Below, one piece after another: positions 1-53,264 of a DNA stretch of 53,264 nt. Position 1 is the stretch's first letter; each line of letters starts with the position of its first letter. Source of the stretch: Candidatus Omnitrophota bacterium (GTDB lineage: Bacteria; Omnitrophota; Gorgyraeia; Gygaellales; JAMWDD01); the NCBI GenBank assembly GCA_028717645.1, contig JAQUNK010000007.1, forward strand, positions 1 to 53,264, given 5' to 3'. The position numbers were made by a program, and so were the translations under genes. A model generated the notes under the pieces. It did not search any database, was not told the origin of the DNA, and worked only from the letters and a program-made list of their open reading frames with translations.

Positions 1-1163
1 TAAAGCGTGCCTTGCGCCAGAAAGTCCACGTTCCTTACCTTTTCCGCTTCTTCTTCGAATACCTTGATAAATTCATCTCCGATGATCTTGCGTTTTTGTT
101 CCGGGTCGGTCACGTCTTTTAAACGGGCGAGGAAACGCTTTTCTGCTTCTACAAAATCCAGGTTCAGATGGAAATAGTTCCTGAAAACTTTTTTTACCTG
201 GTCGGGCTCATCTTTACGCAACAGCCCGTTATTCACAAAGATACACCTTAAATTCTTGCCTATCGCCTTATGCACGAGGAGTGCGGCTACCGAAGAATCA
301 ATCCCTCCGCTTAAACCCAGCACAACCGATCTATTGCCTACTGTCTTTCTGATATTTTCTACCGTGTCGCGGATAAATGTCTGCATGGTCCAGCGGGGAG
401 AACAACCGCAGATCTTGAAAAGGAAGTTAGAAAGGATCTGGTTGCCGCGGCTGGTATGCACTACCTCGGGATGGAATTGCACCCCGTATATTTTTTTGCT
501 GCGGTTCGATATGGCCGCAATGGGTGAATTCAAAGTATGAGCGCTAACGGTAAACCCGGGTGGGACTTTAGTCAGGTAATCTCCGTGGCTCATCCAACAG
601 GTGATATTACCGGGCAGCTCGCTGAACAGATCGCGGTTATCGTCAATAAACAACTCTGTCTTACCGTATTCGCGGCCTTTGGTCTGCTTGACCTTTCCGC
701 CCAAATTTTGCGCGATAACCTGCATGCCGTAACAAATACCTAATATAGGTATGCCTAACTTAAATATGTTCTTGTCCGGCTGAGGACTCTTTTTGTCGTA
801 GATAGAAGCCGGCCCTCCGGAAAGTATCAGCCCTTTAGGGGCTCTGGCCTTGATCTCTTCGGCTGAAATATTATAAGGTACGATCAAGGAAAAAACTTTG
901 CTTTCGCGGATCCTGCGGGTGATCAGCTGGGTATATTGTGAACCAAAATCCAGGATAAAGACCGTCTGGCGGGCACCGATGGGCTTCTTTTCTTTAGAAG
1001 CCGCTTTTATTTTCTTGAATCTTAAGGCCGGCCTTCTCTTGGCCGAAACTCTTTTCACCGTTCTTCTCTTCGGCATTCTTTTCTTTGCTATCTTCTTTTT
1101 TTTCACGGATTTTTTCACGGATTTTTTTGCGGCTTGTTTTTTGCGTTTGGTAGATTTTGCCAT
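1..1163 (-). CDS. guaA: GMP synthase (glutamine-hydrolysing), 3' end outside window, basic N-terminal extension
   Basis: Converts XMP to GMP with glutamine and ATP, the last step of GMP synthesis. The gene runs off the left edge; 387 codons are visible. Residues 1-65 are a Lys/Arg-rich tail with no counterpart in ordinary GuaA. The class I glutamine amidotransferase domain starts at about residue 67 (ILDFGSQYTQL), with nucleophile C144 in GICYGMQ and H231/E233 in QFHPE. The ATP pyrophosphatase P-loop SGGIDSS is at 285-291. The rest of the synthetase and the C-terminal dimerisation domain are off-window. The start ATG at 1163 has GGAG six bases upstream, so the tail is probably translated. It lies 18 bp after guaB, indicating a guaB-guaA operon. 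The family assignment is certain; the function of the tail is unknown. Confidence 0.96.
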   Translation of the reverse strand, partial: MAKSTKRKKQAAKKSVKKSVKKKKIAKKRMPKRRTVKRVSAKRRPALRFKKIKAASKEKKPIGARQTVFILDFGSQYTQLITRRIRESKVFSLIVPYNISAEEIKARAPKGLILSGGPASIYDKKSPQPDKNIFKLGIPILGICYGMQVIAQNLGGKVKQTKGREYGKTELFIDDNRDLFSELPGNITCWMSHGDYLTKVPPGFTVSAHTLNSPIAAISNRSKKIYGVQFHPEVVHTSRGNQILSNFLFKICGCSPRWTMQTFIRDTVENIRKTVGNRSVVLGLSGGIDSSVAALLVHKAIGKNLRCIFVNNGLLRKDEPDQVKKVFRNYFHLNLDFVEAEKRFLARLKDVTDPEQKRKIIGDEFIKVFEEEAEKVRNVDFLAQGTL

Positions 1164-1181
1164 ATTTAGCTCCGCTTGAGG

Positions 1182-2342
1182 TTATTTACCCATTCCTACC
1201 TGCTGGACTACCTGGAATATTTTTCCTTCTGTCTGTATCGAGGCTGCGATGATCACTTCTACATCATGCATCCGGCGGATGTCGATAGCGCCTAAAGAAC
1301 CCATGGATGTCTGTAATGCGCCCATAAGATTTTGTGAACCGTCATCTACTTTTGCCGGCCCAAAAAGGATCTCTTTCAAGGTGCCGCTTACGCCCACCTT
1401 TATCCTGGTACCCCTGGGTAGATTTGCATGCGAAGTAGCCATGCCCCAATGGTAGCCTCTTCCCGGTGCTTCTTTTGCCCGGGCGAAGGCCGAACCGATC
1501 ATTACTGCGTCAGCACCCGCGGCAAAGGCCTTGCAGATATCGCCGCCGTTACGCATACCACCGTCGGTAATCATCGGAATATATTTACCTGTCTTTTTAT
1601 AATAATAGTCTCTGGCTGCGGCCGCATCAACGGTCGCGGTGATCTGCGGAACGCCGATCCCTAATACGCCGCGTGTGGTACAGGCGGCACCCGGCCCTAT
1701 CCCGATAAGCAAGCCAGCTGCGCCAGTTTCCAGAAGTTCTAAGGTCGTATCGTAAGTAACGCAATTACCGAGGATCACCGGTATTTTCGATGATTGGCAA
1801 AATTTGTAAAGGTCCAACGCCTTGTATGCCTTGGAAACATGCTTAGCCGTGGTCACCGTAGATTGGACTATAAATATATCCGCGCCTGCTTCCTGGGCGA
1901 GCTTGTGGAACCTCTCCGCATTCTGCGGTATACAGCTCACTACGGCATGGCCTTTTTTCTTTTTGATTTCCCCCACGCGCTCGGCAACTAATTTTTCCTT
2001 GATCGGTTCAAGATAGATGGATTGTACCAGGCCGGTTGCTTCCTGAGGGCTGGCATGGGCTATTTTTTCCAACACTTCATCGGGATTTTTATAACGTGTC
2101 TGAACGCCGTCTAAATTTAATACTGCCACGCCGCCTAATTTTGACATCTCCACGGCAAAACGCACATCCACTACGCCATCCATGGCCGCAGCAATGATCG
2201 GGACCCTGAATTTCTTACCGTCAATTTCAAAACTGGTATTTACTTCATTGGGATTAATAGTTATCCTGCCCGGAACCAAGGCAATTTCATCAAAACCATA
2301 ACAGCGTCTGGCACGTTTACCTATACCTATCCATTCAGCCAT
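1182..2342 (-). CDS. guaB: IMP dehydrogenase, GuaB3-type lacking CBS domains
   Basis: Predicted to oxidise IMP to XMP with NAD+, feeding GuaA directly downstream. The protein is a single 386-residue TIM barrel. The catalytic loop has the IMPDH form GPGAACTTR with C221. The phosphate-binding segment DGGMRNGGD is near 260-268 and GSAFARAKEAPG near 283-294. The usual pair of CBS domains (about 120 residues after the first third) is absent, and the length matches the GuaB3 family of cyanobacteria and actinobacteria. Some GuaB3 proteins are annotated only as IMPDH-related, so activity is inferred from the intact Cys loop and from guaA being next door. The gene stands apart from groL behind a terminator, so it probably has its own promoter, which I could not place. 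Confidence 0.9.
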   Translation of the reverse strand: MAEWIGIGKRARRCYGFDEIALVPGRITINPNEVNTSFEIDGKKFRVPIIAAAMDGVVDVRFAVEMSKLGGVAVLNLDGVQTRYKNPDEVLEKIAHASPQEATGLVQSIYLEPIKEKLVAERVGEIKKKKGHAVVSCIPQNAERFHKLAQEAGADIFIVQSTVTTAKHVSKAYKALDLYKFCQSSKIPVILGNCVTYDTTLELLETGAAGLLIGIGPGAACTTRGVLGIGVPQITATVDAAAARDYYYKKTGKYIPMITDGGMRNGGDICKAFAAGADAVMIGSAFARAKEAPGRGYHWGMATSHANLPRGTRIKVGVSGTLKEILFGPAKVDDGSQNLMGALQTSMGSLGAIDIRRMHDVEVIIAASIQTEGKIFQVVQQVGMGK

Positions 2343-2493
2343 GTCGAAAAACTCCTTTTTAGTATGTAAGTTATTTTAAATCAAGGACTTGCGTAAGATA
2401 AGCCCAAATCTGGAGCTAAGTTGTGAAGATTTTACCCTATCCGACGCCATTTGTCAATCTATTTTTTTAATGATTGGCGCGGGGATAAACAAA

Positions 2494-2520
2494 AAGGGCG
2501 GAGTTAGAAACTCCGCCCTT
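2494..2520 (-). terminator. Rho-independent terminator of the groS-groL unit
   Basis: A perfect 10-bp stem (AAGGGCGGAG / CTCCGCCCTT) with a 7-nt loop. Read on the minus strand it is followed by TTTTTGTTT. It lies about 100 bp past the groL stop and before guaB. Confidence 0.88.
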
Positions 2521-2530
2521 GAATAAATAT

Positions 2531-2568
2531 TTTACCCCTGACATTGCATTCGCAATGTCAGGGGTAAA
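2531..2568. repeat. Perfect 17-bp palindromic hairpin downstream of groL
   Basis: Two perfect 17-bp arms (TTTACCCCTGACATTGC and its complement) around the 4-nt loop ATTC. It has no strong T-run on the minus strand, so it looks like a palindromic repeat or mRNA 3'-end stabiliser rather than the main terminator, which lies just beyond it. Confidence 0.75.
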
Positions 2569-2571
2569 TTC

Positions 2572-2614
2572 GGGCTAACAACTTAGTTTCGCTTACGCTC
2601 ACTAAGTTGTGCCC
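2572..2614. repeat. Hairpin immediately after the groL stop
   Basis: Arms ACAACTTAGT (2578-2587) and ACTAAGTTGT (2601-2610) pair perfectly. They are extended by GGGC/GCCC at the outer ends with a 2-nt bulge. The loop reads GAGCGTAAGCGAA on the minus strand. It is one of three hairpins stacked between the groL stop and guaB. Confidence 0.65.
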
Positions 2615-2618
2615 TCAT

Positions 2619-4265
<1,647 letters not shown>

Positions 4266-4268
4266 TTA

Positions 4269-4556
4269 TTATTTAATTATCGCTAAAATATCTTCTTCTC
4301 TGACGATCAAAAGTTCATCGCCTTCTTTAGTAGTAATTTCAGTACCGGAATATTTTGCGTAAAGGACTTTATCGCCGACCTTAACTTCCAAGGGCTGTAT
4401 GCCTTTATCCGTAATTTTACCTTTGCCTACGGCAACTACTTTACCCTCTTGCGGCTTTTCTTTGGCCGTATCCGGCAGGATGATCCCGCCTTTTGTTTTG
4501 TCTTCTGCCTCTAGGGCCTTGATCACTACTCGATCACCCAATGGTTGGATGTTCAT
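4269..4556 (-). CDS. groS: Co-chaperonin GroES (10 kDa)
   Basis: Heptameric lid of the GroEL chamber. At 95 residues it has the family length. It starts with the conserved [16 protein letters not shown] and carries the mobile-loop region [17 protein letters not shown] around residues 21-37. AAGGAGG lies seven bases before the start codon. It is the first gene of the groS-groL unit; the leader upstream is about 180 nt long and structured. Confidence 0.99.
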
Positions 4557-4581
4557 CTGCTACACCTCCTTAAATGAGCAG

Positions 4582-4706
4582 ATGACTTACGGAAGCTGCG
4601 AAACAACAACGTAAGTCATAGCCCGTTTTTCATAGCTATTAATGCGTCTGCGAACTTATAAGTTATGTTGCTCATATGTCTATTCATATTGGGCTCCATA
4701 ACTTAT
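4582..4706 (-). promoter_or_regulatory. Structured 5' leader of groS-groL
   Basis: Between the CIRCE/promoter and groS lie about 160 nt with two long-range hairpins. ATGACTTACG (4582-4591) pairs with CGTAAGTCAT (4610-4619), and ATAAGTTATG (4658-4667) pairs with CATAACTTAT (4697-4706). Both arm pairs are perfect 10-mers. The proximal hairpin ends just before the groS ribosome-binding site, so an effect on translation or mRNA stability is possible but unproven. Confidence 0.5.
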
Positions 4707-4714
4707 GTCCTCAC

Positions 4715-4741
4715 TTAGCACTCTAAATGAGCGAGTGCTAA
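4715..4741 (-). promoter_or_regulatory. CIRCE operator (HrcA binding site)
   Basis: Perfect consensus TTAGCACTC-N9-GAGTGCTAA (arms 4715-4723 and 4733-4741). It starts at the last base of the -10 box of the groS promoter, which is the classical position for HrcA repression of heat-shock operons. hrcA itself is not in the window. Confidence 0.97.
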
Positions 4742-4769
4742 TGTTAACAAAAAGCAAATATCTTGTCAA
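4741..4769 (-). promoter_or_regulatory. Sigma-70-type promoter of groS-groL
   Basis: On the minus strand TTGACA (4769-4764), a 17-bp spacer and TAACAT (4746-4741). The CIRCE overlaps the transcription start region directly downstream. Confidence 0.88.
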
Positions 4770-4781
4770 GTATTTTTTTAC

Positions 4782-4967
4782 GCGGCTCCCGTCTGCTGAT
4801 CCAAGCCGCATATTGTCATTGCAGCAACGGGTCCTGTCTCTGATCCATCCCGCCCATGCTCGCCCCGACGTAACGTCGGGGCTGCGCGTGGTCGGGAACC
4901 CTGGATCAGAGCCACCCGTTACTACAATATCTACGGGATTTTACGGATCAGCATCCACCCGCTATTT
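4782..4967. repeat. Nested inverted-repeat element (CTGATCCA family, locus 1)
   Basis: The inner element runs from AACGGGT (4826-4832) plus CTCTGATCCA to TGGATCAGAG plus ACCCGTT (4914-4920), giving arms of about 20 bp. It encloses a perfect hairpin CCCCGACGT-A-ACGTCGGGG (4863-4881). It is extended outward by ATATTGT (4810-4816) / ACAATAT (4924-4930). An outer pair of related ends (TGCTGATCC near 4794 and GGATCAGCA near 4945) flanks it, suggesting one copy nested in another. The same end sequences recur near 24833 and 28779. No protein is encoded. It fills the upstream part of the groS/GGDEF intergenic region. Confidence 0.7.
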
Positions 4968-4989
4968 ATGGGTCAGGGGGGGTGGCTTG

Positions 4990-5116
4990 GGCTGATTTCG
5001 AGCGGCGTAGCGCAGGCCGAGCGGGCACGGTCCCCGCCGAAGGCGGGGGAGCGAGGCCGAGCAGCCGAGCGTGTCCCGACACGCCGGGTCGGGACACGCG
5101 GCCGCGAGAAACAGCC
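4990..5116. repeat. GC-rich palindrome array
   Basis: An outer imperfect pair (GGCTGATTTCGAGCGGC at 4990-5006 with GCCGCGAGAAACAGCC at 5101-5116) encloses two perfect hairpins. These are CCCCGCC-GAA-GGCGGGG (5032-5048) and CGTGTCCCGA-N9-TCGGGACACG (5070-5098). GC content is far above the neighbouring genes. The 5032 hairpin closely matches one half of the 30-bp element found inside recG. Reading frames through it look non-coding. Confidence 0.65.
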
Positions 5117-5179
5117 TAAGACAGGCCCCGCCCCCTGCGTAAAAATGCTAGACAGGCGCCACTAAAGGCATAGCGTATA

Positions 5180-5208
5180 TTGACATTTGGACGAAAATGT
5201 GGTATCTT
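5180..5208 (+). promoter_or_regulatory. Promoter of the GGDEF gene
   Basis: TTGACA (5180-5185), a 17-bp spacer and TATCTT (5203-5208). The expected start of transcription is only a few bases before the ATG at 5218, so the transcript would be leaderless or nearly so. Confidence 0.75.
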
Positions 5209-5217
5209 TCTTGGATT

Positions 5218-6381
5218 ATGAATGAACTGACGCAATTAAAGGAAAAACTTAACCGAGTAAGCGCTGAACTCACCGTGCTTTATGAGATCTCCAATGCTAT
5301 GCGTACGACTCTAAAGCTGGATGAGATTCTCTATATCATCCTTACTGGCGTTACTGCGCATGTCGGCCTGGGGTTTAACCGAGCGATGCTTTTTTTGGTC
5401 AATGAAAAAGAATCGGTGATCGAAGGCCGCATCGGTATCGGCCCGCATACCGGGGAAGAAGCGAACAGCATCTGGGCACAAATAGACCACCAGAAGATGG
5501 ACCTGGAAGACCTGATCAACGCCTATAAACTAATGAACAAAGACATAGATTCCCAATTCAATGACCTGGTAAACGATATCCGCGTTCCTTTAAACGATAA
5601 AACGAATAGCATCCTGGCAATGAGCGTCTTGGACGGAATGCCCATACATCTTAGCCCGCAGACCATCGGTAACTATACCAACGACCCTTTGCTTAAAATA
5701 TTCCACATCGAAGAAATGGCGGTCGTGCCCATGCAGGCAAAAGACAAGGTAATCGGAGTGATCCTGGCGGACAACGCCTTTACCAAGAAACCGATCACCA
5801 AAGACGATATGCGCATGCTGATCATGTTGGCCAACCAGGCGGGCCTGGCCATAGAAAATTCCATGCTTTACGAACAAACACTGGTAATGAGCCGCACCGA
5901 TTCTCTTACCGGCCTATGGAACCACGGGTACTTTCAATCCCGCTTGCATACGGAACTAGAAAAAGCCAAGACGGATAATACCGCCTTAAGTGTTATGATG
6001 ATCGATATAGATGATTTTAAAATTTATAATGATACCCTGGGCCATCAGCTGGGAGATAAGATCCTTAAAGAACTGGCCAGGACCATCAAAGGTTACTCGC
6101 GGAATATGGATTATGTCTGCCGCTATGGCGGGGAAGAATTTGCGATCATCATGTCCCAAACGACTAAAAAAGAAGCGTTCGCTATCGGAGAAAAATTAAG
6201 GGAAATTATCGAAAGGCAGCCCTTCCCCCACGAAGAGATCCTGCCCAATAAACGGCTCACCGTAAGTATCGGTATATCCGCATATCCTGAAGACGGGACA
6301 ACCGCCTCCAGCCTGATCGATTATTCCGATAAACTGCTTTACGAAGCAAAACACAAAGGCAAAAATATAATCTGTTATTAA
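5218..6381 (+). CDS. GAF-GGDEF diguanylate cyclase
   Basis: Predicted to make cyclic di-GMP from two GTP in response to a ligand sensed by its GAF domain; soluble, with no membrane segment. With the ATG at 5218 it has 387 residues: a short N-terminal coiled coil (1-25), GAF (about 30-215) and GGDEF (about 222-387). The active-site motif is RYGGEEF (GGEEF 304-308), a catalytically competent variant. The inhibitory I-site RNMD (295-298) sits exactly five residues upstream, implying product feedback. An upstream in-frame ATG at 5197 lies between the -35 and -10 boxes, so it cannot be in the transcript from that promoter. It is the only plus-strand gene and converges on smc. A PilZ receptor gene lies on the far side of smc. 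Confidence 0.93.
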   Translation: MNELTQLKEKLNRVSAELTVLYEISNAMRTTLKLDEILYIILTGVTAHVGLGFNRAMLFLVNEKESVIEGRIGIGPHTGEEANSIWAQIDHQKMDLEDLINAYKLMNKDIDSQFNDLVNDIRVPLNDKTNSILAMSVLDGMPIHLSPQTIGNYTNDPLLKIFHIEEMAVVPMQAKDKVIGVILADNAFTKKPITKDDMRMLIMLANQAGLAIENSMLYEQTLVMSRTDSLTGLWNHGYFQSRLHTELEKAKTDNTALSVMMIDIDDFKIYNDTLGHQLGDKILKELARTIKGYSRNMDYVCRYGGEEFAIIMSQTTKKEAFAIGEKLREIIERQPFPHEEILPNKRLTVSIGISAYPEDGTTASSLIDYSDKLLYEAKHKGKNIICY

Positions 6382-6394
6382 ATTCGGGTAAGGC

Positions 6395-9300
6395 CTAGAC
6401 TGGTTCCCCCACCTCTTTTTGAGGTTCGGGGGTTTTATTTTGGGTATGGCTGAATTTTACGGAGACGATCTTGGAGATGCCGGACTTCTCCATGGTAATG
6501 CCGTACATGATGTTGGCATTGGCAATAGTCTTCTTATTGTGAGTGATCAGGATAAATTGGGAAGTCTTGGTGAATTCATGCAGCATCCTGCCGAACCTGT
6601 CCACGTTTGCTTCATCGAGCGCGGCATCTACCTCATCCAGGATACAGAACGATACCGGCTTTACCTTGAAGATGGCAAAGAGCAGCGCCACCGCGGTCAT
6701 TGATTTTTCACCACCGGAAAGCAAAAGCACATTCTGCAATTTCTTCCCCGGGGGCCGGGCGATGATCTCGATACCTGACTCCAGCGGATCCTGCTCATCC
6801 AATAGAAAAAGCTTAGCATCTCCGCCGTTAAACAAAAGCCTGAAATAATTCTTGAACTCCTCGCAGATCTTTTCGAAGGTCTCCAAAAACATCTGTTTGG
6901 TGGTCTTATTGATCTTGGAGATCGCCTCCTGCAAAGATTCTTTGGCGCTCAGGAGGTCAGCCTGCTGATGGCTTAAGAAATCATAACGTTTTTTCAGTTC
7001 GTCATATTCATCTATGGCCACTAGATTAACATTGCCATAAGAATCCAACTTCTCTCTTAATTTAAGGGTTTCTTCCTCCAGCGTATTGGCATCCCCCGGC
7101 TCTAGGGCATCGGTTATTGCTTCCAGGTCTACGCGGTAAGCCTGCATGATCTTATCCTTCAGGCTGGAGTATTTAAAACTTATTTCCTGCTCATGCATCT
7201 TTATCTGATATAGATCATTGGTAATGGCCTCTAATTCTTTCTTCAGCGCTTCCAGGCTTAGATGATCGTTCTTATACAGGCTCTGTATTTTGCTAAATTC
7301 GATCTCCAGGTTCTTTAATGCGCCCTGTTGTTTCTCTTTTTTCGCCAGGCTGTCCGTATTATCTTTATCTAAGTTCTCTATTTCCGTATTTATCTGGGCA
7401 CTCTTGTGCCTTATATTTTCCTTTTCTTCTTCTTCGCGGCCCAGATCATCCTTATCCTGATCGTAGGTATGTTGTAAAATATTCAAGGTAACTACGTCCT
7501 GGGCCTTGCGCTTTCTTAATGATTCCAGCTCTGTTCTCGTCTGGGTCAGCGATACCAACAGGTCTTCTCTTTTTTGCGTATCGGCATTGATCAGTTCCTG
7601 GCGGGCCACGATCACCTGTTCCTGGTCCGCCTTTTGCCTGTCTAATTCCTCCTGGCGGGTCTGGAGCTGGCCGTATTTTTCTTTTAAGCTATTTAAATCT
7701 CCCCCAATCTCCGAAAGTTCCAGGTCTATGATATTTTTCTCGTCGCATATTTTATCCAGCTGCTGGCTGATAGAATCCTTCTGCATGCTCTTGCCAGATA
7801 CCTGAAATTCTATCTGCCGGTGAGATTCTTCCAGGTCCTTGATTTTACCACCCAGCTCGCTGATCAGCCTCTCTTTTTCCTGGCGCAGATTATATTGCTC
7901 GGCGACCTTTGCTTCTATCTCCTTGATCTTATTATTGATCGCCTCTACATCCAAAGATATTGATTTCGCTTCACCGCCGAAGCTGTATTTGGCTTCTTTT
8001 AGCAAGGGACTATCCTGCTCTCTGATCGGCTGGCCATTTTTTATTTTTATGATCAGGCCGGTCACATCGCCCTGCGGCATATTATCCACCAAGACAACGG
8101 CGTTCATCGCCTCGCTGATGTCTTGATATTTAAGCATTAGCTTCTCGATGAATTCTTTTTGGGACTCCAGGCTCAATTTTAAATTTTCCAGTTCCCTGAT
8201 ATTAATCACGATCGCGGAAAGTTCTTTGGCGGCATTATCTGAATCGTTCTTTAAGGCAGAAATATCCCCGGTCAATCCATCGAACTGGCCCTGTAAAACG
8301 CTTAATTCTCCGGTCACCGTAGCGAGGGACTCTTCAACACGCGCTTTTTCTTCCTCTGCCTTTGCCCTATCGATATCCAGCCTTCTCTTACGCGCCTCAT
8401 CCGTCTGAATGTGGGTATTGGTATCTATGGCTTCATTCTTTACTTTAGCCTGCTCGCTGGCCAGGTCCAATATGCTTCTTTTTGCCTCCTGGATATTTCT
8501 GGCCGCATCGGCTATCGCCCGGCTTAAAATTTCGTATTCCGCTTCTTTCTGCTTCAGCACGTTCAAATGTTCCTGAATGATGGATTCCAGGTTTTCGTAT
8601 TCTTTTTTAAAACTATTCAGTTTCTCTTCATCGGTTACCAGCCTTTTTTTCAGTTCCTCGATGGATTCCTGCAATAATTTTTCTCTTACCAGGATATCCT
8701 CCAGCCTTTCCTTATCCAACCTGATCAGCTCGTTATTTCTCTGGTAGCGATTTTCCAAATTTAAGATATCGTTCTTTATTTCGGAGATCTTCAATTCCTG
8801 GGCCCTTAGTTCATCCATCCCGCAGCTGATCTTGGCTTCCAGGGCAAGCAACTGGGAATTTTTATCTGCCTGGCCGGCCTTTAGCCCTTCTTCGTCCTGT
8901 TTGAGCCCTGAACGCTGCTTATCGATCTGGGTTACATTGATCCTGGCCAGGGTGATCTCTTTGGATTTTAATTCTTCCAATACCTCTTTATATCTTCTAG
9001 CCTTATTCGCCTGCCTCTCCAAAGAACCGATCTGGCGCTTGACTTCGGTGATAATGTCATTTATGCGCAGCAGGTTATTTTCCGTATCATCGAGTTTACG
9101 CAGGGCCTCTTTTTTCTGCGCCTTATACTTTGTTATGCCGCTGGCCTCATCAAAAACCAGGCGCCTGTCTTCGGCGCGGCTGCTTAAGATCAGGTCGATC
9201 TTACCCTGCTCGACCAGTGAATATGCCTCGGCGCCGATACCGGTACCCATAAAAACTTCCAGGATATCCTTTAGGCGCACCTCGGTCTTATTCAAGAGAT

Positions 9301-9634
9301 ATTGGCTTTCTCCGGAGCGGAAGATCCTGCGGGTAATGATCACTTCGTTGGCGTCAACCGGGAATATTTTATCATCATTAGAAAAGGTCATGGAGACTTC
9401 GGCGACACTTAAGGCCGCGGCATTATCTGTGCCGTTAAATATTACGTCTTCCATATTCGAACCGCGCAGCGCCTTAACCGACTGCTCACCCAGGACCCAG
9501 CGGATAGAATCAAAAATATTCGACTTACCGCAGCCGTTCGGCCCGACGATGGCGCTGATGCCCGGCTCGAATAAAAGTTCGGTTTTTTCGGCGAAAGATT
9601 TAAAACCTATGAGTTCCAGCTTCTTAAGATGCAT
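6395..9634 (-). CDS. smc: Chromosome segregation SMC ATPase with short hinge
   Basis: Structural maintenance of chromosomes protein: a dimeric coiled-coil ATPase that organises and segregates DNA. The N-terminal head has Walker A GPNGCGKSN (31-39). The C-terminal head has signature LSGGEKS (972-978) and Walker B CILDEVDAALD (about 996-1006). Two long heptad-rich coiled coils lie between (about 170-505 and 560-900). The predicted hinge is only about 50 residues (roughly 510-560, containing GDVTGLIIKIKNG and KYSFGGEAKSISLD), where ordinary SMCs have about 150-180. This explains the total of 1079 against the usual ~1180. It starts 3 bp after the PilZ gene and is co-transcribed with it. scpA/scpB are not in the window. 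An SbcC-like protein is a less likely alternative, because head motifs and N-terminus are SMC-type. Confidence 0.93.
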   Translation of the reverse strand: MHLKKLELIGFKSFAEKTELLFEPGISAIVGPNGCGKSNIFDSIRWVLGEQSVKALRGSNMEDVIFNGTDNAAALSVAEVSMTFSNDDKIFPVDANEVIITRRIFRSGESQYLLNKTEVRLKDILEVFMGTGIGAEAYSLVEQGKIDLILSSRAEDRRLVFDEASGITKYKAQKKEALRKLDDTENNLLRINDIITEVKRQIGSLERQANKARRYKEVLEELKSKEITLARINVTQIDKQRSGLKQDEEGLKAGQADKNSQLLALEAKISCGMDELRAQELKISEIKNDILNLENRYQRNNELIRLDKERLEDILVREKLLQESIEELKKRLVTDEEKLNSFKKEYENLESIIQEHLNVLKQKEAEYEILSRAIADAARNIQEAKRSILDLASEQAKVKNEAIDTNTHIQTDEARKRRLDIDRAKAEEEKARVEESLATVTGELSVLQGQFDGLTGDISALKNDSDNAAKELSAIVINIRELENLKLSLESQKEFIEKLMLKYQDISEAMNAVVLVDNMPQGDVTGLIIKIKNGQPIREQDSPLLKEAKYSFGGEAKSISLDVEAINNKIKEIEAKVAEQYNLRQEKERLISELGGKIKDLEESHRQIEFQVSGKSMQKDSISQQLDKICDEKNIIDLELSEIGGDLNSLKEKYGQLQTRQEELDRQKADQEQVIVARQELINADTQKREDLLVSLTQTRTELESLRKRKAQDVVTLNILQHTYDQDKDDLGREEEEKENIRHKSAQINTEIENLDKDNTDSLAKKEKQQGALKNLEIEFSKIQSLYKNDHLSLEALKKELEAITNDLYQIKMHEQEISFKYSSLKDKIMQAYRVDLEAITDALEPGDANTLEEETLKLREKLDSYGNVNLVAIDEYDELKKRYDFLSHQQADLLSAKESLQEAISKINKTTKQMFLETFEKICEEFKNYFRLLFNGGDAKLFLLDEQDPLESGIEIIARPPGKKLQNVLLLSGGEKSMTAVALLFAIFKVKPVSFCILDEVDAALDEANVDRFGRMLHEFTKTSQFILITHNKKTIANANIMYGITMEKSGISKIVSVKFSHTQNKTPEPQKEVGEPV
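6406..6441 (+). terminator. Terminator of the GGDEF gene inside the smc 3' end
   Basis: CCCCC-ACCTC (6406-6415) pairs with GAGGT-(TC)-GGGGG (6421-6432) around a T5 loop, followed by TTTTATTTT on the plus strand. It starts 11 bp inside the smc coding region and encodes part of the Pro/Glu-rich SMC C-terminus. The minus-strand continuation has no T-run, so it works in one direction only. Confidence 0.85.
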
Positions 9635-9637
9635 ATT

Positions 9638-9964
9638 TTATTCTTCTGTGATAAGGTTACCGATACGTTCCTGGTCGGCATAATTGATCTTTATGAATTC
9701 AATGCCGGTTTCGAAGTTATTCGGCCCAATCTCCCTGGACCAGGCTACCTTGCTGATCGCCTCGACCGGGGTTTTGTCCTTGGGCAAATAGAATTTAACG
9801 TCCAGATATGTGCCCTTTTTCAGCAACTCTTTTGTTTTTACGCTTATGCCGGCTACGCTGATATCCTCTATCTTGGCTTTGCATGAGTTGCAATTCGCAT
9901 CCAGCACGGCATACTCCATCTGGATGGCCATGTTTAAACGGGGAAACCTTCTCTGTTTCTCCAT
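9638..9964 (-). CDS. PilZ domain c-di-GMP receptor
   Basis: A stand-alone PilZ domain of 108 residues that should bind cyclic di-GMP and act by binding a partner. Both ligand motifs are intact: RxxxR (R5-R9, RRFPR) and DxSxxG (D34-S36-G39). No other domain or signal peptide is present. Its GGGAGG ribosome-binding site overlaps the etfA stop codon, 3 bp upstream, and smc follows after 3 bp, so it is embedded in the acd-etfBA-smc transcript. The partner is unknown. A diguanylate cyclase gene lies just beyond smc. Confidence 0.92.
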   Translation of the reverse strand: MEKQRRFPRLNMAIQMEYAVLDANCNSCKAKIEDISVAGISVKTKELLKKGTYLDVKFYLPKDKTPVEAISKVAWSREIGPNNFETGIEFIKINYADQERIGNLITEE

Positions 9965-9967
9965 ATT

Positions 9968-11170
9968 TTACCTCCCACCGAGGGTCTGCTTGAATCTCTG
10001 GTTAAGCAAAGGCACGATCTGGAATAAATCGCCTACGATTCCGTAAGTAGCTACTTTAAATATGGGCGCATCGGGATCTTTATTTATCGCCACGATGATC
10101 TTTGAAGACTGCATACCCACCAGATGCTGGATCTGCCCGGAAATACCACAGGCAATATATATTTTCGGCGCGACCGTCCTGCCGGTCTGGCCCACCTGGT
10201 GCGAATAAGGCATCCAACCGGAATCGACCGCCGCGCGCGATGCGCCGACCGCCGCTCCAATAGTATGCGCCAGTTCCTGAAGGATCTTAAAATTCTCCGG
10301 GCCTCCCATGCCGCGGCCCCCAGAAACAATTATATCAGCTTCGGATAAATTTACCAGATTTTCCACTTCTTCGATAATATCAATGAGTTTCGTGCGGGAA
10401 GACAATAGATCAGCAGCAAAACTTTCCCTGATGATCTTTCCCTTCCTGCGCTTATCCGGCTCTTTTATCGGCATGACCTTGTGCCTTACTGTGGACATCT
10501 GCGGCCGGTAATTCGGCGTGATGATCGTAGCCATGATATTTCCGCCGAAGGCCGGGCGGGTCTGTAAAAGTATCTTCTTCTGTGGATCAATATCCAGGCC
10601 GGTGCAATCAGCAGTAAGGCCGGTCCTGATCTTTATCGCTACGCGGGAGATCAGTGACCTGCCGATAGATGTCGCAGCGCAAAGCAGGATCTCGGGTTTA
10701 TATTTTTTAACCAGCTCGACCAGCACATTGGTATAAGGCTCGTCCTGGAAATGGGTAAGTTCCGGCGCCTGAACCAGGTAAATATTATCCGCGCCATGCC
10801 AAACTACTTCATCCAGCTGGTCATCTAAATTATTTCCCAAAAATACCGCGCTCACCTCGGTCTTCAGCTTTGCCGCTAACTCCTGGGCCTTGCTCAGGAG
10901 TTCATAAGAGACCGACTGGACCTTGCCATTCTTCTGCTCGATAAAGACCCAGACGCCCTTATAGTCCTTGAGGTCCGGCACGATGCAGACGGTTTTTTTA
11001 TCGAGTATGATCGCCTTGAATTTACAGGCGTCCTTACAAGCGCCGCAAAGCGTGCACTTGTTCAGATCGATGGTCGCCTTCTTATCGATGATGCGGATAG
11101 CATCGAAAGGGCAGGCCTTTACGCATAAGGTACAACCGGTACATTTCTCAACTATAATTTGTATAGACAT
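9968..11170 (-). CDS. etfA: Electron transfer flavoprotein alpha subunit with N-terminal ferredoxin domain
   Basis: FAD-binding subunit of an electron-transferring flavoprotein, here fused to a 2x[4Fe-4S] ferredoxin. Residues 1-60 hold two CxxCxxCxxxC clusters (C10/13/16/20 and C39/42/45/49). The EtfA N-terminal domain follows, then the C-terminal FAD domain (GGRGMGGPENF near 284, SGWMPYSHQVGQTGRTVAP near 316-334). The same fusion is known in CarE of the caffeyl-CoA reductase-Etf complex of Acetobacterium woodii, which bifurcates electrons to ferredoxin. One base separates it from etfB, and acyl-CoA dehydrogenase precedes that, so the three likely form one complex. Bifurcation itself is inference. 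Confidence 0.95.
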   Translation of the reverse strand: MSIQIIVEKCTGCTLCVKACPFDAIRIIDKKATIDLNKCTLCGACKDACKFKAIILDKKTVCIVPDLKDYKGVWVFIEQKNGKVQSVSYELLSKAQELAAKLKTEVSAVFLGNNLDDQLDEVVWHGADNIYLVQAPELTHFQDEPYTNVLVELVKKYKPEILLCAATSIGRSLISRVAIKIRTGLTADCTGLDIDPQKKILLQTRPAFGGNIMATIITPNYRPQMSTVRHKVMPIKEPDKRRKGKIIRESFAADLLSSRTKLIDIIEEVENLVNLSEADIIVSGGRGMGGPENFKILQELAHTIGAAVGASRAAVDSGWMPYSHQVGQTGRTVAPKIYIACGISGQIQHLVGMQSSKIIVAINKDPDAPIFKVATYGIVGDLFQIVPLLNQRFKQTLGGR

Positions 11171-11171
11171 T

Positions 11172-11954
11172 TTAATGTATCTCTGATTTTAATAATTCGG
11201 TTAATTTAGCGACTATTTCCTGCGGTTCTCCGGTAAGCATCTGTCCGCCGACTCTGGCAGGCGGGGTAAATATCTTCACTACCTGTGTAGGCGAACCGCA
11301 GAGCCCGATATTTTGCGGATCCAGGTCCAGGTCTTTCTGGCCCCAGGTGGTAATCTTTGCCTGCTTGGCGCGCATCATACCTTTTAAGGAAGGGATCCTC
11401 GGCTCATTTATTTCTTTTACTACGGTCAATAGCGCCGGTAACGAAGTCTGGATGATCTCAAAGCCCTCTTCCATCATCCTTTCCACGCGCGCCTGGTTAT
11501 CTTTTATTTCCTCTATCTTCTTGACATAAGTCACCTGCGGTATGTCCAGGTGGGTCGAGATGCCGGGCCCGACTTGCGCCGTATCTCCGTCGGACGCCTG
11601 CTTGCCGCAAAGGATGAGATCAAATGCCCCGACTTTCCTTATCGCCGAAGCCAGGGTATAACTCGTTGCCCAGGTATCGCTCCCGGCAAAGGCGCGGTCG
11701 CAGACGAGTATCCCTTCATCCGCTCCCATGGATATCGCCTCACGCAGCACTGCGTCTGCCTGCGGCGGGCCCATAGAAATAACCGTAACCTTGCCGCCGA
11801 ATTTTTCCTTTAAACGTACCGCCTCTTCGATGGCATAAGTATCAAAAGGATTGACAATCGCCTTAACCCCTTCGCGGATCAGGGTGTTGGTCTCGGGGTT
11901 GATCCTTACCTCGGTTGTCTCTGGGACTTGTTTTACGCAAACAATAATGTTCAT
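11172..11954 (-). CDS. etfB: Electron transfer flavoprotein beta subunit
   Basis: Partner of EtfA in passing electrons to or from acyl-CoA dehydrogenase. At 260 residues it has family length. Visible motifs are VNPFD (34-38), DRAFAGSDT (86-94) and KQASDGDTAQVGP (118-130), which resemble the EtfB group that binds FAD in place of AMP and occurs in bifurcating complexes. Its ATG overlaps the acyl-CoA dehydrogenase stop by one base (TAATG) and its stop is one base before etfA, so translation is probably coupled. Confidence 0.95.
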   Translation of the reverse strand: MNIIVCVKQVPETTEVRINPETNTLIREGVKAIVNPFDTYAIEEAVRLKEKFGGKVTVISMGPPQADAVLREAISMGADEGILVCDRAFAGSDTWATSYTLASAIRKVGAFDLILCGKQASDGDTAQVGPGISTHLDIPQVTYVKKIEEIKDNQARVERMMEEGFEIIQTSLPALLTVVKEINEPRIPSLKGMMRAKQAKITTWGQKDLDLDPQNIGLCGSPTQVVKIFTPPARVGGQMLTGEPQEIVAKLTELLKSEIH

Positions 11955-13129
11955 TATTTACCCGCTTCCTTGATCAACTGTAACGCAATGATGCCGCGCT
12001 GGATCTGGTTGGTCCCTTCATAGATCTGGGTGATCTTGGCATCACGCATGTATTTCTCCGCCGGATAATCTTTCATATAGCCGTATCCACCGAGTATCTG
12101 CACCGCATCGGTAGCGACCTTCATTGCTACATCCGAGGCAAAAAGCTTGGCCATGGCTGATTCTTTGGAAACTCCGGTGCGTCCGGCATCGACCATGCGC
12201 GCCACGGCATAAACCAATGCCCGGGCAGCCTCTAATTCCGTGGCCATGTCGGCCAACATAAATTGTATGCCCTGGAAACTGGCGATCGATTTTCCGAATT
12301 GCTGCCGCTCCTTGGCGTATTTTACCGCCACATCTAACGCCCCCTGGCCAATACCTAAGGCCTGGGCTGCGACTCCCGGCCGGGACATATCAAAGGTCTT
12401 CATGGTCACAATAAAACCCATGCCTTCCTTGCTTAAGAGATTTTCCGCAGGGACCTTGCAATCATTGAAGATAAGCTCGCTGGTCACTGAAGCACGGATA
12501 CCCATCTTATCCTCTTTTTTGCCGAAGGTAAAACCGGGCATACCTTTTTCCAGGATGAACGCGGAAGCACCCCTTGCACCTTTGGCCTTATCGGTCATAG
12601 CGATAACGACATAAGTTTCTGCCTCGCTGCCATTGGTGATAAAATGCTTGGTACCATTTAAAACGTAGTGGTTGCCTACTTTCTTTGCCGTGGTCTTGAT
12701 CGCTGAGGCATCAGATCCTGCCTCAGGCTCGGTGATGCCGAAAGCGGCGATCTTTTTTCCGCTGGCCAGATCAGGAAGGTATTTTTTCTTCTGTTCTTCA
12801 TTACCGAACAGGATAATAGGGAACGTTCCCAATGCCGAAGCAGCGTAGCAAACCGCGATGCCGCCGCAGGCGCGCGATAATTCCTCGGTCGCCAGGCACA
12901 GGCTTAATACACCGCCTGCAGTCTGCCCCTCGGGCAATTCCAGCATCCCGCCGTACTTGGCCGGGACAAATATACCGAATAGGTCTGACTGGGCCAGGGC
13001 CTTGATCACTTCATGCGGGAATCTTTCGGTCTTATCGCATTCAGCGGCGATCGGCGCTATCTTCTCGGTAGCAACCTGCCGGCATAAGTCCCGAATCATT
13101 ACCTGTTCTTCGCTTAATAAATAATCCAT
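11954..13129 (-). CDS. Acyl-CoA dehydrogenase
   Basis: FAD-dependent alpha,beta-dehydrogenase (or enoyl-CoA reductase in reverse) of the short-chain/butyryl-CoA dehydrogenase type, 391 residues. The catalytic base is E371 in IYEGTNQIQR. The FAD-binding ITEPEAGSD is at 132-140, ERQQFGK near 274-280 and DAVQILGGYGYMKDYP near 341-356. An AAAGGAGG site precedes the start. It is followed by etfB-etfA with overlapping codons, a carCDE/bcd-etfBA-like arrangement. The loop after KYGG (residues 61-73, MLELPEGQTAGG) is about 8 residues longer than typical and is encoded by a small palindrome. The acyl-CoA substrate cannot be told from sequence. Confidence 0.94.
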   Translation of the reverse strand: MDYLLSEEQVMIRDLCRQVATEKIAPIAAECDKTERFPHEVIKALAQSDLFGIFVPAKYGGMLELPEGQTAGGVLSLCLATEELSRACGGIAVCYAASALGTFPIILFGNEEQKKKYLPDLASGKKIAAFGITEPEAGSDASAIKTTAKKVGNHYVLNGTKHFITNGSEAETYVVIAMTDKAKGARGASAFILEKGMPGFTFGKKEDKMGIRASVTSELIFNDCKVPAENLLSKEGMGFIVTMKTFDMSRPGVAAQALGIGQGALDVAVKYAKERQQFGKSIASFQGIQFMLADMATELEAARALVYAVARMVDAGRTGVSKESAMAKLFASDVAMKVATDAVQILGGYGYMKDYPAEKYMRDAKITQIYEGTNQIQRGIIALQLIKEAGK

Positions 13130-13142
13130 TACCTTCCTCCTT

Positions 13143-14810
13143 TTACTCTCCTAAAGCAGCGTATTTTTCTTTAGCGTAATCTGCTTCCTGGACATTGATC
13201 GACATAATTCTTTGATACACACTTTTTGCTTCTTTCAATTGCCCGCTATTTTCGTATATCTGGGCCACGCGTAACAATGCTTTTACGAAAAGCGGGTTTT
13301 CCTGGCCGCAAAGAGAAGTTATCTTCAAATATGCCTCTACGGCCTCTTTTGATTTTGCCTCGTCCTGATAACACTGGGCGATCTGGAAATTTAACCCCGG
13401 CCTCTCTTCTTCAGGGGCTTCATCCAGGACCTGATTAAAACAGGCTATCGCCTCGCTGAAACTACCCTGGTTGTAAAACACTTTGCCTAAAAGACAAAGG
13501 CTGTCTTTATATAAAACGCTATCCTTAAAATCATTCCGGAATTTATCAAGTACCTGCATTGCTTCATCGTAGCGGGCGAGTCTAAACAGGCTCTGGGCCC
13601 GCTGATATTCCACATAGTCCCGGTAAGGGCTTGAGGGAAATTCTTTTAATATGGCCTCGTACTCACAGAGCGCCTCAGCAAATTTTCCTTCATCCTGGTA
13701 AGCGTCGGCAACCTGGCATAAAGCGGAATTTTTAACCATACTATCATCCGAGGCATCTGCTACCTTTTGGAATTCATTGATCGCCTCTTTGAAATTCCCG
13801 TTCTTTAAGTTGGCCCAGGCCAGGCCGTAAAGCAATTGATAAGAATATTTTTTCTCCGGATCCAGGCTTGTTACTGTACTGCGATATGCCAGGAGAGCAT
13901 CCTGATATTTTCCCAGGTTAAAAAGGCAATCCGCCCGGCCCAAAGAAGCCTGTGTCAAGATATCGGCATCCCGGGATATATTCAACAAATCGGCGTACAA
14001 GGAAAGGGCGTTCTCGAATTTATTTTCTGCCGTAAGCAGGGCCCCTTCGCCGAGCTTAAACACCTGTTGATTCCGTTCATCGAGTTGCGCAAAATCTATT
14101 TGTTCAAAGAGCGTTCTTGCCTCTGTATATTTCTTTAATTTTAATTCATCCCAGGCCAAACTCAAAGTAAACAATGATTTCGCCTTTAAATCAAGCGCTG
14201 ATTCCATCGCCGCGCGGTAGAATGCTTCTGCGGCGGGAAAATCATTCTGGTAATAAAGTGTTTCGCCCAGGTAAAAATTCACGTAAGCTATTTTCTCATC
14301 GCCGGCGGAAATTTTTTCTTTTAAAATATTAAAAATATCCGCAGCTTTCGAAAAATCTTTTAATTCCAACAAACCCAGTCCATATGCGTAATAGGCATCG
14401 AGGAGATAACCGGACTGAGGGTATTCGGCAATGATTTTTCTATAATATTCGTTCGAACGCGGGATATTTTTTTCCTTAAAATATGCCTCGCCCAACCAAT
14501 AACAAAGAGCATCCTGAATATCTTTTGCGTTTTCCTGGCCAAACAGGCCTTCGAATTTATTCTTGGCCTGGCTGATCTTACCCTGGTAAAGATAACATTT
14601 ACCGATATTTAAGTTTACTTCAGCGGCTCTCTCGGTCGCAGGATCATCTTCTAAAAAATTATCTAATATGCCCAGGGATACATCATAAAACCCGTCATTA
14701 AATGCCTTTGACGCAAGCACAAGCGCTTCTTCTTCCTTGGTTGCTTGGTGTGCGAAAACAGAGTGAACGGACAAACAGAACAGAAAGGCAAGGAATAGTG
14801 TCTTTTTCAT
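13143..14810 (-). CDS. Exported tetratricopeptide-repeat protein
   Basis: A 555-residue protein with a clear N-terminal signal peptide (MKKTLFLAFLFCLSVHSVFA, cut probably after A20). It is otherwise built of helical TPR units over most of its length, for example PATERAAEVNLNIGKCYLYQ, YPQSGYLLDAYYAYGLGLLE and PSSPYRDYVEYQRAQSLFRL. No enzymatic domain is seen. Such proteins act as periplasmic scaffolds, for instance beside the Tol-Pal or BAM machineries, but nothing here names the partner. It lies 42 bp after uvrA and 13 bp before acyl-CoA dehydrogenase, and no convincing Shine-Dalgarno is seen before its ATG. Confidence 0.85.
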   Translation of the reverse strand: MKKTLFLAFLFCLSVHSVFAHQATKEEEALVLASKAFNDGFYDVSLGILDNFLEDDPATERAAEVNLNIGKCYLYQGKISQAKNKFEGLFGQENAKDIQDALCYWLGEAYFKEKNIPRSNEYYRKIIAEYPQSGYLLDAYYAYGLGLLELKDFSKAADIFNILKEKISAGDEKIAYVNFYLGETLYYQNDFPAAEAFYRAAMESALDLKAKSLFTLSLAWDELKLKKYTEARTLFEQIDFAQLDERNQQVFKLGEGALLTAENKFENALSLYADLLNISRDADILTQASLGRADCLFNLGKYQDALLAYRSTVTSLDPEKKYSYQLLYGLAWANLKNGNFKEAINEFQKVADASDDSMVKNSALCQVADAYQDEGKFAEALCEYEAILKEFPSSPYRDYVEYQRAQSLFRLARYDEAMQVLDKFRNDFKDSVLYKDSLCLLGKVFYNQGSFSEAIACFNQVLDEAPEEERPGLNFQIAQCYQDEAKSKEAVEAYLKITSLCGQENPLFVKALLRVAQIYENSGQLKEAKSVYQRIMSINVQEADYAKEKYAALGE

Positions 14811-14852
14811 GACGGCTTATTCACAATAGTAGAATAATATATCAAAATAACC

Positions 14853-17648
14853 TTACTTCATCAATATCTTTTTCAAAAAAACCGCCGTATGCGAATGCCT
14901 GGAATTAACCAGTTCTTCGGGGCTGCCCGAGGCAACCAATTCACCACCCTTATCCCCGCCCTCCGGCCCGAGATCTATGATATAATCCGAAGATTTGATC
15001 ACTTCCAGATTGTGTTCCACGACAACTACGGTATTGCCTTTATCTACCAGCCGCTGCAGAACTGAAAGAAGTTTATCCACATCCGCAAAATGCAGGCCCG
15101 TGGTCGGCTCATCAAGGATATACAGCGTATTTCCCGTAGCGCGCTTGCTTAGCTCGGAAGATAATTTTACACGCTGCGCCTCGCCTCCGGAAAGTGTCGT
15201 AGCGGCCTGGCCCAACTGGATATAACCTAAGCCCACGTCGTAAAGCGTGGTCAATACATCTCTTATTTTAGGTATGTTCTCAAAAATACGTAAACCTTCT
15301 TCGACAGACATATTCAGAACATCGGATATGGATTTTCCTTTATATTTTACTTCCAGCGTTGCATCGTTAAAACGCCTGCCTTTACAGACATCGCAGGACA
15401 CATAAACATCCGGCAAGAAATGCATTTCGATCTTTTTTATACCGTCGCCGCTACATGCCTCACAGCGGCCGCCTTTTACGTTAAAGGAAAAACGCCCGGG
15501 CTTATACCCCCGGATCTTTGCCTCGGGTAATGAACTAAAAATATCGCGGATATGCGTAAAGACCCCGGTGTAAGTAGCGGGATTCGAACGCGGCGTCCTG
15601 CCGATAGGAGACTGGTCCACGACGATAACTTTGTCTATATTTTCGGTACCGATAATTTTATCGTGTTCGCCGGGTTTCAATTTACTTTTGTATATTGCTT
15701 TCATCAGGCCGCGGTAGAGGATCTCGTCAATGAGCGTAGACTTGCCTGACCCGGAAACGCCGGTAACAGAGATGAATACACCCTGCGGAAAACGCACATT
15801 TATATTTTTTAGGTTATGCTCCCTCGCCCCTTTTACTTCCAGGAATTTTTTATGCCGATAATCCCTCCTCTTTTCAGGCAGAGGTATCTTTAATTCGCCT
15901 CTTAAATATTTCGCAGTCAGCGAACCCGGGCTTTTTAGCAATGCAGCTGTATCACCCGAAAAAACCACATTACCGCCGTGCCGTCCGGCTCCGGGGCCAA
16001 GGTCTACGACAAAATCTGCGCTTCTGATGGTGGTCTCATCGTGTTCAACTACGATCAGGGTATTGCCCAGGTCCCTGAGTGCTTTTAAAGTAGTAAGCAG
16101 CTTTGCGTTATCCCGCTGATGCAAGCCGATGCTCGGCTCATCCAGGATATACAGCACTCCTACCAGCCGGGAACCAACTTGTGTCGCCAGGCGGATACGC
16201 TGTGCCTCGCCACCTGAGAGCGTCGAGCTCCTTCTATCCAGGGTCAGGTATTCTAAGCCCACGTCAACGCAAAATCTAAGTTTCTGCCTGATCTCTTTGA
16301 TGATCTGGTGGGCAATGATTTTTTCTTTATCGCTTAGCTCCAGATCCGCAAAAAAGGCATCAGCCTCTTTTATGGACAGGGTAGCTACTTCCTGGATATT
16401 TTTGCTGTCGACCTTTACGGACAGGCTTTCTTTTTTTAAGCGCGCACCATTACATTCAGGGCAAGGCAGGTCCGACATAAAACGCGAGATCTCTTCTTTA
16501 AGGTAATCGCTTTCTGTTTGCCGGAATATCCTCTCTAAGTGCGGGAGAATACCTTCGAACGGCTTACCCCAGACCTCCACTTTGCTTCCATAAAGTATGG
16601 CTTTCTGTATTTCTTTTTTTAGCTTCCTGAACGGCGTATCGAGATCAAAATGCAGTTCCTTTGCCAACTCGCGCAATAACGCACGGTAATACATAATGTA
16701 GCCCTTGCCGCCCCTTTTCCAGGCTTCGATTGCGCCCTCGTTAATGGATTTGCTCCGGTCAGGGATAACCAAATCTACGTCGAATTCAAATTTCGTGCCT
16801 AAACCATCACAGGCAGGACACGCCCCGTACGGCGAATTAAAGGAAAAAATACGCGGCTCTACTTCCGCATAACTTATTCCGCAATGCGTACAGGCATATA
16901 ATTCGCTGAACTCCAGGTCTTTCTTATTATGCGTAATAAGCACTATCCCTTTACCGATCTTTAGCCCCGTCTCGATAGAGTCGGCCAGGCGTTTTTTGAC
17001 TTCCGGTTTTATCAAGAGCCTATCTATTACCACTTCGATATTATGGATCTTATATTTGTCTAACTTCGGCTTATCCGCCACTTCGTATATTTTCCCGTCT
17101 ATACGTGCGCGGACAAAGCCTGCCTTCTGTATCTGGCTGAAGATATCGCGGTACTCGCCTTTTTTACCCCTGATCAAAGGTGCCAAAATTTCTATGTTCG
17201 TAGCCTCTGGCAGCGCCATTACCTTTTCGATGATCTCCTGGGAACTCTGATGTTGTATCAGCCTGCCGCAGCGATAACAATGCACTTTGCCCGCTCGGGC
17301 AAATAACAATCTTAAATAATCATATATCTCAGTCTGTGTGCCGACGGTAGAACGCGGGTTCCCGCCGGCAGTCCTTTGTTCGATGGCGATCGCCGGGGAC
17401 AAACCTTCGATGTGTTCCACATCGGGTTTTTGCAGTTGTTCCAGGAATTGGCGGGCATAACTGGAAAGGCTTTCCACGTAGCGGCGCTGGCCTTCGGCGT
17501 AGATCGTATCAAAGGCAAGGCTTGACTTCCCTGAACCGGAAAGTCCGGTGACTACGACAAGCGAATTGCGCGGCAGCTCTAAGTTTATATTTTTTAAATT
17601 ATGTTCTTTGGCTCCGCGGATGACGATGTATTTTTCGTTTTCTTTCAT
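14853..17648 (-). CDS. uvrA: Excinuclease ABC subunit A
   Basis: Damage-recognition ATPase of nucleotide excision repair. It has two ABC modules: Walker [20 protein letters not shown] (about 34-52) and GVSGSGKST (about 632-640), each with an LSGGEAQR signature and an ILDEPS/ILDEPT Walker B. Zinc modules are visible (ACTHCG...ACPACDG in the first half, CEACSG...SCDVCKG in the second). The length, 931, is standard, and no key residue seems lost. It follows the methyltransferase-glycosyltransferase gene by 18 bp. uvrB and uvrC are not in the window. Confidence 0.99.
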
Positions 17649-17666
17649 GTATATTGTATTCGGCGT

Positions 17667-19349
17667 TTATTCGAATTGCCTGAAATGCATGAGTTCTTTT
17701 TTATGCAGGATATATTTAAAGATCGTCTTTAATATCCCCAGCCCGTAGAGCACGGAAGGGATCAATTTTATGCTTGAGGCCTCATCAAAATAGCGCGTGC
17801 GGATAGGTACTTCTTCTATTTTTAGATAATGCGCCAGGCCTTGTGCAATGATCTCCGTATCAAAGACAAAACCGTCGGAATCCGCTAAAAAATTCACCGT
17901 ATTCAGATATTTGGCACTGTATGCCCGGAAGCCGCTGTGATATTCGGTCAGGTACGTCCCGAAGGCTACGTTCTCCAGCGCCGTCAGCAGGATATTGGCG
18001 TTGTGTTTCCATAGAGGCATACCGCCTTCCAGCGCTCCGCCCTTCATCATTCGCGAGCCAAAAACCGCATCTGCGCGGCCATCCTCTATGGGCCGGATCA
18101 ACTGCGGAATTATCGTCGGGTCATACTGGTAATCCGGATGCACCATAACCACGATCTCAGCGCCAAGTTCTAACGCTTTTTGATAGCAGGTCTTCTGGTT
18201 TGCACCATAGCCCTTATTTTTAGGATGTACGAATACTTTCAGGCCTATTTTTTTTGCTGTTTCAACCGTATTATCACGGCTGGCATCATCGACAAGAATA
18301 ATATCGTCAACAATGTCTTTCGGTATATCCTTTAACGTCAATTCAAGCGTCCTGGCAGCATTATAAGCCGGCAGGACCACTATCGTTTTCATTTTTTTTC
18401 TTTCGCCGAATTCCCTTCTTTCATCATCGTCGATATACCTTAAGGACCTTTTTTTCTTCGCGTATACCTCTATCTGGTCGTATAAATTCAATTTGACCAA
18501 ATGCCCCTTGGGTAAAATATTCAAGAAAGACATAATGATACGGCAGGCCGGGTTATCGTAATCCGAAAGCCGCTTCTTCCAGTAGTCTACACTGAAGACC
18601 CGGGCATGCGACCTGAACTTAATTGCCTTAAAGCCCGAGGCAATGAGCATTTCTTCGAGCGTCTTCCTGGAGAAATAGAACAGGTGTGCCCTTTGTATCC
18701 CCCACCAGCGGGCCTTTAAGATACGGCTTAAGAAACTATCGATATCCGGTGTGGATATACAAAGCACACCGTCCGGCTTGAGTATCCTCCTTACTTCATT
18801 CAGGGTCTGGCGCGGATCGTATAAATGTTCGATGACATCCGACATCACGATAGCATCGAAAAAATTGTAGGGTAGTTTTGCCTCTTCCAGTGTACCTTCA
18901 TAAATGTTTTCCAGGTTCAATTTTCCCTTGCAGTAATCTATCGCCCATTTGGACATCTCTACGCCGTAAACGTCCCATTTCAGGCGCCTGGCTTCATCCA
19001 GGAAGAATCCGGTCGAACAACCGATCTCCAGGATCTTGCCCGTGGTCCTGAATCTAGAGAGTTTTTTTAGGATGATCTTCGCAGCCTTGCGTCTGCCACT
19101 CTCCTCGGCAACATAGAGGTCATCCTGCATCTGCTTATATGCTGCGGCGATCTTCTCTGCCTCTTCGCGGGGATTTACATAGACAAACCCACATTTCCTG
19201 CAACGCACTATCCGGCCGGGTGAACTCTCCAGAGAACTCTGTGTGATCTTATATGCATAAGGTTCATCAACAGTTTTGTCCGGATGAGCAAGGTTATAAA
19301 CGACCTCATAGAGATTAGAACCACATAAAAGACATTTGGTCTCTTTCAT
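17667..19349 (-). CDS. Fused SAM methyltransferase / family 2 glycosyltransferase
   Basis: 560 residues with two enzymes in one frame. The N-terminal part has a zinc-ribbon (CLLCG at 6-10, CRKCG at 50-54). It continues into a class I methyltransferase with [15 protein letters not shown] (106-120) and a conserved [11 protein letters not shown] (169-179). A charged linker (about 297-319) leads to M320 and a DPM1/GtrB-like GT2 domain: [13 protein letters not shown] (324-336), [14 protein letters not shown] (348-361) and the acidic HPDYQYD (404-410). The product is probably a modified lipid-linked or cell-surface sugar. It overlaps the upstream DUF2079 gene by 4 bp, suggesting a joint envelope-glycan role. 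M320 could be a separate internal start, but no good ribosome-binding site precedes it. Confidence 0.85.
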
Positions 19350-21238
19350 TTTATCCCGCCCAGGGTGATCCTTTCCTCTCTATCCGTATCGCCATTTATT
19401 TTAAGAAGGAGTTTGTTATAGTATTCGAAAAAACCCATCTTTATTTTATACCCGCCCTCGCCCAGCGGCGCGGGAACGGTAAAAATTATTTTTTCCTTGA
19501 ACAGCTCATTGGCCTTCCAGCTGTTGGTGGGAAATATCCGGTAGCAAATAGGATGGACTACGCGCCAGACCAATACATCAGAAGCATTTACTATATCTAC
19601 AAAAATATTGATGTCCCTTTCTGTAGGCCTGAGCGATTCCCAGTAAAGAGTAAGCTCGTAGGTTTTCTTATCTTTACCGGAATTACTTAAATTATACCCC
19701 AGAAGTTTTATGCTGTCCTCGACGATAAATCCGGACTTATGCAGCGTCTCGCCATCCAGGCCTTCTATGGGCCGGCACAATTCTAATTTCGCCCCTTCCT
19801 GCCTCTTAAAAAGGGCAATGCTCCCTTCCAAATCCTGCAATTTCCATTGAGAGTTTAAAAAGAATTCCTGATTGTTCTTATAATTCAACGGATAATAAAA
19901 TCCGCGGAAGGTGAGGAAATCATTGAAATCTATCAGGGCATAATCGACCGTAGCGGGCAATACGTATTTCTTATTGGATAGTGTATAGAACCCCGAATAG
20001 ATGTGGTGGAAAGAATACAGGTTCTTCCGGTGTGTCAGGCGCGGCAGGAATTCGAATGTCGCCACGACCGATGCATCCTTAGGTATTTCAGCCAAAAATC
20101 CTTCTTTCTGTTTATCCAGGAAATCCGCTTTGTAGACGGAAATGAATTTCGGCAGCATCCAATGCGGGCCGTATAATAAGTTGGCCAGGCAGATCATGAA
20201 CAATAAAAGGATCTTGATGATCCGCTGATTCAACATTACCCAGCGTGACTTGCATAATAATTTTATGCCGTAAGCAAAGCCCACGAAGATAAACGGCAGC
20301 ATTTCTGCAAGATAGTGGTACTGGATAGACAGTTCAGATGGCCTGTTGGAAAGAATATGCTGCAGGAAAAAAGGCAAAGCAGGCAACAATCCATAAATCC
20401 CCGCCAGCGGCAGGAAAGAAACGGGGAAAAATATTTGGTAAAGGTATCTTAAGGTGTGCGCGCCGGATAATCTCTGCAGGAATAGATCTGGCCTGGCCAG
20501 GAGATTAGAGATTATCTCACCCGGCGTCCTCCCCCAGTCGGCGTAAATAGTAAGGAATTGGACGGTATTGTTATTGAAAAAAGAGATCAGCTTCAAGGCA
20601 AGGATAAAATATACCGCACCCATTACTATAGGAACGATGACCCACTTTAAAGGCCTGCGCCGAAAGGCCGCCAGAATACCGAACATCACAATCGCCAAAG
20701 GTATATTTTCCTGGCAGAACATCGCTAATAACGCAAAAACCAAAAACCCGGAAAATGCGCCAGCCTCGTAAAGATAGAATGCCATCATCAGGAAAAAAGT
20801 AGCAAACGCCGTAGGATGGAATTCAAATAGGTTGGTATAGCCTAAGGCCGGGTACAAAAGATAGGCAATAGCGATAAGCAGCGCCCAATTCTTATCCAAT
20901 ATTTTTGCGGCCAATTTGAACAAAGGCACTGCTGCCAGGCCCAGGGCAAGGGTCTGCAGAATAAGCAGAAATAACGGGTGGTTAAAAATTGCATAAAGCG
21001 GTGCGATGAGGAACAGGATCACGTTCATGTGGTTACCTAAGAACGGGATGCCGAGGATAGAGTTGAATACCGAGCCATGCAGGATATTCCACATGGAAAG
21101 ATCGTGTACCGCCAGGTCAAAATCATAATAACCGAAGGAAATGAATTTCCTTATGCAGACCCAGCTAAAAGAAGCGGTATAAATAAATACGGAAAGCCAC
21201 AATAAAAAATTATGCGATAATTTGATCTTCGTTTTCAT
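19346..21238 (-). CDS. DUF2079 polytopic membrane protein (GT-C-like)
   Basis: A 630-residue protein with roughly ten hydrophobic helices in its first 370 residues and a soluble C-terminal part of about 250 residues. The N-terminal segment YYDFDLAVHDLSMWNILHG and NHMNVILFLIAPLYA match the DUF2079 family, which is thought to have a GT-C glycosyltransferase fold. The tail (about 470-630) looks like a beta-rich domain (KLLGYNLSNSGKDKKTYELT). No catalytic role has been shown for the family. It overlaps the methyltransferase-glycosyltransferase by 4 bp, so a role in building a surface glycan is plausible. A terminator separates it from the gene upstream. Confidence 0.82.
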   Translation of the reverse strand: MKTKIKLSHNFLLWLSVFIYTASFSWVCIRKFISFGYYDFDLAVHDLSMWNILHGSVFNSILGIPFLGNHMNVILFLIAPLYAIFNHPLFLLILQTLALGLAAVPLFKLAAKILDKNWALLIAIAYLLYPALGYTNLFEFHPTAFATFFLMMAFYLYEAGAFSGFLVFALLAMFCQENIPLAIVMFGILAAFRRRPLKWVIVPIVMGAVYFILALKLISFFNNNTVQFLTIYADWGRTPGEIISNLLARPDLFLQRLSGAHTLRYLYQIFFPVSFLPLAGIYGLLPALPFFLQHILSNRPSELSIQYHYLAEMLPFIFVGFAYGIKLLCKSRWVMLNQRIIKILLLFMICLANLLYGPHWMLPKFISVYKADFLDKQKEGFLAEIPKDASVVATFEFLPRLTHRKNLYSFHHIYSGFYTLSNKKYVLPATVDYALIDFNDFLTFRGFYYPLNYKNNQEFFLNSQWKLQDLEGSIALFKRQEGAKLELCRPIEGLDGETLHKSGFIVEDSIKLLGYNLSNSGKDKKTYELTLYWESLRPTERDINIFVDIVNASDVLVWRVVHPICYRIFPTNSWKANELFKEKIIFTVPAPLGEGGYKIKMGFFEYYNKLLLKINGDTDREERITLGGIK

Positions 21239-21252
21239 TGTCGGATTAACAA

Positions 21253-21302
21253 ATAAAGCCCCTGCCGCTTTGCTTCGTAAGGCGAAGCTGCAGGGGCTTT
21301 AT
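21253..21302 (-). terminator. Rho-independent terminator after the small repeat-protein gene
   Basis: A 13-bp perfect stem (ATAAAGCCCCTGC at 21253-21265 with GCAGGGGCTTTAT at 21290-21302), with further pairing (GCTTCG/CGAAGC) in the loop. On the minus strand it runs into TTTATTTGTTAAT. It closes the long arg-lys-pan unit and insulates the DUF2079 gene. Confidence 0.85.
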
Positions 21303-21314
21303 CTATTCGTTCAG

Positions 21315-21560
21315 TTATCTCTTCTTTCTTTTCTTGGTGCCGCCTACCTTCATCTTTGCGCAGGAAACATCACCCTGCTTGTCGATGAAATAAAGGTAAC
21401 CCTTCTTTCTTTTGATGCCACACTTGGCTACCTTCTTGGGGCTGCCGCCCTTGGATTTACCACGGGCCATCTTTGCGCAAGAAACATCACCCTGCTTGTC
21501 AAGATAATATAGAAAACCCTTCTGTCTCTTCACTCCCACCTTGGCTATTTTTGTTGCCAT
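21315..21560 (-). CDS. Small basic protein with two tandem 27-residue repeats
   Basis: Unrecognised function. With the ATG at 21560 the protein has 81 residues and is very rich in Lys/Arg. Two repeats (residues 5-31 and 44-70, period 39) share about 20 of 27 positions, with core KGxLYxxDKQGDVSCAKM. Each has one Cys in DVSCAKM, and repeat 2 has an extra C47. It ends in a basic tail (TKKRKKR). The strong site GGAAGGAGG precedes the ATG; a GTG four codons earlier lies within that site and is rejected as start. It sits 31 bp after nadX and just before a terminator. The composition suggests binding to nucleic acid, or a small beta module like a nucleoid protein, but this is inference. Confidence 0.8.
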   Translation of the reverse strand: MATKIAKVGVKRQKGFLYYLDKQGDVSCAKMARGKSKGGSPKKVAKCGIKRKKGYLYFIDKQGDVSCAKMKVGGTKKRKKR

Positions 21561-21591
21561 TAGACTGTTCACCTCCTTCCATTATTAAATT

Positions 21592-22413
21592 TTAAGAGCC
21601 GACCCTTACCGGCTCTAAAATCTGTTTTAAGTTCGTAGCTGCGGATAGAACCGCTAAAAAGCTGGTCTTCGGATTTTCCGGATGCGGAAAATTTTGCGTC
21701 CGGCTATAGATCATTCCGGCGCTGGAATCGATTTCGACTTCATGTGTATTTGTTTTTGCTTTCGGCGAAGCAATGATACGCACCCGCGTTTTATCTACAC
21801 CTATTCCGGCCAGGCTTAACGCCGCGGCAACATTGATGTTCTGCGGAAAAAGCTTGACCGCAGCTCTAGCGGTGCCCGAGAAAAGCACTTTATCTTTTTT
21901 TATGTTCTTTAAGGAACCGAATTTATTTTCTACGAATTTAACACCGGTGAATGAACCAGCGGGTTTGGTAGTGGTAAGCGTGACTTTCTTGATTTTGGCG
22001 AAGCCGAGGGCCTTGAGCCCGTCGAGGCCGCAAAGGGCTCCGGAAGGGACGTATATCCTGCTTTGTTTTTTCTCAGCAAGCCTGAACAAGGCCGCGTGTT
22101 TCTCTACTATTCCACCTACGCTCATAATCATAATATCTTTCGACGCGCTCAGGACTTCCCTGGCAATTTCATAACTAAAGCGCATATGCGTAGCTTCGAT
22201 GACCAGATCCGACCTGGCAATGAGTTCCCGTCGGTTTTTTACAACAACATTATTATAACCTAACTTCTTTGCTAATGTAAATGATTTTTTCTCGTCGAGG
22301 TCATAAATTGCCGCGACTAACGCCTTACCCTTAAATCGCCCTTTTATGATCTTGGCCAGAGAACTGCCGATGGCGCCGCAACCGATTATCCCGATCTTAA
22401 TTTTTTTTGCCAT
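21592..22413 (-). CDS. nadX: L-aspartate dehydrogenase (NadX family)
   Basis: NAD(P)-dependent conversion of aspartate to iminoaspartate, the first step of de novo NAD synthesis in organisms without NadB. The 273 residues start with a Rossmann motif IGIIGCGAIGSS (7-18). The conserved SGALCGLDGLKA (122-133), NVNAA-like NINVAAALSLAG and the C-terminal HEVE...FPHPENPKTS segment fit the family. The gene overlaps the end of panC by 17 bp, indicating co-translation. nadA/nadC are not in the window, so the NAD role is family knowledge. Supply of an aspartate-derived intermediate for the neighbouring pantothenate step is an alternative. Confidence 0.85.
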   Translation of the reverse strand: MAKKIKIGIIGCGAIGSSLAKIIKGRFKGKALVAAIYDLDEKKSFTLAKKLGYNNVVVKNRRELIARSDLVIEATHMRFSYEIAREVLSASKDIMIMSVGGIVEKHAALFRLAEKKQSRIYVPSGALCGLDGLKALGFAKIKKVTLTTTKPAGSFTGVKFVENKFGSLKNIKKDKVLFSGTARAAVKLFPQNINVAAALSLAGIGVDKTRVRIIASPKAKTNTHEVEIDSSAGMIYSRTQNFPHPENPKTSFLAVLSAATNLKQILEPVRVGS

Positions 22414-23248
22414 GTATAATAATGTTGTCTATTAAACGCGTTTTTCCGAACTTTACCGCCAAGAGGAGCAAAATACTATTTTTTACATTTTTGACCGGCC
22501 CCAGGCCCTGTGGATCTACGGCGCAGATATAATCTATCTTCGCCCCCTTCTTTTCTTTGATCATTCCTGACACAGCCAAAATTACCTCGCGGCTGTTTTT
22601 TCCCGAGTGAAACATTTTTTTTGCCTTTGCCAGCGCCTGAGATAATATTACTGCATTGGCCCTCTCTTCTTTATTCAGGTAAACGTTACGCGAACTCATC
22701 GCCAGGCCGTCTTTTTCGCGCACTATAGGTAATATTTTTATTTCTACCGGCATATTCAAGTCGCTGGACATCTTTTTTATGATTATTGCCTGCTGCGCGT
22801 CTTTTTGCCCAAAGTAGGCTCTGGACGGTAAAATAATATTGAATAACTTAGCCACCACTGTAGCCACGCCCTTAAAGTGCCCGGGCCGCGATGCCCCGCA
22901 CAATACAGTACTTAAACCTTCTACTTCGACATATGTCCTGAAACCGGAAGGATACATTTCTTTTACCGGCGGATAAAATATAATGTCTACTCCTTCTTTA
23001 CGGCAGGCCAATGCGTCTTTCTTAAGATCCCTGGGGTATTTCTTAAAATCTTCTTTCGGGCCGAATTGCACAGGATTGACAAAAATACTTACCACAACCA
23101 GGTCATTATCATGCCGGGCACGGCGGATCAGGCTCAAATGCCCCTGGTGCAAAGCACCCATAGTCGGGACAATGCCAATGGTCCTTCCCTCTGACCTCGC
23201 CTTACTTAAAATTGTTTTGATCTTTTTAATGTTTCTAATTACCTTCAT
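22397..23248 (-). CDS. panC: Pantothenate synthetase
   Basis: Joins pantoate and beta-alanine with ATP to form pantothenate. The nucleotidyltransferase HxGH motif is HQGH (34-37) in PTMGALHQGHLSL. Further family motifs are VNPVQF, YFGQKDAQQ and the KMSKS-like MSSRNVYL. The length is 283. It overlaps folK by 4 bp (ATGA) and nadX by 17 bp. coaD, a later coenzyme A gene, lies elsewhere in the window near 51 kb. Confidence 0.97.
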   Translation of the reverse strand: MKVIRNIKKIKTILSKARSEGRTIGIVPTMGALHQGHLSLIRRARHDNDLVVVSIFVNPVQFGPKEDFKKYPRDLKKDALACRKEGVDIIFYPPVKEMYPSGFRTYVEVEGLSTVLCGASRPGHFKGVATVVAKLFNIILPSRAYFGQKDAQQAIIIKKMSSDLNMPVEIKILPIVREKDGLAMSSRNVYLNKEERANAVILSQALAKAKKMFHSGKNSREVILAVSGMIKEKKGAKIDYICAVDPQGLGPVKNVKNSILLLLAVKFGKTRLIDNIIIHGKKN

Positions 23249-23649
23249 AAAATCTCTAAAAGCGGCCGCATGACAAAATCGCGCCCGAATACTTTCGGGT
23301 GCGGTATCTTCAGTAATTTTGTACTTAATTTTTTATCGGCGTAAAATAAGATATCGATATCCATTACCCGAGGGGCATAGCGCGGATATCTTTGCGGCCG
23401 GCCTAACTTTCTTTCGATTGTTTTTAAGTGCCTGAGAAGAGACAGGGGTAAAAGGTGGGTCTTTATTTTTAATGCCGCGTTCAGGAATTCCCCCTGGCCG
23501 GCTGGGCCGCCGACCGGTTTTGACTCGATGACCCGGGATATTTTAATGATTTTCGTTCCTTTCAAATTACGGATTTCTCCGAGGGCAAGATCAAGCAACC
23601 TCTTCCTATTCCCCAGGTTCGTGCCTAAACCCAGATAACAAACCGCCAT
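23245..23649 (-). CDS. folK: Hydroxymethyldihydropterin pyrophosphokinase
   Basis: Transfers pyrophosphate from ATP to 6-hydroxymethyl-dihydropterin in folate synthesis. The 134 residues carry the standard start YLGLGTNLGN (5-14), ESKPVGGPAGQGEFLNAA (substrate loop) and the metal-binding signature RYAPRVMDIDIL. Its ATG directly follows the dapL stop (TAA-ATG) and it overlaps panC by 4 bp, so it is translationally coupled within the lysine/pantothenate unit. folP and folB are not nearby. Confidence 0.95.
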   Translation of the reverse strand: MAVCYLGLGTNLGNRKRLLDLALGEIRNLKGTKIIKISRVIESKPVGGPAGQGEFLNAALKIKTHLLPLSLLRHLKTIERKLGRPQRYPRYAPRVMDIDILFYADKKLSTKLLKIPHPKVFGRDFVMRPLLEIL

Positions 23650-24813
23650 TTAAAATATATTTTTTAGGCGTCCGAGCGCCTCAACTATTCTTTCTTTGGG
23701 CACGGTAAGCGCCATACGGATGTAACCTTCGCCGTATTTGCCGAAACCCACTCCGGGAGTCACCACCATATCCGCTTTCTCCAAAAGAAGCGAAGCAAAG
23801 CGGATAGAATCGTATTTTTTATCGGGAATTTTTATCCAGACATAAAAAGTGGCTTTCAGCGGGTTTAACTGCCAGCCTAAAGAACGTAGCCCCGCTAAAA
23901 GCGTATCGCGCCTTTCCTGGTAAAGCCGGCACATATTTTTGATATGCGCATCCGGCCCGGTCAAAGCGGCAACACCAGCCAATTGTAAGGCAGAAAAGAT
24001 CCCCGAATCGATGTTAGATTTCACTTTAGCCAAGGCTGCCACTAGATCCGCATTTCCACAGGCCCAACCCACGCGCCAGCCGGTCATATTATAGGTTTTA
24101 GACAGAGAATGGAACTCAATGGCCACGTCTCTTGCCCCCTCCACCTCTAGGAAGCTCGGCGGCCGGTAACCATCATAGCTCATCTCAGAATAAGCCAGGT
24201 CTGAAACCACAATAAGTTTGTTCTTTTTCGCAAATTCAACTACCTTCCGATAAAAATCTTTGTCCGCTACGGCGCCAGTAGGATTATTCGGGTAGTTGAT
24301 AAAGATCAATTTTGCTTTTTTACGGACAGCCAAAGGGATTTTTTCTAAATCCGGTAAAAAACCGTTGGATTCGCGCAGATCCATCAAATAAGGTTTCCCG
24401 CCGGCAAAGATCGTCCCGCCTTTATATGGAGGATAGCAAGGATCAGGCACCAGCGAATAATCGCCTTCATTAAGAAAGGCCAAGGGAAAATGGGCGATCC
24501 CTTCTTTCGAACCGATCAGGGGCAGAACTTCTCTATCTGGGTCAAGTGCTACTTTAAAGCGTTCTTTATACCAATCGGAAATTGCGCGGCGCAATACCGG
24601 CATTCCCTGGTCCAGCGCATAGCGATGATTCGCCGGGTCGAGGCTCGCCTGATGTAAAGCCTCTATAATATAAGCGGGCGTGGGCTGGTCAGGGTCGCCT
24701 ACACCAAGATCAATGATATCGCGGCCTTCTGCGCGCGCCTTCCTTTTCGCCTTATCTATCTCTAAAAATAAATACGGCGGCAATGCATTCAATTTTTTTG
24801 AGAGTTTAAACAT
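23650..24813 (-). CDS. dapL: LL-diaminopimelate aminotransferase
   Basis: Makes LL-DAP directly from tetrahydrodipicolinate and glutamate, replacing the DapD/C/E steps. It is a PLP fold-type I enzyme with K239 in SLSKTYNMTGWR as the Schiff-base lysine, plus YPNNPTGA (174-181) and GVGDPDQPTP (37-46). I place the start at ATG 24813 (MFKLSKKLNALPPY, 387 residues). The open frame continues 28 codons upstream, but those codons are an inverted-repeat element and resemble no aminotransferase N-terminus. With dapA, dapB, dapF and lysA next door it completes the aminotransferase route to meso-DAP and lysine. An aspartate-aminotransferase function is the main alternative, disfavoured by context. Confidence 0.93.
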   Translation of the reverse strand: MFKLSKKLNALPPYLFLEIDKAKRKARAEGRDIIDLGVGDPDQPTPAYIIEALHQASLDPANHRYALDQGMPVLRRAISDWYKERFKVALDPDREVLPLIGSKEGIAHFPLAFLNEGDYSLVPDPCYPPYKGGTIFAGGKPYLMDLRESNGFLPDLEKIPLAVRKKAKLIFINYPNNPTGAVADKDFYRKVVEFAKKNKLIVVSDLAYSEMSYDGYRPPSFLEVEGARDVAIEFHSLSKTYNMTGWRVGWACGNADLVAALAKVKSNIDSGIFSALQLAGVAALTGPDAHIKNMCRLYQERRDTLLAGLRSLGWQLNPLKATFYVWIKIPDKKYDSIRFASLLLEKADMVVTPGVGFGKYGEGYIRMALTVPKERIVEALGRLKNIF

Positions 24814-24940
24814 AATTTTTACCTGTACGCTAGCGGGTGGCTGCTGATCCAGGGCCCCTGGCCGCGCGCAGGCCGCCGACGAAGTGCGGTCGAGCACGGA
24901 CGGGGTGGATCAGAGACACCCGCGCCCTGTTAAAAATTAT
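24812..24940. repeat. Inverted-repeat element between dapB and dapL (CTGATCCA family, locus 2)
   Basis: The core arms are GCGGGTGGCTGCTGATCCA (24833-24851) and TGGATCAGAGACACCCGC (24906-24923). An outer pair, ATAATTTTTA (24812-24821) and TAAAAATTAT (24931-24940), brings the dapB stop codon and the dapL start/ribosome-binding region into one long hairpin. The arms match those at 4826-4920 and 28779-28826. The interior is GC-rich with GCAGGCCG blocks like those near 5012. Confidence 0.75.
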
Positions 24941-25650
24941 CTGTTCAACACATCCTGCATTGAATACAGGCCCGCCGGCTTACCGGCCACCCACTTGGCT
25001 GCTTTCAATGCGCCCAATGCAAACAAGTCGCGCGAATGCGCCTGGTGTTTTATCTCAATGCGTTCGGAATTACCGCAGAAAATGATCGTGTGGTCGCCGA
25101 TAATATCTCCCAGCCTGATCGCGTGCGTAGGTATCTCTTTTCCTGTGGCTTCCTTTAAGACCTGGGCAAATTTCTTGGCTGTCCCAGAAGGTGCATCTTT
25201 CTTCATCTTATGGTGCGCCTCAACTATCTCAATGCTGTAATCCGGGCCCAATTTTTTGGCTATCTCAGGCAGCACGCTGAATAATACATTCACCCCTACG
25301 GCCATGTTCGGTGAAAATACTACCGGCACAACACCAGAAAGTTCCCGGACCTTTGCCAGTTGTGCATCGCTTAAGCCGGTCGTCCCGAGAACAAGCGCCT
25401 TTTTATATTTTCCGACGTAATCTAAATTTGCTTCTGTGGCCTCCGGCGTGGTAAAATCGACGAAGACGTCTATCAAAAGCATGCTGTCCGGGCCTGATGA
25501 GATCTTCAGGCCATTAAATTCCTTGCCGCTTAAAGGATGCCCTCTTCTTTCCAGGGCCAACATCACCTCGAAGGCCTTGTCTTCGCGGGCCAGCTCAATG
25601 AGGCGCCGGCCCATCTTACCCGCTGCGCCTGCTATACCCAATTTTATCAT
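24937..25650 (-). CDS. dapB: 4-hydroxy-tetrahydrodipicolinate reductase
   Basis: NAD(P)H-dependent second step of the DAP pathway. It has a Rossmann start IAGAAGKMGR (6-15), TTPEATEAN and VLGTTGLS (88-95), and the catalytic EAHHKMKKDAPSGTA with H146/H147 and K151. The length is 237. The start chosen is ATG 25650, with AAGGAG eight bases upstream; a TTG two codons earlier is too close to that site. It follows dapA after a 161-bp gap filled by an AT-rich palindromic element. Confidence 0.97.
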   Translation of the reverse strand: MIKLGIAGAAGKMGRRLIELAREDKAFEVMLALERRGHPLSGKEFNGLKISSGPDSMLLIDVFVDFTTPEATEANLDYVGKYKKALVLGTTGLSDAQLAKVRELSGVVPVVFSPNMAVGVNVLFSVLPEIAKKLGPDYSIEIVEAHHKMKKDAPSGTAKKFAQVLKEATGKEIPTHAIRLGDIIGDHTIIFCGNSERIEIKHQAHSRDLFALGALKAAKWVAGKPAGLYSMQDVLNR

Positions 25651-25670
25651 AATCAATGCTCCTTGCTTCC

Positions 25671-25807
25671 AAAATCCGAAATTCTAAATCCGAAATTCTA
25701 AACAAATTCGAAATTCAAAATCACAATTTCCCAAACTGAATTGTTTATGATTTGGAAAATTCGGATTTGGGATTTGTTTCGTATTTCGATATTCGGATTT
25801 CGGATTT
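25671..25807. repeat. AT-rich 137-bp near-palindromic element
   Basis: The left side repeats AAATCCGAAATTCT twice, and the right side ends in ATTCGGATTTCGGATTT, its approximate complement. The centre has AATTTCCCAAA / TTTGGAAAATT arms. It has no open frame and lies between dapA and dapB. It looks like a MITE-type or mobile palindromic repeat. Confidence 0.7.
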
Positions 25808-25811
25808 ATCA

Positions 25812-26717
25812 TTATAATAATCCATAATCTTTTAACGCCTTCTTTAGTTTCTCTAAATTATCATCCGACATTGTACACATCGGCAGCCTGAGATCCGGTT
25901 CACACATTCCCAATAACCCCATCGCAGTTTTTACCGGGATAGGGTTAGTTTCCAGGAATACGGCCTTGATCAAAGGCAATAATTTATAGTGCAGCTCTTC
26001 TGCTTTTTTGATATTTCCTTTCTCGAATTCAGCGACCATGTCCGAAACATCTTTGGGCGCAATATTGGCCACTACCGAAATTATGCCCGTCCCGCCGATG
26101 GCCAGCACGGGTAACGTCAGGCTGTCATCCCCGGAAAGCAGGGTAAATTCTTTTGGGCACAATGCTTTTATCCGCGACATCTGGTCGAGCGACCCGCTTG
26201 CCTCTTTCACTGCCACGATATTTTTACAATCACGCGCAAGTTTTGCTATCGTCTCCGGCTCGATATTTACTCCAGTGCGCGAAGCAATATTATACAGGAT
26301 GATCGGGATATTCACGGCATCGGCCACGGCTTTAAAATGCAGGTAGAGCCCTTTCTGAGTGGGGCGGTTATAATAAGGCGAAACCTGCAAAGACGCATCC
26401 GCGCCGGCTTTTTGCGCATGTTTGGTGAGCATTACCGCCTCGGCCGTAGAATTAGAGCCGGTACCGGCAATCACCGGCACTCTTTTTTTCACCTGCTCTA
26501 CGGTAAGTTCGATCACCCGGTCGTGTTCCTCGAAAGAAAGCGTTGCCGATTCACCTGTTGTGCCGCAAGGCACGATCCCTGAAGTCCCGTTCTTTATCTG
26601 GAACTCGATCAATTTCCTGAACGCTGCTTCGTCAATAACTGAATTTTTTCCGCCGGAGGCGGATCCGCCTTTGGCGGAGAATGGCGTGGCAATGGCCACG
26701 ATCGAACCTTTAAACAT
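25812..26717 (-). CDS. dapA: 4-hydroxy-tetrahydrodipicolinate synthase with in-frame repeat insertion
   Basis: Condenses pyruvate with aspartate semialdehyde, the committed step to DAP and lysine. It is a TIM barrel of 301 residues with Schiff-base K171 (VAVKEASG), TTGES (53-57), SPYYNRPT (113-120) and Y142 (ILYNIASRTG). The start is ATG 26717, with AAGGAG six bases upstream and an 8-bp overlap with the dapF end; an ATG five codons earlier is less likely. Residues 14-23 (SAKGGSASGG), between TPF and the VIDEAAF helix, are encoded by a 30-bp palindrome that also sits in recG. They fall in a surface loop before helix 1 and should not disturb the active site. Confidence 0.96.
   Translation of the reverse strand: MFKGSIVAIATPFSAKGGSASGGKNSVIDEAAFRKLIEFQIKNGTSGIVPCGTTGESATLSFEEHDRVIELTVEQVKKRVPVIAGTGSNSTAEAVMLTKHAQKAGADASLQVSPYYNRPTQKGLYLHFKAVADAVNIPIILYNIASRTGVNIEPETIAKLARDCKNIVAVKEASGSLDQMSRIKALCPKEFTLLSGDDSLTLPVLAIGGTGIISVVANIAPKDVSDMVAEFEKGNIKKAEELHYKLLPLIKAVFLETNPIPVKTAMGLLGMCEPDLRLPMCTMSDDNLEKLKKALKDYGLL
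26649..26678. repeat. 30-bp double-palindrome inserted in dapA
   Basis: Two hairpins of form TCCGCC-NNN-GGCGGA in tandem (26649-26663 and 26664-26678), together symmetric about GGATCC. It adds ten codons in frame to dapA. It is 26/30 identical to the element at 53177-53206 in recG. Confidence 0.85.
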
Positions 26718-27498
26718 TGTATACTCCTTCATAAACTTTTTTTACTTTACCCTCCAGCCATACGTCATCAACACGGCCGGCCTGCCTTTTTAGATATACT
26801 TTTAGTACCTCTTTCCCTGCGGTAAGGACATTGATCTTGACATTGCCTTCTTTCTTTAATTTTATCGCGCTGACCACCGCTGACGCAACCGAGCCTGTAC
26901 CACAAGCAAGCGTTTCATCTTCTACGCCTCTTTCATAAGTACGTATGCTGATGGAATCATTGCTTAAGATCTCTACGAAATCTACGTTCGTACCCCTGGG
27001 CGCAAATTGTTTATGATAACGCACGCGCCTGCCGATCGCGACCATATCTATGATATCCAGGCCTTCCACAAAGATCACGCAATGCGGCACTCCGGTATCC
27101 AAGAAATTTACCTTTAACCTACGGCCTTCGACTTTAATAGGGATATCTAATTTTATATCCTTGGGAGTAGTGAGGTTTATTTTTACGTTATTACCATCGA
27201 CTCTAGAGCGGATGATCCCTGCTTTAGTTTCGATGTCCGCGCTTCTTTTTCCAGAGTATAAAGCGGCGCACCTTGCCCCGTTACCGCACATTTCCGCTTC
27301 TGTTCCGTCAGAATTAAATATGCGCATCCGGATATCCGCTTTTTTTGACCTCTCGATCAAAAGCAGGCCGTCGGCCCCTGCGCCATAGACCCTTGCGCAC
27401 ATTTTCCTTGCTAGTTCCGGAATGCTGCCGCTGCCAGACTTAATCACGATAAAGTCATTTCCCGCAGCAACCATCTTGGTAAAGTTTATTTTTTTCAT
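26710..27498 (-). CDS. dapF: Diaminopimelate epimerase
   Basis: Interconverts LL- and meso-DAP using two catalytic cysteines. They are C71 in EMCGNGARC and C199 in LACGTGS, both present. The N-terminus (FTKMVAAGNDF, 6-16) is the usual substrate-binding start. Length 262. The start lies 3 bp after the lysA stop and the end overlaps dapA by 8 bp, so lysA-dapF-dapA are coupled. With DapL making LL-DAP, this enzyme gives meso-DAP for peptidoglycan and lysine. Confidence 0.98.
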   Translation of the reverse strand: MKKINFTKMVAAGNDFIVIKSGSGSIPELARKMCARVYGAGADGLLLIERSKKADIRMRIFNSDGTEAEMCGNGARCAALYSGKRSADIETKAGIIRSRVDGNNVKINLTTPKDIKLDIPIKVEGRRLKVNFLDTGVPHCVIFVEGLDIIDMVAIGRRVRYHKQFAPRGTNVDFVEILSNDSISIRTYERGVEDETLACGTGSVASAVVSAIKLKKEGNVKINVLTAGKEVLKVYLKRQAGRVDDVWLEGKVKKVYEGVYNV

Positions 27499-27501
27499 CT
27501 T

Positions 27502-28761
27502 TTAAAGAAAAAGCGGCAAGCGCTCGTTCCTGGCCAGGTCTTTATAATCTTCCCTTTTTCTGACCACCCTGGCTTTATCTTTTGATACCAGGACTTCCGC
27601 GGCCCGGCGGCGGGAATTATAATTACTGGACATACTGAAACCGTATGCGCCGCTACCCATCACTGCCAGATAATCTCCTGCTTTTAATTTCGGCATGAGC
27701 CTGTCTTTGGCCAGAAAATCTCCGCTCTCGCAGATCGGGCCCACCACATCTACTTTTTCCAGGCGGCCCCTTGCCTCTGCTTTTTTTAACGGCAGTATCT
27801 GATGATATGCGCTGTATAAAGCCGGACGGATCAAATCATTCATCCCTGCGTCCACGATCACGAATTTTTTTAACGGCGTTGATTTAATATACAATACTTT
27901 GGTAACCAATATTCCGGCATTGCCGACAATAAACCTGCCCGGCTCCATAATGATCTTTAAGCCGGTTTTGGCCAAGAGCGGCAAGACCTTAACGGCGAAT
28001 TTCTGCGCCGTCTGGGGTGTTTCTTTATCATAAATAATACCCAGGCCTCCGCCGATGTTCAGATATTGCAAATGGATATTTTCTTTTTTTAATTTTTCGA
28101 TGAATTTCACTACTTTGGTGATCGCTGCCACAAAAGGATCAGCCACGGTGATCTGCGAACCAATATGTATATGCACACCATTTAAGCGCACGTTGGAATA
28201 ATCATAGCATTGTTTAAAGATCTTTTCCGCGGTCTTAAAATCGATACCGAATTTATTGGTCAATTTTCCCGTAGAGATGAATTTGTGTGTCTTAGGCTCG
28301 ACATCGGGATTAATGCGTATGGCAACATTCACTACTCTTTCCTGTTCAGCTGCGATACGGTTGATATTTTCCAGCTCCGGCACAGATTCTACGTTAAAGA
28401 AAAGGATATTCCTTTTTATGGCTTCTTCTATCTCCTCATCGGTTTTACCCACCGAGGCATAAACGATTTTTTCAGGCGCACACCCTGCTTTAAGTGCGCG
28501 GTAAAGTTCTCCGCCTGAAACAATATCCAGGCCCGCGCCTTTATCCACCATGGCCCTTAAAAGGGCGAGGTTAGAATTCGCTTTTACCGAAAAACAGATC
28601 AGCGGTTCTATTGCTTTAAAGGCGGTCTTTAATTTAAGGAAATGGTCCATGAGCGTATGGTAGCTGTAAAGATAAAGCGGCGTACCATGTTTGCGCGCCA
28701 CGTCCTCTACTTTTACCCTCTCACAGTACAAATGATTGTTTAGATATTTAAATTCATGCAT
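27502..28761 (-). CDS. lysA: Diaminopimelate decarboxylase
   Basis: PLP-dependent last step to lysine, fold type III (alanine-racemase-like barrel). K60 in FSVKANSN binds PLP. HIHIGSQI and NIGGGLGI provide further substrate/phosphate contacts, and GPICESGDFLA near the C-terminus supplies the catalytic Cys from the other subunit. Length 419. It is the first of the DAP genes after argH, with a short repeat element (28779-28826) in the 76-bp gap. A promoter is not evident there, so read-through from the arg cluster is likely. Confidence 0.97.
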   Translation of the reverse strand: MHEFKYLNNHLYCERVKVEDVARKHGTPLYLYSYHTLMDHFLKLKTAFKAIEPLICFSVKANSNLALLRAMVDKGAGLDIVSGGELYRALKAGCAPEKIVYASVGKTDEEIEEAIKRNILFFNVESVPELENINRIAAEQERVVNVAIRINPDVEPKTHKFISTGKLTNKFGIDFKTAEKIFKQCYDYSNVRLNGVHIHIGSQITVADPFVAAITKVVKFIEKLKKENIHLQYLNIGGGLGIIYDKETPQTAQKFAVKVLPLLAKTGLKIIMEPGRFIVGNAGILVTKVLYIKSTPLKKFVIVDAGMNDLIRPALYSAYHQILPLKKAEARGRLEKVDVVGPICESGDFLAKDRLMPKLKAGDYLAVMGSGAYGFSMSSNYNSRRRAAEVLVSKDKARVVRKREDYKDLARNERLPLFL

Positions 28762-28778
28762 ACTTTATACCCTTTGCG

Positions 28779-28826
28779 TTGCGGGTCCTGCCTGCTGGTC
28801 CACCCCGCATCAGCAGCCACCCGCAA
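28779..28826. repeat. Short inverted-repeat element between argH and lysA (CTGATCCA family, locus 3)
   Basis: TTGCGGGT (28779-28786) pairs with ACCCGCAA (28819-28826), and CTGCTGG with ATCAGCAG inside. The arms match the ends of the elements at 4826 and 24833, but the interior is almost absent, as if only the two ends remain. Confidence 0.65.
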
Positions 28827-28837
28827 AATTCAAATAG

Positions 28838-30235
28838 TTATGCTGGCTTTCTCAGCCTTTTCTCCCATTTAGCTATCTGTCGAACTACGCTTTTCGGCTG
28901 TGTGCCGCCGTAAGATTTTACCCTGCTCACGGATTTTATCGGGTCGATCAGATCATTGACTATCCGCTTGTTCAACTTATGGGAGAATTTCTTCAGCTCC
29001 TCATCGGACATATGTTTAATGAGCCTGCCCTTACTCAGCGCGTAGAGAATGATCTCGCCCGCTATTTTATGCGCATTGTTGGTAGCATATCCCTGCGTTA
29101 CCAGATATTCAGATATATCCGCGGCATAGATAGATTCGTTCAAAGAGGCTTTCTTAAGTTTCTCCTCGTTTATCTTAATACCGTATAAAACCTTCTTTAA
29201 TATCGGCAGGACCTTATTCATCGTATCGACCGCCTCAAATAAAGAAAGTTTATCCAGCTGCATATCCCTGTCATAAGTCAGCGGTAAGCCCTTCATCATG
29301 ACCATAATAGAGACCAGGTCGCCGTAAACCTTGCCAGAATATCCCCGGATCAATTCAAAAGGATCGGGATTCTTTTTATTCGGCATCATGCTCGAGCCGG
29401 TATAATGCGCATCATCGCCTTCCACAAAACCGAATTCATCGCTTGACCAAATGATGAAATCTTCGGCGATCCTGGATAAATGCATGGAAAGAATCGCCAA
29501 GTCGGAAATTAATTCGATGGCAAAATCCCTGTCGCTGACCGAATCTATGCTGTTATCGGAGACCTTGGAAAATCCCAGTAATTTAGCAACGTAGAATCTA
29601 TCTATGGGTAAGGTGCTGCCCCGGTGCGCGACACTACCTAATGGCAGGATATCGACCCTTTTAAAGACATCATGTAATCTTTCCTTATCCCGCTCCAACA
29701 TCTCAATGTAGGCCAAGAGCTGATGCGACAAGAGAATGCACTGTGCGTTCTTCAAGTGCGTATAAGAAGGCATCGTGATTGCCTTATCGCTAAACTTTTT
29801 TGCGCCTTTTAAGAAACAGATTTGTAAATCGTTGATCTTCCCGCTGATCCCGGTGATCGCGTCCTTAGAGTACATCCGCACATCCAGGGCAACCTGGTCA
29901 TTTCTGGACCGGGCAGTATGCAATTTATCCGCCGTATTGCCGATCTCTTTTTTCAACAAAAAGTTTATGGCCGAATGTATATCTTCGTATTTGGTCTCAT
30001 CAATGGCTAACTTGCCGTGGCTGAGTTTATTTTTTAGTTTTTCCAGGCCTTTTACCAAAAGTGCACTTTCCGCCTTGGGAATTATATTGCATGCACCCAG
30101 CATCTTGGCATGGGCAATATTTCCTTCTATGTCATAAAGGGCCAATTTCTTATCGTAAGAAATACTGGAAGAAAATCCTAAGATTTCCGGATCCATCTCT
30201 TTCTTGAATCTTGAGCCCCATAATTTTTCTATCAT
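28838..30235 (-). CDS. argH: Argininosuccinate lyase
   Basis: Cleaves argininosuccinate to arginine and fumarate. Fumarase/aspartase-superfamily motifs are present: TARSRNDQVALD (107-118), catalytic H160 in YTHLKNAQ, and the flexible signature loop TGSSMMPNKKNPD (279-291) with catalytic Ser. The loop has MPNKKNPD where most homologues have MPQKKNPD, a small substitution. Length 465. It is the last gene of the arg cluster, 35 bp after argG. Confidence 0.98.
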   Translation of the reverse strand: MIEKLWGSRFKKEMDPEILGFSSSISYDKKLALYDIEGNIAHAKMLGACNIIPKAESALLVKGLEKLKNKLSHGKLAIDETKYEDIHSAINFLLKKEIGNTADKLHTARSRNDQVALDVRMYSKDAITGISGKINDLQICFLKGAKKFSDKAITMPSYTHLKNAQCILLSHQLLAYIEMLERDKERLHDVFKRVDILPLGSVAHRGSTLPIDRFYVAKLLGFSKVSDNSIDSVSDRDFAIELISDLAILSMHLSRIAEDFIIWSSDEFGFVEGDDAHYTGSSMMPNKKNPDPFELIRGYSGKVYGDLVSIMVMMKGLPLTYDRDMQLDKLSLFEAVDTMNKVLPILKKVLYGIKINEEKLKKASLNESIYAADISEYLVTQGYATNNAHKIAGEIILYALSKGRLIKHMSDEELKKFSHKLNKRIVNDLIDPIKSVSRVKSYGGTQPKSVVRQIAKWEKRLRKPA

Positions 30236-30270
30236 CTTTCTCTCCCGGGCCCTAACTACGAGCCCCCTCG

Positions 30271-31440
30271 CTACTTCTGATACGGCATTCCCCAGATCCG
30301 GATAAAGCCTTCGGCTAATTTCTGATTAAACTTGTCTTCTTTGCCGTAGGTGCTTAATTCTTTTTTATACAGGCCATAAGGTGATTTCCTGGCTACCGGT
30401 ATGGCACTGCCTTTGAACAACTTTAATTTTATAGCACCCGTGACCTGCTTTTGCGTCGAGGCAACGAATCCATCCAGCGCCTCTTTTAACGCAGAATACC
30501 ATAACCCGTAATAGATCATCTCGGAATATTTTAAGGCAATGCCTTCTTTAAAATGCGCCAGTTCTCTATCCAGCACCAGATTTTCCAGTTCTTTGTGCGC
30601 GATATGCAATATGGTCGCTGCAGGCGCCTCATAGATCTCCCTTGATTTGATACCCACCAACCGGTTCTCCACCAGGTCTGTCCGGCCTACGCCGCATTGC
30701 CCGCCGATCTTGTTCAATAAACCGATCAGCGATTTAAGTGAATAAGTCTTACCATTAATTTTTTTGGGTACGCCTTTTTCAAAATAAACTTCTATGTATT
30801 TAGGGCTATTGGGCGCCAGCTTCGGGTCCTTAGTGATCAGATAGGCATCCTCAGGCGGCTCCTGCTGAAGGTTTTCCAATATCCCGGCCTCGATACTGAT
30901 ACCCCAAAGATTTCTATCAATGCTATAAGGCTTTTTCTTGGTCACATCGATAGGTATTTTGCAACTTATGGCATATTCTATTTCTTCTTCCCGCGATTTG
31001 AATTCCCAAATCCTTACGGGCGCGATAATTTCTAAATCAGGGTCAAGTATCCCGATGGTCACTTCCAGCCTTACCTGGTCATTACCCTTACCGGTACAAC
31101 CATGGGCCACGGCTTGTGCCTTCTCTTTATGCGCGATATCCACCAGATATTTTGCGATCAGCGGCCGGCCCAAAGCAGTAGCCAGGAGATATTTTCCTTC
31201 ATATACCGCCCCTGCCTTTAAGGCGGGCAGAATAAAATCCTTCAGGAACTCATCCTGCAAATCCTTAATATAGACTTTTTCGGCACCTCCGGCCAAGGCC
31301 CTTTTTTCTATTGCCTTAAAATCCTCGCCCTGGCCGAGGTCCGCGATAAAGCAGATTACCCGGTAACCCCGGGCCTTCAGCCATTTTATGGCGCAGGAAG
31401 TATCCAATCCGCCGGAATATGCCAGCACAACTTTTTTCAT
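30271..31440 (-). CDS. argG: Argininosuccinate synthase
   Basis: ATP-dependent ligation of citrulline and aspartate. The PP-loop AYSGGLDTS is at 7-15, followed by family segments such as HGCTGKGNDQVR and the KKPYSIDRNLWG region. Length 389. It overlaps argF by 4 bp (ATGA) and precedes argH by 35 bp. Confidence 0.98.
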   Translation of the reverse strand: MKKVVLAYSGGLDTSCAIKWLKARGYRVICFIADLGQGEDFKAIEKRALAGGAEKVYIKDLQDEFLKDFILPALKAGAVYEGKYLLATALGRPLIAKYLVDIAHKEKAQAVAHGCTGKGNDQVRLEVTIGILDPDLEIIAPVRIWEFKSREEEIEYAISCKIPIDVTKKKPYSIDRNLWGISIEAGILENLQQEPPEDAYLITKDPKLAPNSPKYIEVYFEKGVPKKINGKTYSLKSLIGLLNKIGGQCGVGRTDLVENRLVGIKSREIYEAPAATILHIAHKELENLVLDRELAHFKEGIALKYSEMIYYGLWYSALKEALDGFVASTQKQVTGAIKLKLFKGSAIPVARKSPYGLYKKELSTYGKEDKFNQKLAEGFIRIWGMPYQK

Positions 31441-32357
31441 TTTCTCTCTCCTAACAATTTAACCAATATCGCTTTCTGCACATGCAATCTATTTTCTGCC
31501 TCGTCGAAAACAACGGAATTCGCTGAATCGATCACTTCATCGGTGATCTCTTCGCCCCGATGTGCCGGCAGGCAATGCATGATCAGTGCTTTTTTATTAG
31601 CTAACTTCACCAGATCTTTATTTATCTGAAAATCCTTGAATATCTCTTTCCTCTGCTGCTTCTCGCTTTCCTGGCCCATGCTCGCCCAGACATCGGTATA
31701 AATGACATCCGCGTTCTTCACTGCGGCTTCTGGGTCATTACCCAGCGCTATTTTACCACCAGACCCTTGAGCAAACTGTTTTGCTTCGCTGGTAATGTTT
31801 GTTTGCGGCTCATAGCCTTTGGGTGTAGCGACATTCATCTGCATGCCGGAAATCGCTGCACTATACATCAGCGAGTGGCAAACATTATTTCCGTCTCCCA
31901 CATACGCCAGGGTAATGCCTTTTAATTTACCGAACTTTTCTTTAATGGTGAATAGATCCGCCAATGCCTGGCACGGATGCGACAAGTCCGAAAGCCCGTT
32001 GATCACCGGTATACTGGCAGATCTAGCCAGTTCAACAACATTATTATGACCAAAGGTCCTTAAGACAATGCCGTCCACATAGCGCGAAAGCGTTTTGGCA
32101 GTATCTTTAATGGTTTCTCTCTGGCCCGCGCTGATATCTTCTTTCATATATAATGCATTTCCGCCCAGCTGAAACATCCCTACTTCGAAAGAAACCCGCG
32201 TCCTTAACGACGGCTTATGGAAAATAAGGCAGAGGGTCTTGCCTTTAAGCGTATTGGCGAACTTGGATTTATTTTTTTTCAGTTTCTGCGTCAGGTCAAA
32301 AATTTCCTTGATCTCGACATCAGTTAGATCTTTTATGGAAATCAGGTCTTTTTTCAC
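31437..32357 (-). CDS. argF: Ornithine carbamoyltransferase
   Basis: Makes citrulline from ornithine and carbamoyl phosphate. The phosphate-binding motif is SLRTRVSFE (family SxRTR), with HPCQALADL, and the ornithine-specific HCLPAHRGEE near the end. Length 306. The start codon is GTG (32357) behind an AAGGAG-rich leader. A 120-bp gap with an inverted repeat separates it from argD; it overlaps argG by 4 bp. Confidence 0.98.
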   Translation of the reverse strand: MKKDLISIKDLTDVEIKEIFDLTQKLKKNKSKFANTLKGKTLCLIFHKPSLRTRVSFEVGMFQLGGNALYMKEDISAGQRETIKDTAKTLSRYVDGIVLRTFGHNNVVELARSASIPVINGLSDLSHPCQALADLFTIKEKFGKLKGITLAYVGDGNNVCHSLMYSAAISGMQMNVATPKGYEPQTNITSEAKQFAQGSGGKIALGNDPEAAVKNADVIYTDVWASMGQESEKQQRKEIFKDFQINKDLVKLANKKALIMHCLPAHRGEEITDEVIDSANSVVFDEAENRLHVQKAILVKLLGERK

Positions 32358-32411
32358 TCCTCACCTTCTCCTTGTTCTATATTTACCCCGCTTTTCTCTA
32401 TAGAATATGTT

Positions 32412-32479
32412 GGATCCCGTACCTTTGAAAATATTCCAAGAAAACAATAAAAAATTAATTTAACAAAGGTGCGGGGTTC
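32412..32479. promoter_or_regulatory. Long-range inverted repeat between argD and argF
   Basis: GGATCCCGTACCTTTG (32412-32427) and CAAAGGTGCGGGGTTC (32464-32479) pair at 13 of 16 positions around a 36-nt AT-rich loop. One arm contains the argD stop codon. There is no T-run right after the stem, so it is not a standard terminator. A role in mRNA processing or partial attenuation is possible. Confidence 0.4.
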
Positions 32480-33656
32480 ATTTTACCTCTTTTAGCGCGT
32501 TTTCCAGGATCTTCATCGCCTTATTGATCTCTTTCCTGGTGATATTCAGCGCCGGCATGAGCCGCAGCACCGTATCATGCGTACAATTGATCAAAAGCCC
32601 TTTATTCATGCAATATTCGACAATGGCTTTCCCGGGCTTATTCAGTTCCATGCCCCACATCAGGCCCATACCCCTTATTTCCTTGATGCCGGAGCAGTTC
32701 TTTTGTAAAGAGAGCAATTTTTCTTTTAGATATTCGCCCATCTCCAGGGTATTCTGCAATAACTTCTCTTTCTGTATGCTTCTTAATACCGCTAATGCCG
32801 CTTTACAGACCAAAGGGCTCCCGCCGAAGGTCGAGGCATGCATGCCCGGGCCCAACGTATCGGCGATCTGCTTTTTTACCAGCATCATCCCGATCGGCAC
32901 CCCGCCGCCCAAGGCCTTGGCCAGAGTGACCACATCCGGGATAATGCCGTAATTCTGGTAACAGAACATTTTTCCCGTGCGGCCGATACCGGTCTGCACC
33001 TCATCGACGATCAAAAGCAGGTTCTTTTCATCACAAAGTTTTCTTAAGGCAAGGACAAATTCTTTTTCCGCGATATTTATCCCGCCCTCGCCCTGGACCA
33101 GCTCAAGCATTACCGCCACGGTTTTAGCACTTAAGGCGCCCTTTACCGCTGCCAGGTCATTGAATTTCACCGTTTTAAATCCCTCGGGTATCGGCTCAAA
33201 ACCTGCCTGATATTTCTTCTGGCCAGTGGCAGCTAATGCCGCCAGCGTCCTGCCGTGAAAAGAATTCTCAAAGGTGATTATTTCGTACCTACCCTGGCCG
33301 TATTTACGGCTGAATTTTATCGCGCCTTCATTCGCCTCTGCCCCGGAATTACAGAAAAAGACCTTGCACGGGAAAGCCCAAAAATTAAGCTCCTTGGCCA
33401 GATGCGCCTGCTGCGGATGATAATAATTGTTGGGGATAAAGATCAACTTAGAAACCTGGTCCCTGATCGCCGACATCACTTTCGGATGGCAATGGCCAAG
33501 GCTGCCCACTCCCCAACCCGGGAAAAAATCCAGATACTCTTTATTCTGAATATCCCACAACTTGCTGCCTTTTCCTTTTACAAAGACCAAGGGCGTCTTC
33601 GTGTAAGTAGGCATGATATATTCTTTATAGGTATCGAATATTTCCTGTAATTTCAT
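32478..33656 (-). CDS. argD: Acetylornithine aminotransferase
   Basis: PLP enzyme converting N-acetylglutamate semialdehyde to N-acetylornithine. It has class III motifs: NSGAEANEGAIK (103-114), the VDEVQTGIGRTG segment (218-229) and Schiff-base K247 in TLAKALGGGVP. Length 392. It overlaps argB by 4 bp. Family members can also serve as succinyl-DAP aminotransferase, but dapL makes that unnecessary here. Confidence 0.96.
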   Translation of the reverse strand: MKLQEIFDTYKEYIMPTYTKTPLVFVKGKGSKLWDIQNKEYLDFFPGWGVGSLGHCHPKVMSAIRDQVSKLIFIPNNYYHPQQAHLAKELNFWAFPCKVFFCNSGAEANEGAIKFSRKYGQGRYEIITFENSFHGRTLAALAATGQKKYQAGFEPIPEGFKTVKFNDLAAVKGALSAKTVAVMLELVQGEGGINIAEKEFVLALRKLCDEKNLLLIVDEVQTGIGRTGKMFCYQNYGIIPDVVTLAKALGGGVPIGMMLVKKQIADTLGPGMHASTFGGSPLVCKAALAVLRSIQKEKLLQNTLEMGEYLKEKLLSLQKNCSGIKEIRGMGLMWGMELNKPGKAIVEYCMNKGLLINCTHDTVLRLMPALNITRKEINKAMKILENALKEVK

Positions 33657-34501
33657 CGTATGATCTCCGTGCCAATTCCCTTATCCGTAAATATCTCCAG
33701 CAAGAGCCCGTGCGGGGTACGTGCATCAATGATATGCGTTTTCTTAACTCCTTTATGCAGCGCCTCTATACATGCTCTTACTTTAGGGATCATTCCTTCC
33801 TGGATAATTTTCTCTTTCATCAGGCCCTCGGCCTCTTTCACCGTAAGCGTGGGAATAAAAGAATGCGGATCCTCAATATTACGGTTGATCCCTTTTACAT
33901 TGGTCAATAAGACCAGCTTCTCAGCGCCCAGGCCACTGGCAATTGCCGCCGCCGCTTCGTCCGCATTGATATTATAGGTCTTGGCGTCCGGGCCCTTGCC
34001 TAAGGGCAAGACTACAGCCACGCAATCATTGCTTAAGTCTTCCAATATTAGTTTAGTTTTTATCTTGGCGATCTCACCGACAAAACCTAAATTTATTTTC
34101 GCCTGTTTTTTTCTGGCCGCGATGACTTTCTTCCCACTTATGCCGGAAGCCTTAGCACCCAGTTCGGTCAGTTCATGCACAATGGTAGAATTTAATTTCT
34201 GCAGCTCCTCTTCTACCATCTCCAGCGTCTTTTTATCAGTGACCCTGAGGCCATCCACGAATTTAGCTGCTTTGCCCAGCGAACGCATGCGTTCGCTGAT
34301 ATTTGCCCCGCCTCCATGGACCAAAAGGGGCCGTAAACCCATAAAACTCAAAAAAACGATATCCTCCAGAACTCCCCGTCTGATCTTTTCATCGCTTAAA
34401 ATACTACCGCCGTACTTTATCACGATGGTCTTGCGGTGAAATTTCTTGATATAAGGCAGCGCCTCGATCAAAACATCCGCTTTTCTAATCGCTTCTTGCA
34501 C
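33653..34501 (-). CDS. argB: Acetylglutamate kinase
   Basis: Phosphorylates N-acetylglutamate. It has the amino-acid kinase fold with KYGGSIL (29-35), HGGGANIS (58-65), the NINADEAAAAIA motif and LLTNVKGI. Length 282. The start is GTG at 34501, preceded by GAGGG; no nearby ATG fits. The N-terminal helix (EAIRKADVLIEALPYIKKF) resembles the arginine-sensitive, hexameric type, so feedback inhibition by arginine is likely. It lies 12 bp after argJ and overlaps argD. Confidence 0.97.
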   Translation of the reverse strand: MQEAIRKADVLIEALPYIKKFHRKTIVIKYGGSILSDEKIRRGVLEDIVFLSFMGLRPLLVHGGGANISERMRSLGKAAKFVDGLRVTDKKTLEMVEEELQKLNSTIVHELTELGAKASGISGKKVIAARKKQAKINLGFVGEIAKIKTKLILEDLSNDCVAVVLPLGKGPDAKTYNINADEAAAAIASGLGAEKLVLLTNVKGINRNIEDPHSFIPTLTVKEAEGLMKEKIIQEGMIPKVRACIEALHKGVKKTHIIDARTPHGLLLEIFTDKGIGTEIIR

Positions 34502-34513
34502 TTATGCCCTCAC

Positions 34514-35653
34514 TTAATTGTATTTGGAATTCACCCGGATATATTCGGGCGTTAAATCTGACGTATATACCGTGCCGCTCTTTTTCCCCCGGCCCAGGCT
34601 TACTTTGATCTTTACCTCTTTTTTCTCTAAAGGGCTGAAAGTTATTTTTAAATCCTTTTCTTTTATGTCCAGGCCGCTCGTCCCTACCGCCTGAACGATC
34701 CTGCCGAAATTCGGATCAGCGCCATACATCGCAGTTTTAAAAAGATTGGAGTTGGCAATAATAAACCCTACCCTTTTTGCTTCCTCTTCAGTCTTTGCGC
34801 CATTTATCTCTAACTGGATAATTTTAGAGCTTCCCTCTCCGTCTTTTACGATCAACTTAGCCAATTCCAGGCAGACAAATTTTAGGGCCTGTAAGAATTT
34901 AGGATATTCCCGGCTTACTTTGTTTAAAATCTTATTCCCGGCTAAACCGTTGGCTAAAATGAAAACTGTGTCATTAGTGCTCTGGCAGCCGTCCACGCTG
35001 ATACTGTTAAAAGAATCTGCTACAGCGCTTTTCAATGCTTCTTTTAAGCAGGCCTTTTCGATGTTGATGTCGCTGGTAATAAAACAAAGCATGGTTGCCA
35101 TATGGGGCGAGATCATTCCCGCGCCCTTGGCTACGGAAGAAACAGTAATCTGCTTACCCTGAATATTTATTTTTACGGTAATCTCTTTCTTGAATTTATC
35201 CGTAGTGAGTATCCCTTGAGAAAATTTCTTTATTCCGCCTGCCGAAAGCCCTTTTTTCAATTCCGGAATGGCCCGGATGATTTTTTCTACCGGCAGCTTC
35301 TTACCGATAATCCCCGTAGAAGCCACAAAGATGCCTTTTGTTTTCAACCCTAAGTTCTTTACGGCGGCGCTGCTCATCAATCGGGCAGCCTTGATACCGC
35401 TTTCTCCGGTAAAACAGTTGGCATTACCGCTGTTGACGATCACTCCGTGAAAAATATTATTCGCCTTTAATAGGTCCCGGCAGATTACCACCGGAGCGGC
35501 GGCAAACTTATTCGTGGTGAATACCGCAGCAGCCCGGCAAGCGCTCTCAGAGAACAAAAGGCCCACATCGAGCTTTTTGGATTTTTTTATTCCGGAATGA
35601 ACCGCGTTTGCCTGAAAACCTTTGGGCAAAATGGCGCCTTGGTAAATTTTCAT
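34514..35653 (-). CDS. argJ: Glutamate N-acetyltransferase (ornithine acetyltransferase)
   Basis: Recycles the acetyl group from N-acetylornithine to glutamate and, if bifunctional, also uses acetyl-CoA. Self-cleavage before the nucleophile T187 is expected in GAGMISPHMATML (most homologues have GSGMIAPNMATML). Length 379. No argA or argE is in the cluster, which fits the cyclic pathway. It overlaps argC by 4 bp and has AAGG upstream. Confidence 0.97.
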   Translation of the reverse strand: MKIYQGAILPKGFQANAVHSGIKKSKKLDVGLLFSESACRAAAVFTTNKFAAAPVVICRDLLKANNIFHGVIVNSGNANCFTGESGIKAARLMSSAAVKNLGLKTKGIFVASTGIIGKKLPVEKIIRAIPELKKGLSAGGIKKFSQGILTTDKFKKEITVKINIQGKQITVSSVAKGAGMISPHMATMLCFITSDINIEKACLKEALKSAVADSFNSISVDGCQSTNDTVFILANGLAGNKILNKVSREYPKFLQALKFVCLELAKLIVKDGEGSSKIIQLEINGAKTEEEAKRVGFIIANSNLFKTAMYGADPNFGRIVQAVGTSGLDIKEKDLKITFSPLEKKEVKIKVSLGRGKKSGTVYTSDLTPEYIRVNSKYN

Positions 35654-36672
35654 ACTAAGCCTTCAGATTCAGCGAATCCATGCATAATGTTCATATTCTG
35701 TACAGCCTGTCCGCTAGCGCCTTTTTTCAGGTTGTCTATTGCAGCGACCACGATAAGCGTTTTTTTCTCTGGGTCGACGTTAACTGCGATATCGCAGTAA
35801 TTCGTATAAACCACGTCTTTTAGCTGCGGGTTCTTCCCTTCGTCTAAGACCCGGACAAACGGTTCTTTTTTATAGAACCGCTTATATATATCCAGGACCT
35901 GTTTCTGGTCCGCTGACTTCTTTAATTTAAAATAGATCGTTTCCAGGATCCCCCGGTTAACCGGCAAAAGATGCGGCACAAAATTCGTCTTGATCGTTTT
36001 TTTCGAAACCCCGGAAAGCTCTTGGTCGATCTCCGGCATATGCTGATGCACATTTACCTTATAGGCCTTGAAATTCTCGTTGACCTCGGTAAACATCAGA
36101 TCATTGACTGCCCGTCTACCGGCGCCGCTTACTCCGGATTTAGCGTCGATAAAAATACAATCCTCTTCAACTAGACCGGAGATCAAGACAGGCGCAGTCG
36201 CCAATATGGCGGCCGTGGGATAACAGCCGGGGTTAGCGATCAATTTTGCCGCTTTGATCTCTTCCCGGTAAAATTCAGGCAGGCCATAGACCGCTTTTTT
36301 TACGTTATCTTTATCCGCATGAACAACCTTATAAAATTTTTCGTAAACCGGGATATCCTTTAACCGATAATCCGCGCTTAAATCGATCACCCGCTTGCCC
36401 GCCTTCAATAATTTCGGCACAATACCGAAAGATTGCGTATGCGGAAGGGCCAAAAATACCAGGTCGCATTTTGCGATAATTTCATCCAGCTTCGGCTCTG
36501 TACAAACCAAATCGATCCTTCCTTTGAATTTGGGGAATATGCTGGAAATATTATCCGGCTGGTCTATCTTTGCGGCTAAATAGGCGATCCGGGCATATTT
36601 ATGCTTAAGCAGTATGTCGATCAGTTCTTCACCTGCATAACCTGTCGCGCCTAATATCCCTATGTTGAGCAT
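35650..36672 (-). CDS. argC: N-acetyl-gamma-glutamyl-phosphate reductase
   Basis: NADPH-dependent third step of arginine synthesis. It has GATGYAGEEL (8-17), NPGCYPTA with catalytic C150, and SGVSGAGRR. I take ATG 36672 (MLNIGILGATGY, 340 residues) because AAAGGAAA lies about nine bases upstream; an in-frame ATG seven codons earlier (36693) overlaps that site. It is the first gene of argCJBDFGH. A promoter and leader hairpin are immediately upstream. Confidence 0.97.
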   Translation of the reverse strand: MLNIGILGATGYAGEELIDILLKHKYARIAYLAAKIDQPDNISSIFPKFKGRIDLVCTEPKLDEIIAKCDLVFLALPHTQSFGIVPKLLKAGKRVIDLSADYRLKDIPVYEKFYKVVHADKDNVKKAVYGLPEFYREEIKAAKLIANPGCYPTAAILATAPVLISGLVEEDCIFIDAKSGVSGAGRRAVNDLMFTEVNENFKAYKVNVHQHMPEIDQELSGVSKKTIKTNFVPHLLPVNRGILETIYFKLKKSADQKQVLDIYKRFYKKEPFVRVLDEGKNPQLKDVVYTNYCDIAVNVDPEKKTLIVVAAIDNLKKGASGQAVQNMNIMHGFAESEGLV

Positions 36673-36701
36673 CGCATTATTTCCTTTCTTCAATGAGCGC
36701 G

Positions 36702-36723
36702 TAATCCCGAAGTTTCGGGATTA
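36702..36723 (-). promoter_or_regulatory. Leader hairpin upstream of argC
   Basis: Perfect 10-bp arms TAATCCCGAA / TTCGGGATTA around a 2-nt centre, with further GCGC pairing outside. It sits between the promoter and the argC ribosome-binding site and lacks a T-run. It could be a 5' stabiliser or part of a regulator site; no clear ArgR box was found. Confidence 0.45.
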
Positions 36724-36732
36724 TTTGCGCGA

Positions 36733-36769
36733 ATTATACTCATAATATCATATTCTCCAACGGGGTCAA
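36733..36769 (-). promoter_or_regulatory. Promoter(s) of the arginine cluster
   Basis: On the minus strand TTGGAG (36760-36755), 16 bp and a perfect TATAAT (36738-36733). An overlapping second candidate is TTGACC (36769-36764), 16 bp and TATTAT. Either would start transcription just before the leader hairpin. Confidence 0.65.
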
Positions 36770-36796
36770 TAATAATTTTCGTCGGAGGAAAATAAA

Positions 36797-36820
36797 AATC
36801 CCGCTGTTTCCAGCGGGATT
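36797..36820 (-). terminator. Rho-independent terminator after rpsI
   Basis: Perfect 10-bp stem AATCCCGCTG / CAGCGGGATT with a 4-nt loop; the minus strand continues TTTTATTTT. It ends the rplM-rpsI transcript and insulates the arg promoter. Confidence 0.92.
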
Positions 36821-36859
36821 CGATTTATCACTTATAATTTATAATTTATAACTTCATCG

Positions 36860-37255
36860 TTATCTCTTAGTCCACTGGAAGCGCTTACGCGCGCCCTTTT
36901 GCCCATACTTTTTACGTTCCTTCATCCTAGGGTCGCGGGTAAGAAAGCCGTTCTGCTTTAAGGTATCGCGGAAAGACGCGTCTACCATAACCAAGGCCCT
37001 GGAAATGCCCAGGCGCAAAGCCCCTGCCTGGCCGCAGAATCCGCCTCCGGTAAGATTGGCCACAATATTAAATTTATCCAGTGTATTAGTTAACTGTAAC
37101 GGTTGTTTCACGACTAATCTCTCTGTTTCTTTGGTAAAATATTTATCTAATGGTTTTTTATTTACGATAAACCCGCCGCTACCCGCGGTAAGTCTTACTC
37201 TCGCGATCGATTCTTTACGTCTACCTATGGCTTTAAAAGCACTTGCTTCTTGCAT
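36860..37255 (-). CDS. rpsI: Small ribosomal subunit protein uS9
   Basis: 30S protein whose C-terminal tail reaches the P-site tRNA. The 131 residues show [17 protein letters not shown] (11-27), the [22 protein letters not shown] core and the basic C-terminus ending KRFQWTKR (usual end KRRPQFSKR). It lies 6 bp after rplM, a near-universal pairing. Confidence 0.99.
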
Positions 37256-37261
37256 ATTCGA

Positions 37262-37693
37262 TTAAACCTCCAAAGGAACGGGATGTTGGCTCAAATGCGG
37301 ATGCTTATCATCGGCATAAACCTTTAATTTACGTATTTGTTCCCTGCCAAGGGGCCCTGTAGATAACATCCGCCTCACGGCTAATTTAAAGACATTCTCC
37401 GGCTTCTTGGCGAGCATATTAGCCAAGCTCACTTCTCTTTGGCCTCCGGGGTATCCGGAATAACGCTGGTAAACCTTCTGCTCCATTTTTCTACCGGTTA
37501 CTTTTACCTTAGCGGCATTGATCACGATCACGCCGTCACCGTTATCTAAATACGGAGAATAAGTCGGCTTATGTTTACCTCTCAATACGATAGCCACACG
37601 TGCAGCTAAACGCCCCAGGATCTTATCCTTGGCATCCACGAGATACCATTTTTTCTTGATGTCTTCTTTTTTCGCCATAAATGTCTTTTTCAT
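37262..37693 (-). CDS. rplM: Large ribosomal subunit protein uL13
   Basis: 50S early-assembly protein. It has KWYLVDAKDKILGRLA (15-30), the LRGKHKPTYSPYLDNGDGVIVINA core and HPHLSQHPVPLEV at the end. Length 143. The ATG at 37693 has TAAGG close upstream; an ATG five codons later is possible. A strong promoter lies 40-70 bp upstream. Confidence 0.98.
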   Translation of the reverse strand: MKKTFMAKKEDIKKKWYLVDAKDKILGRLAARVAIVLRGKHKPTYSPYLDNGDGVIVINAAKVKVTGRKMEQKVYQRYSGYPGGQREVSLANMLAKKPENVFKLAVRRMLSTGPLGREQIRKLKVYADDKHPHLSQHPVPLEV

Positions 37694-37735
37694 CAGCCTT
37701 AAACCATCCTTATAGGTGATTTGACAGAGACATAA

Positions 37736-37763
37736 AATATAACATATTTTTGAGATTTGTCAA
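37736..37763 (-). promoter_or_regulatory. Promoter of rplM-rpsI
   Basis: On the minus strand a perfect TTGACA (37763-37758), a 16-bp spacer and TATATT (37741-37736). It begins 6 bp after the stop codon of the upstream membrane-protein gene. Confidence 0.85.
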
Positions 37764-37769
37764 ACATTT

Positions 37770-39311
37770 TTAAGCCTTCTTTATAAAATAAGCCAATAAC
37801 CCTAAGTAGCACAAAAGGATAGAAAATAATGCCCAGGTCGGAATTAACGGCTTAGGGACTATTTCTTTAGCCTTTGCATTAGGGTTTAGATAAACATAGG
37901 CGATCTCAGTCTCCTCCAGCCTCTGCAAGCCATAATGTCTGATGGTATTTTCTGCAGGGCCGGGCATGCTTCCGTCATTCTCCTTAAAAAGAATGACCAA
38001 TTTGGCCGCACTTATCGGATCAAAAGCCGCGTAGGGCCTTACCTCCGAAAGCATCGCATCCGACATAGCGCGATGGGAAAAAAGCGAAAGTAGGCCGGCA
38101 AAATAATTAAGGTCCGACCAGATAATATCAGTCTTATCCGTGTTCTTTTCTATGATCGCGACTATTTTATCTTCATATTGCGGATAGTAAATGGAAACTT
38201 CCGTAGAGCGGAATTCGCGCCCCGCGCCCCTTAAGGCATTCAACAGCGTAGTATCGAAAAAAGCTATTTTCGCGGTCCCTTGTTCCCTGTTAAGGTACAG
38301 AGTAGGCGAAAAAATATAAAAAAGCAGGACCGATCCGGCTAAAAATAAGGAACTTTTTAAAATGCTGGTTCGTAAGTTAACCCGGGAAAAAAGCGCGTCA
38401 AGGCATAACCCGGCTAAAAAAGTAAAGCTGAATAACCCTACCCCGCTAAAATAGCGAACCTTATGCGTAAAGCATAAAGGAAGCATTCCCAAAAAGATGC
38501 TCAAGAATATATAATAAGCGGCTCTTTTTTTAAAAACAAGGTAGATCCCCGCGACCGCCAAAAGATAAATAGCCAGGTTGATATCCAAATAGCGGTTCTC
38601 CATGGTGTTGATAAAAGCGAAATATTGCCGGTTAAAAAACTGGTGCAGTGAAATAGGCAAAGATATCAAAAACGCAAGCAACACAGCCTTTAAACAGCCT
38701 TTTAGCTTTATCCGGTTGAGCAAGCCGTATAAAATGACGGCTACCAGGATCAGCCACGAAGACTGCGTGTGCGTATAAAAACCCAAACCCAGGATAAGGC
38801 CGGAAGCAACAGGCTTGTCTTTTTCAATGCACAAAAATACCAGGAGCCCAAAGATAAGGGCAAGGCTAAAAGGGATAAGATTGATCGTAGATAGATAAAG
38901 GCTGAAGCTCGAAGAAAATATAAGCAGCACAAAAAAAGCCAGCCGCTTATTAAAAATGGTTTTTATGAACTGCCAGACCACAAAGAGGGTCAAAGGATAG
39001 ATGAGGCAACTGAACAGGCGGCCGATGAATAATTTTGTCAGGCCTATTTTATAAAAAAATAACATCAATATATGCAGGAGCGGCGGGTATAACTGCACGC
39101 GGCCCACCGGCGCGTACTCCCAGAATGCATGAGTGACATACCCTCCTGCGTCGGAAAAACCGGACATTACCAGGAGATGATAATAAATATCCAGGAATTT
39201 AGGGAACAGCCTCCAGTGAAGCAGCTGCAAAAAGGTAAATAATATGATGGTGGCGTAAGAATAGACGTTCCAGGAGATATTGGTCTGGTTATTGGCTTGC
39301 GCTGTCTTCAT
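37770..39311 (-). CDS. Polytopic membrane protein, probable GT-C glycosyltransferase
   Basis: 513 residues with about ten transmembrane helices in the first 340, a soluble segment (about 350-470) and a final helix (about 490-510). The first extracytoplasmic loop has FLDIYYHLLVMSGFSDAGGY (DxxxH pattern), as in GT-C enzymes that use polyprenyl-linked sugars. No family name can be given safely. Its start directly follows the truA stop, so it is at the end of that operon. Mannosyl- or arabinosyl-transferase-like function is inference. Confidence 0.7.
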   Translation of the reverse strand: MKTAQANNQTNISWNVYSYATIILFTFLQLLHWRLFPKFLDIYYHLLVMSGFSDAGGYVTHAFWEYAPVGRVQLYPPLLHILMLFFYKIGLTKLFIGRLFSCLIYPLTLFVVWQFIKTIFNKRLAFFVLLIFSSSFSLYLSTINLIPFSLALIFGLLVFLCIEKDKPVASGLILGLGFYTHTQSSWLILVAVILYGLLNRIKLKGCLKAVLLAFLISLPISLHQFFNRQYFAFINTMENRYLDINLAIYLLAVAGIYLVFKKRAAYYIFLSIFLGMLPLCFTHKVRYFSGVGLFSFTFLAGLCLDALFSRVNLRTSILKSSLFLAGSVLLFYIFSPTLYLNREQGTAKIAFFDTTLLNALRGAGREFRSTEVSIYYPQYEDKIVAIIEKNTDKTDIIWSDLNYFAGLLSLFSHRAMSDAMLSEVRPYAAFDPISAAKLVILFKENDGSMPGPAENTIRHYGLQRLEETEIAYVYLNPNAKAKEIVPKPLIPTWALFSILLCYLGLLAYFIKKA

Positions 39312-40052
39312 CTAATAATCTACCCTGATCAAGGTCAAACCGCGTGCAGGTGCGGTCGGTCCGGCCTTGGTCCTGTCTTTGGATAATAATATGCGTTTCA
39401 TACTCCCTCTAGGGAAATACCCCCTTCCGATTTCCAACAATGTCCCCACAATATTTCTGGCCATATTGTAGAGAAACCCGCTTGCCTCTATATCGATAGT
39501 GATTAAACCTCGGTTATCTTTTACCTTTATTTGCCTGATCATCTTTACGGGATCGCGTTCTTTTTTGTCGCTTGCCGCAAAAGCCTTAAAATTGTGCTTA
39601 CCCTCTAAACAGCGGGATTCGCTGCGCATCAGGCTCACATCAAGCGGATAAGGACAAAAATAACTCTGTTGCCTGGGAAAGACAGCGGGGTATTTTTTGT
39701 TTAAAATAACGTAGCGGTAGAGTTTTGATCTAGCCTGGAAACGGCTGTGAAAGCCCGAAACAACTTCTTCTATTTTACTGACGGCGATATCCTCGGGTAA
39801 AAGCGCGTTCAGGGCCTTCTGTAATTTTTCCAGAGTTATTTTTGAATGGGTATTAAAATTGGCGACCTGACCCAGCGCATGCACGCCGGCATCGGTACGC
39901 CCTGAACCGATAATCTTTATTTTTTCCCGCAGGACCTTAGAGAGGACTTTTTCTATGGTTTCCTGGATGGTCTTTGACCGGTGTTTATTCTGGATCTGCC
40001 ATCCGGAGTAGTTTGTCCCGTCGTATTCAATGGTAAGCTTGATATTGCGCAT
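39312..40052 (-). CDS. truA: tRNA pseudouridine(38-40) synthase
   Basis: Isomerises uridines 38-40 in the tRNA anticodon arm. Catalytic D54 is in GSGRTDAGVHALGQ, with LTIEYDGTNYSGWQ at 6-19 and FLYNMARNIVGTL near 195-207. Length 246. It lies 24 bp after asd and directly abuts the membrane-protein gene. Confidence 0.98.
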   Translation of the reverse strand: MRNIKLTIEYDGTNYSGWQIQNKHRSKTIQETIEKVLSKVLREKIKIIGSGRTDAGVHALGQVANFNTHSKITLEKLQKALNALLPEDIAVSKIEEVVSGFHSRFQARSKLYRYVILNKKYPAVFPRQQSYFCPYPLDVSLMRSESRCLEGKHNFKAFAASDKKERDPVKMIRQIKVKDNRGLITIDIEASGFLYNMARNIVGTLLEIGRGYFPRGSMKRILLSKDRTKAGPTAPARGLTLIRVDY

Positions 40053-40076
40053 TGCGCTGGCAGGAGATTAAGGCCT

Positions 40077-41093
40077 TTATTTGATCAACTCTTCGGCTAT
40101 TTGCACGGCATTGGTCGCCGCCCCTTTAAGCAGGTTATCCGCCACGACCCATAACCAGAGACCATTTTTCACAAACGGGTCTTTCCTGATCCTGCCTACA
40201 AATACTTCGTCTCTGCCCTCGGCGTCCTTGGGCATGGGGTAAAGATTTTTTTTCGGGTCATCTATGACGATTATGCCCGGAGATCTTTTCAGCAGGTCGC
40301 GGGCAGCTTCCGGGGTGATCGGTTTCTTGGTCTCGATATATACGGATTCGGAGTGCCCGGTCCTTACCGGAACCCTTACCGTGGTCGCAGAGATCTTGAT
40401 TTTATCATCATGCATGATCTTGTGCGTCTCATTGACCAATTTCCATTCTTCATTGGTATAATCGCATTCGGTAAAACTACCGATGTGCGGGAACACGTTA
40501 AAAGCCAGTTGCTGCGGCATGGATTTATTTTCTGCCTCGACATGGATATTCTTGTAGTCGGCAGAAACTATTTTGCACGATTCTTCTTTCAATTGTTCTA
40601 CCGCAAGTTTCCCTGCTCCGGAAGAAGCCTGCAAAGTAGTAACGATGATCCTTTTTATGCCGGCTTTTTTGTGGATCGGCTCAAGTGCCACGACCATCTG
40701 AACAGTGGAACAATTGGGATTGGCAATGATCCCTTTATGTTTTTTGATATCCTTTGCATTTACTTCCGGCACAACCAGCGGCACTTTGGGGTCCATGCGG
40801 AAATCCGCGCCGTTATCAATGACCACCGCGCCTCTTTTTACCGCTTCGATAGCAAAGGACACTGCCGCGCCTTTCTCGCCTTCTGTCCCGGCAAAAAGAG
40901 CAATATCTACGCCCTCGAACCCTTCCGGGGAAATCGGCCGTACTGCGTATTTTTCGCCATCAACTTCTATATCCCTGGCTGAACGCGCAAAAACGCGCAG
41001 TTCTCCGACGGGAAAATGGCGCCTTTTCAGGCAACGCAGCATCTCTATCCCGACTACGCCGACTCCGATTACCGCAACATTATATTTTTTCAT
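40077..41093 (-). CDS. asd: Aspartate-semialdehyde dehydrogenase
   Basis: Reduces aspartyl phosphate to the semialdehyde, the branch point to lysine/DAP, threonine and methionine; it supplies DapA in this window. It has NADP fold IGVGVVGIEMLR (9-20), catalytic C128 in NPNCSTVQ, and RVPVRTGHSESVYIE. Length 338. Its ATG overlaps the leuB stop by one base (TAATG). The aspartokinase gene is not in the window. Confidence 0.97.
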   Translation of the reverse strand: MKKYNVAVIGVGVVGIEMLRCLKRRHFPVGELRVFARSARDIEVDGEKYAVRPISPEGFEGVDIALFAGTEGEKGAAVSFAIEAVKRGAVVIDNGADFRMDPKVPLVVPEVNAKDIKKHKGIIANPNCSTVQMVVALEPIHKKAGIKRIIVTTLQASSGAGKLAVEQLKEESCKIVSADYKNIHVEAENKSMPQQLAFNVFPHIGSFTECDYTNEEWKLVNETHKIMHDDKIKISATTVRVPVRTGHSESVYIETKKPITPEAARDLLKRSPGIIVIDDPKKNLYPMPKDAEGRDEVFVGRIRKDPFVKNGLWLWVVADNLLKGAATNAVQIAEELIK

Positions 41094-42160
41094 TATAAAT
41101 TCTCCACGACCAGATCGCCAATTTCAGTAGTTGAATAACCCATCTTCCCGGCGGCCAAAGACTTTAATTTAGAGGCCACTATCTTGATTACTGCATCTTC
41201 GACTGCCTTTCCGGCCCTTGCCTCGCCGACATCTTCTAAGAGCATGCCTAATGCGCAAATAGCAGCCAAAGGATTGATCACGTTCTTTCCCGTATATTTA
41301 GGAGCGCTCCCTCCGATGGGTTCGAACATAGATACGCCCTCAGGATTGATATTACCGCCCGCGGCAATACCCATACCGCCCTGGATCATCGCGCCCAGGT
41401 CCGTGATGATATCGCCGAACATATTATCCGTAACGATCACATCGAACCATTCGGGATTTTTCACGAACCACATCGTGGTCGCATCTACATGCGCATAATC
41501 CGTGGTAACATCCGGATATTCCTTGGCCACCTCATTGAATGTCCTCTGCCAAAGGTCCCAGGCATAGGTAAGAACATTAGTTTTTCCGCAAAGAGTAAGT
41601 TTCTTTTTCCGGTTGCGTTTTCTGGTAAATTCGAAAGCGTAGCGGATGCAACGCTCGACGCCCTTACGCGTATTATAGGAGATCTGTATGGCTACTTCAT
41701 TCTTCGTACCTTTGTCCCTAAATTCACCCATACCTTTATATAGGCCTTCTGAGTTCTCCCTCACCACCACAAAATCAATGTCTTCGGCCTTTTTATCTTT
41801 TAAAGGACAGAACGCCGGGTTATAAAGCTTCACCGGCCTTAAATTTATATACTGGTCGAGCGCAAACCTGAGCTTAAGCAATACATTTGTCTCCAATATC
41901 CCCGGCTTTACGTCCGGATGGCCTACTGCGCCGAGGTAAATAGCAGAATATTTTTTGAGCTCTTCTATATCGCTGGCCTCGATTAATTTTTGGGTCTTCA
42001 GGTAGCGTTCTCCGCTAAAATCGAAGATCTTCGTTTCATATTGGAACTTGAATTTTTTGGCCGCAGCGTCGAGCACTTTCAGGCCTTCCCTGATCACTTC
42101 CGGCCCGGTCCCATCTCCCGGGATAACTGCAATACGATGCTTCTTATTATCTACCACCAT
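41093..42160 (-). CDS. leuB: 3-isopropylmalate dehydrogenase (beta-decarboxylating dehydrogenase family)
   Basis: NAD-dependent oxidative decarboxylation of 3-isopropylmalate. The start chosen is ATG 42160 (MVVDNKKHRIAVIPGDG, 355 residues), with GGAG seven bases upstream and a 14-bp overlap with the preceding gene; a start 15 codons earlier lacks support. It has IPGDGTGPE, VVRENSEGLYKGMG, the VTDNMFGDIITDLGA metal-site segment and EPIGGSAPKYTGKN. RENSEGLY also resembles isocitrate and homoisocitrate dehydrogenases, so specificity rests on the leuC/leuD neighbours. Confidence 0.9.
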   Translation of the reverse strand: MVVDNKKHRIAVIPGDGTGPEVIREGLKVLDAAAKKFKFQYETKIFDFSGERYLKTQKLIEASDIEELKKYSAIYLGAVGHPDVKPGILETNVLLKLRFALDQYINLRPVKLYNPAFCPLKDKKAEDIDFVVVRENSEGLYKGMGEFRDKGTKNEVAIQISYNTRKGVERCIRYAFEFTRKRNRKKKLTLCGKTNVLTYAWDLWQRTFNEVAKEYPDVTTDYAHVDATTMWFVKNPEWFDVIVTDNMFGDIITDLGAMIQGGMGIAAGGNINPEGVSMFEPIGGSAPKYTGKNVINPLAAICALGMLLEDVGEARAGKAVEDAVIKIVASKLKSLAAGKMGYSTTEIGDLVVENL

Positions 42161-42755
42161 AAGGCGACTCCATTTCTTCTTTAGTTCCTGCCATATTCTT
42201 GGCATCCATTATTTTTACTCCGTCAGGAAGAACAAATAAACTATTGTCCAGGGGGATATTCATTTCTACATCGCTATAATCCATAGTTGTTTCTGCCGCA
42301 TCAAAGACCTGCACCCTCACCGGAAATTCTGTTTCTTTATTGATCCAGACCCTTGTCTTGGCTCCGGAAACATCATTTTCATACACATCGCAAAAAACAC
42401 CGTTGACGGTTTCCTGCCCGACCAGCTTTATCCCCGGGACCTTCAGGTAATCGACCTCTTCGTAAAAAACGCCTGCCGGTAATGATAAAGATAGCGCCAT
42501 ATTTTCACCCGGATAATAAAAGTAGGCCGGGCCGCCTTTTCTTGCGATAGTAACGGACTTTTTCCCGCGCAGGACCGTCTCTATCCTTAAAGAATCCGCT
42601 GTTTTATAGTAAGTCGAAGAGGTCTTTTCAGGCAGCGACTTGCTGGAGACCGTCAGATTATACTTAATAGAAGAGTATTTGGGGGCAGCCTCGGAATTCC
42701 TGCAAAACATACAGAATGTAAAAATTAACGCCAGGTAAAAGATCTTCCTTATCAT
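42147..42755 (-). CDS. Exported LolA-fold-like protein of unknown function
   Basis: A 202-residue protein with a signal peptide (cleavage probably after SEA, residue 23). The mature part is beta-rich, with the pattern of LolA/LolB or DUF4412-type outer-membrane-lipoprotein sorting proteins: YFYYPGENMALSLSL, VGQETVNGVFCDVYE and TRVWINKETEFPVRVQ. That points to binding a lipid or lipoprotein in the periplasm, but this is fold-level inference. It overlaps leuD by 4 bp and leuB by 14 bp, oddly wedged inside the leucine genes. Confidence 0.7.
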   Translation of the reverse strand: MIRKIFYLALIFTFCMFCRNSEAAPKYSSIKYNLTVSSKSLPEKTSSTYYKTADSLRIETVLRGKKSVTIARKGGPAYFYYPGENMALSLSLPAGVFYEEVDYLKVPGIKLVGQETVNGVFCDVYENDVSGAKTRVWINKETEFPVRVQVFDAAETTMDYSDVEMNIPLDNSLFVLPDGVKIMDAKNMAGTKEEMESPYGGR

Positions 42756-43243
42756 ATCTGCCTCCCAGCCTTGACAGCATTAATCAGCCCCTTGGCCTGG
42801 ATTATTTTCTGAAGGAACGGCGGAAATGCGGCTGTTTTATAAACCTGCTTTTTGTTTATATTGTTAATTATACCGTTATTCAGGTCTATTTCTAAAACGT
42901 CCCCTTCTTCTATTTTATCCGTTTCTTTGCATTCTAAGATAGGCAGGCCGATGTTTATGCTGTTCCTGAAAAATATACTGGCGAAACTTTTGGCGATCAC
43001 CGCAGAAATACCACAGCCTAAAATAGCCAGGGGAGCGTGTTCGCGCGACGAGCCGCAGCCAAAGTATTTCCCGGCTACGATAATATCCCCCTTCGCTACT
43101 CCTTTTATAAAATCCGGCCGCACGTGTTCCATACAATGCTTACCCAATTCCTCGGGGTCGGTCGAGACCAGATATTTGGCCGCAATGATATCATCGGTGT
43201 TTATGTCATTGCCGAATTTATGTACCTTGCCTTTAATAATCAT
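42752..43243 (-). CDS. leuD: 3-isopropylmalate dehydratase small subunit
   Basis: Swivelling-domain subunit that with LeuC isomerises 2- to 3-isopropylmalate. It has the archaeal/short type (163 residues) with KFGNDINTDDIIAAKYL (11-27), the substrate loop FGCGSSREHAPLAI (60-73) and AKSFASIFFRNSINIGLP. It is separated from leuC by a secreted-protein gene (6-bp gap to it). Confidence 0.96.
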   Translation of the reverse strand: MIIKGKVHKFGNDINTDDIIAAKYLVSTDPEELGKHCMEHVRPDFIKGVAKGDIIVAGKYFGCGSSREHAPLAILGCGISAVIAKSFASIFFRNSINIGLPILECKETDKIEEGDVLEIDLNNGIINNINKKQVYKTAAFPPFLQKIIQAKGLINAVKAGRQI

Positions 43244-43249
43244 CTTATT

Positions 43250-43870
43250 TTATGCCTTCGGTATTTCCTGCACCCGGATTATCTTCCAGTCGCCGTCTTT
43301 CTTGAATAAAAGTACTAATATTTGCCTCCCACAAGACTCCCCGCACGAATAATTATAGCAAACAAACGCGTGCGTGCGCTCATTATTGAATCCCACCCGC
43401 GACAGGCCGATGGTTCCGCGCGCGTCCGGATATTGTTGGTAGAAATTGTCCCAACTCCCTTCGGCTGCGAGCAACGAACTCAGTTCTTCATCCGAAATCA
43501 GCATCACATCATATCCCAAGAGAGAAAATTTATTCTCCAGATCATAAGCAGCCTGGTTCTTATTTATAAAATCACTGCATAGGTCATCGTTCAATTTTAT
43601 GCCGGCAAGGTTATTGAATTGTACGCAGACATTATCGGCATAGGTTATTTCTTTCAGAGTGAGCGTTGCCTTCTCGATCACCAGCTGCTCCGGACTTATT
43701 GCTTCTTCGCTTACAGCATCGCGCCGTAGAAGTGGCTCACCAGAGGAGATAACCGCTGTATAGACCGCGTATTCCTCAGGTGCGACCGTAGCTGTTTCTT
43801 CGCCGAATACGCCATTAATACAGGATAATACCGTTAGAGCGATAACCAGGGAAAAGATCAATCTCTTCAT
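43250..43870 (-). CDS. Exported hypothetical protein
   Basis: 206 residues, function not recognised. The N-terminus ([17 protein letters not shown]) is a signal peptide; VLSC could be a loose lipobox with C17, or signal peptidase I may cut near residue 23. The C-terminal part ([25 protein letters not shown], then a second Cys pair, then [11 protein letters not shown]) follows a pattern seen in other secreted proteins with a paired-cysteine Cys-Gly motif. It overlaps leuC by 4 bp and lies 6 bp before leuD, so it is translated with the leucine genes. Confidence 0.7.
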
Positions 43871-45126
43871 ATTATCTCTTCTGGATGCGTGATCCGCCCG
43901 GTGATCGCCGATGCCGCTGCTACCGCCGGATTGGACAAATAAACTTCCGATTTCGGATGGCCCATGCGGCCGATAAAATTACGGTTGGTCGTGGCAATGC
44001 AGCGTTCGCCTTCGGTCAAAATACCCATATGCCCGCCCAGGCACGGCCCGCAGGTCGGCGTAGAGAATACGCCCCCGGCCTTAACAAATATTTCTACCAG
44101 CCCCCTTTTTATTGCCTCCAGGTAAATATCCTGGGTCGCCGGAAAAATAAGCAAACGCACGCCGGCTTTTGCTTTTTTCCCTTTCAATATCTTTGCCGCA
44201 GCCTCCAGGTCAGAAATCCGGCCGTTGGTGCAGGAACCGATCACCACCTGGTCTACCTTTACCTCTTTTAATTCCCCTACCGGCTTTACATTGCTGGGTA
44301 AATGCGGGCAGGCGACTTGCGGCTCTAATTTAGAAACATCAAATTCGTAAATTTTTTCATATTTTGCGTCTTTATCGGATTTATATATCTTGAATTTACG
44401 CGGCGCCGGACGCACAAAACGCAGTGTCTTCTCATCCGGTTCGATGATCCCGGCTACAGCCCCTGCTTCTATCGCCATATTACTCATGGCAAAGCGGTCA
44501 TCCATCGGTAATTTTCTGATCGTTTCACCGCTAAATTCCATCACCTTTTCGAGAGCCCCGTCCACACCAATACGGCCGATAGTATAAAGTACCAAGTCCT
44601 TACCGCCGACCCATTTTTTTAATTTTCCCCGGAAATCGAATTTTAACGTTGCCGGGACCCTGAACCAGCATTTACCATCGATAAAACTGCGTGCGAGATC
44701 CGTTGAACCCACGCCGGTAGAATAACAGCCCATGGCGCCATAAGTACAGGTATGTGAATCCGCCCCGATGATCAGCTCGCCCGGCAAAACCAGCTTTTTC
44801 TCAGGTAAGAGTGCATGTTCTATGCCTACACAGCCGACTTCAAAATAGTTTTTGATCTTATATTCATCGGCAAATTCTTTCAATATCCTGCATTGATTGG
44901 CGCTTTTTAGATCTTTCGCCGGAGTAAAATGGTCCGGGACCAGGACGATCTTTTTATTATCGAATACTTTTTTAACGCCTGCTTTTTTAAATTCCTGTAT
45001 GGCAATAGGCGCAGTAATATCGTTACCCAGGGCAAGGTCCACCCTGGCTTCGATAAAGTCGCCCGGCTCGATCTTTTTCTGGCTGGTATGCGCCAGCAAT
45101 ATTTTTTCTGCTATCGTGTAACCCAT
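43867..45126 (-). CDS. leuC: 3-isopropylmalate dehydratase large subunit
   Basis: [4Fe-4S] aconitase-family subunit, 419 residues, of the shorter archaeal/LeuC2-HacA type. Cluster ligands are in VIGSCTNGR (about 297) and [11 protein letters not shown] (about 357-367). [18 protein letters not shown] is a typical family segment. Homoaconitase is excluded by the DAP-type lysine pathway in the same window; a role in the citramalate route to isoleucine is possible as well. It starts 2 bp after fabF. Confidence 0.95.
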
Positions 45127-45128
45127 AA

Positions 45129-46373
45129 TTATTTGAATTTCTTTACGACGAGGGTAGCATTGTGGCCGCCGAAACCTAAGGAATTCGACACAACCACGTT
45201 TACTTCGGCCTTGCGTGCCGTGTTCGGCACGTAATCGAGGTCGCAGTCAGGATCCGGATGTTCATAATTGATGGTGGGCGGAACAATATTTTGTTTTGCG
45301 GCTAAACATGAGATCACAAATTCTACTCCGCCGGCCGCACCCAGAAGGTGCCCGGTCATGGACTTGGTAGATGAAACCATCACTTTCTTAGCGTAATTTC
45401 CCAGGGCTATCTTTATAGCCAATGTCTCTACTTTATCGTTCAGTTTTGTAGAAGTCCCGTGCGCATTGATGTAGCTGACATCGCCCGGATTTAACTGTGC
45501 GTCTTTTAAAGCTTCCTGCATTGCCCGCGCCGCGCCATCTCCTGAGGGATCCGGTGCAGTAATATGATAAGCATCACAAGACATGCCATAGCCAGCCATC
45601 TCGGCATAAATCTTGGCACCACGTTTACGTGCGTGTTCCAATTCTTCCAAAATTACTACGCCCGCGCCTTCAGCCATGATAAAACCATCGCGTTCGGCGT
45701 CAAAAGGACGCGATGCCTTTTCCGGAGCGTCGTTCCTGCAAGACAAAGCCTTCAGGCTGCAGAAACCTCCGAACCCTAAAGGTGTAATGCAGCTTTCCGT
45801 GCCTCCGGTAGCCATGATTTCCGCCTGGCCGCGTTGGATGATTTTAAAAGCATCGCCGATCGCCTGCGAGCCCGAGGCGCATGCCGTAGCCACGCAGGAA
45901 TTAGGGCCTTTGAAACCAAAAACTATGGCCACCTGTCCTGCAGCCTCATTAACGATCAGGCTCGGGATAAGAAAAGGAGAAATTTTGCTGGCGCCCTTGA
46001 CCATATAGTTACCGTGCTCCTCTTCCATCCTATGCAAGCCGCCAATACCTGAACCGATCAAAACACCGGCCCGTCTTAAGTCTGTATTTGCCAGGTCCAG
46101 GCCTGAATCAATCACTGCCTGTTTAGTAGCTGCCACGGCGTACTGGACAAAAACCTCCATACGCCTGGCATCTTTCATGGTCATACCGTAAAGCAAAGGA
46201 TCGAAACCTTTTACTTCGGCGTCTATCTGGGAATCAAATTTACTTGCGTCAAAGAAAGTAAGTTTTCCCGCTCCGCTTTTTCCGGACTGCAAAGACTGCC
46301 AAAAAGTAGCGACATCGTTACCCACCGGAGAAATTACGCCCAATCCTGTAACTACTACCCTTTTTTCGACCAT
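45129..46373 (-). CDS. fabF: 3-oxoacyl-ACP synthase II
   Basis: Elongating condensing enzyme of type II fatty-acid synthesis. It has catalytic C165 in [10 protein letters not shown] and two active-site His in [11 protein letters not shown] and GHLLGAAGG. Length 414. It follows acpP after 88 bp containing a hairpin and is followed by leuC after 2 bp, so fatty-acid and leucine genes probably share a transcript. Confidence 0.98.
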
Positions 46374-46404
46374 AATTAAATTATCTATTCTCGCTTAAAA
46401 TGAA

Positions 46405-46432
46405 CCCCGCCTTCTTGAACGAGAAAGCGGGG
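46405..46432 (-). terminator. Attenuator-like hairpin between acpP and fabF
   Basis: A 12-bp stem with one mismatch (CCCCGCCTTCTT / GAGAAAGCGGGG), 4-nt loop, followed on the minus strand by TTCATTTT. The weak T-run suggests partial termination. This would yield more acpP than fabF transcript, as ACP is needed in large amounts. Confidence 0.55.
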
Positions 46433-46461
46433 ACATTTACGTTAAAATCTACTTCATAAAA

Positions 46462-46701
46462 CTATTTGCTTGCAACTTTATCTTCGATATATTTGATTGC
46501 CTCGCCTACAGTGGTCATCTTCTCAGCGTCTTCATCAGGTATCTCGATACCGAACTCTTCTTCCAAGGCCATGACTAATTCGACGGTATCCAGGGAATCG
46601 GCTCCTAAGTCATCTACAAATGAAGCTTGGGGAGTCACCTCTTCCGGTTTAACACCCAATTGTTCTGCGATTATAGTCTTTACTCTGTCTACTACTGCCA
46701 T
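46462..46701 (-). CDS. acpP: Acyl carrier protein
   Basis: Carries acyl chains on a phosphopantetheine attached to S36 in [14 protein letters not shown]. Acidic four-helix protein of 79 residues, family length. An AGGAGG site precedes it. It lies 20 bp after fabG in the fab operon. Confidence 0.99.
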
Positions 46702-46721
46702 TCTTTCTCCTCCTTCTAAAA

Positions 46722-47465
46722 TTACGCCATAACCATACCGCCATCAACAACTATTGTCTGGCCAGTAATGTAATTGGAATCTTCACTTGCCAAAAATAGG
46801 CAAATATTGGCTATGTCTCTCGTGGTTCCCAAGCGGCCGAGCGGAATATTCGACAGCATCTTTGCCTTTATATCTTCAGGCAACTTATCCGTCATTGCTG
46901 TTTGAATAAATCCGGGTGCCACCGCGTTTACATTAATGTTACGCGAAGCTAATTCTTTGGCCGTGGTCTTTGTCAAAGCAATTATGCCTGCTTTTGATGC
47001 GGCATAATTCGCCTGGCCGGCGTTCCCGATTATACCGATGATGGAAGCGATATTGATCATTTTACCGCTACGCTGTTTTATCATCGGCCTGGATACGGCC
47101 TTGGTAACGTTGAAACTACCTTTCAGATTTACACTTATGACCGCATCCCAATCGGATTCGCTTAACCTCAGGATAAGATTATCCTTGGTTATGCCAGCGT
47201 TGTTAACTAATATATCAATCCTTTTAAATTTGTCAAGAATTTTGTTTGTTGCTTCCTCTACTTGTGCGTATTTGGTCACATCCACCTGCAGGGCCTCGGA
47301 ATTCCTGCCCAATTTCTCGACCTCTTGTTTCACTAAATTCGCCTGTTCCAGATTGACATCGCATACCGCGACATCGGCGCCTTCCCTGGCAAACGCAAGG
47401 GTGATCTCTTTGCCAATACCCTGGCCTGCACCAGTAACTAAAGCCACTTTGTCTTTTAGTATCAT
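46722..47465 (-). CDS. fabG: 3-oxoacyl-ACP reductase
   Basis: NADPH-dependent reduction step of fatty-acid elongation. Classical short-chain dehydrogenase with [10 protein letters not shown] (11-20), NNAGIT (88-93) and the triad S141, Y154, K158 (YAASK). Length 247. It overlaps fabD by 4 bp. Confidence 0.98.
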
Positions 47466-48364
47466 GCCGTTACTCCTGTTATATCCTGCGCCTTTTCCAT
47501 ATTTTTCACTTCCGCATTCGCATCGATCTTACGCATCAGGCCCTTCAAAACCTTGCCGGGCCCGAATTCAATGAAATTAGCTACACCTTTGGATAAAATA
47601 AACCGCACTGAATCTTCCCAGAGGACACTGGAAGTCACCTGCTTGATCAGATTTTCCCTGATCTGCTCACCACTCAATACCGGTTTCGCATCCACGTTGC
47701 TGACTATGGGAATCTTCGGGTCACTGATCTTTATTTTATCCAGTTCTCCGCCCAGCTTTGCTGCTGCTTCACTCATAAAAGAAGAATGGAATGCGCCGCT
47801 CGTCTCTAAGATCATTACCCGCTTGGCGCCCCTGGCCGTGGCTAACTTTTCCGCTTCTTTGATCTCGCCCACCCCGCCGGAGATCACCACCTGGCCCGGA
47901 CAATTCAAATTGGCTATCTGGGCATGAGCTGCCGCACAGACCGCCTTGATATCTTCTAAACTTAAGCCGATGATCGCCGCCATGCTACCCGGATTTTTGC
48001 GCGCGGCCTCTTCCATCAATTCGCCGCGGCGCCTGACCAAATGAACCGCATCTTCGAAATTTAACGCTTCTGCTGCAACTAACGCAGAATATTCACCCAG
48101 GCTTAATCCCGCGACATAACTGGCTGTCTCTCTTTTTTTAAATGCGGTGTAAGCGGCAATAGTCATCGTCAGTATTGCCGGCTGGCAATTCTCTGTCTTG
48201 GTCAACTCCTCCTGCGGCCCTTCAAAACATAATTCAGAAAGTGCAAAACCCAGTCTTTTATCGGCCTTCTGGAAAATTTCTCTGCTTTCGGGGAACGCCT
48301 CGTATAGATCTTTTCCCATCCCCACATATTGGCTTCCCTGTCCGGCGAATAAATAGGCTACCAT
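47462..48364 (-). CDS. fabD: Malonyl-CoA:ACP transacylase
   Basis: Loads malonyl onto ACP. It has the nucleophile S88 in GLSLGEYSAL, the GQGSQYVGMG start (8-17) and a conserved GAFHSSFM with the catalytic His. Length 300. It overlaps fabH by 7 bp and fabG by 4 bp. Confidence 0.98.
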   Translation of the reverse strand: MVAYLFAGQGSQYVGMGKDLYEAFPESREIFQKADKRLGFALSELCFEGPQEELTKTENCQPAILTMTIAAYTAFKKRETASYVAGLSLGEYSALVAAEALNFEDAVHLVRRRGELMEEAARKNPGSMAAIIGLSLEDIKAVCAAAHAQIANLNCPGQVVISGGVGEIKEAEKLATARGAKRVMILETSGAFHSSFMSEAAAKLGGELDKIKISDPKIPIVSNVDAKPVLSGEQIRENLIKQVTSSVLWEDSVRFILSKGVANFIEFGPGKVLKGLMRKIDANAEVKNMEKAQDITGVTA

Positions 48365-49335
48365 CTAATAAGGCATGCCCCCCAGACAAGGCCCGAACCA
48401 AAGGCATCTAATAGAACCAGGTCCCCGCGCCTTAAGCGTCCGGTTTTTACCGCCTGGCAAAGCGCGGTAGCAGTCGAAGCAGAAGAAGTATTTCCGTATT
48501 TGTCTATATTTATGTAAACTTTATTTTCCGAGATCTTCAGTTTTTTTGCCACCGCCTGGATGATCCTGACATTGGCCTGGTGCGGGACAAAAAGGTCTAT
48601 CTCCTCGGTTTTGATCTTGGCTTTTTCGACGACATGGTTAGCCGCAGCCGACATGATGTTCACCGCCAGCTTGAACAATTCATTGCCGCGCATTTTTATA
48701 TAGTGCAGGTGCTTGTTCACTGTATCGCAGGTCGCCGGCATACGCGAACCGCCGGCAGGCAGCATCAAGAGGTCGGAATATGTGCCATCGCTGCCTAAAT
48801 ACGTAGAAATGATCCCTCCTGCTTTGACTGCCGAAAGCACGCAGGCCCCGGCACCGTCGCCAAACAAAACACAGGTATTCCTGTCTTCCCAATCAGTGAT
48901 GGAAGAAAGGACTTCCGCTCCCACTACTAAAACATTTTTATAGGTGCCCGCGGCGATGAATTGCTGGGCCACGACGATGCCATAAACAAAACCTGCACAG
49001 GCAGCCTCGATATCGAAACAAGCGGCCTTATGCGCACCGATGGCTTTTTGTACCAGGCAAGAAACGGACGGAAATTGCGTATCCGGCGTGATGGAAGCGA
49101 CAATGATCAGATCTATTGCTTCAGCCTTTAGCCCGGCATCGGCGAGCGCCTCTTTAGCTGCCTTGATCGCCAAGTCACTGGTGGCTTCGTTTTTGGCAAC
49201 TATCCTTCTTTCTTTAATACCGGTACGCGTAGTGATCCACTCGTCCGATGTATCGACCATCTTGGATAAATCAAAGTTGGTCAGAACTTTTTTCGGAAAA
49301 TATTCCCCGACCCCGATAACACCGACCTTTTTCAT
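48358..49335 (-). CDS. fabH: 3-oxoacyl-ACP synthase III
   Basis: Starts fatty-acid chains from acyl-CoA and malonyl-ACP. The triad is visible: C113 in EAACAGFVYG, His in VPHQANVRI and Asn in DKYGNTSSAS. Length 325. It overlaps plsX by 4 bp and fabD by 7 bp. Confidence 0.98.
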   Translation of the reverse strand: MKKVGVIGVGEYFPKKVLTNFDLSKMVDTSDEWITTRTGIKERRIVAKNEATSDLAIKAAKEALADAGLKAEAIDLIIVASITPDTQFPSVSCLVQKAIGAHKAACFDIEAACAGFVYGIVVAQQFIAAGTYKNVLVVGAEVLSSITDWEDRNTCVLFGDGAGACVLSAVKAGGIISTYLGSDGTYSDLLMLPAGGSRMPATCDTVNKHLHYIKMRGNELFKLAVNIMSAAANHVVEKAKIKTEEIDLFVPHQANVRIIQAVAKKLKISENKVYINIDKYGNTSSASTATALCQAVKTGRLRRGDLVLLDAFGSGLVWGACLIRW

Positions 49336-50321
49336 AGGCCCTTTAACCCTTCCAGGATCTTTTCGTTGACATTGCGTTCTACTTCTTCGCTTGCCACCCT
49401 GATGGCATTTTTTATGGCCTTGACATTGGAACGGCCATGGCCGATCATCACCACGCCATTGACCCCGAACAAAGGCGCGCCGCCGTATTCAGAATAATCC
49501 ATTCTTTTCTTAAAGCGCCTGATCGCGGGCAACAGGAAAAGCACGCCGATCTTACCCATAATACTGCTCATAAATTCCCGCTTTAAAAATATGTATAATG
49601 TTTCTGCCAGGCTTTCGGAAACTTTTAATGCAACATTCCCGACAAACCCATCGCAGACTACGCAGTCGCATTTTCCCGAAAAGAGGTCCTTTCCTTCGAC
49701 ATTGCCGATAAAATTCAGCTTACTTTTTGAAAAAAGATTATGCGTTTCTTTCATAAAATCCGTGCCCTTAGACTCTTCTTCACCTATATTCAGGAGGCCG
49801 ACTACGGGCTTAGATTTATTCAAGATGTAGCGGGAATACGCATCAGCCATTACTCCGTATTGCATTAAATGCAAGGGCTTGGGGTCGATATTCGCGCCCA
49901 CGTCAACGATGAGTGAAATACCATGTAAGGTAGGGACAATAATGGCGATCCCGGGGCGCTCTATGCCAGGCAAAAGGCCAAGAGAAAGCGTAGCTGCACA
50001 AACCACTGCACCGGTATTACCGGCGCTGAAGAAAGCATCTGCCTGGTTATTTTTTACCAGTTCTATTGCCCGCGCGATGGAAGAATCCTTTTTTCTGCGG
50101 AAACTTGTAGCCGCTGGTTCCGACATGCCGACCACTTCCGAGGCATGGCGGATAGTGATCCTTTCGCCCTTATAGCCGCTTTTGCTCAAGAGTTTTTCTA
50201 TCCTCGGCTGATCGCCGACAAGTATAATATCGACATCATATTCCTGGGCTGCCGCGACCGCACCGCTCACTACTACGTCCGGCGCGTAATCCCCACCCAT
50301 TGCATCTACCGCTATTTTCAT
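49332..50321 (-). CDS. plsX: Phosphate acyltransferase PlsX
   Basis: Makes acyl phosphate from acyl-ACP for phospholipid synthesis; peripheral at the membrane. It has AVDAMGGDYAPDVVV (3-17), NTGAVVCAA, DVGANIDPKP and the C-terminal EYGGAPLFGVNGVVMIGHG. Length 329. It sits between rpmF (29 bp upstream) and fabH, the usual bacterial order. Confidence 0.98.
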   Translation of the reverse strand: MKIAVDAMGGDYAPDVVVSGAVAAAQEYDVDIILVGDQPRIEKLLSKSGYKGERITIRHASEVVGMSEPAATSFRRKKDSSIARAIELVKNNQADAFFSAGNTGAVVCAATLSLGLLPGIERPGIAIIVPTLHGISLIVDVGANIDPKPLHLMQYGVMADAYSRYILNKSKPVVGLLNIGEEESKGTDFMKETHNLFSKSKLNFIGNVEGKDLFSGKCDCVVCDGFVGNVALKVSESLAETLYIFLKREFMSSIMGKIGVLFLLPAIRRFKKRMDYSEYGGAPLFGVNGVVMIGHGRSNVKAIKNAIRVASEEVERNVNEKILEGLKGL

Positions 50322-50350
50322 TTGTTCCCTTTCTGTTTAATTCTAAATAT

Positions 50351-50560
50351 CTACTTCTGTTTGGGAGTCTTTTTCTTTTCTTTTACTTTTATTTCCATCA
50401 CCAGCTTACCGGAATAATATCCGCAGATCGGGCAGATCCGGTGCGCAAGTTTAGGTTGTTTGCATTGCGGGCAAACTGCCAGGTTTGGAGAACTCAACTT
50501 CCAGTGGGTCCTGCGTTTTCTACCGCGCGTTTTAGAATGTCTTCTCTTTGGTAAAGGCAT
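50351..50560 (-). CDS. rpmF: Large ribosomal subunit protein bL32
   Basis: Small 50S protein, 69 residues. MPLPKRRHSKTRGRKRRTHW is the standard start. The zinc-binding Cys pairs CPQC and CPIC are both kept. A Lys-rich tail (VKEKKKTPKQK) extends beyond the usual end. It lies 15 bp after yceD, the common yceD-rpmF-plsX order. Confidence 0.98.
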   Translation of the reverse strand: MPLPKRRHSKTRGRKRRTHWKLSSPNLAVCPQCKQPKLAHRICPICGYYSGKLVMEIKVKEKKKTPKQK

Positions 50561-50575
50561 GTTCTTCTCCTATAA

Positions 50576-50986
50576 TTATTTTTTGCAACGGCAGGCGCCG
50601 GCATTAAGGTCCTCACCGCACACCGGGCATAAGCCTTTGCAGTCTGGCTTACAAACAGGATTAAAAGGATAATTCAATATCAGCTCTTCTCTGATATCCG
50701 GGTCCAGATCAATGAACAACTGGTTTTTTTCAATTAGATAATTCAGTTTGAATTCACGGTCCAGCTGTGAAACAAACTCTTTCAGGCAGCGTCCGCAGAC
50801 CAGTTCCATTTCTCCGCGCACTTGCGTCTCCACATTCACTGCATTGGTGATCCTGCGGACAAAAAGCTTGATCTCCAGGGGCTTTTTGAATACCACGGCC
50901 TGTGTGGACAGGTCCAGTTTTTCCGGGTTTAAGCGCTCTTCCAGGCTCAAACCCTCAACGGGAATTCTACCTATTTCTATCTTCAT
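50576..50986 (-). CDS. yceD: DUF177 / YceD family protein
   Basis: Conserved partner of rpmF, linked in bacteria and plants to 23S rRNA/50S accumulation. 136 residues with the conserved CGRCL in the middle, EELILNYPFNPVC, and a C-terminal cysteine-rich end (CKPDCKGLCPVCG and CRC) that probably binds zinc. It lies between coaD and rpmF. Confidence 0.93.
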   Translation of the reverse strand: MKIEIGRIPVEGLSLEERLNPEKLDLSTQAVVFKKPLEIKLFVRRITNAVNVETQVRGEMELVCGRCLKEFVSQLDREFKLNYLIEKNQLFIDLDPDIREELILNYPFNPVCKPDCKGLCPVCGEDLNAGACRCKK

Positions 50987-50996
50987 GCAGGGATCT

Positions 50997-51479
50997 TTAA
51001 GCTTTCAGTTTTTCTTTGAGGGCCTTTTCGATAAAAGCAGGGACGAATTGCGACAGATCCGCGCCCAAAGATGCTGCTTCCTTTAACAGTTTCGATGAAA
51101 CATAGCTGTAGTCTTCCGAGGTCATCAAGAAAATGGTTTCTATCTCGCTATTAAGCTTGCGGTTCGTCAAGGCCATCTGGAATTCATATTCAAAATCAGA
51201 TAACATCCTCAAACCGCGGATAATGGTAGTAACGGATTTTTTACGGGCATAATCGACCACCAGGCCGTTAAAGTCCTCGATCGTCACACCCTCCATGCCC
51301 TGCGTGGCCTTTTTTAGCATCTCGATCCTTTCTTTGACGCTAAAAAACGGCTTTTTATGGGGATTATGCGCCACGGCAACAATCACTTCTTCAAATATGC
51401 GTAACGCCCTTTTAATCACGTCGATGTGGCCGTAAGTAATGGGGTCGAAAGTTCCCGGGTAAATCGCCTTTTGGCACAT
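50997..51479 (-). CDS. coaD: Phosphopantetheine adenylyltransferase
   Basis: Penultimate step of coenzyme A synthesis. Nucleotidyltransferase motif TYGH (15-18) in YPGTFDPITYGHIDVI, with RGLRMLSDFEYEFQMA and the C-terminal EDYSYVSSKLLKEAASLG. Length 160, family standard. It lies 7 bp after rsmD, the usual rsmD-coaD pairing. Confidence 0.98.
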   Translation of the reverse strand: MCQKAIYPGTFDPITYGHIDVIKRALRIFEEVIVAVAHNPHKKPFFSVKERIEMLKKATQGMEGVTIEDFNGLVVDYARKKSVTTIIRGLRMLSDFEYEFQMALTNRKLNSEIETIFLMTSEDYSYVSSKLLKEAASLGADLSQFVPAFIEKALKEKLKA

Positions 51480-51486
51480 ATTTTAT

Positions 51487-52101
51487 CTATTCCTTGGCGT
51501 AAAACGACAATAAAGTATCGCCGTATTTGCTTTTTCGCCATAAGACCAGCTTACCAACCGTATCAGGTAGCTGGTCCTTTTTAAAATGTTGCACTATTAT
51601 CAAACCTTTGGCGGACAATATATCATAATCGTTCAGGCTTTGCAAGGTTTTTTTTGACAATGACCCGTCTAAGTCCGCTGCTGGCCCTGAGTTTGAGCCC
51701 TCCTCTGCGTTCTGGCCTGGCCCAAGGCGGGTCTCCTTATAATAAGGCGGGTCCAGGAAGATAATATCAAAAACCTTATTCTGGTTATGGAAGTTTTCTA
51801 TCGCCCGGGACACATCCTGGGTCAAAACCAGGGTATCGCGCAGGCCCAAAGAATCAAGGTTGGCCTTAAGTACGCTGCTTTGATCGCCCTGGCCCTCGAC
51901 AAATACGCTAAAAGCCGCTCCCCTGGACAACGCCTCTATGCCGATCACGCCACTCCCGGCAAATAGGTCCAGAAACTTGACCCCCTCAATGCAATCCTTT
52001 AAGATATCGAACAAGGACTTTCTCACCTTATCTTGGGTAGGACGGATACCCGCGGGCATTTTTATGACCCTGCCTTTATATTTACCTGATAGTATACGCA
52101 T
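51487..52101 (-). CDS. rsmD: 16S rRNA (guanine966-N2)-methyltransferase with in-frame insertion
   Basis: Methylates G966 of 16S rRNA during 30S assembly. It has MRILSGKYKGRVI start, FLDLFAGSGVIGIEALSRGA (SAM motif, 43-62) and catalytic DPPY (117-120). Directly after DPPYYKE, residues 124-147 (Gly, Pro, Asn, Ala-rich) form a stretch absent from ordinary RsmD. It is encoded by 72 bp with inverted ends. The rest aligns with the family, so the enzyme may still fold. It starts one base past the recG stop. Confidence 0.94.
   Translation of the reverse strand: MRILSGKYKGRVIKMPAGIRPTQDKVRKSLFDILKDCIEGVKFLDLFAGSGVIGIEALSRGAAFSVFVEGQGDQSSVLKANLDSLGLRDTLVLTQDVSRAIENFHNQNKVFDIIFLDPPYYKETRLGPGQNAEEGSNSGPAADLDGSLSKKTLQSLNDYDILSAKGLIIVQHFKKDQLPDTVGKLVLWRKSKYGDTLLSFYAKE
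51662..51733. repeat. 72-bp in-frame insertion in rsmD with inverted ends
   Basis: GACCCG (51662-51667) and CGGGTC (51728-51733) bound a 72-bp segment (24 codons) that interrupts rsmD just after DPPY without breaking the frame. The interior repeats CTGGCC several times. Element status is inferred from the missing family counterpart. Confidence 0.5.
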
Positions 52102-52102
52102 A

Positions 52103-53264
52103 TTATCCTACTCTAGCATAACCTTCGTATCCCGGAAACTTCTTTTTCAGCGCCTCTTTTATCCCCTGGTTCTGTTTATCTTCCAGCTGTGGGTCCAATT
52201 GCATCAATTTTATCGCTTCGTTCCTTGCCGCTCTTAAAAGCTGCATCTGGGTAAGCGGATTGGCGATCTTTAACTCCGATAAACCATGCTGCCTATCGCC
52301 GAAAAATTCCCCCGGGCCGCGCAATTTTAGGTCCTCCTCGGCAATGCGAAAGCCGTCATTAGTTTCAGTCATAACCTTAATGCGCGCCTTTGCCTCGTCG
52401 CTGGCAGGATCACAAATAAGCAGGCAATAAGATTCTTCGCTGCCCCGGCCGATGCGGCCGCGCAACTGGTGCAACTGGGCCAAACCAAACCTCTCGGCAT
52501 GCTCAATGGCCATTACCGTGGCATTGGCTACATCGATGCCTACCTCCAAGACGGTCGTAGAAACCAGGACATCTATTTTTCCGTCCTTGAAATCGCGCAT
52601 AGTTTTATCCTGCTCTTCCTCGCTGATCTGGCCGTGTACCAGGCCGACTTTAAGGTCCTTGAATGCACCTTTTTTCAGCTCCTTGTACATCTGGTTTGCT
52701 GCCTTAAGGTCCAGGACCAAAGACTCTTCGATAATAGGATAGATAATATAGGCCTGCCTGCCTTCGCTTACTTTCTCGCGGATAAATTTATAAACCTGTG
52801 CGTGCTGGCTCTGTTTCATGCTGCGCGTCACTACCGGCTTTCTTCCCGGTGGCAGCTCGTCGATCACCGATACATCCAGGTCTCCATACAAGGTGATAGC
52901 CAAGGTCCGCGGTATAGGTGTAGCGGTCATGATCAAAAGGTCCGGGTTATTCCCCTTTTGCGGCAGGAGCGAGCGCTGGGCCACGCCGAATTTATGCTGT
53001 TCATCGATGACCACCAGGCCCAGATTCTTGAATTTTACCGCCTCTCCCAAAAGCGCATGCGTGCCGATAACTAAATCCGCCTTGCCGTTGGCTATATCCT
53101 TTAAATTCTTTTCTTTTTCTTTTTTATCCAGGCTGCCAACAAGTAAACTAATATTTATTTTTTTCTGCTGAGATCTCCCGCCGAAGGCAGATCCGCCTAT
53201 GGCGGAGACTTTTTCAAAATGCTGTTTTGCCAGGATCTCCGTCGGAGCCATAAAAGCGGCCTGA
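52103..53264 (-). CDS. recG: ATP-dependent DNA helicase RecG, 5' part outside window
   Basis: Branch-migrating helicase that regresses stalled forks. The visible 387 codons cover part of helicase domain 1, domain 2 and the C-terminal TRG region. Seen are MAPTEILAKQHFE (motif Ia), VVIDEQHKFGV (motif II, DEQH), TATPIPRTLA (motif III), STTVLEVGIDV, QLRGRIGRG (motif VI) and LRGPGEFFG. The wedge/OB domain and Walker A lie off the right edge. Between QHFEKV and the next strand, ten residues (SAIGGSAFGG) come from the 30-bp palindrome also found in dapA. Confidence 0.98.
   Translation of the reverse strand, partial: QAAFMAPTEILAKQHFEKVSAIGGSAFGGRSQQKKINISLLVGSLDKKEKEKNLKDIANGKADLVIGTHALLGEAVKFKNLGLVVIDEQHKFGVAQRSLLPQKGNNPDLLIMTATPIPRTLAITLYGDLDVSVIDELPPGRKPVVTRSMKQSQHAQVYKFIREKVSEGRQAYIIYPIIEESLVLDLKAANQMYKELKKGAFKDLKVGLVHGQISEEEQDKTMRDFKDGKIDVLVSTTVLEVGIDVANATVMAIEHAERFGLAQLHQLRGRIGRGSEESYCLLICDPASDEAKARIKVMTETNDGFRIAEEDLKLRGPGEFFGDRQHGLSELKIANPLTQMQLLRAARNEAIKLMQLDPQLEDKQNQGIKEALKKKFPGYEGYARVG
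53177..53206. repeat. 30-bp double-palindrome inserted in recG
   Basis: CCCGCC-GAA-GGCAGA followed by TCCGCC-TAT-GGCGGA. It matches the dapA element at 26/30 positions and is read in the same frame, giving SAIGGSAFGG against SAKGGSASGG. It lies in a loop after the QHFE helix of helicase domain 1. Confidence 0.85.

Follow-up and report, generated by a model that had tools for sequence, protein, structure and literature searches.

Background

Selfish palindromes inserted in frame within protein genes are best known from Rickettsia, and some REP cases have been described elsewhere. The Rickettsia palindromic elements (RPEs) are palindromic repeats residing in intergenic DNA, functional RNAs and coding sequences; they are found in frame in unrelated housekeeping genes, and undergo both insertion and decay (PMC4316617, PMC10969869). 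In R. conorii, repeats of the RPE type terminate in CGTC (PMC3733652). The hairpins of REP dimers measure 20-40 bp and frequently come in pairs of opposite orientation; such dimers have been identified within ORFs, among which uvrA and the genes encoding DNA polymerase I and a tRNA synthetase (PMC3733652). Bacterial MITEs are short, non-autonomous and dispersed, and may give rise to in-frame fusions (PMC10969869); they measure 70-300 bp and carry terminal inverted repeats (PMC3733652). The double-hairpin elements of Allomyces mitochondria and other short mitochondrial palindromes are very short, and mobility has been suggested for them (cited in PMC5910586 and PMC7218506).

The sequence described here extends this list to an uncultured phylum, the Omnitrophota. 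It is a 30-bp double hairpin which is likely (probability about 0.78) a dispersed, non-autonomous, selfish palindromic element, kept where it is tolerated. Like RPEs, it is found in frame in unrelated protein genes (68 copies in frame 0, many families); RPEs, however, are about 100-150 nt long, fall into roughly ten families and belong to Rickettsia, and their CGTC tag is missing here. As in REP dimers, short hairpins are arranged in inverted pairs, with covariation within each hairpin, but the two units abut directly in a fixed 15+15 geometry, and neither a GTAG or CGTC tag nor an association with Y1 transposases (RAYTs) was found. Two adjacent hairpins and optional presence at a site are shared with the mitochondrial double-hairpin elements. 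The latter are organellar, and in-frame insertion in housekeeping genes on such a scale is not described in the relevant sections of the two papers (PMC5910586, PMC7218506). Small size, lack of autonomy and dispersal recall MITEs, from which the element differs in making no target-site duplication at dapA. We regard it as a new case of a known phenomenon: it behaves as RPEs and REP dimers do, but fails their tests of length, tag and transposase. No earlier report of it in Omnitrophota was found in the open-access literature searched, the coverage of which is incomplete.

Results and Discussion

The double hairpin in dapA and recG

The window, i.e. the whole stretch of 53,264 nt analysed, contains two occurrences of the pattern TCCGCCNNNGGCGGATCCGCCNNNGGCGGA, the number expected by chance in dinucleotide shuffles being 0.00 (Table 1). 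The copy in dapA reads TCCGCCGGAGGCGGATCCGCCTTTGGCGGA on the + strand, and has no mismatch to the pattern. The copy in recG reads CCCGCCGAAGGCAGATCCGCCTATGGCGGA; it differs from the former at 4 of 30 positions, and is read in the same phase. On the - strand of the two genes the copies encode SAKGGSASGG and SAIGGSAFGG, respectively. The DNA of the dapA copy folds with a z about -4. Taken as a whole, the 30-mer too is nearly palindromic, and may alternatively fold into one long hairpin; the single strand is stably folded in either form. No match to Rfam was found for the dapA copy.

Table 1. Location of the double hairpin, its units and host genes in the window, and of copies residing in partial tRNA genes
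Feature	Position or locus	Strand	Basis or remark
Double-hairpin element, dapA copy	26649..26678	none intrinsic (near-palindromic)	exact pattern match
Hairpin unit 1, TCCGCC-GGA-GGCGGA, loop type NNA	26649..26663	none	pattern match and loop consensus
Hairpin unit 2, TCCGCC-TTT-GGCGGA, loop type TNN	26664..26678	none	pattern match and loop consensus
Double-hairpin element, recG copy	53177..53206		2 stem mismatches
dapA (4-hydroxy-tetrahydrodipicolinate synthase), host gene	25812..26732	-	ORF, translation, NCBIfam TIGR00674
recG (3' part, gene running off the contig), host gene	52103..53263	-	translation; Pfam RecG_dom3_C, Helicase_C, DEAD
Copies in tRNA fragments, own genome	C1:96634, C2:66221, C51:5760, C51:6346		loci L002, L003, L006; C51:6346 is a weaker match
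Copies in partial tRNA genes, other loci	L102, L113, L130, L139, L156, L196, L215, L230		
Copies in partial tRNA genes, further loci	L231, L234, L246, L247		

DapA of the window (306 aa) matches the NCBIfam dapA model at 386 bits, and the ten residues encoded by the element are residues 19-28, immediately after TPF. Alignment with a solved DapA (2ehh) leaves a clean 10-residue gap opposite the insert. In the AlphaFold model (mean pLDDT 88.9) the insert is a low-confidence loop, with pLDDT < 50 at residues 23-28, lying between two short strands. A first-pass annotation, made from the sequence alone, had claimed a 30-bp double hairpin at this position of dapA, a recG copy 26/30 identical and in the same frame, and ten added codons after TPF, where known DapA proteins have only a short turn. 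All three claims held.

The situation in RecG is less sharply defined. The length of the loop varies among orthologues at the position of the insert, some of these loops host other short repeats, and no exact empty site could be defined. Repeats of different sequence (e.g. CAGTCGTCAGTCGTCAG, CATCAGGTGTCAGG) were seen after the QHYEKI motif in the orthologues L271, L272, L285 and L290. The loop following QHYEKI may be a spot generally tolerant to insertions.

Distribution among genomes

The window belongs to an Omnitrophota MAG of 1.44 Mb, 94.5% complete. Seven matches with up to 3 mismatches were found in this genome, corresponding to six distinct copies, and none with a reversed control. The match C32:69 was not counted as distinct, since the start of the adjoining contig C32 repeats the end of the window contig, which carries the recG copy. 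Two of the six copies are in frame in genes, four reside in partial copies of tRNA genes. Mismatched single 15-bp hairpins often resemble ordinary coding sequences, and the double form of 30 bp therefore served as the sole marker. Allowing up to 2 mismatches, the element was identified in 115 of 384 Omnitrophota genomes (~30%), with 0-49 copies per genome; the reversed control gave 0 in every one of the 384. Within the order of the window genome it is unevenly spread, being found in 48 of 128 genomes. Dispersal is thereby shown.

An exact match was found in one viral contig among 2.9 million, so that viruses are not a main vehicle, and no plasmid record covered 80% of the element. The searches were limited to Omnitrophota genomes, viral contigs and plasmids, and restriction to the phylum is thus not established. 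Misassembly of MAGs at hairpins is possible, yet many copies lie within intact conserved genes. Many copies are situated inside other repeats. In the genome with most copies (G230, 49), those inspected (L161-L175) are mostly intergenic, and lie within other repeats of the type CAGGTTGCAGGTTT...AAACCTG.

Structure of the element and of its target

The comparison of 168 distinct copies yields a consensus of two abutting inverted 15-bp hairpins, TCCGCC-NNA-GGCGGA followed by TCCGCC-TNN-GGCGGA. The left loop is NNA in 96%, the right loop TNN in 92% of the copies. Covariation of the stems is evident: exactly two stem substitutions are found in 73 copies, of which 60 carry changes compensatory within one hairpin, and none carries changes compensatory within the alternative long palindrome. 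Two separate hairpins, and not one long palindrome, are therefore the structure maintained. Compensatory pairs account for 49 of 52 such copies outside frame 0, and for 11 of 21 in frame 0.

A target preference is also shown. The base at -1 is a pyrimidine in 85-91% of the copies, the base at -2 a T in 67-76%, and the preferred flanks are TTT before and AAA after the element (consensus TTT^AAA). GTAG and CGTC tags are absent as a feature of the ends, each being found in 4 of 168 copies (CGTC/GACG was counted within 6 nt of the end). The idea that all insertions occur at the tips of longer palindromes was rejected as a general rule, flank pairing over more than 3 bp being overall not above shuffles; it does hold for the tRNA class described below.

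Filled, empty and decayed sites in dapA

Most relatives of the window DapA read TPFKNGKVDE (TPF-KNGK-VDE), without insert; the closest ones are Omnitrophota, or are placed among them on the tree. The nearest relative (L026, 87% identity, sister on the tree) has the exact empty site CCATTT|AAAGAC. Comparison of empty and filled sites sets the length of the element at 30 bp with a clean boundary; TTT|AAA is split without any direct repeat, hence without target-site duplication. A long insert is present in 10 of 81 relatives, in scattered lineages. When the loop was left out of the tree building, filled and empty sites were intermingled on the resulting tree, and its well-supported branches required at least 6 changes for the long insert. 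Repeated change at this one site is thus shown; the tree does not distinguish gains from exact losses.

Decay and nesting are also seen here. One dapA (L028) has a single 15-bp unit, and several others (among which L030, L040, L045 and L052) have shortened remnants that have lost palindromy. Two long inserts (L023, L031) contain a second, nested palindrome, in a nested form of ~50 bp. The nested palindrome is of the CCTGCC-GGCAGG type, which implies that more than one palindrome family uses the dapA site. A 30-bp element with over a hundred copies, exact empty sites, recurrent loops and graded decay makes the process measurable.

Copies in protein genes and their reading frame

ORFs of at least 150 aa host 93 of the 168 copies; nearly half of the sampled copies lie outside long ORFs. 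The 93 copies are read as SAxGGSAxGG in 68 cases, as PPxADPPxAE in 16 and as RRxRIRxRRK in 9. Within genes, TTTAAA occurs in the first two phases at a ratio of ~51:49, the third being closed to it by a stop codon. Relative to the target phase, the excess of SAxGGSAxGG is significant (binomial p about 2e-8). The frame bias itself is shown; that it reflects selection for the flexible-linker frame follows if insertions sample TTTAAA-like sites.

Hosts found in more than one genome include GlnA (five genomes, same site), GltB (two, same site), CobT (two) and GlyRS (two). Further hosts include DapA, RecG, DnaK (C-terminal linker), FolC, MnmA, UvrA, UvrC, ArgS, NadA, IlvE, an electron-transfer flavoprotein and a nucleotide-sugar dehydrogenase. 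One and the same enzyme loop has been struck in several genomes in DapA, GlnA, FolC, GltB, CobT, GlyRS and DnaK. Hosts were identified by family models or conserved motifs, and second or later copies at a site by shared flanking motifs. For many hosts the frame call rests on ORF length; family libraries were searched with only 29 host proteins, a few of which had no match. The sample of host genes was drawn from listed places, and is not random. These insertions amount to a catalogue, drawn up by nature, of the loops in which essential enzymes tolerate an insert. By the same token, a ten-residue insert of this kind in a metagenomic protein is not necessarily a functional feature.

Copies in partial tRNA genes

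For 14 copies the joined flanks give a tRNA match that spans the junction (E < 1e-4), as against 1 of 840 random control positions; about four weaker cases show a similar pattern. The junctions fall after nt 17/18 or 21 (D loop), 35/36 (anticodon loop) and 55/56 (T loop). Placement in tRNA loops is shown, as all 14 junctions lie in a loop; loops make up ~30% of a tRNA, and the chance of this outcome is about 5e-8. The figure is rough, some events being probably related by duplication. The fragments that carry the element lie close to an intact tRNA, in most cases one of the same type. Some partial tRNA copies lack the element, so duplication of the fragment may come first, and merely offer a tolerated target. 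The copies in tRNA loops point to an unidentified route of mobilization.

Introns were noted in the vicinity of two double hairpins. A group I intron (L131, 1290-1504; Rfam RF00028) adjoins a double hairpin by which a short tRNA-like duplication is interrupted in one of its copies; a group II intron (L146, 2057-2285; Rfam RF02005) is close to a tRNA-Ser and a degenerate double hairpin.

How the element may spread

Copies are inferred to arise by transposition-like copying, probably of extruded single-stranded hairpins, carried out by an unidentified enzyme; no insertion has been observed while happening. Insertion would take place without target-site duplication; pyrimidine/purine junctions (consensus TTT^AAA) would be the preferred targets, with the loops of partial tRNA copies serving as further ones. 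Among the insertions in genes, only those would survive that keep the frame and whose product, the flexible linker SAxGGSAxGG, comes to lie in a loop able to accommodate it. Old copies would subsequently lose palindromy. A bolder reading, which we consider less likely than not, sees in the element a phylum-wide class of ultra-short double-hairpin mobile DNA, the enzyme of which, distinct from Y1 transposases and from reverse transcriptases, recognizes hairpin loops (tRNA D, anticodon and T) as well as TTT^AAA, with the same surface loops of core enzymes repeatedly rewritten in independent lineages.

Among the alternatives, spread without a dedicated enzyme remains possible, though not likely. 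Recombination or replication template switching at hairpins, along with gene conversion between genomes, could disperse the sequence. In favor of this view, no enzyme has been found, the tRNA-associated copies accompany local partial tRNA duplications, some of which are element-free, and many copies are embedded in other repeats. A phylum-wide consensus, fixed boundaries and NNA/TNN loops, on the other hand, are not expected from generic slippage.

A REP/RAYT system, in which REP-like doublets are mobilized in trans by a REP-associated Y1 tyrosine transposase, is unlikely. Short GC-rich hairpins in inverted pairs resemble REP dimers, REP dimers within ORFs have been published for several phyla (PMC3733652), and most genomes of the order (103 of 125) have Y1 transposases. 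Against this hypothesis, end tags are as rare as reported above, the own genome yielded no Y1 match, no double hairpin was found within about 1.5 kb in 40 Y1 regions, taken mostly from copy-bearing genomes, and copy number does not correlate with Y1 number (rho 0.12, p 0.17). For lack of both linkage and correlation, a Y1 transposase was rejected as the mobilizer. Reverse transcriptases gave no match in the own genome either, and their presence among genomes is not significantly associated with copy number (Mann-Whitney p 0.12). The MAG being incomplete, a missing Y1 gene is not excluded.

There is very little room for a domesticated functional element (e.g. an mRNA-stability signal, a terminator or a DNA-binding site) under selection at each place. 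The hairpins are indeed stable in single strands, but the distribution is patchy among close relatives, decaying forms occur, the host genes are many and unrelated, and the dapA copy has no counterpart in Rfam. Finally, a native DapA/RecG linker under protein-level selection, its codon palindromy being accidental, is all but excluded: SAxGGSAxGG is plausible as a flexible linker and the DapA insert does lie in a loop, but the dispersed copies already contradict this reading. The 30-mer recurs in tRNA fragments, between genes and within dozens of genes unrelated to each other, empty sites are exact, and outside frame 0 paired stem changes are nearly always compensatory.

The selfish element hence remains the preferred reading, and this bears on the broader claims of the first-pass annotation. 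It had proposed an element apparently selected for tolerance within proteins, and writing Gly/Ser/Ala loops into housekeeping enzymes, which the prevalence of the SAxGGSAxGG frame (68/93) and the variety of hosts support. Of the parallel with Rickettsia palindromic elements the behavior held, length and tag did not; the phylum is indeed another one. Checks of the kind it had suggested gave the results reported above: further copies exist in the own and in related genomes, coding copies have been tabulated by frame, and a clean empty site occurs in a DapA orthologue. Neither of the outcomes it had named as fatal, the same residues with non-palindromic codons in all related DapA proteins or no further copies in the genome, occurred. 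Its view of a class of selfish DNA is supported with two qualifications: intragenic REP dimers of other phyla had already been published (PMC3733652), and the copies outside long ORFs, including the tRNA-loop class, form a large share of the sample.

Other repeats in the window

Two further repeats were noted in the window. A long imperfect inverted repeat, with 65-nt arms 71% complementary, lies immediately downstream of dapA (25672-25807). The segments 4835-4909 and 24844-24918, ~20 kb apart, are mutually inverted, GC-rich copies, 81-87% identical over 31-nt blocks, for which we have no explanation.
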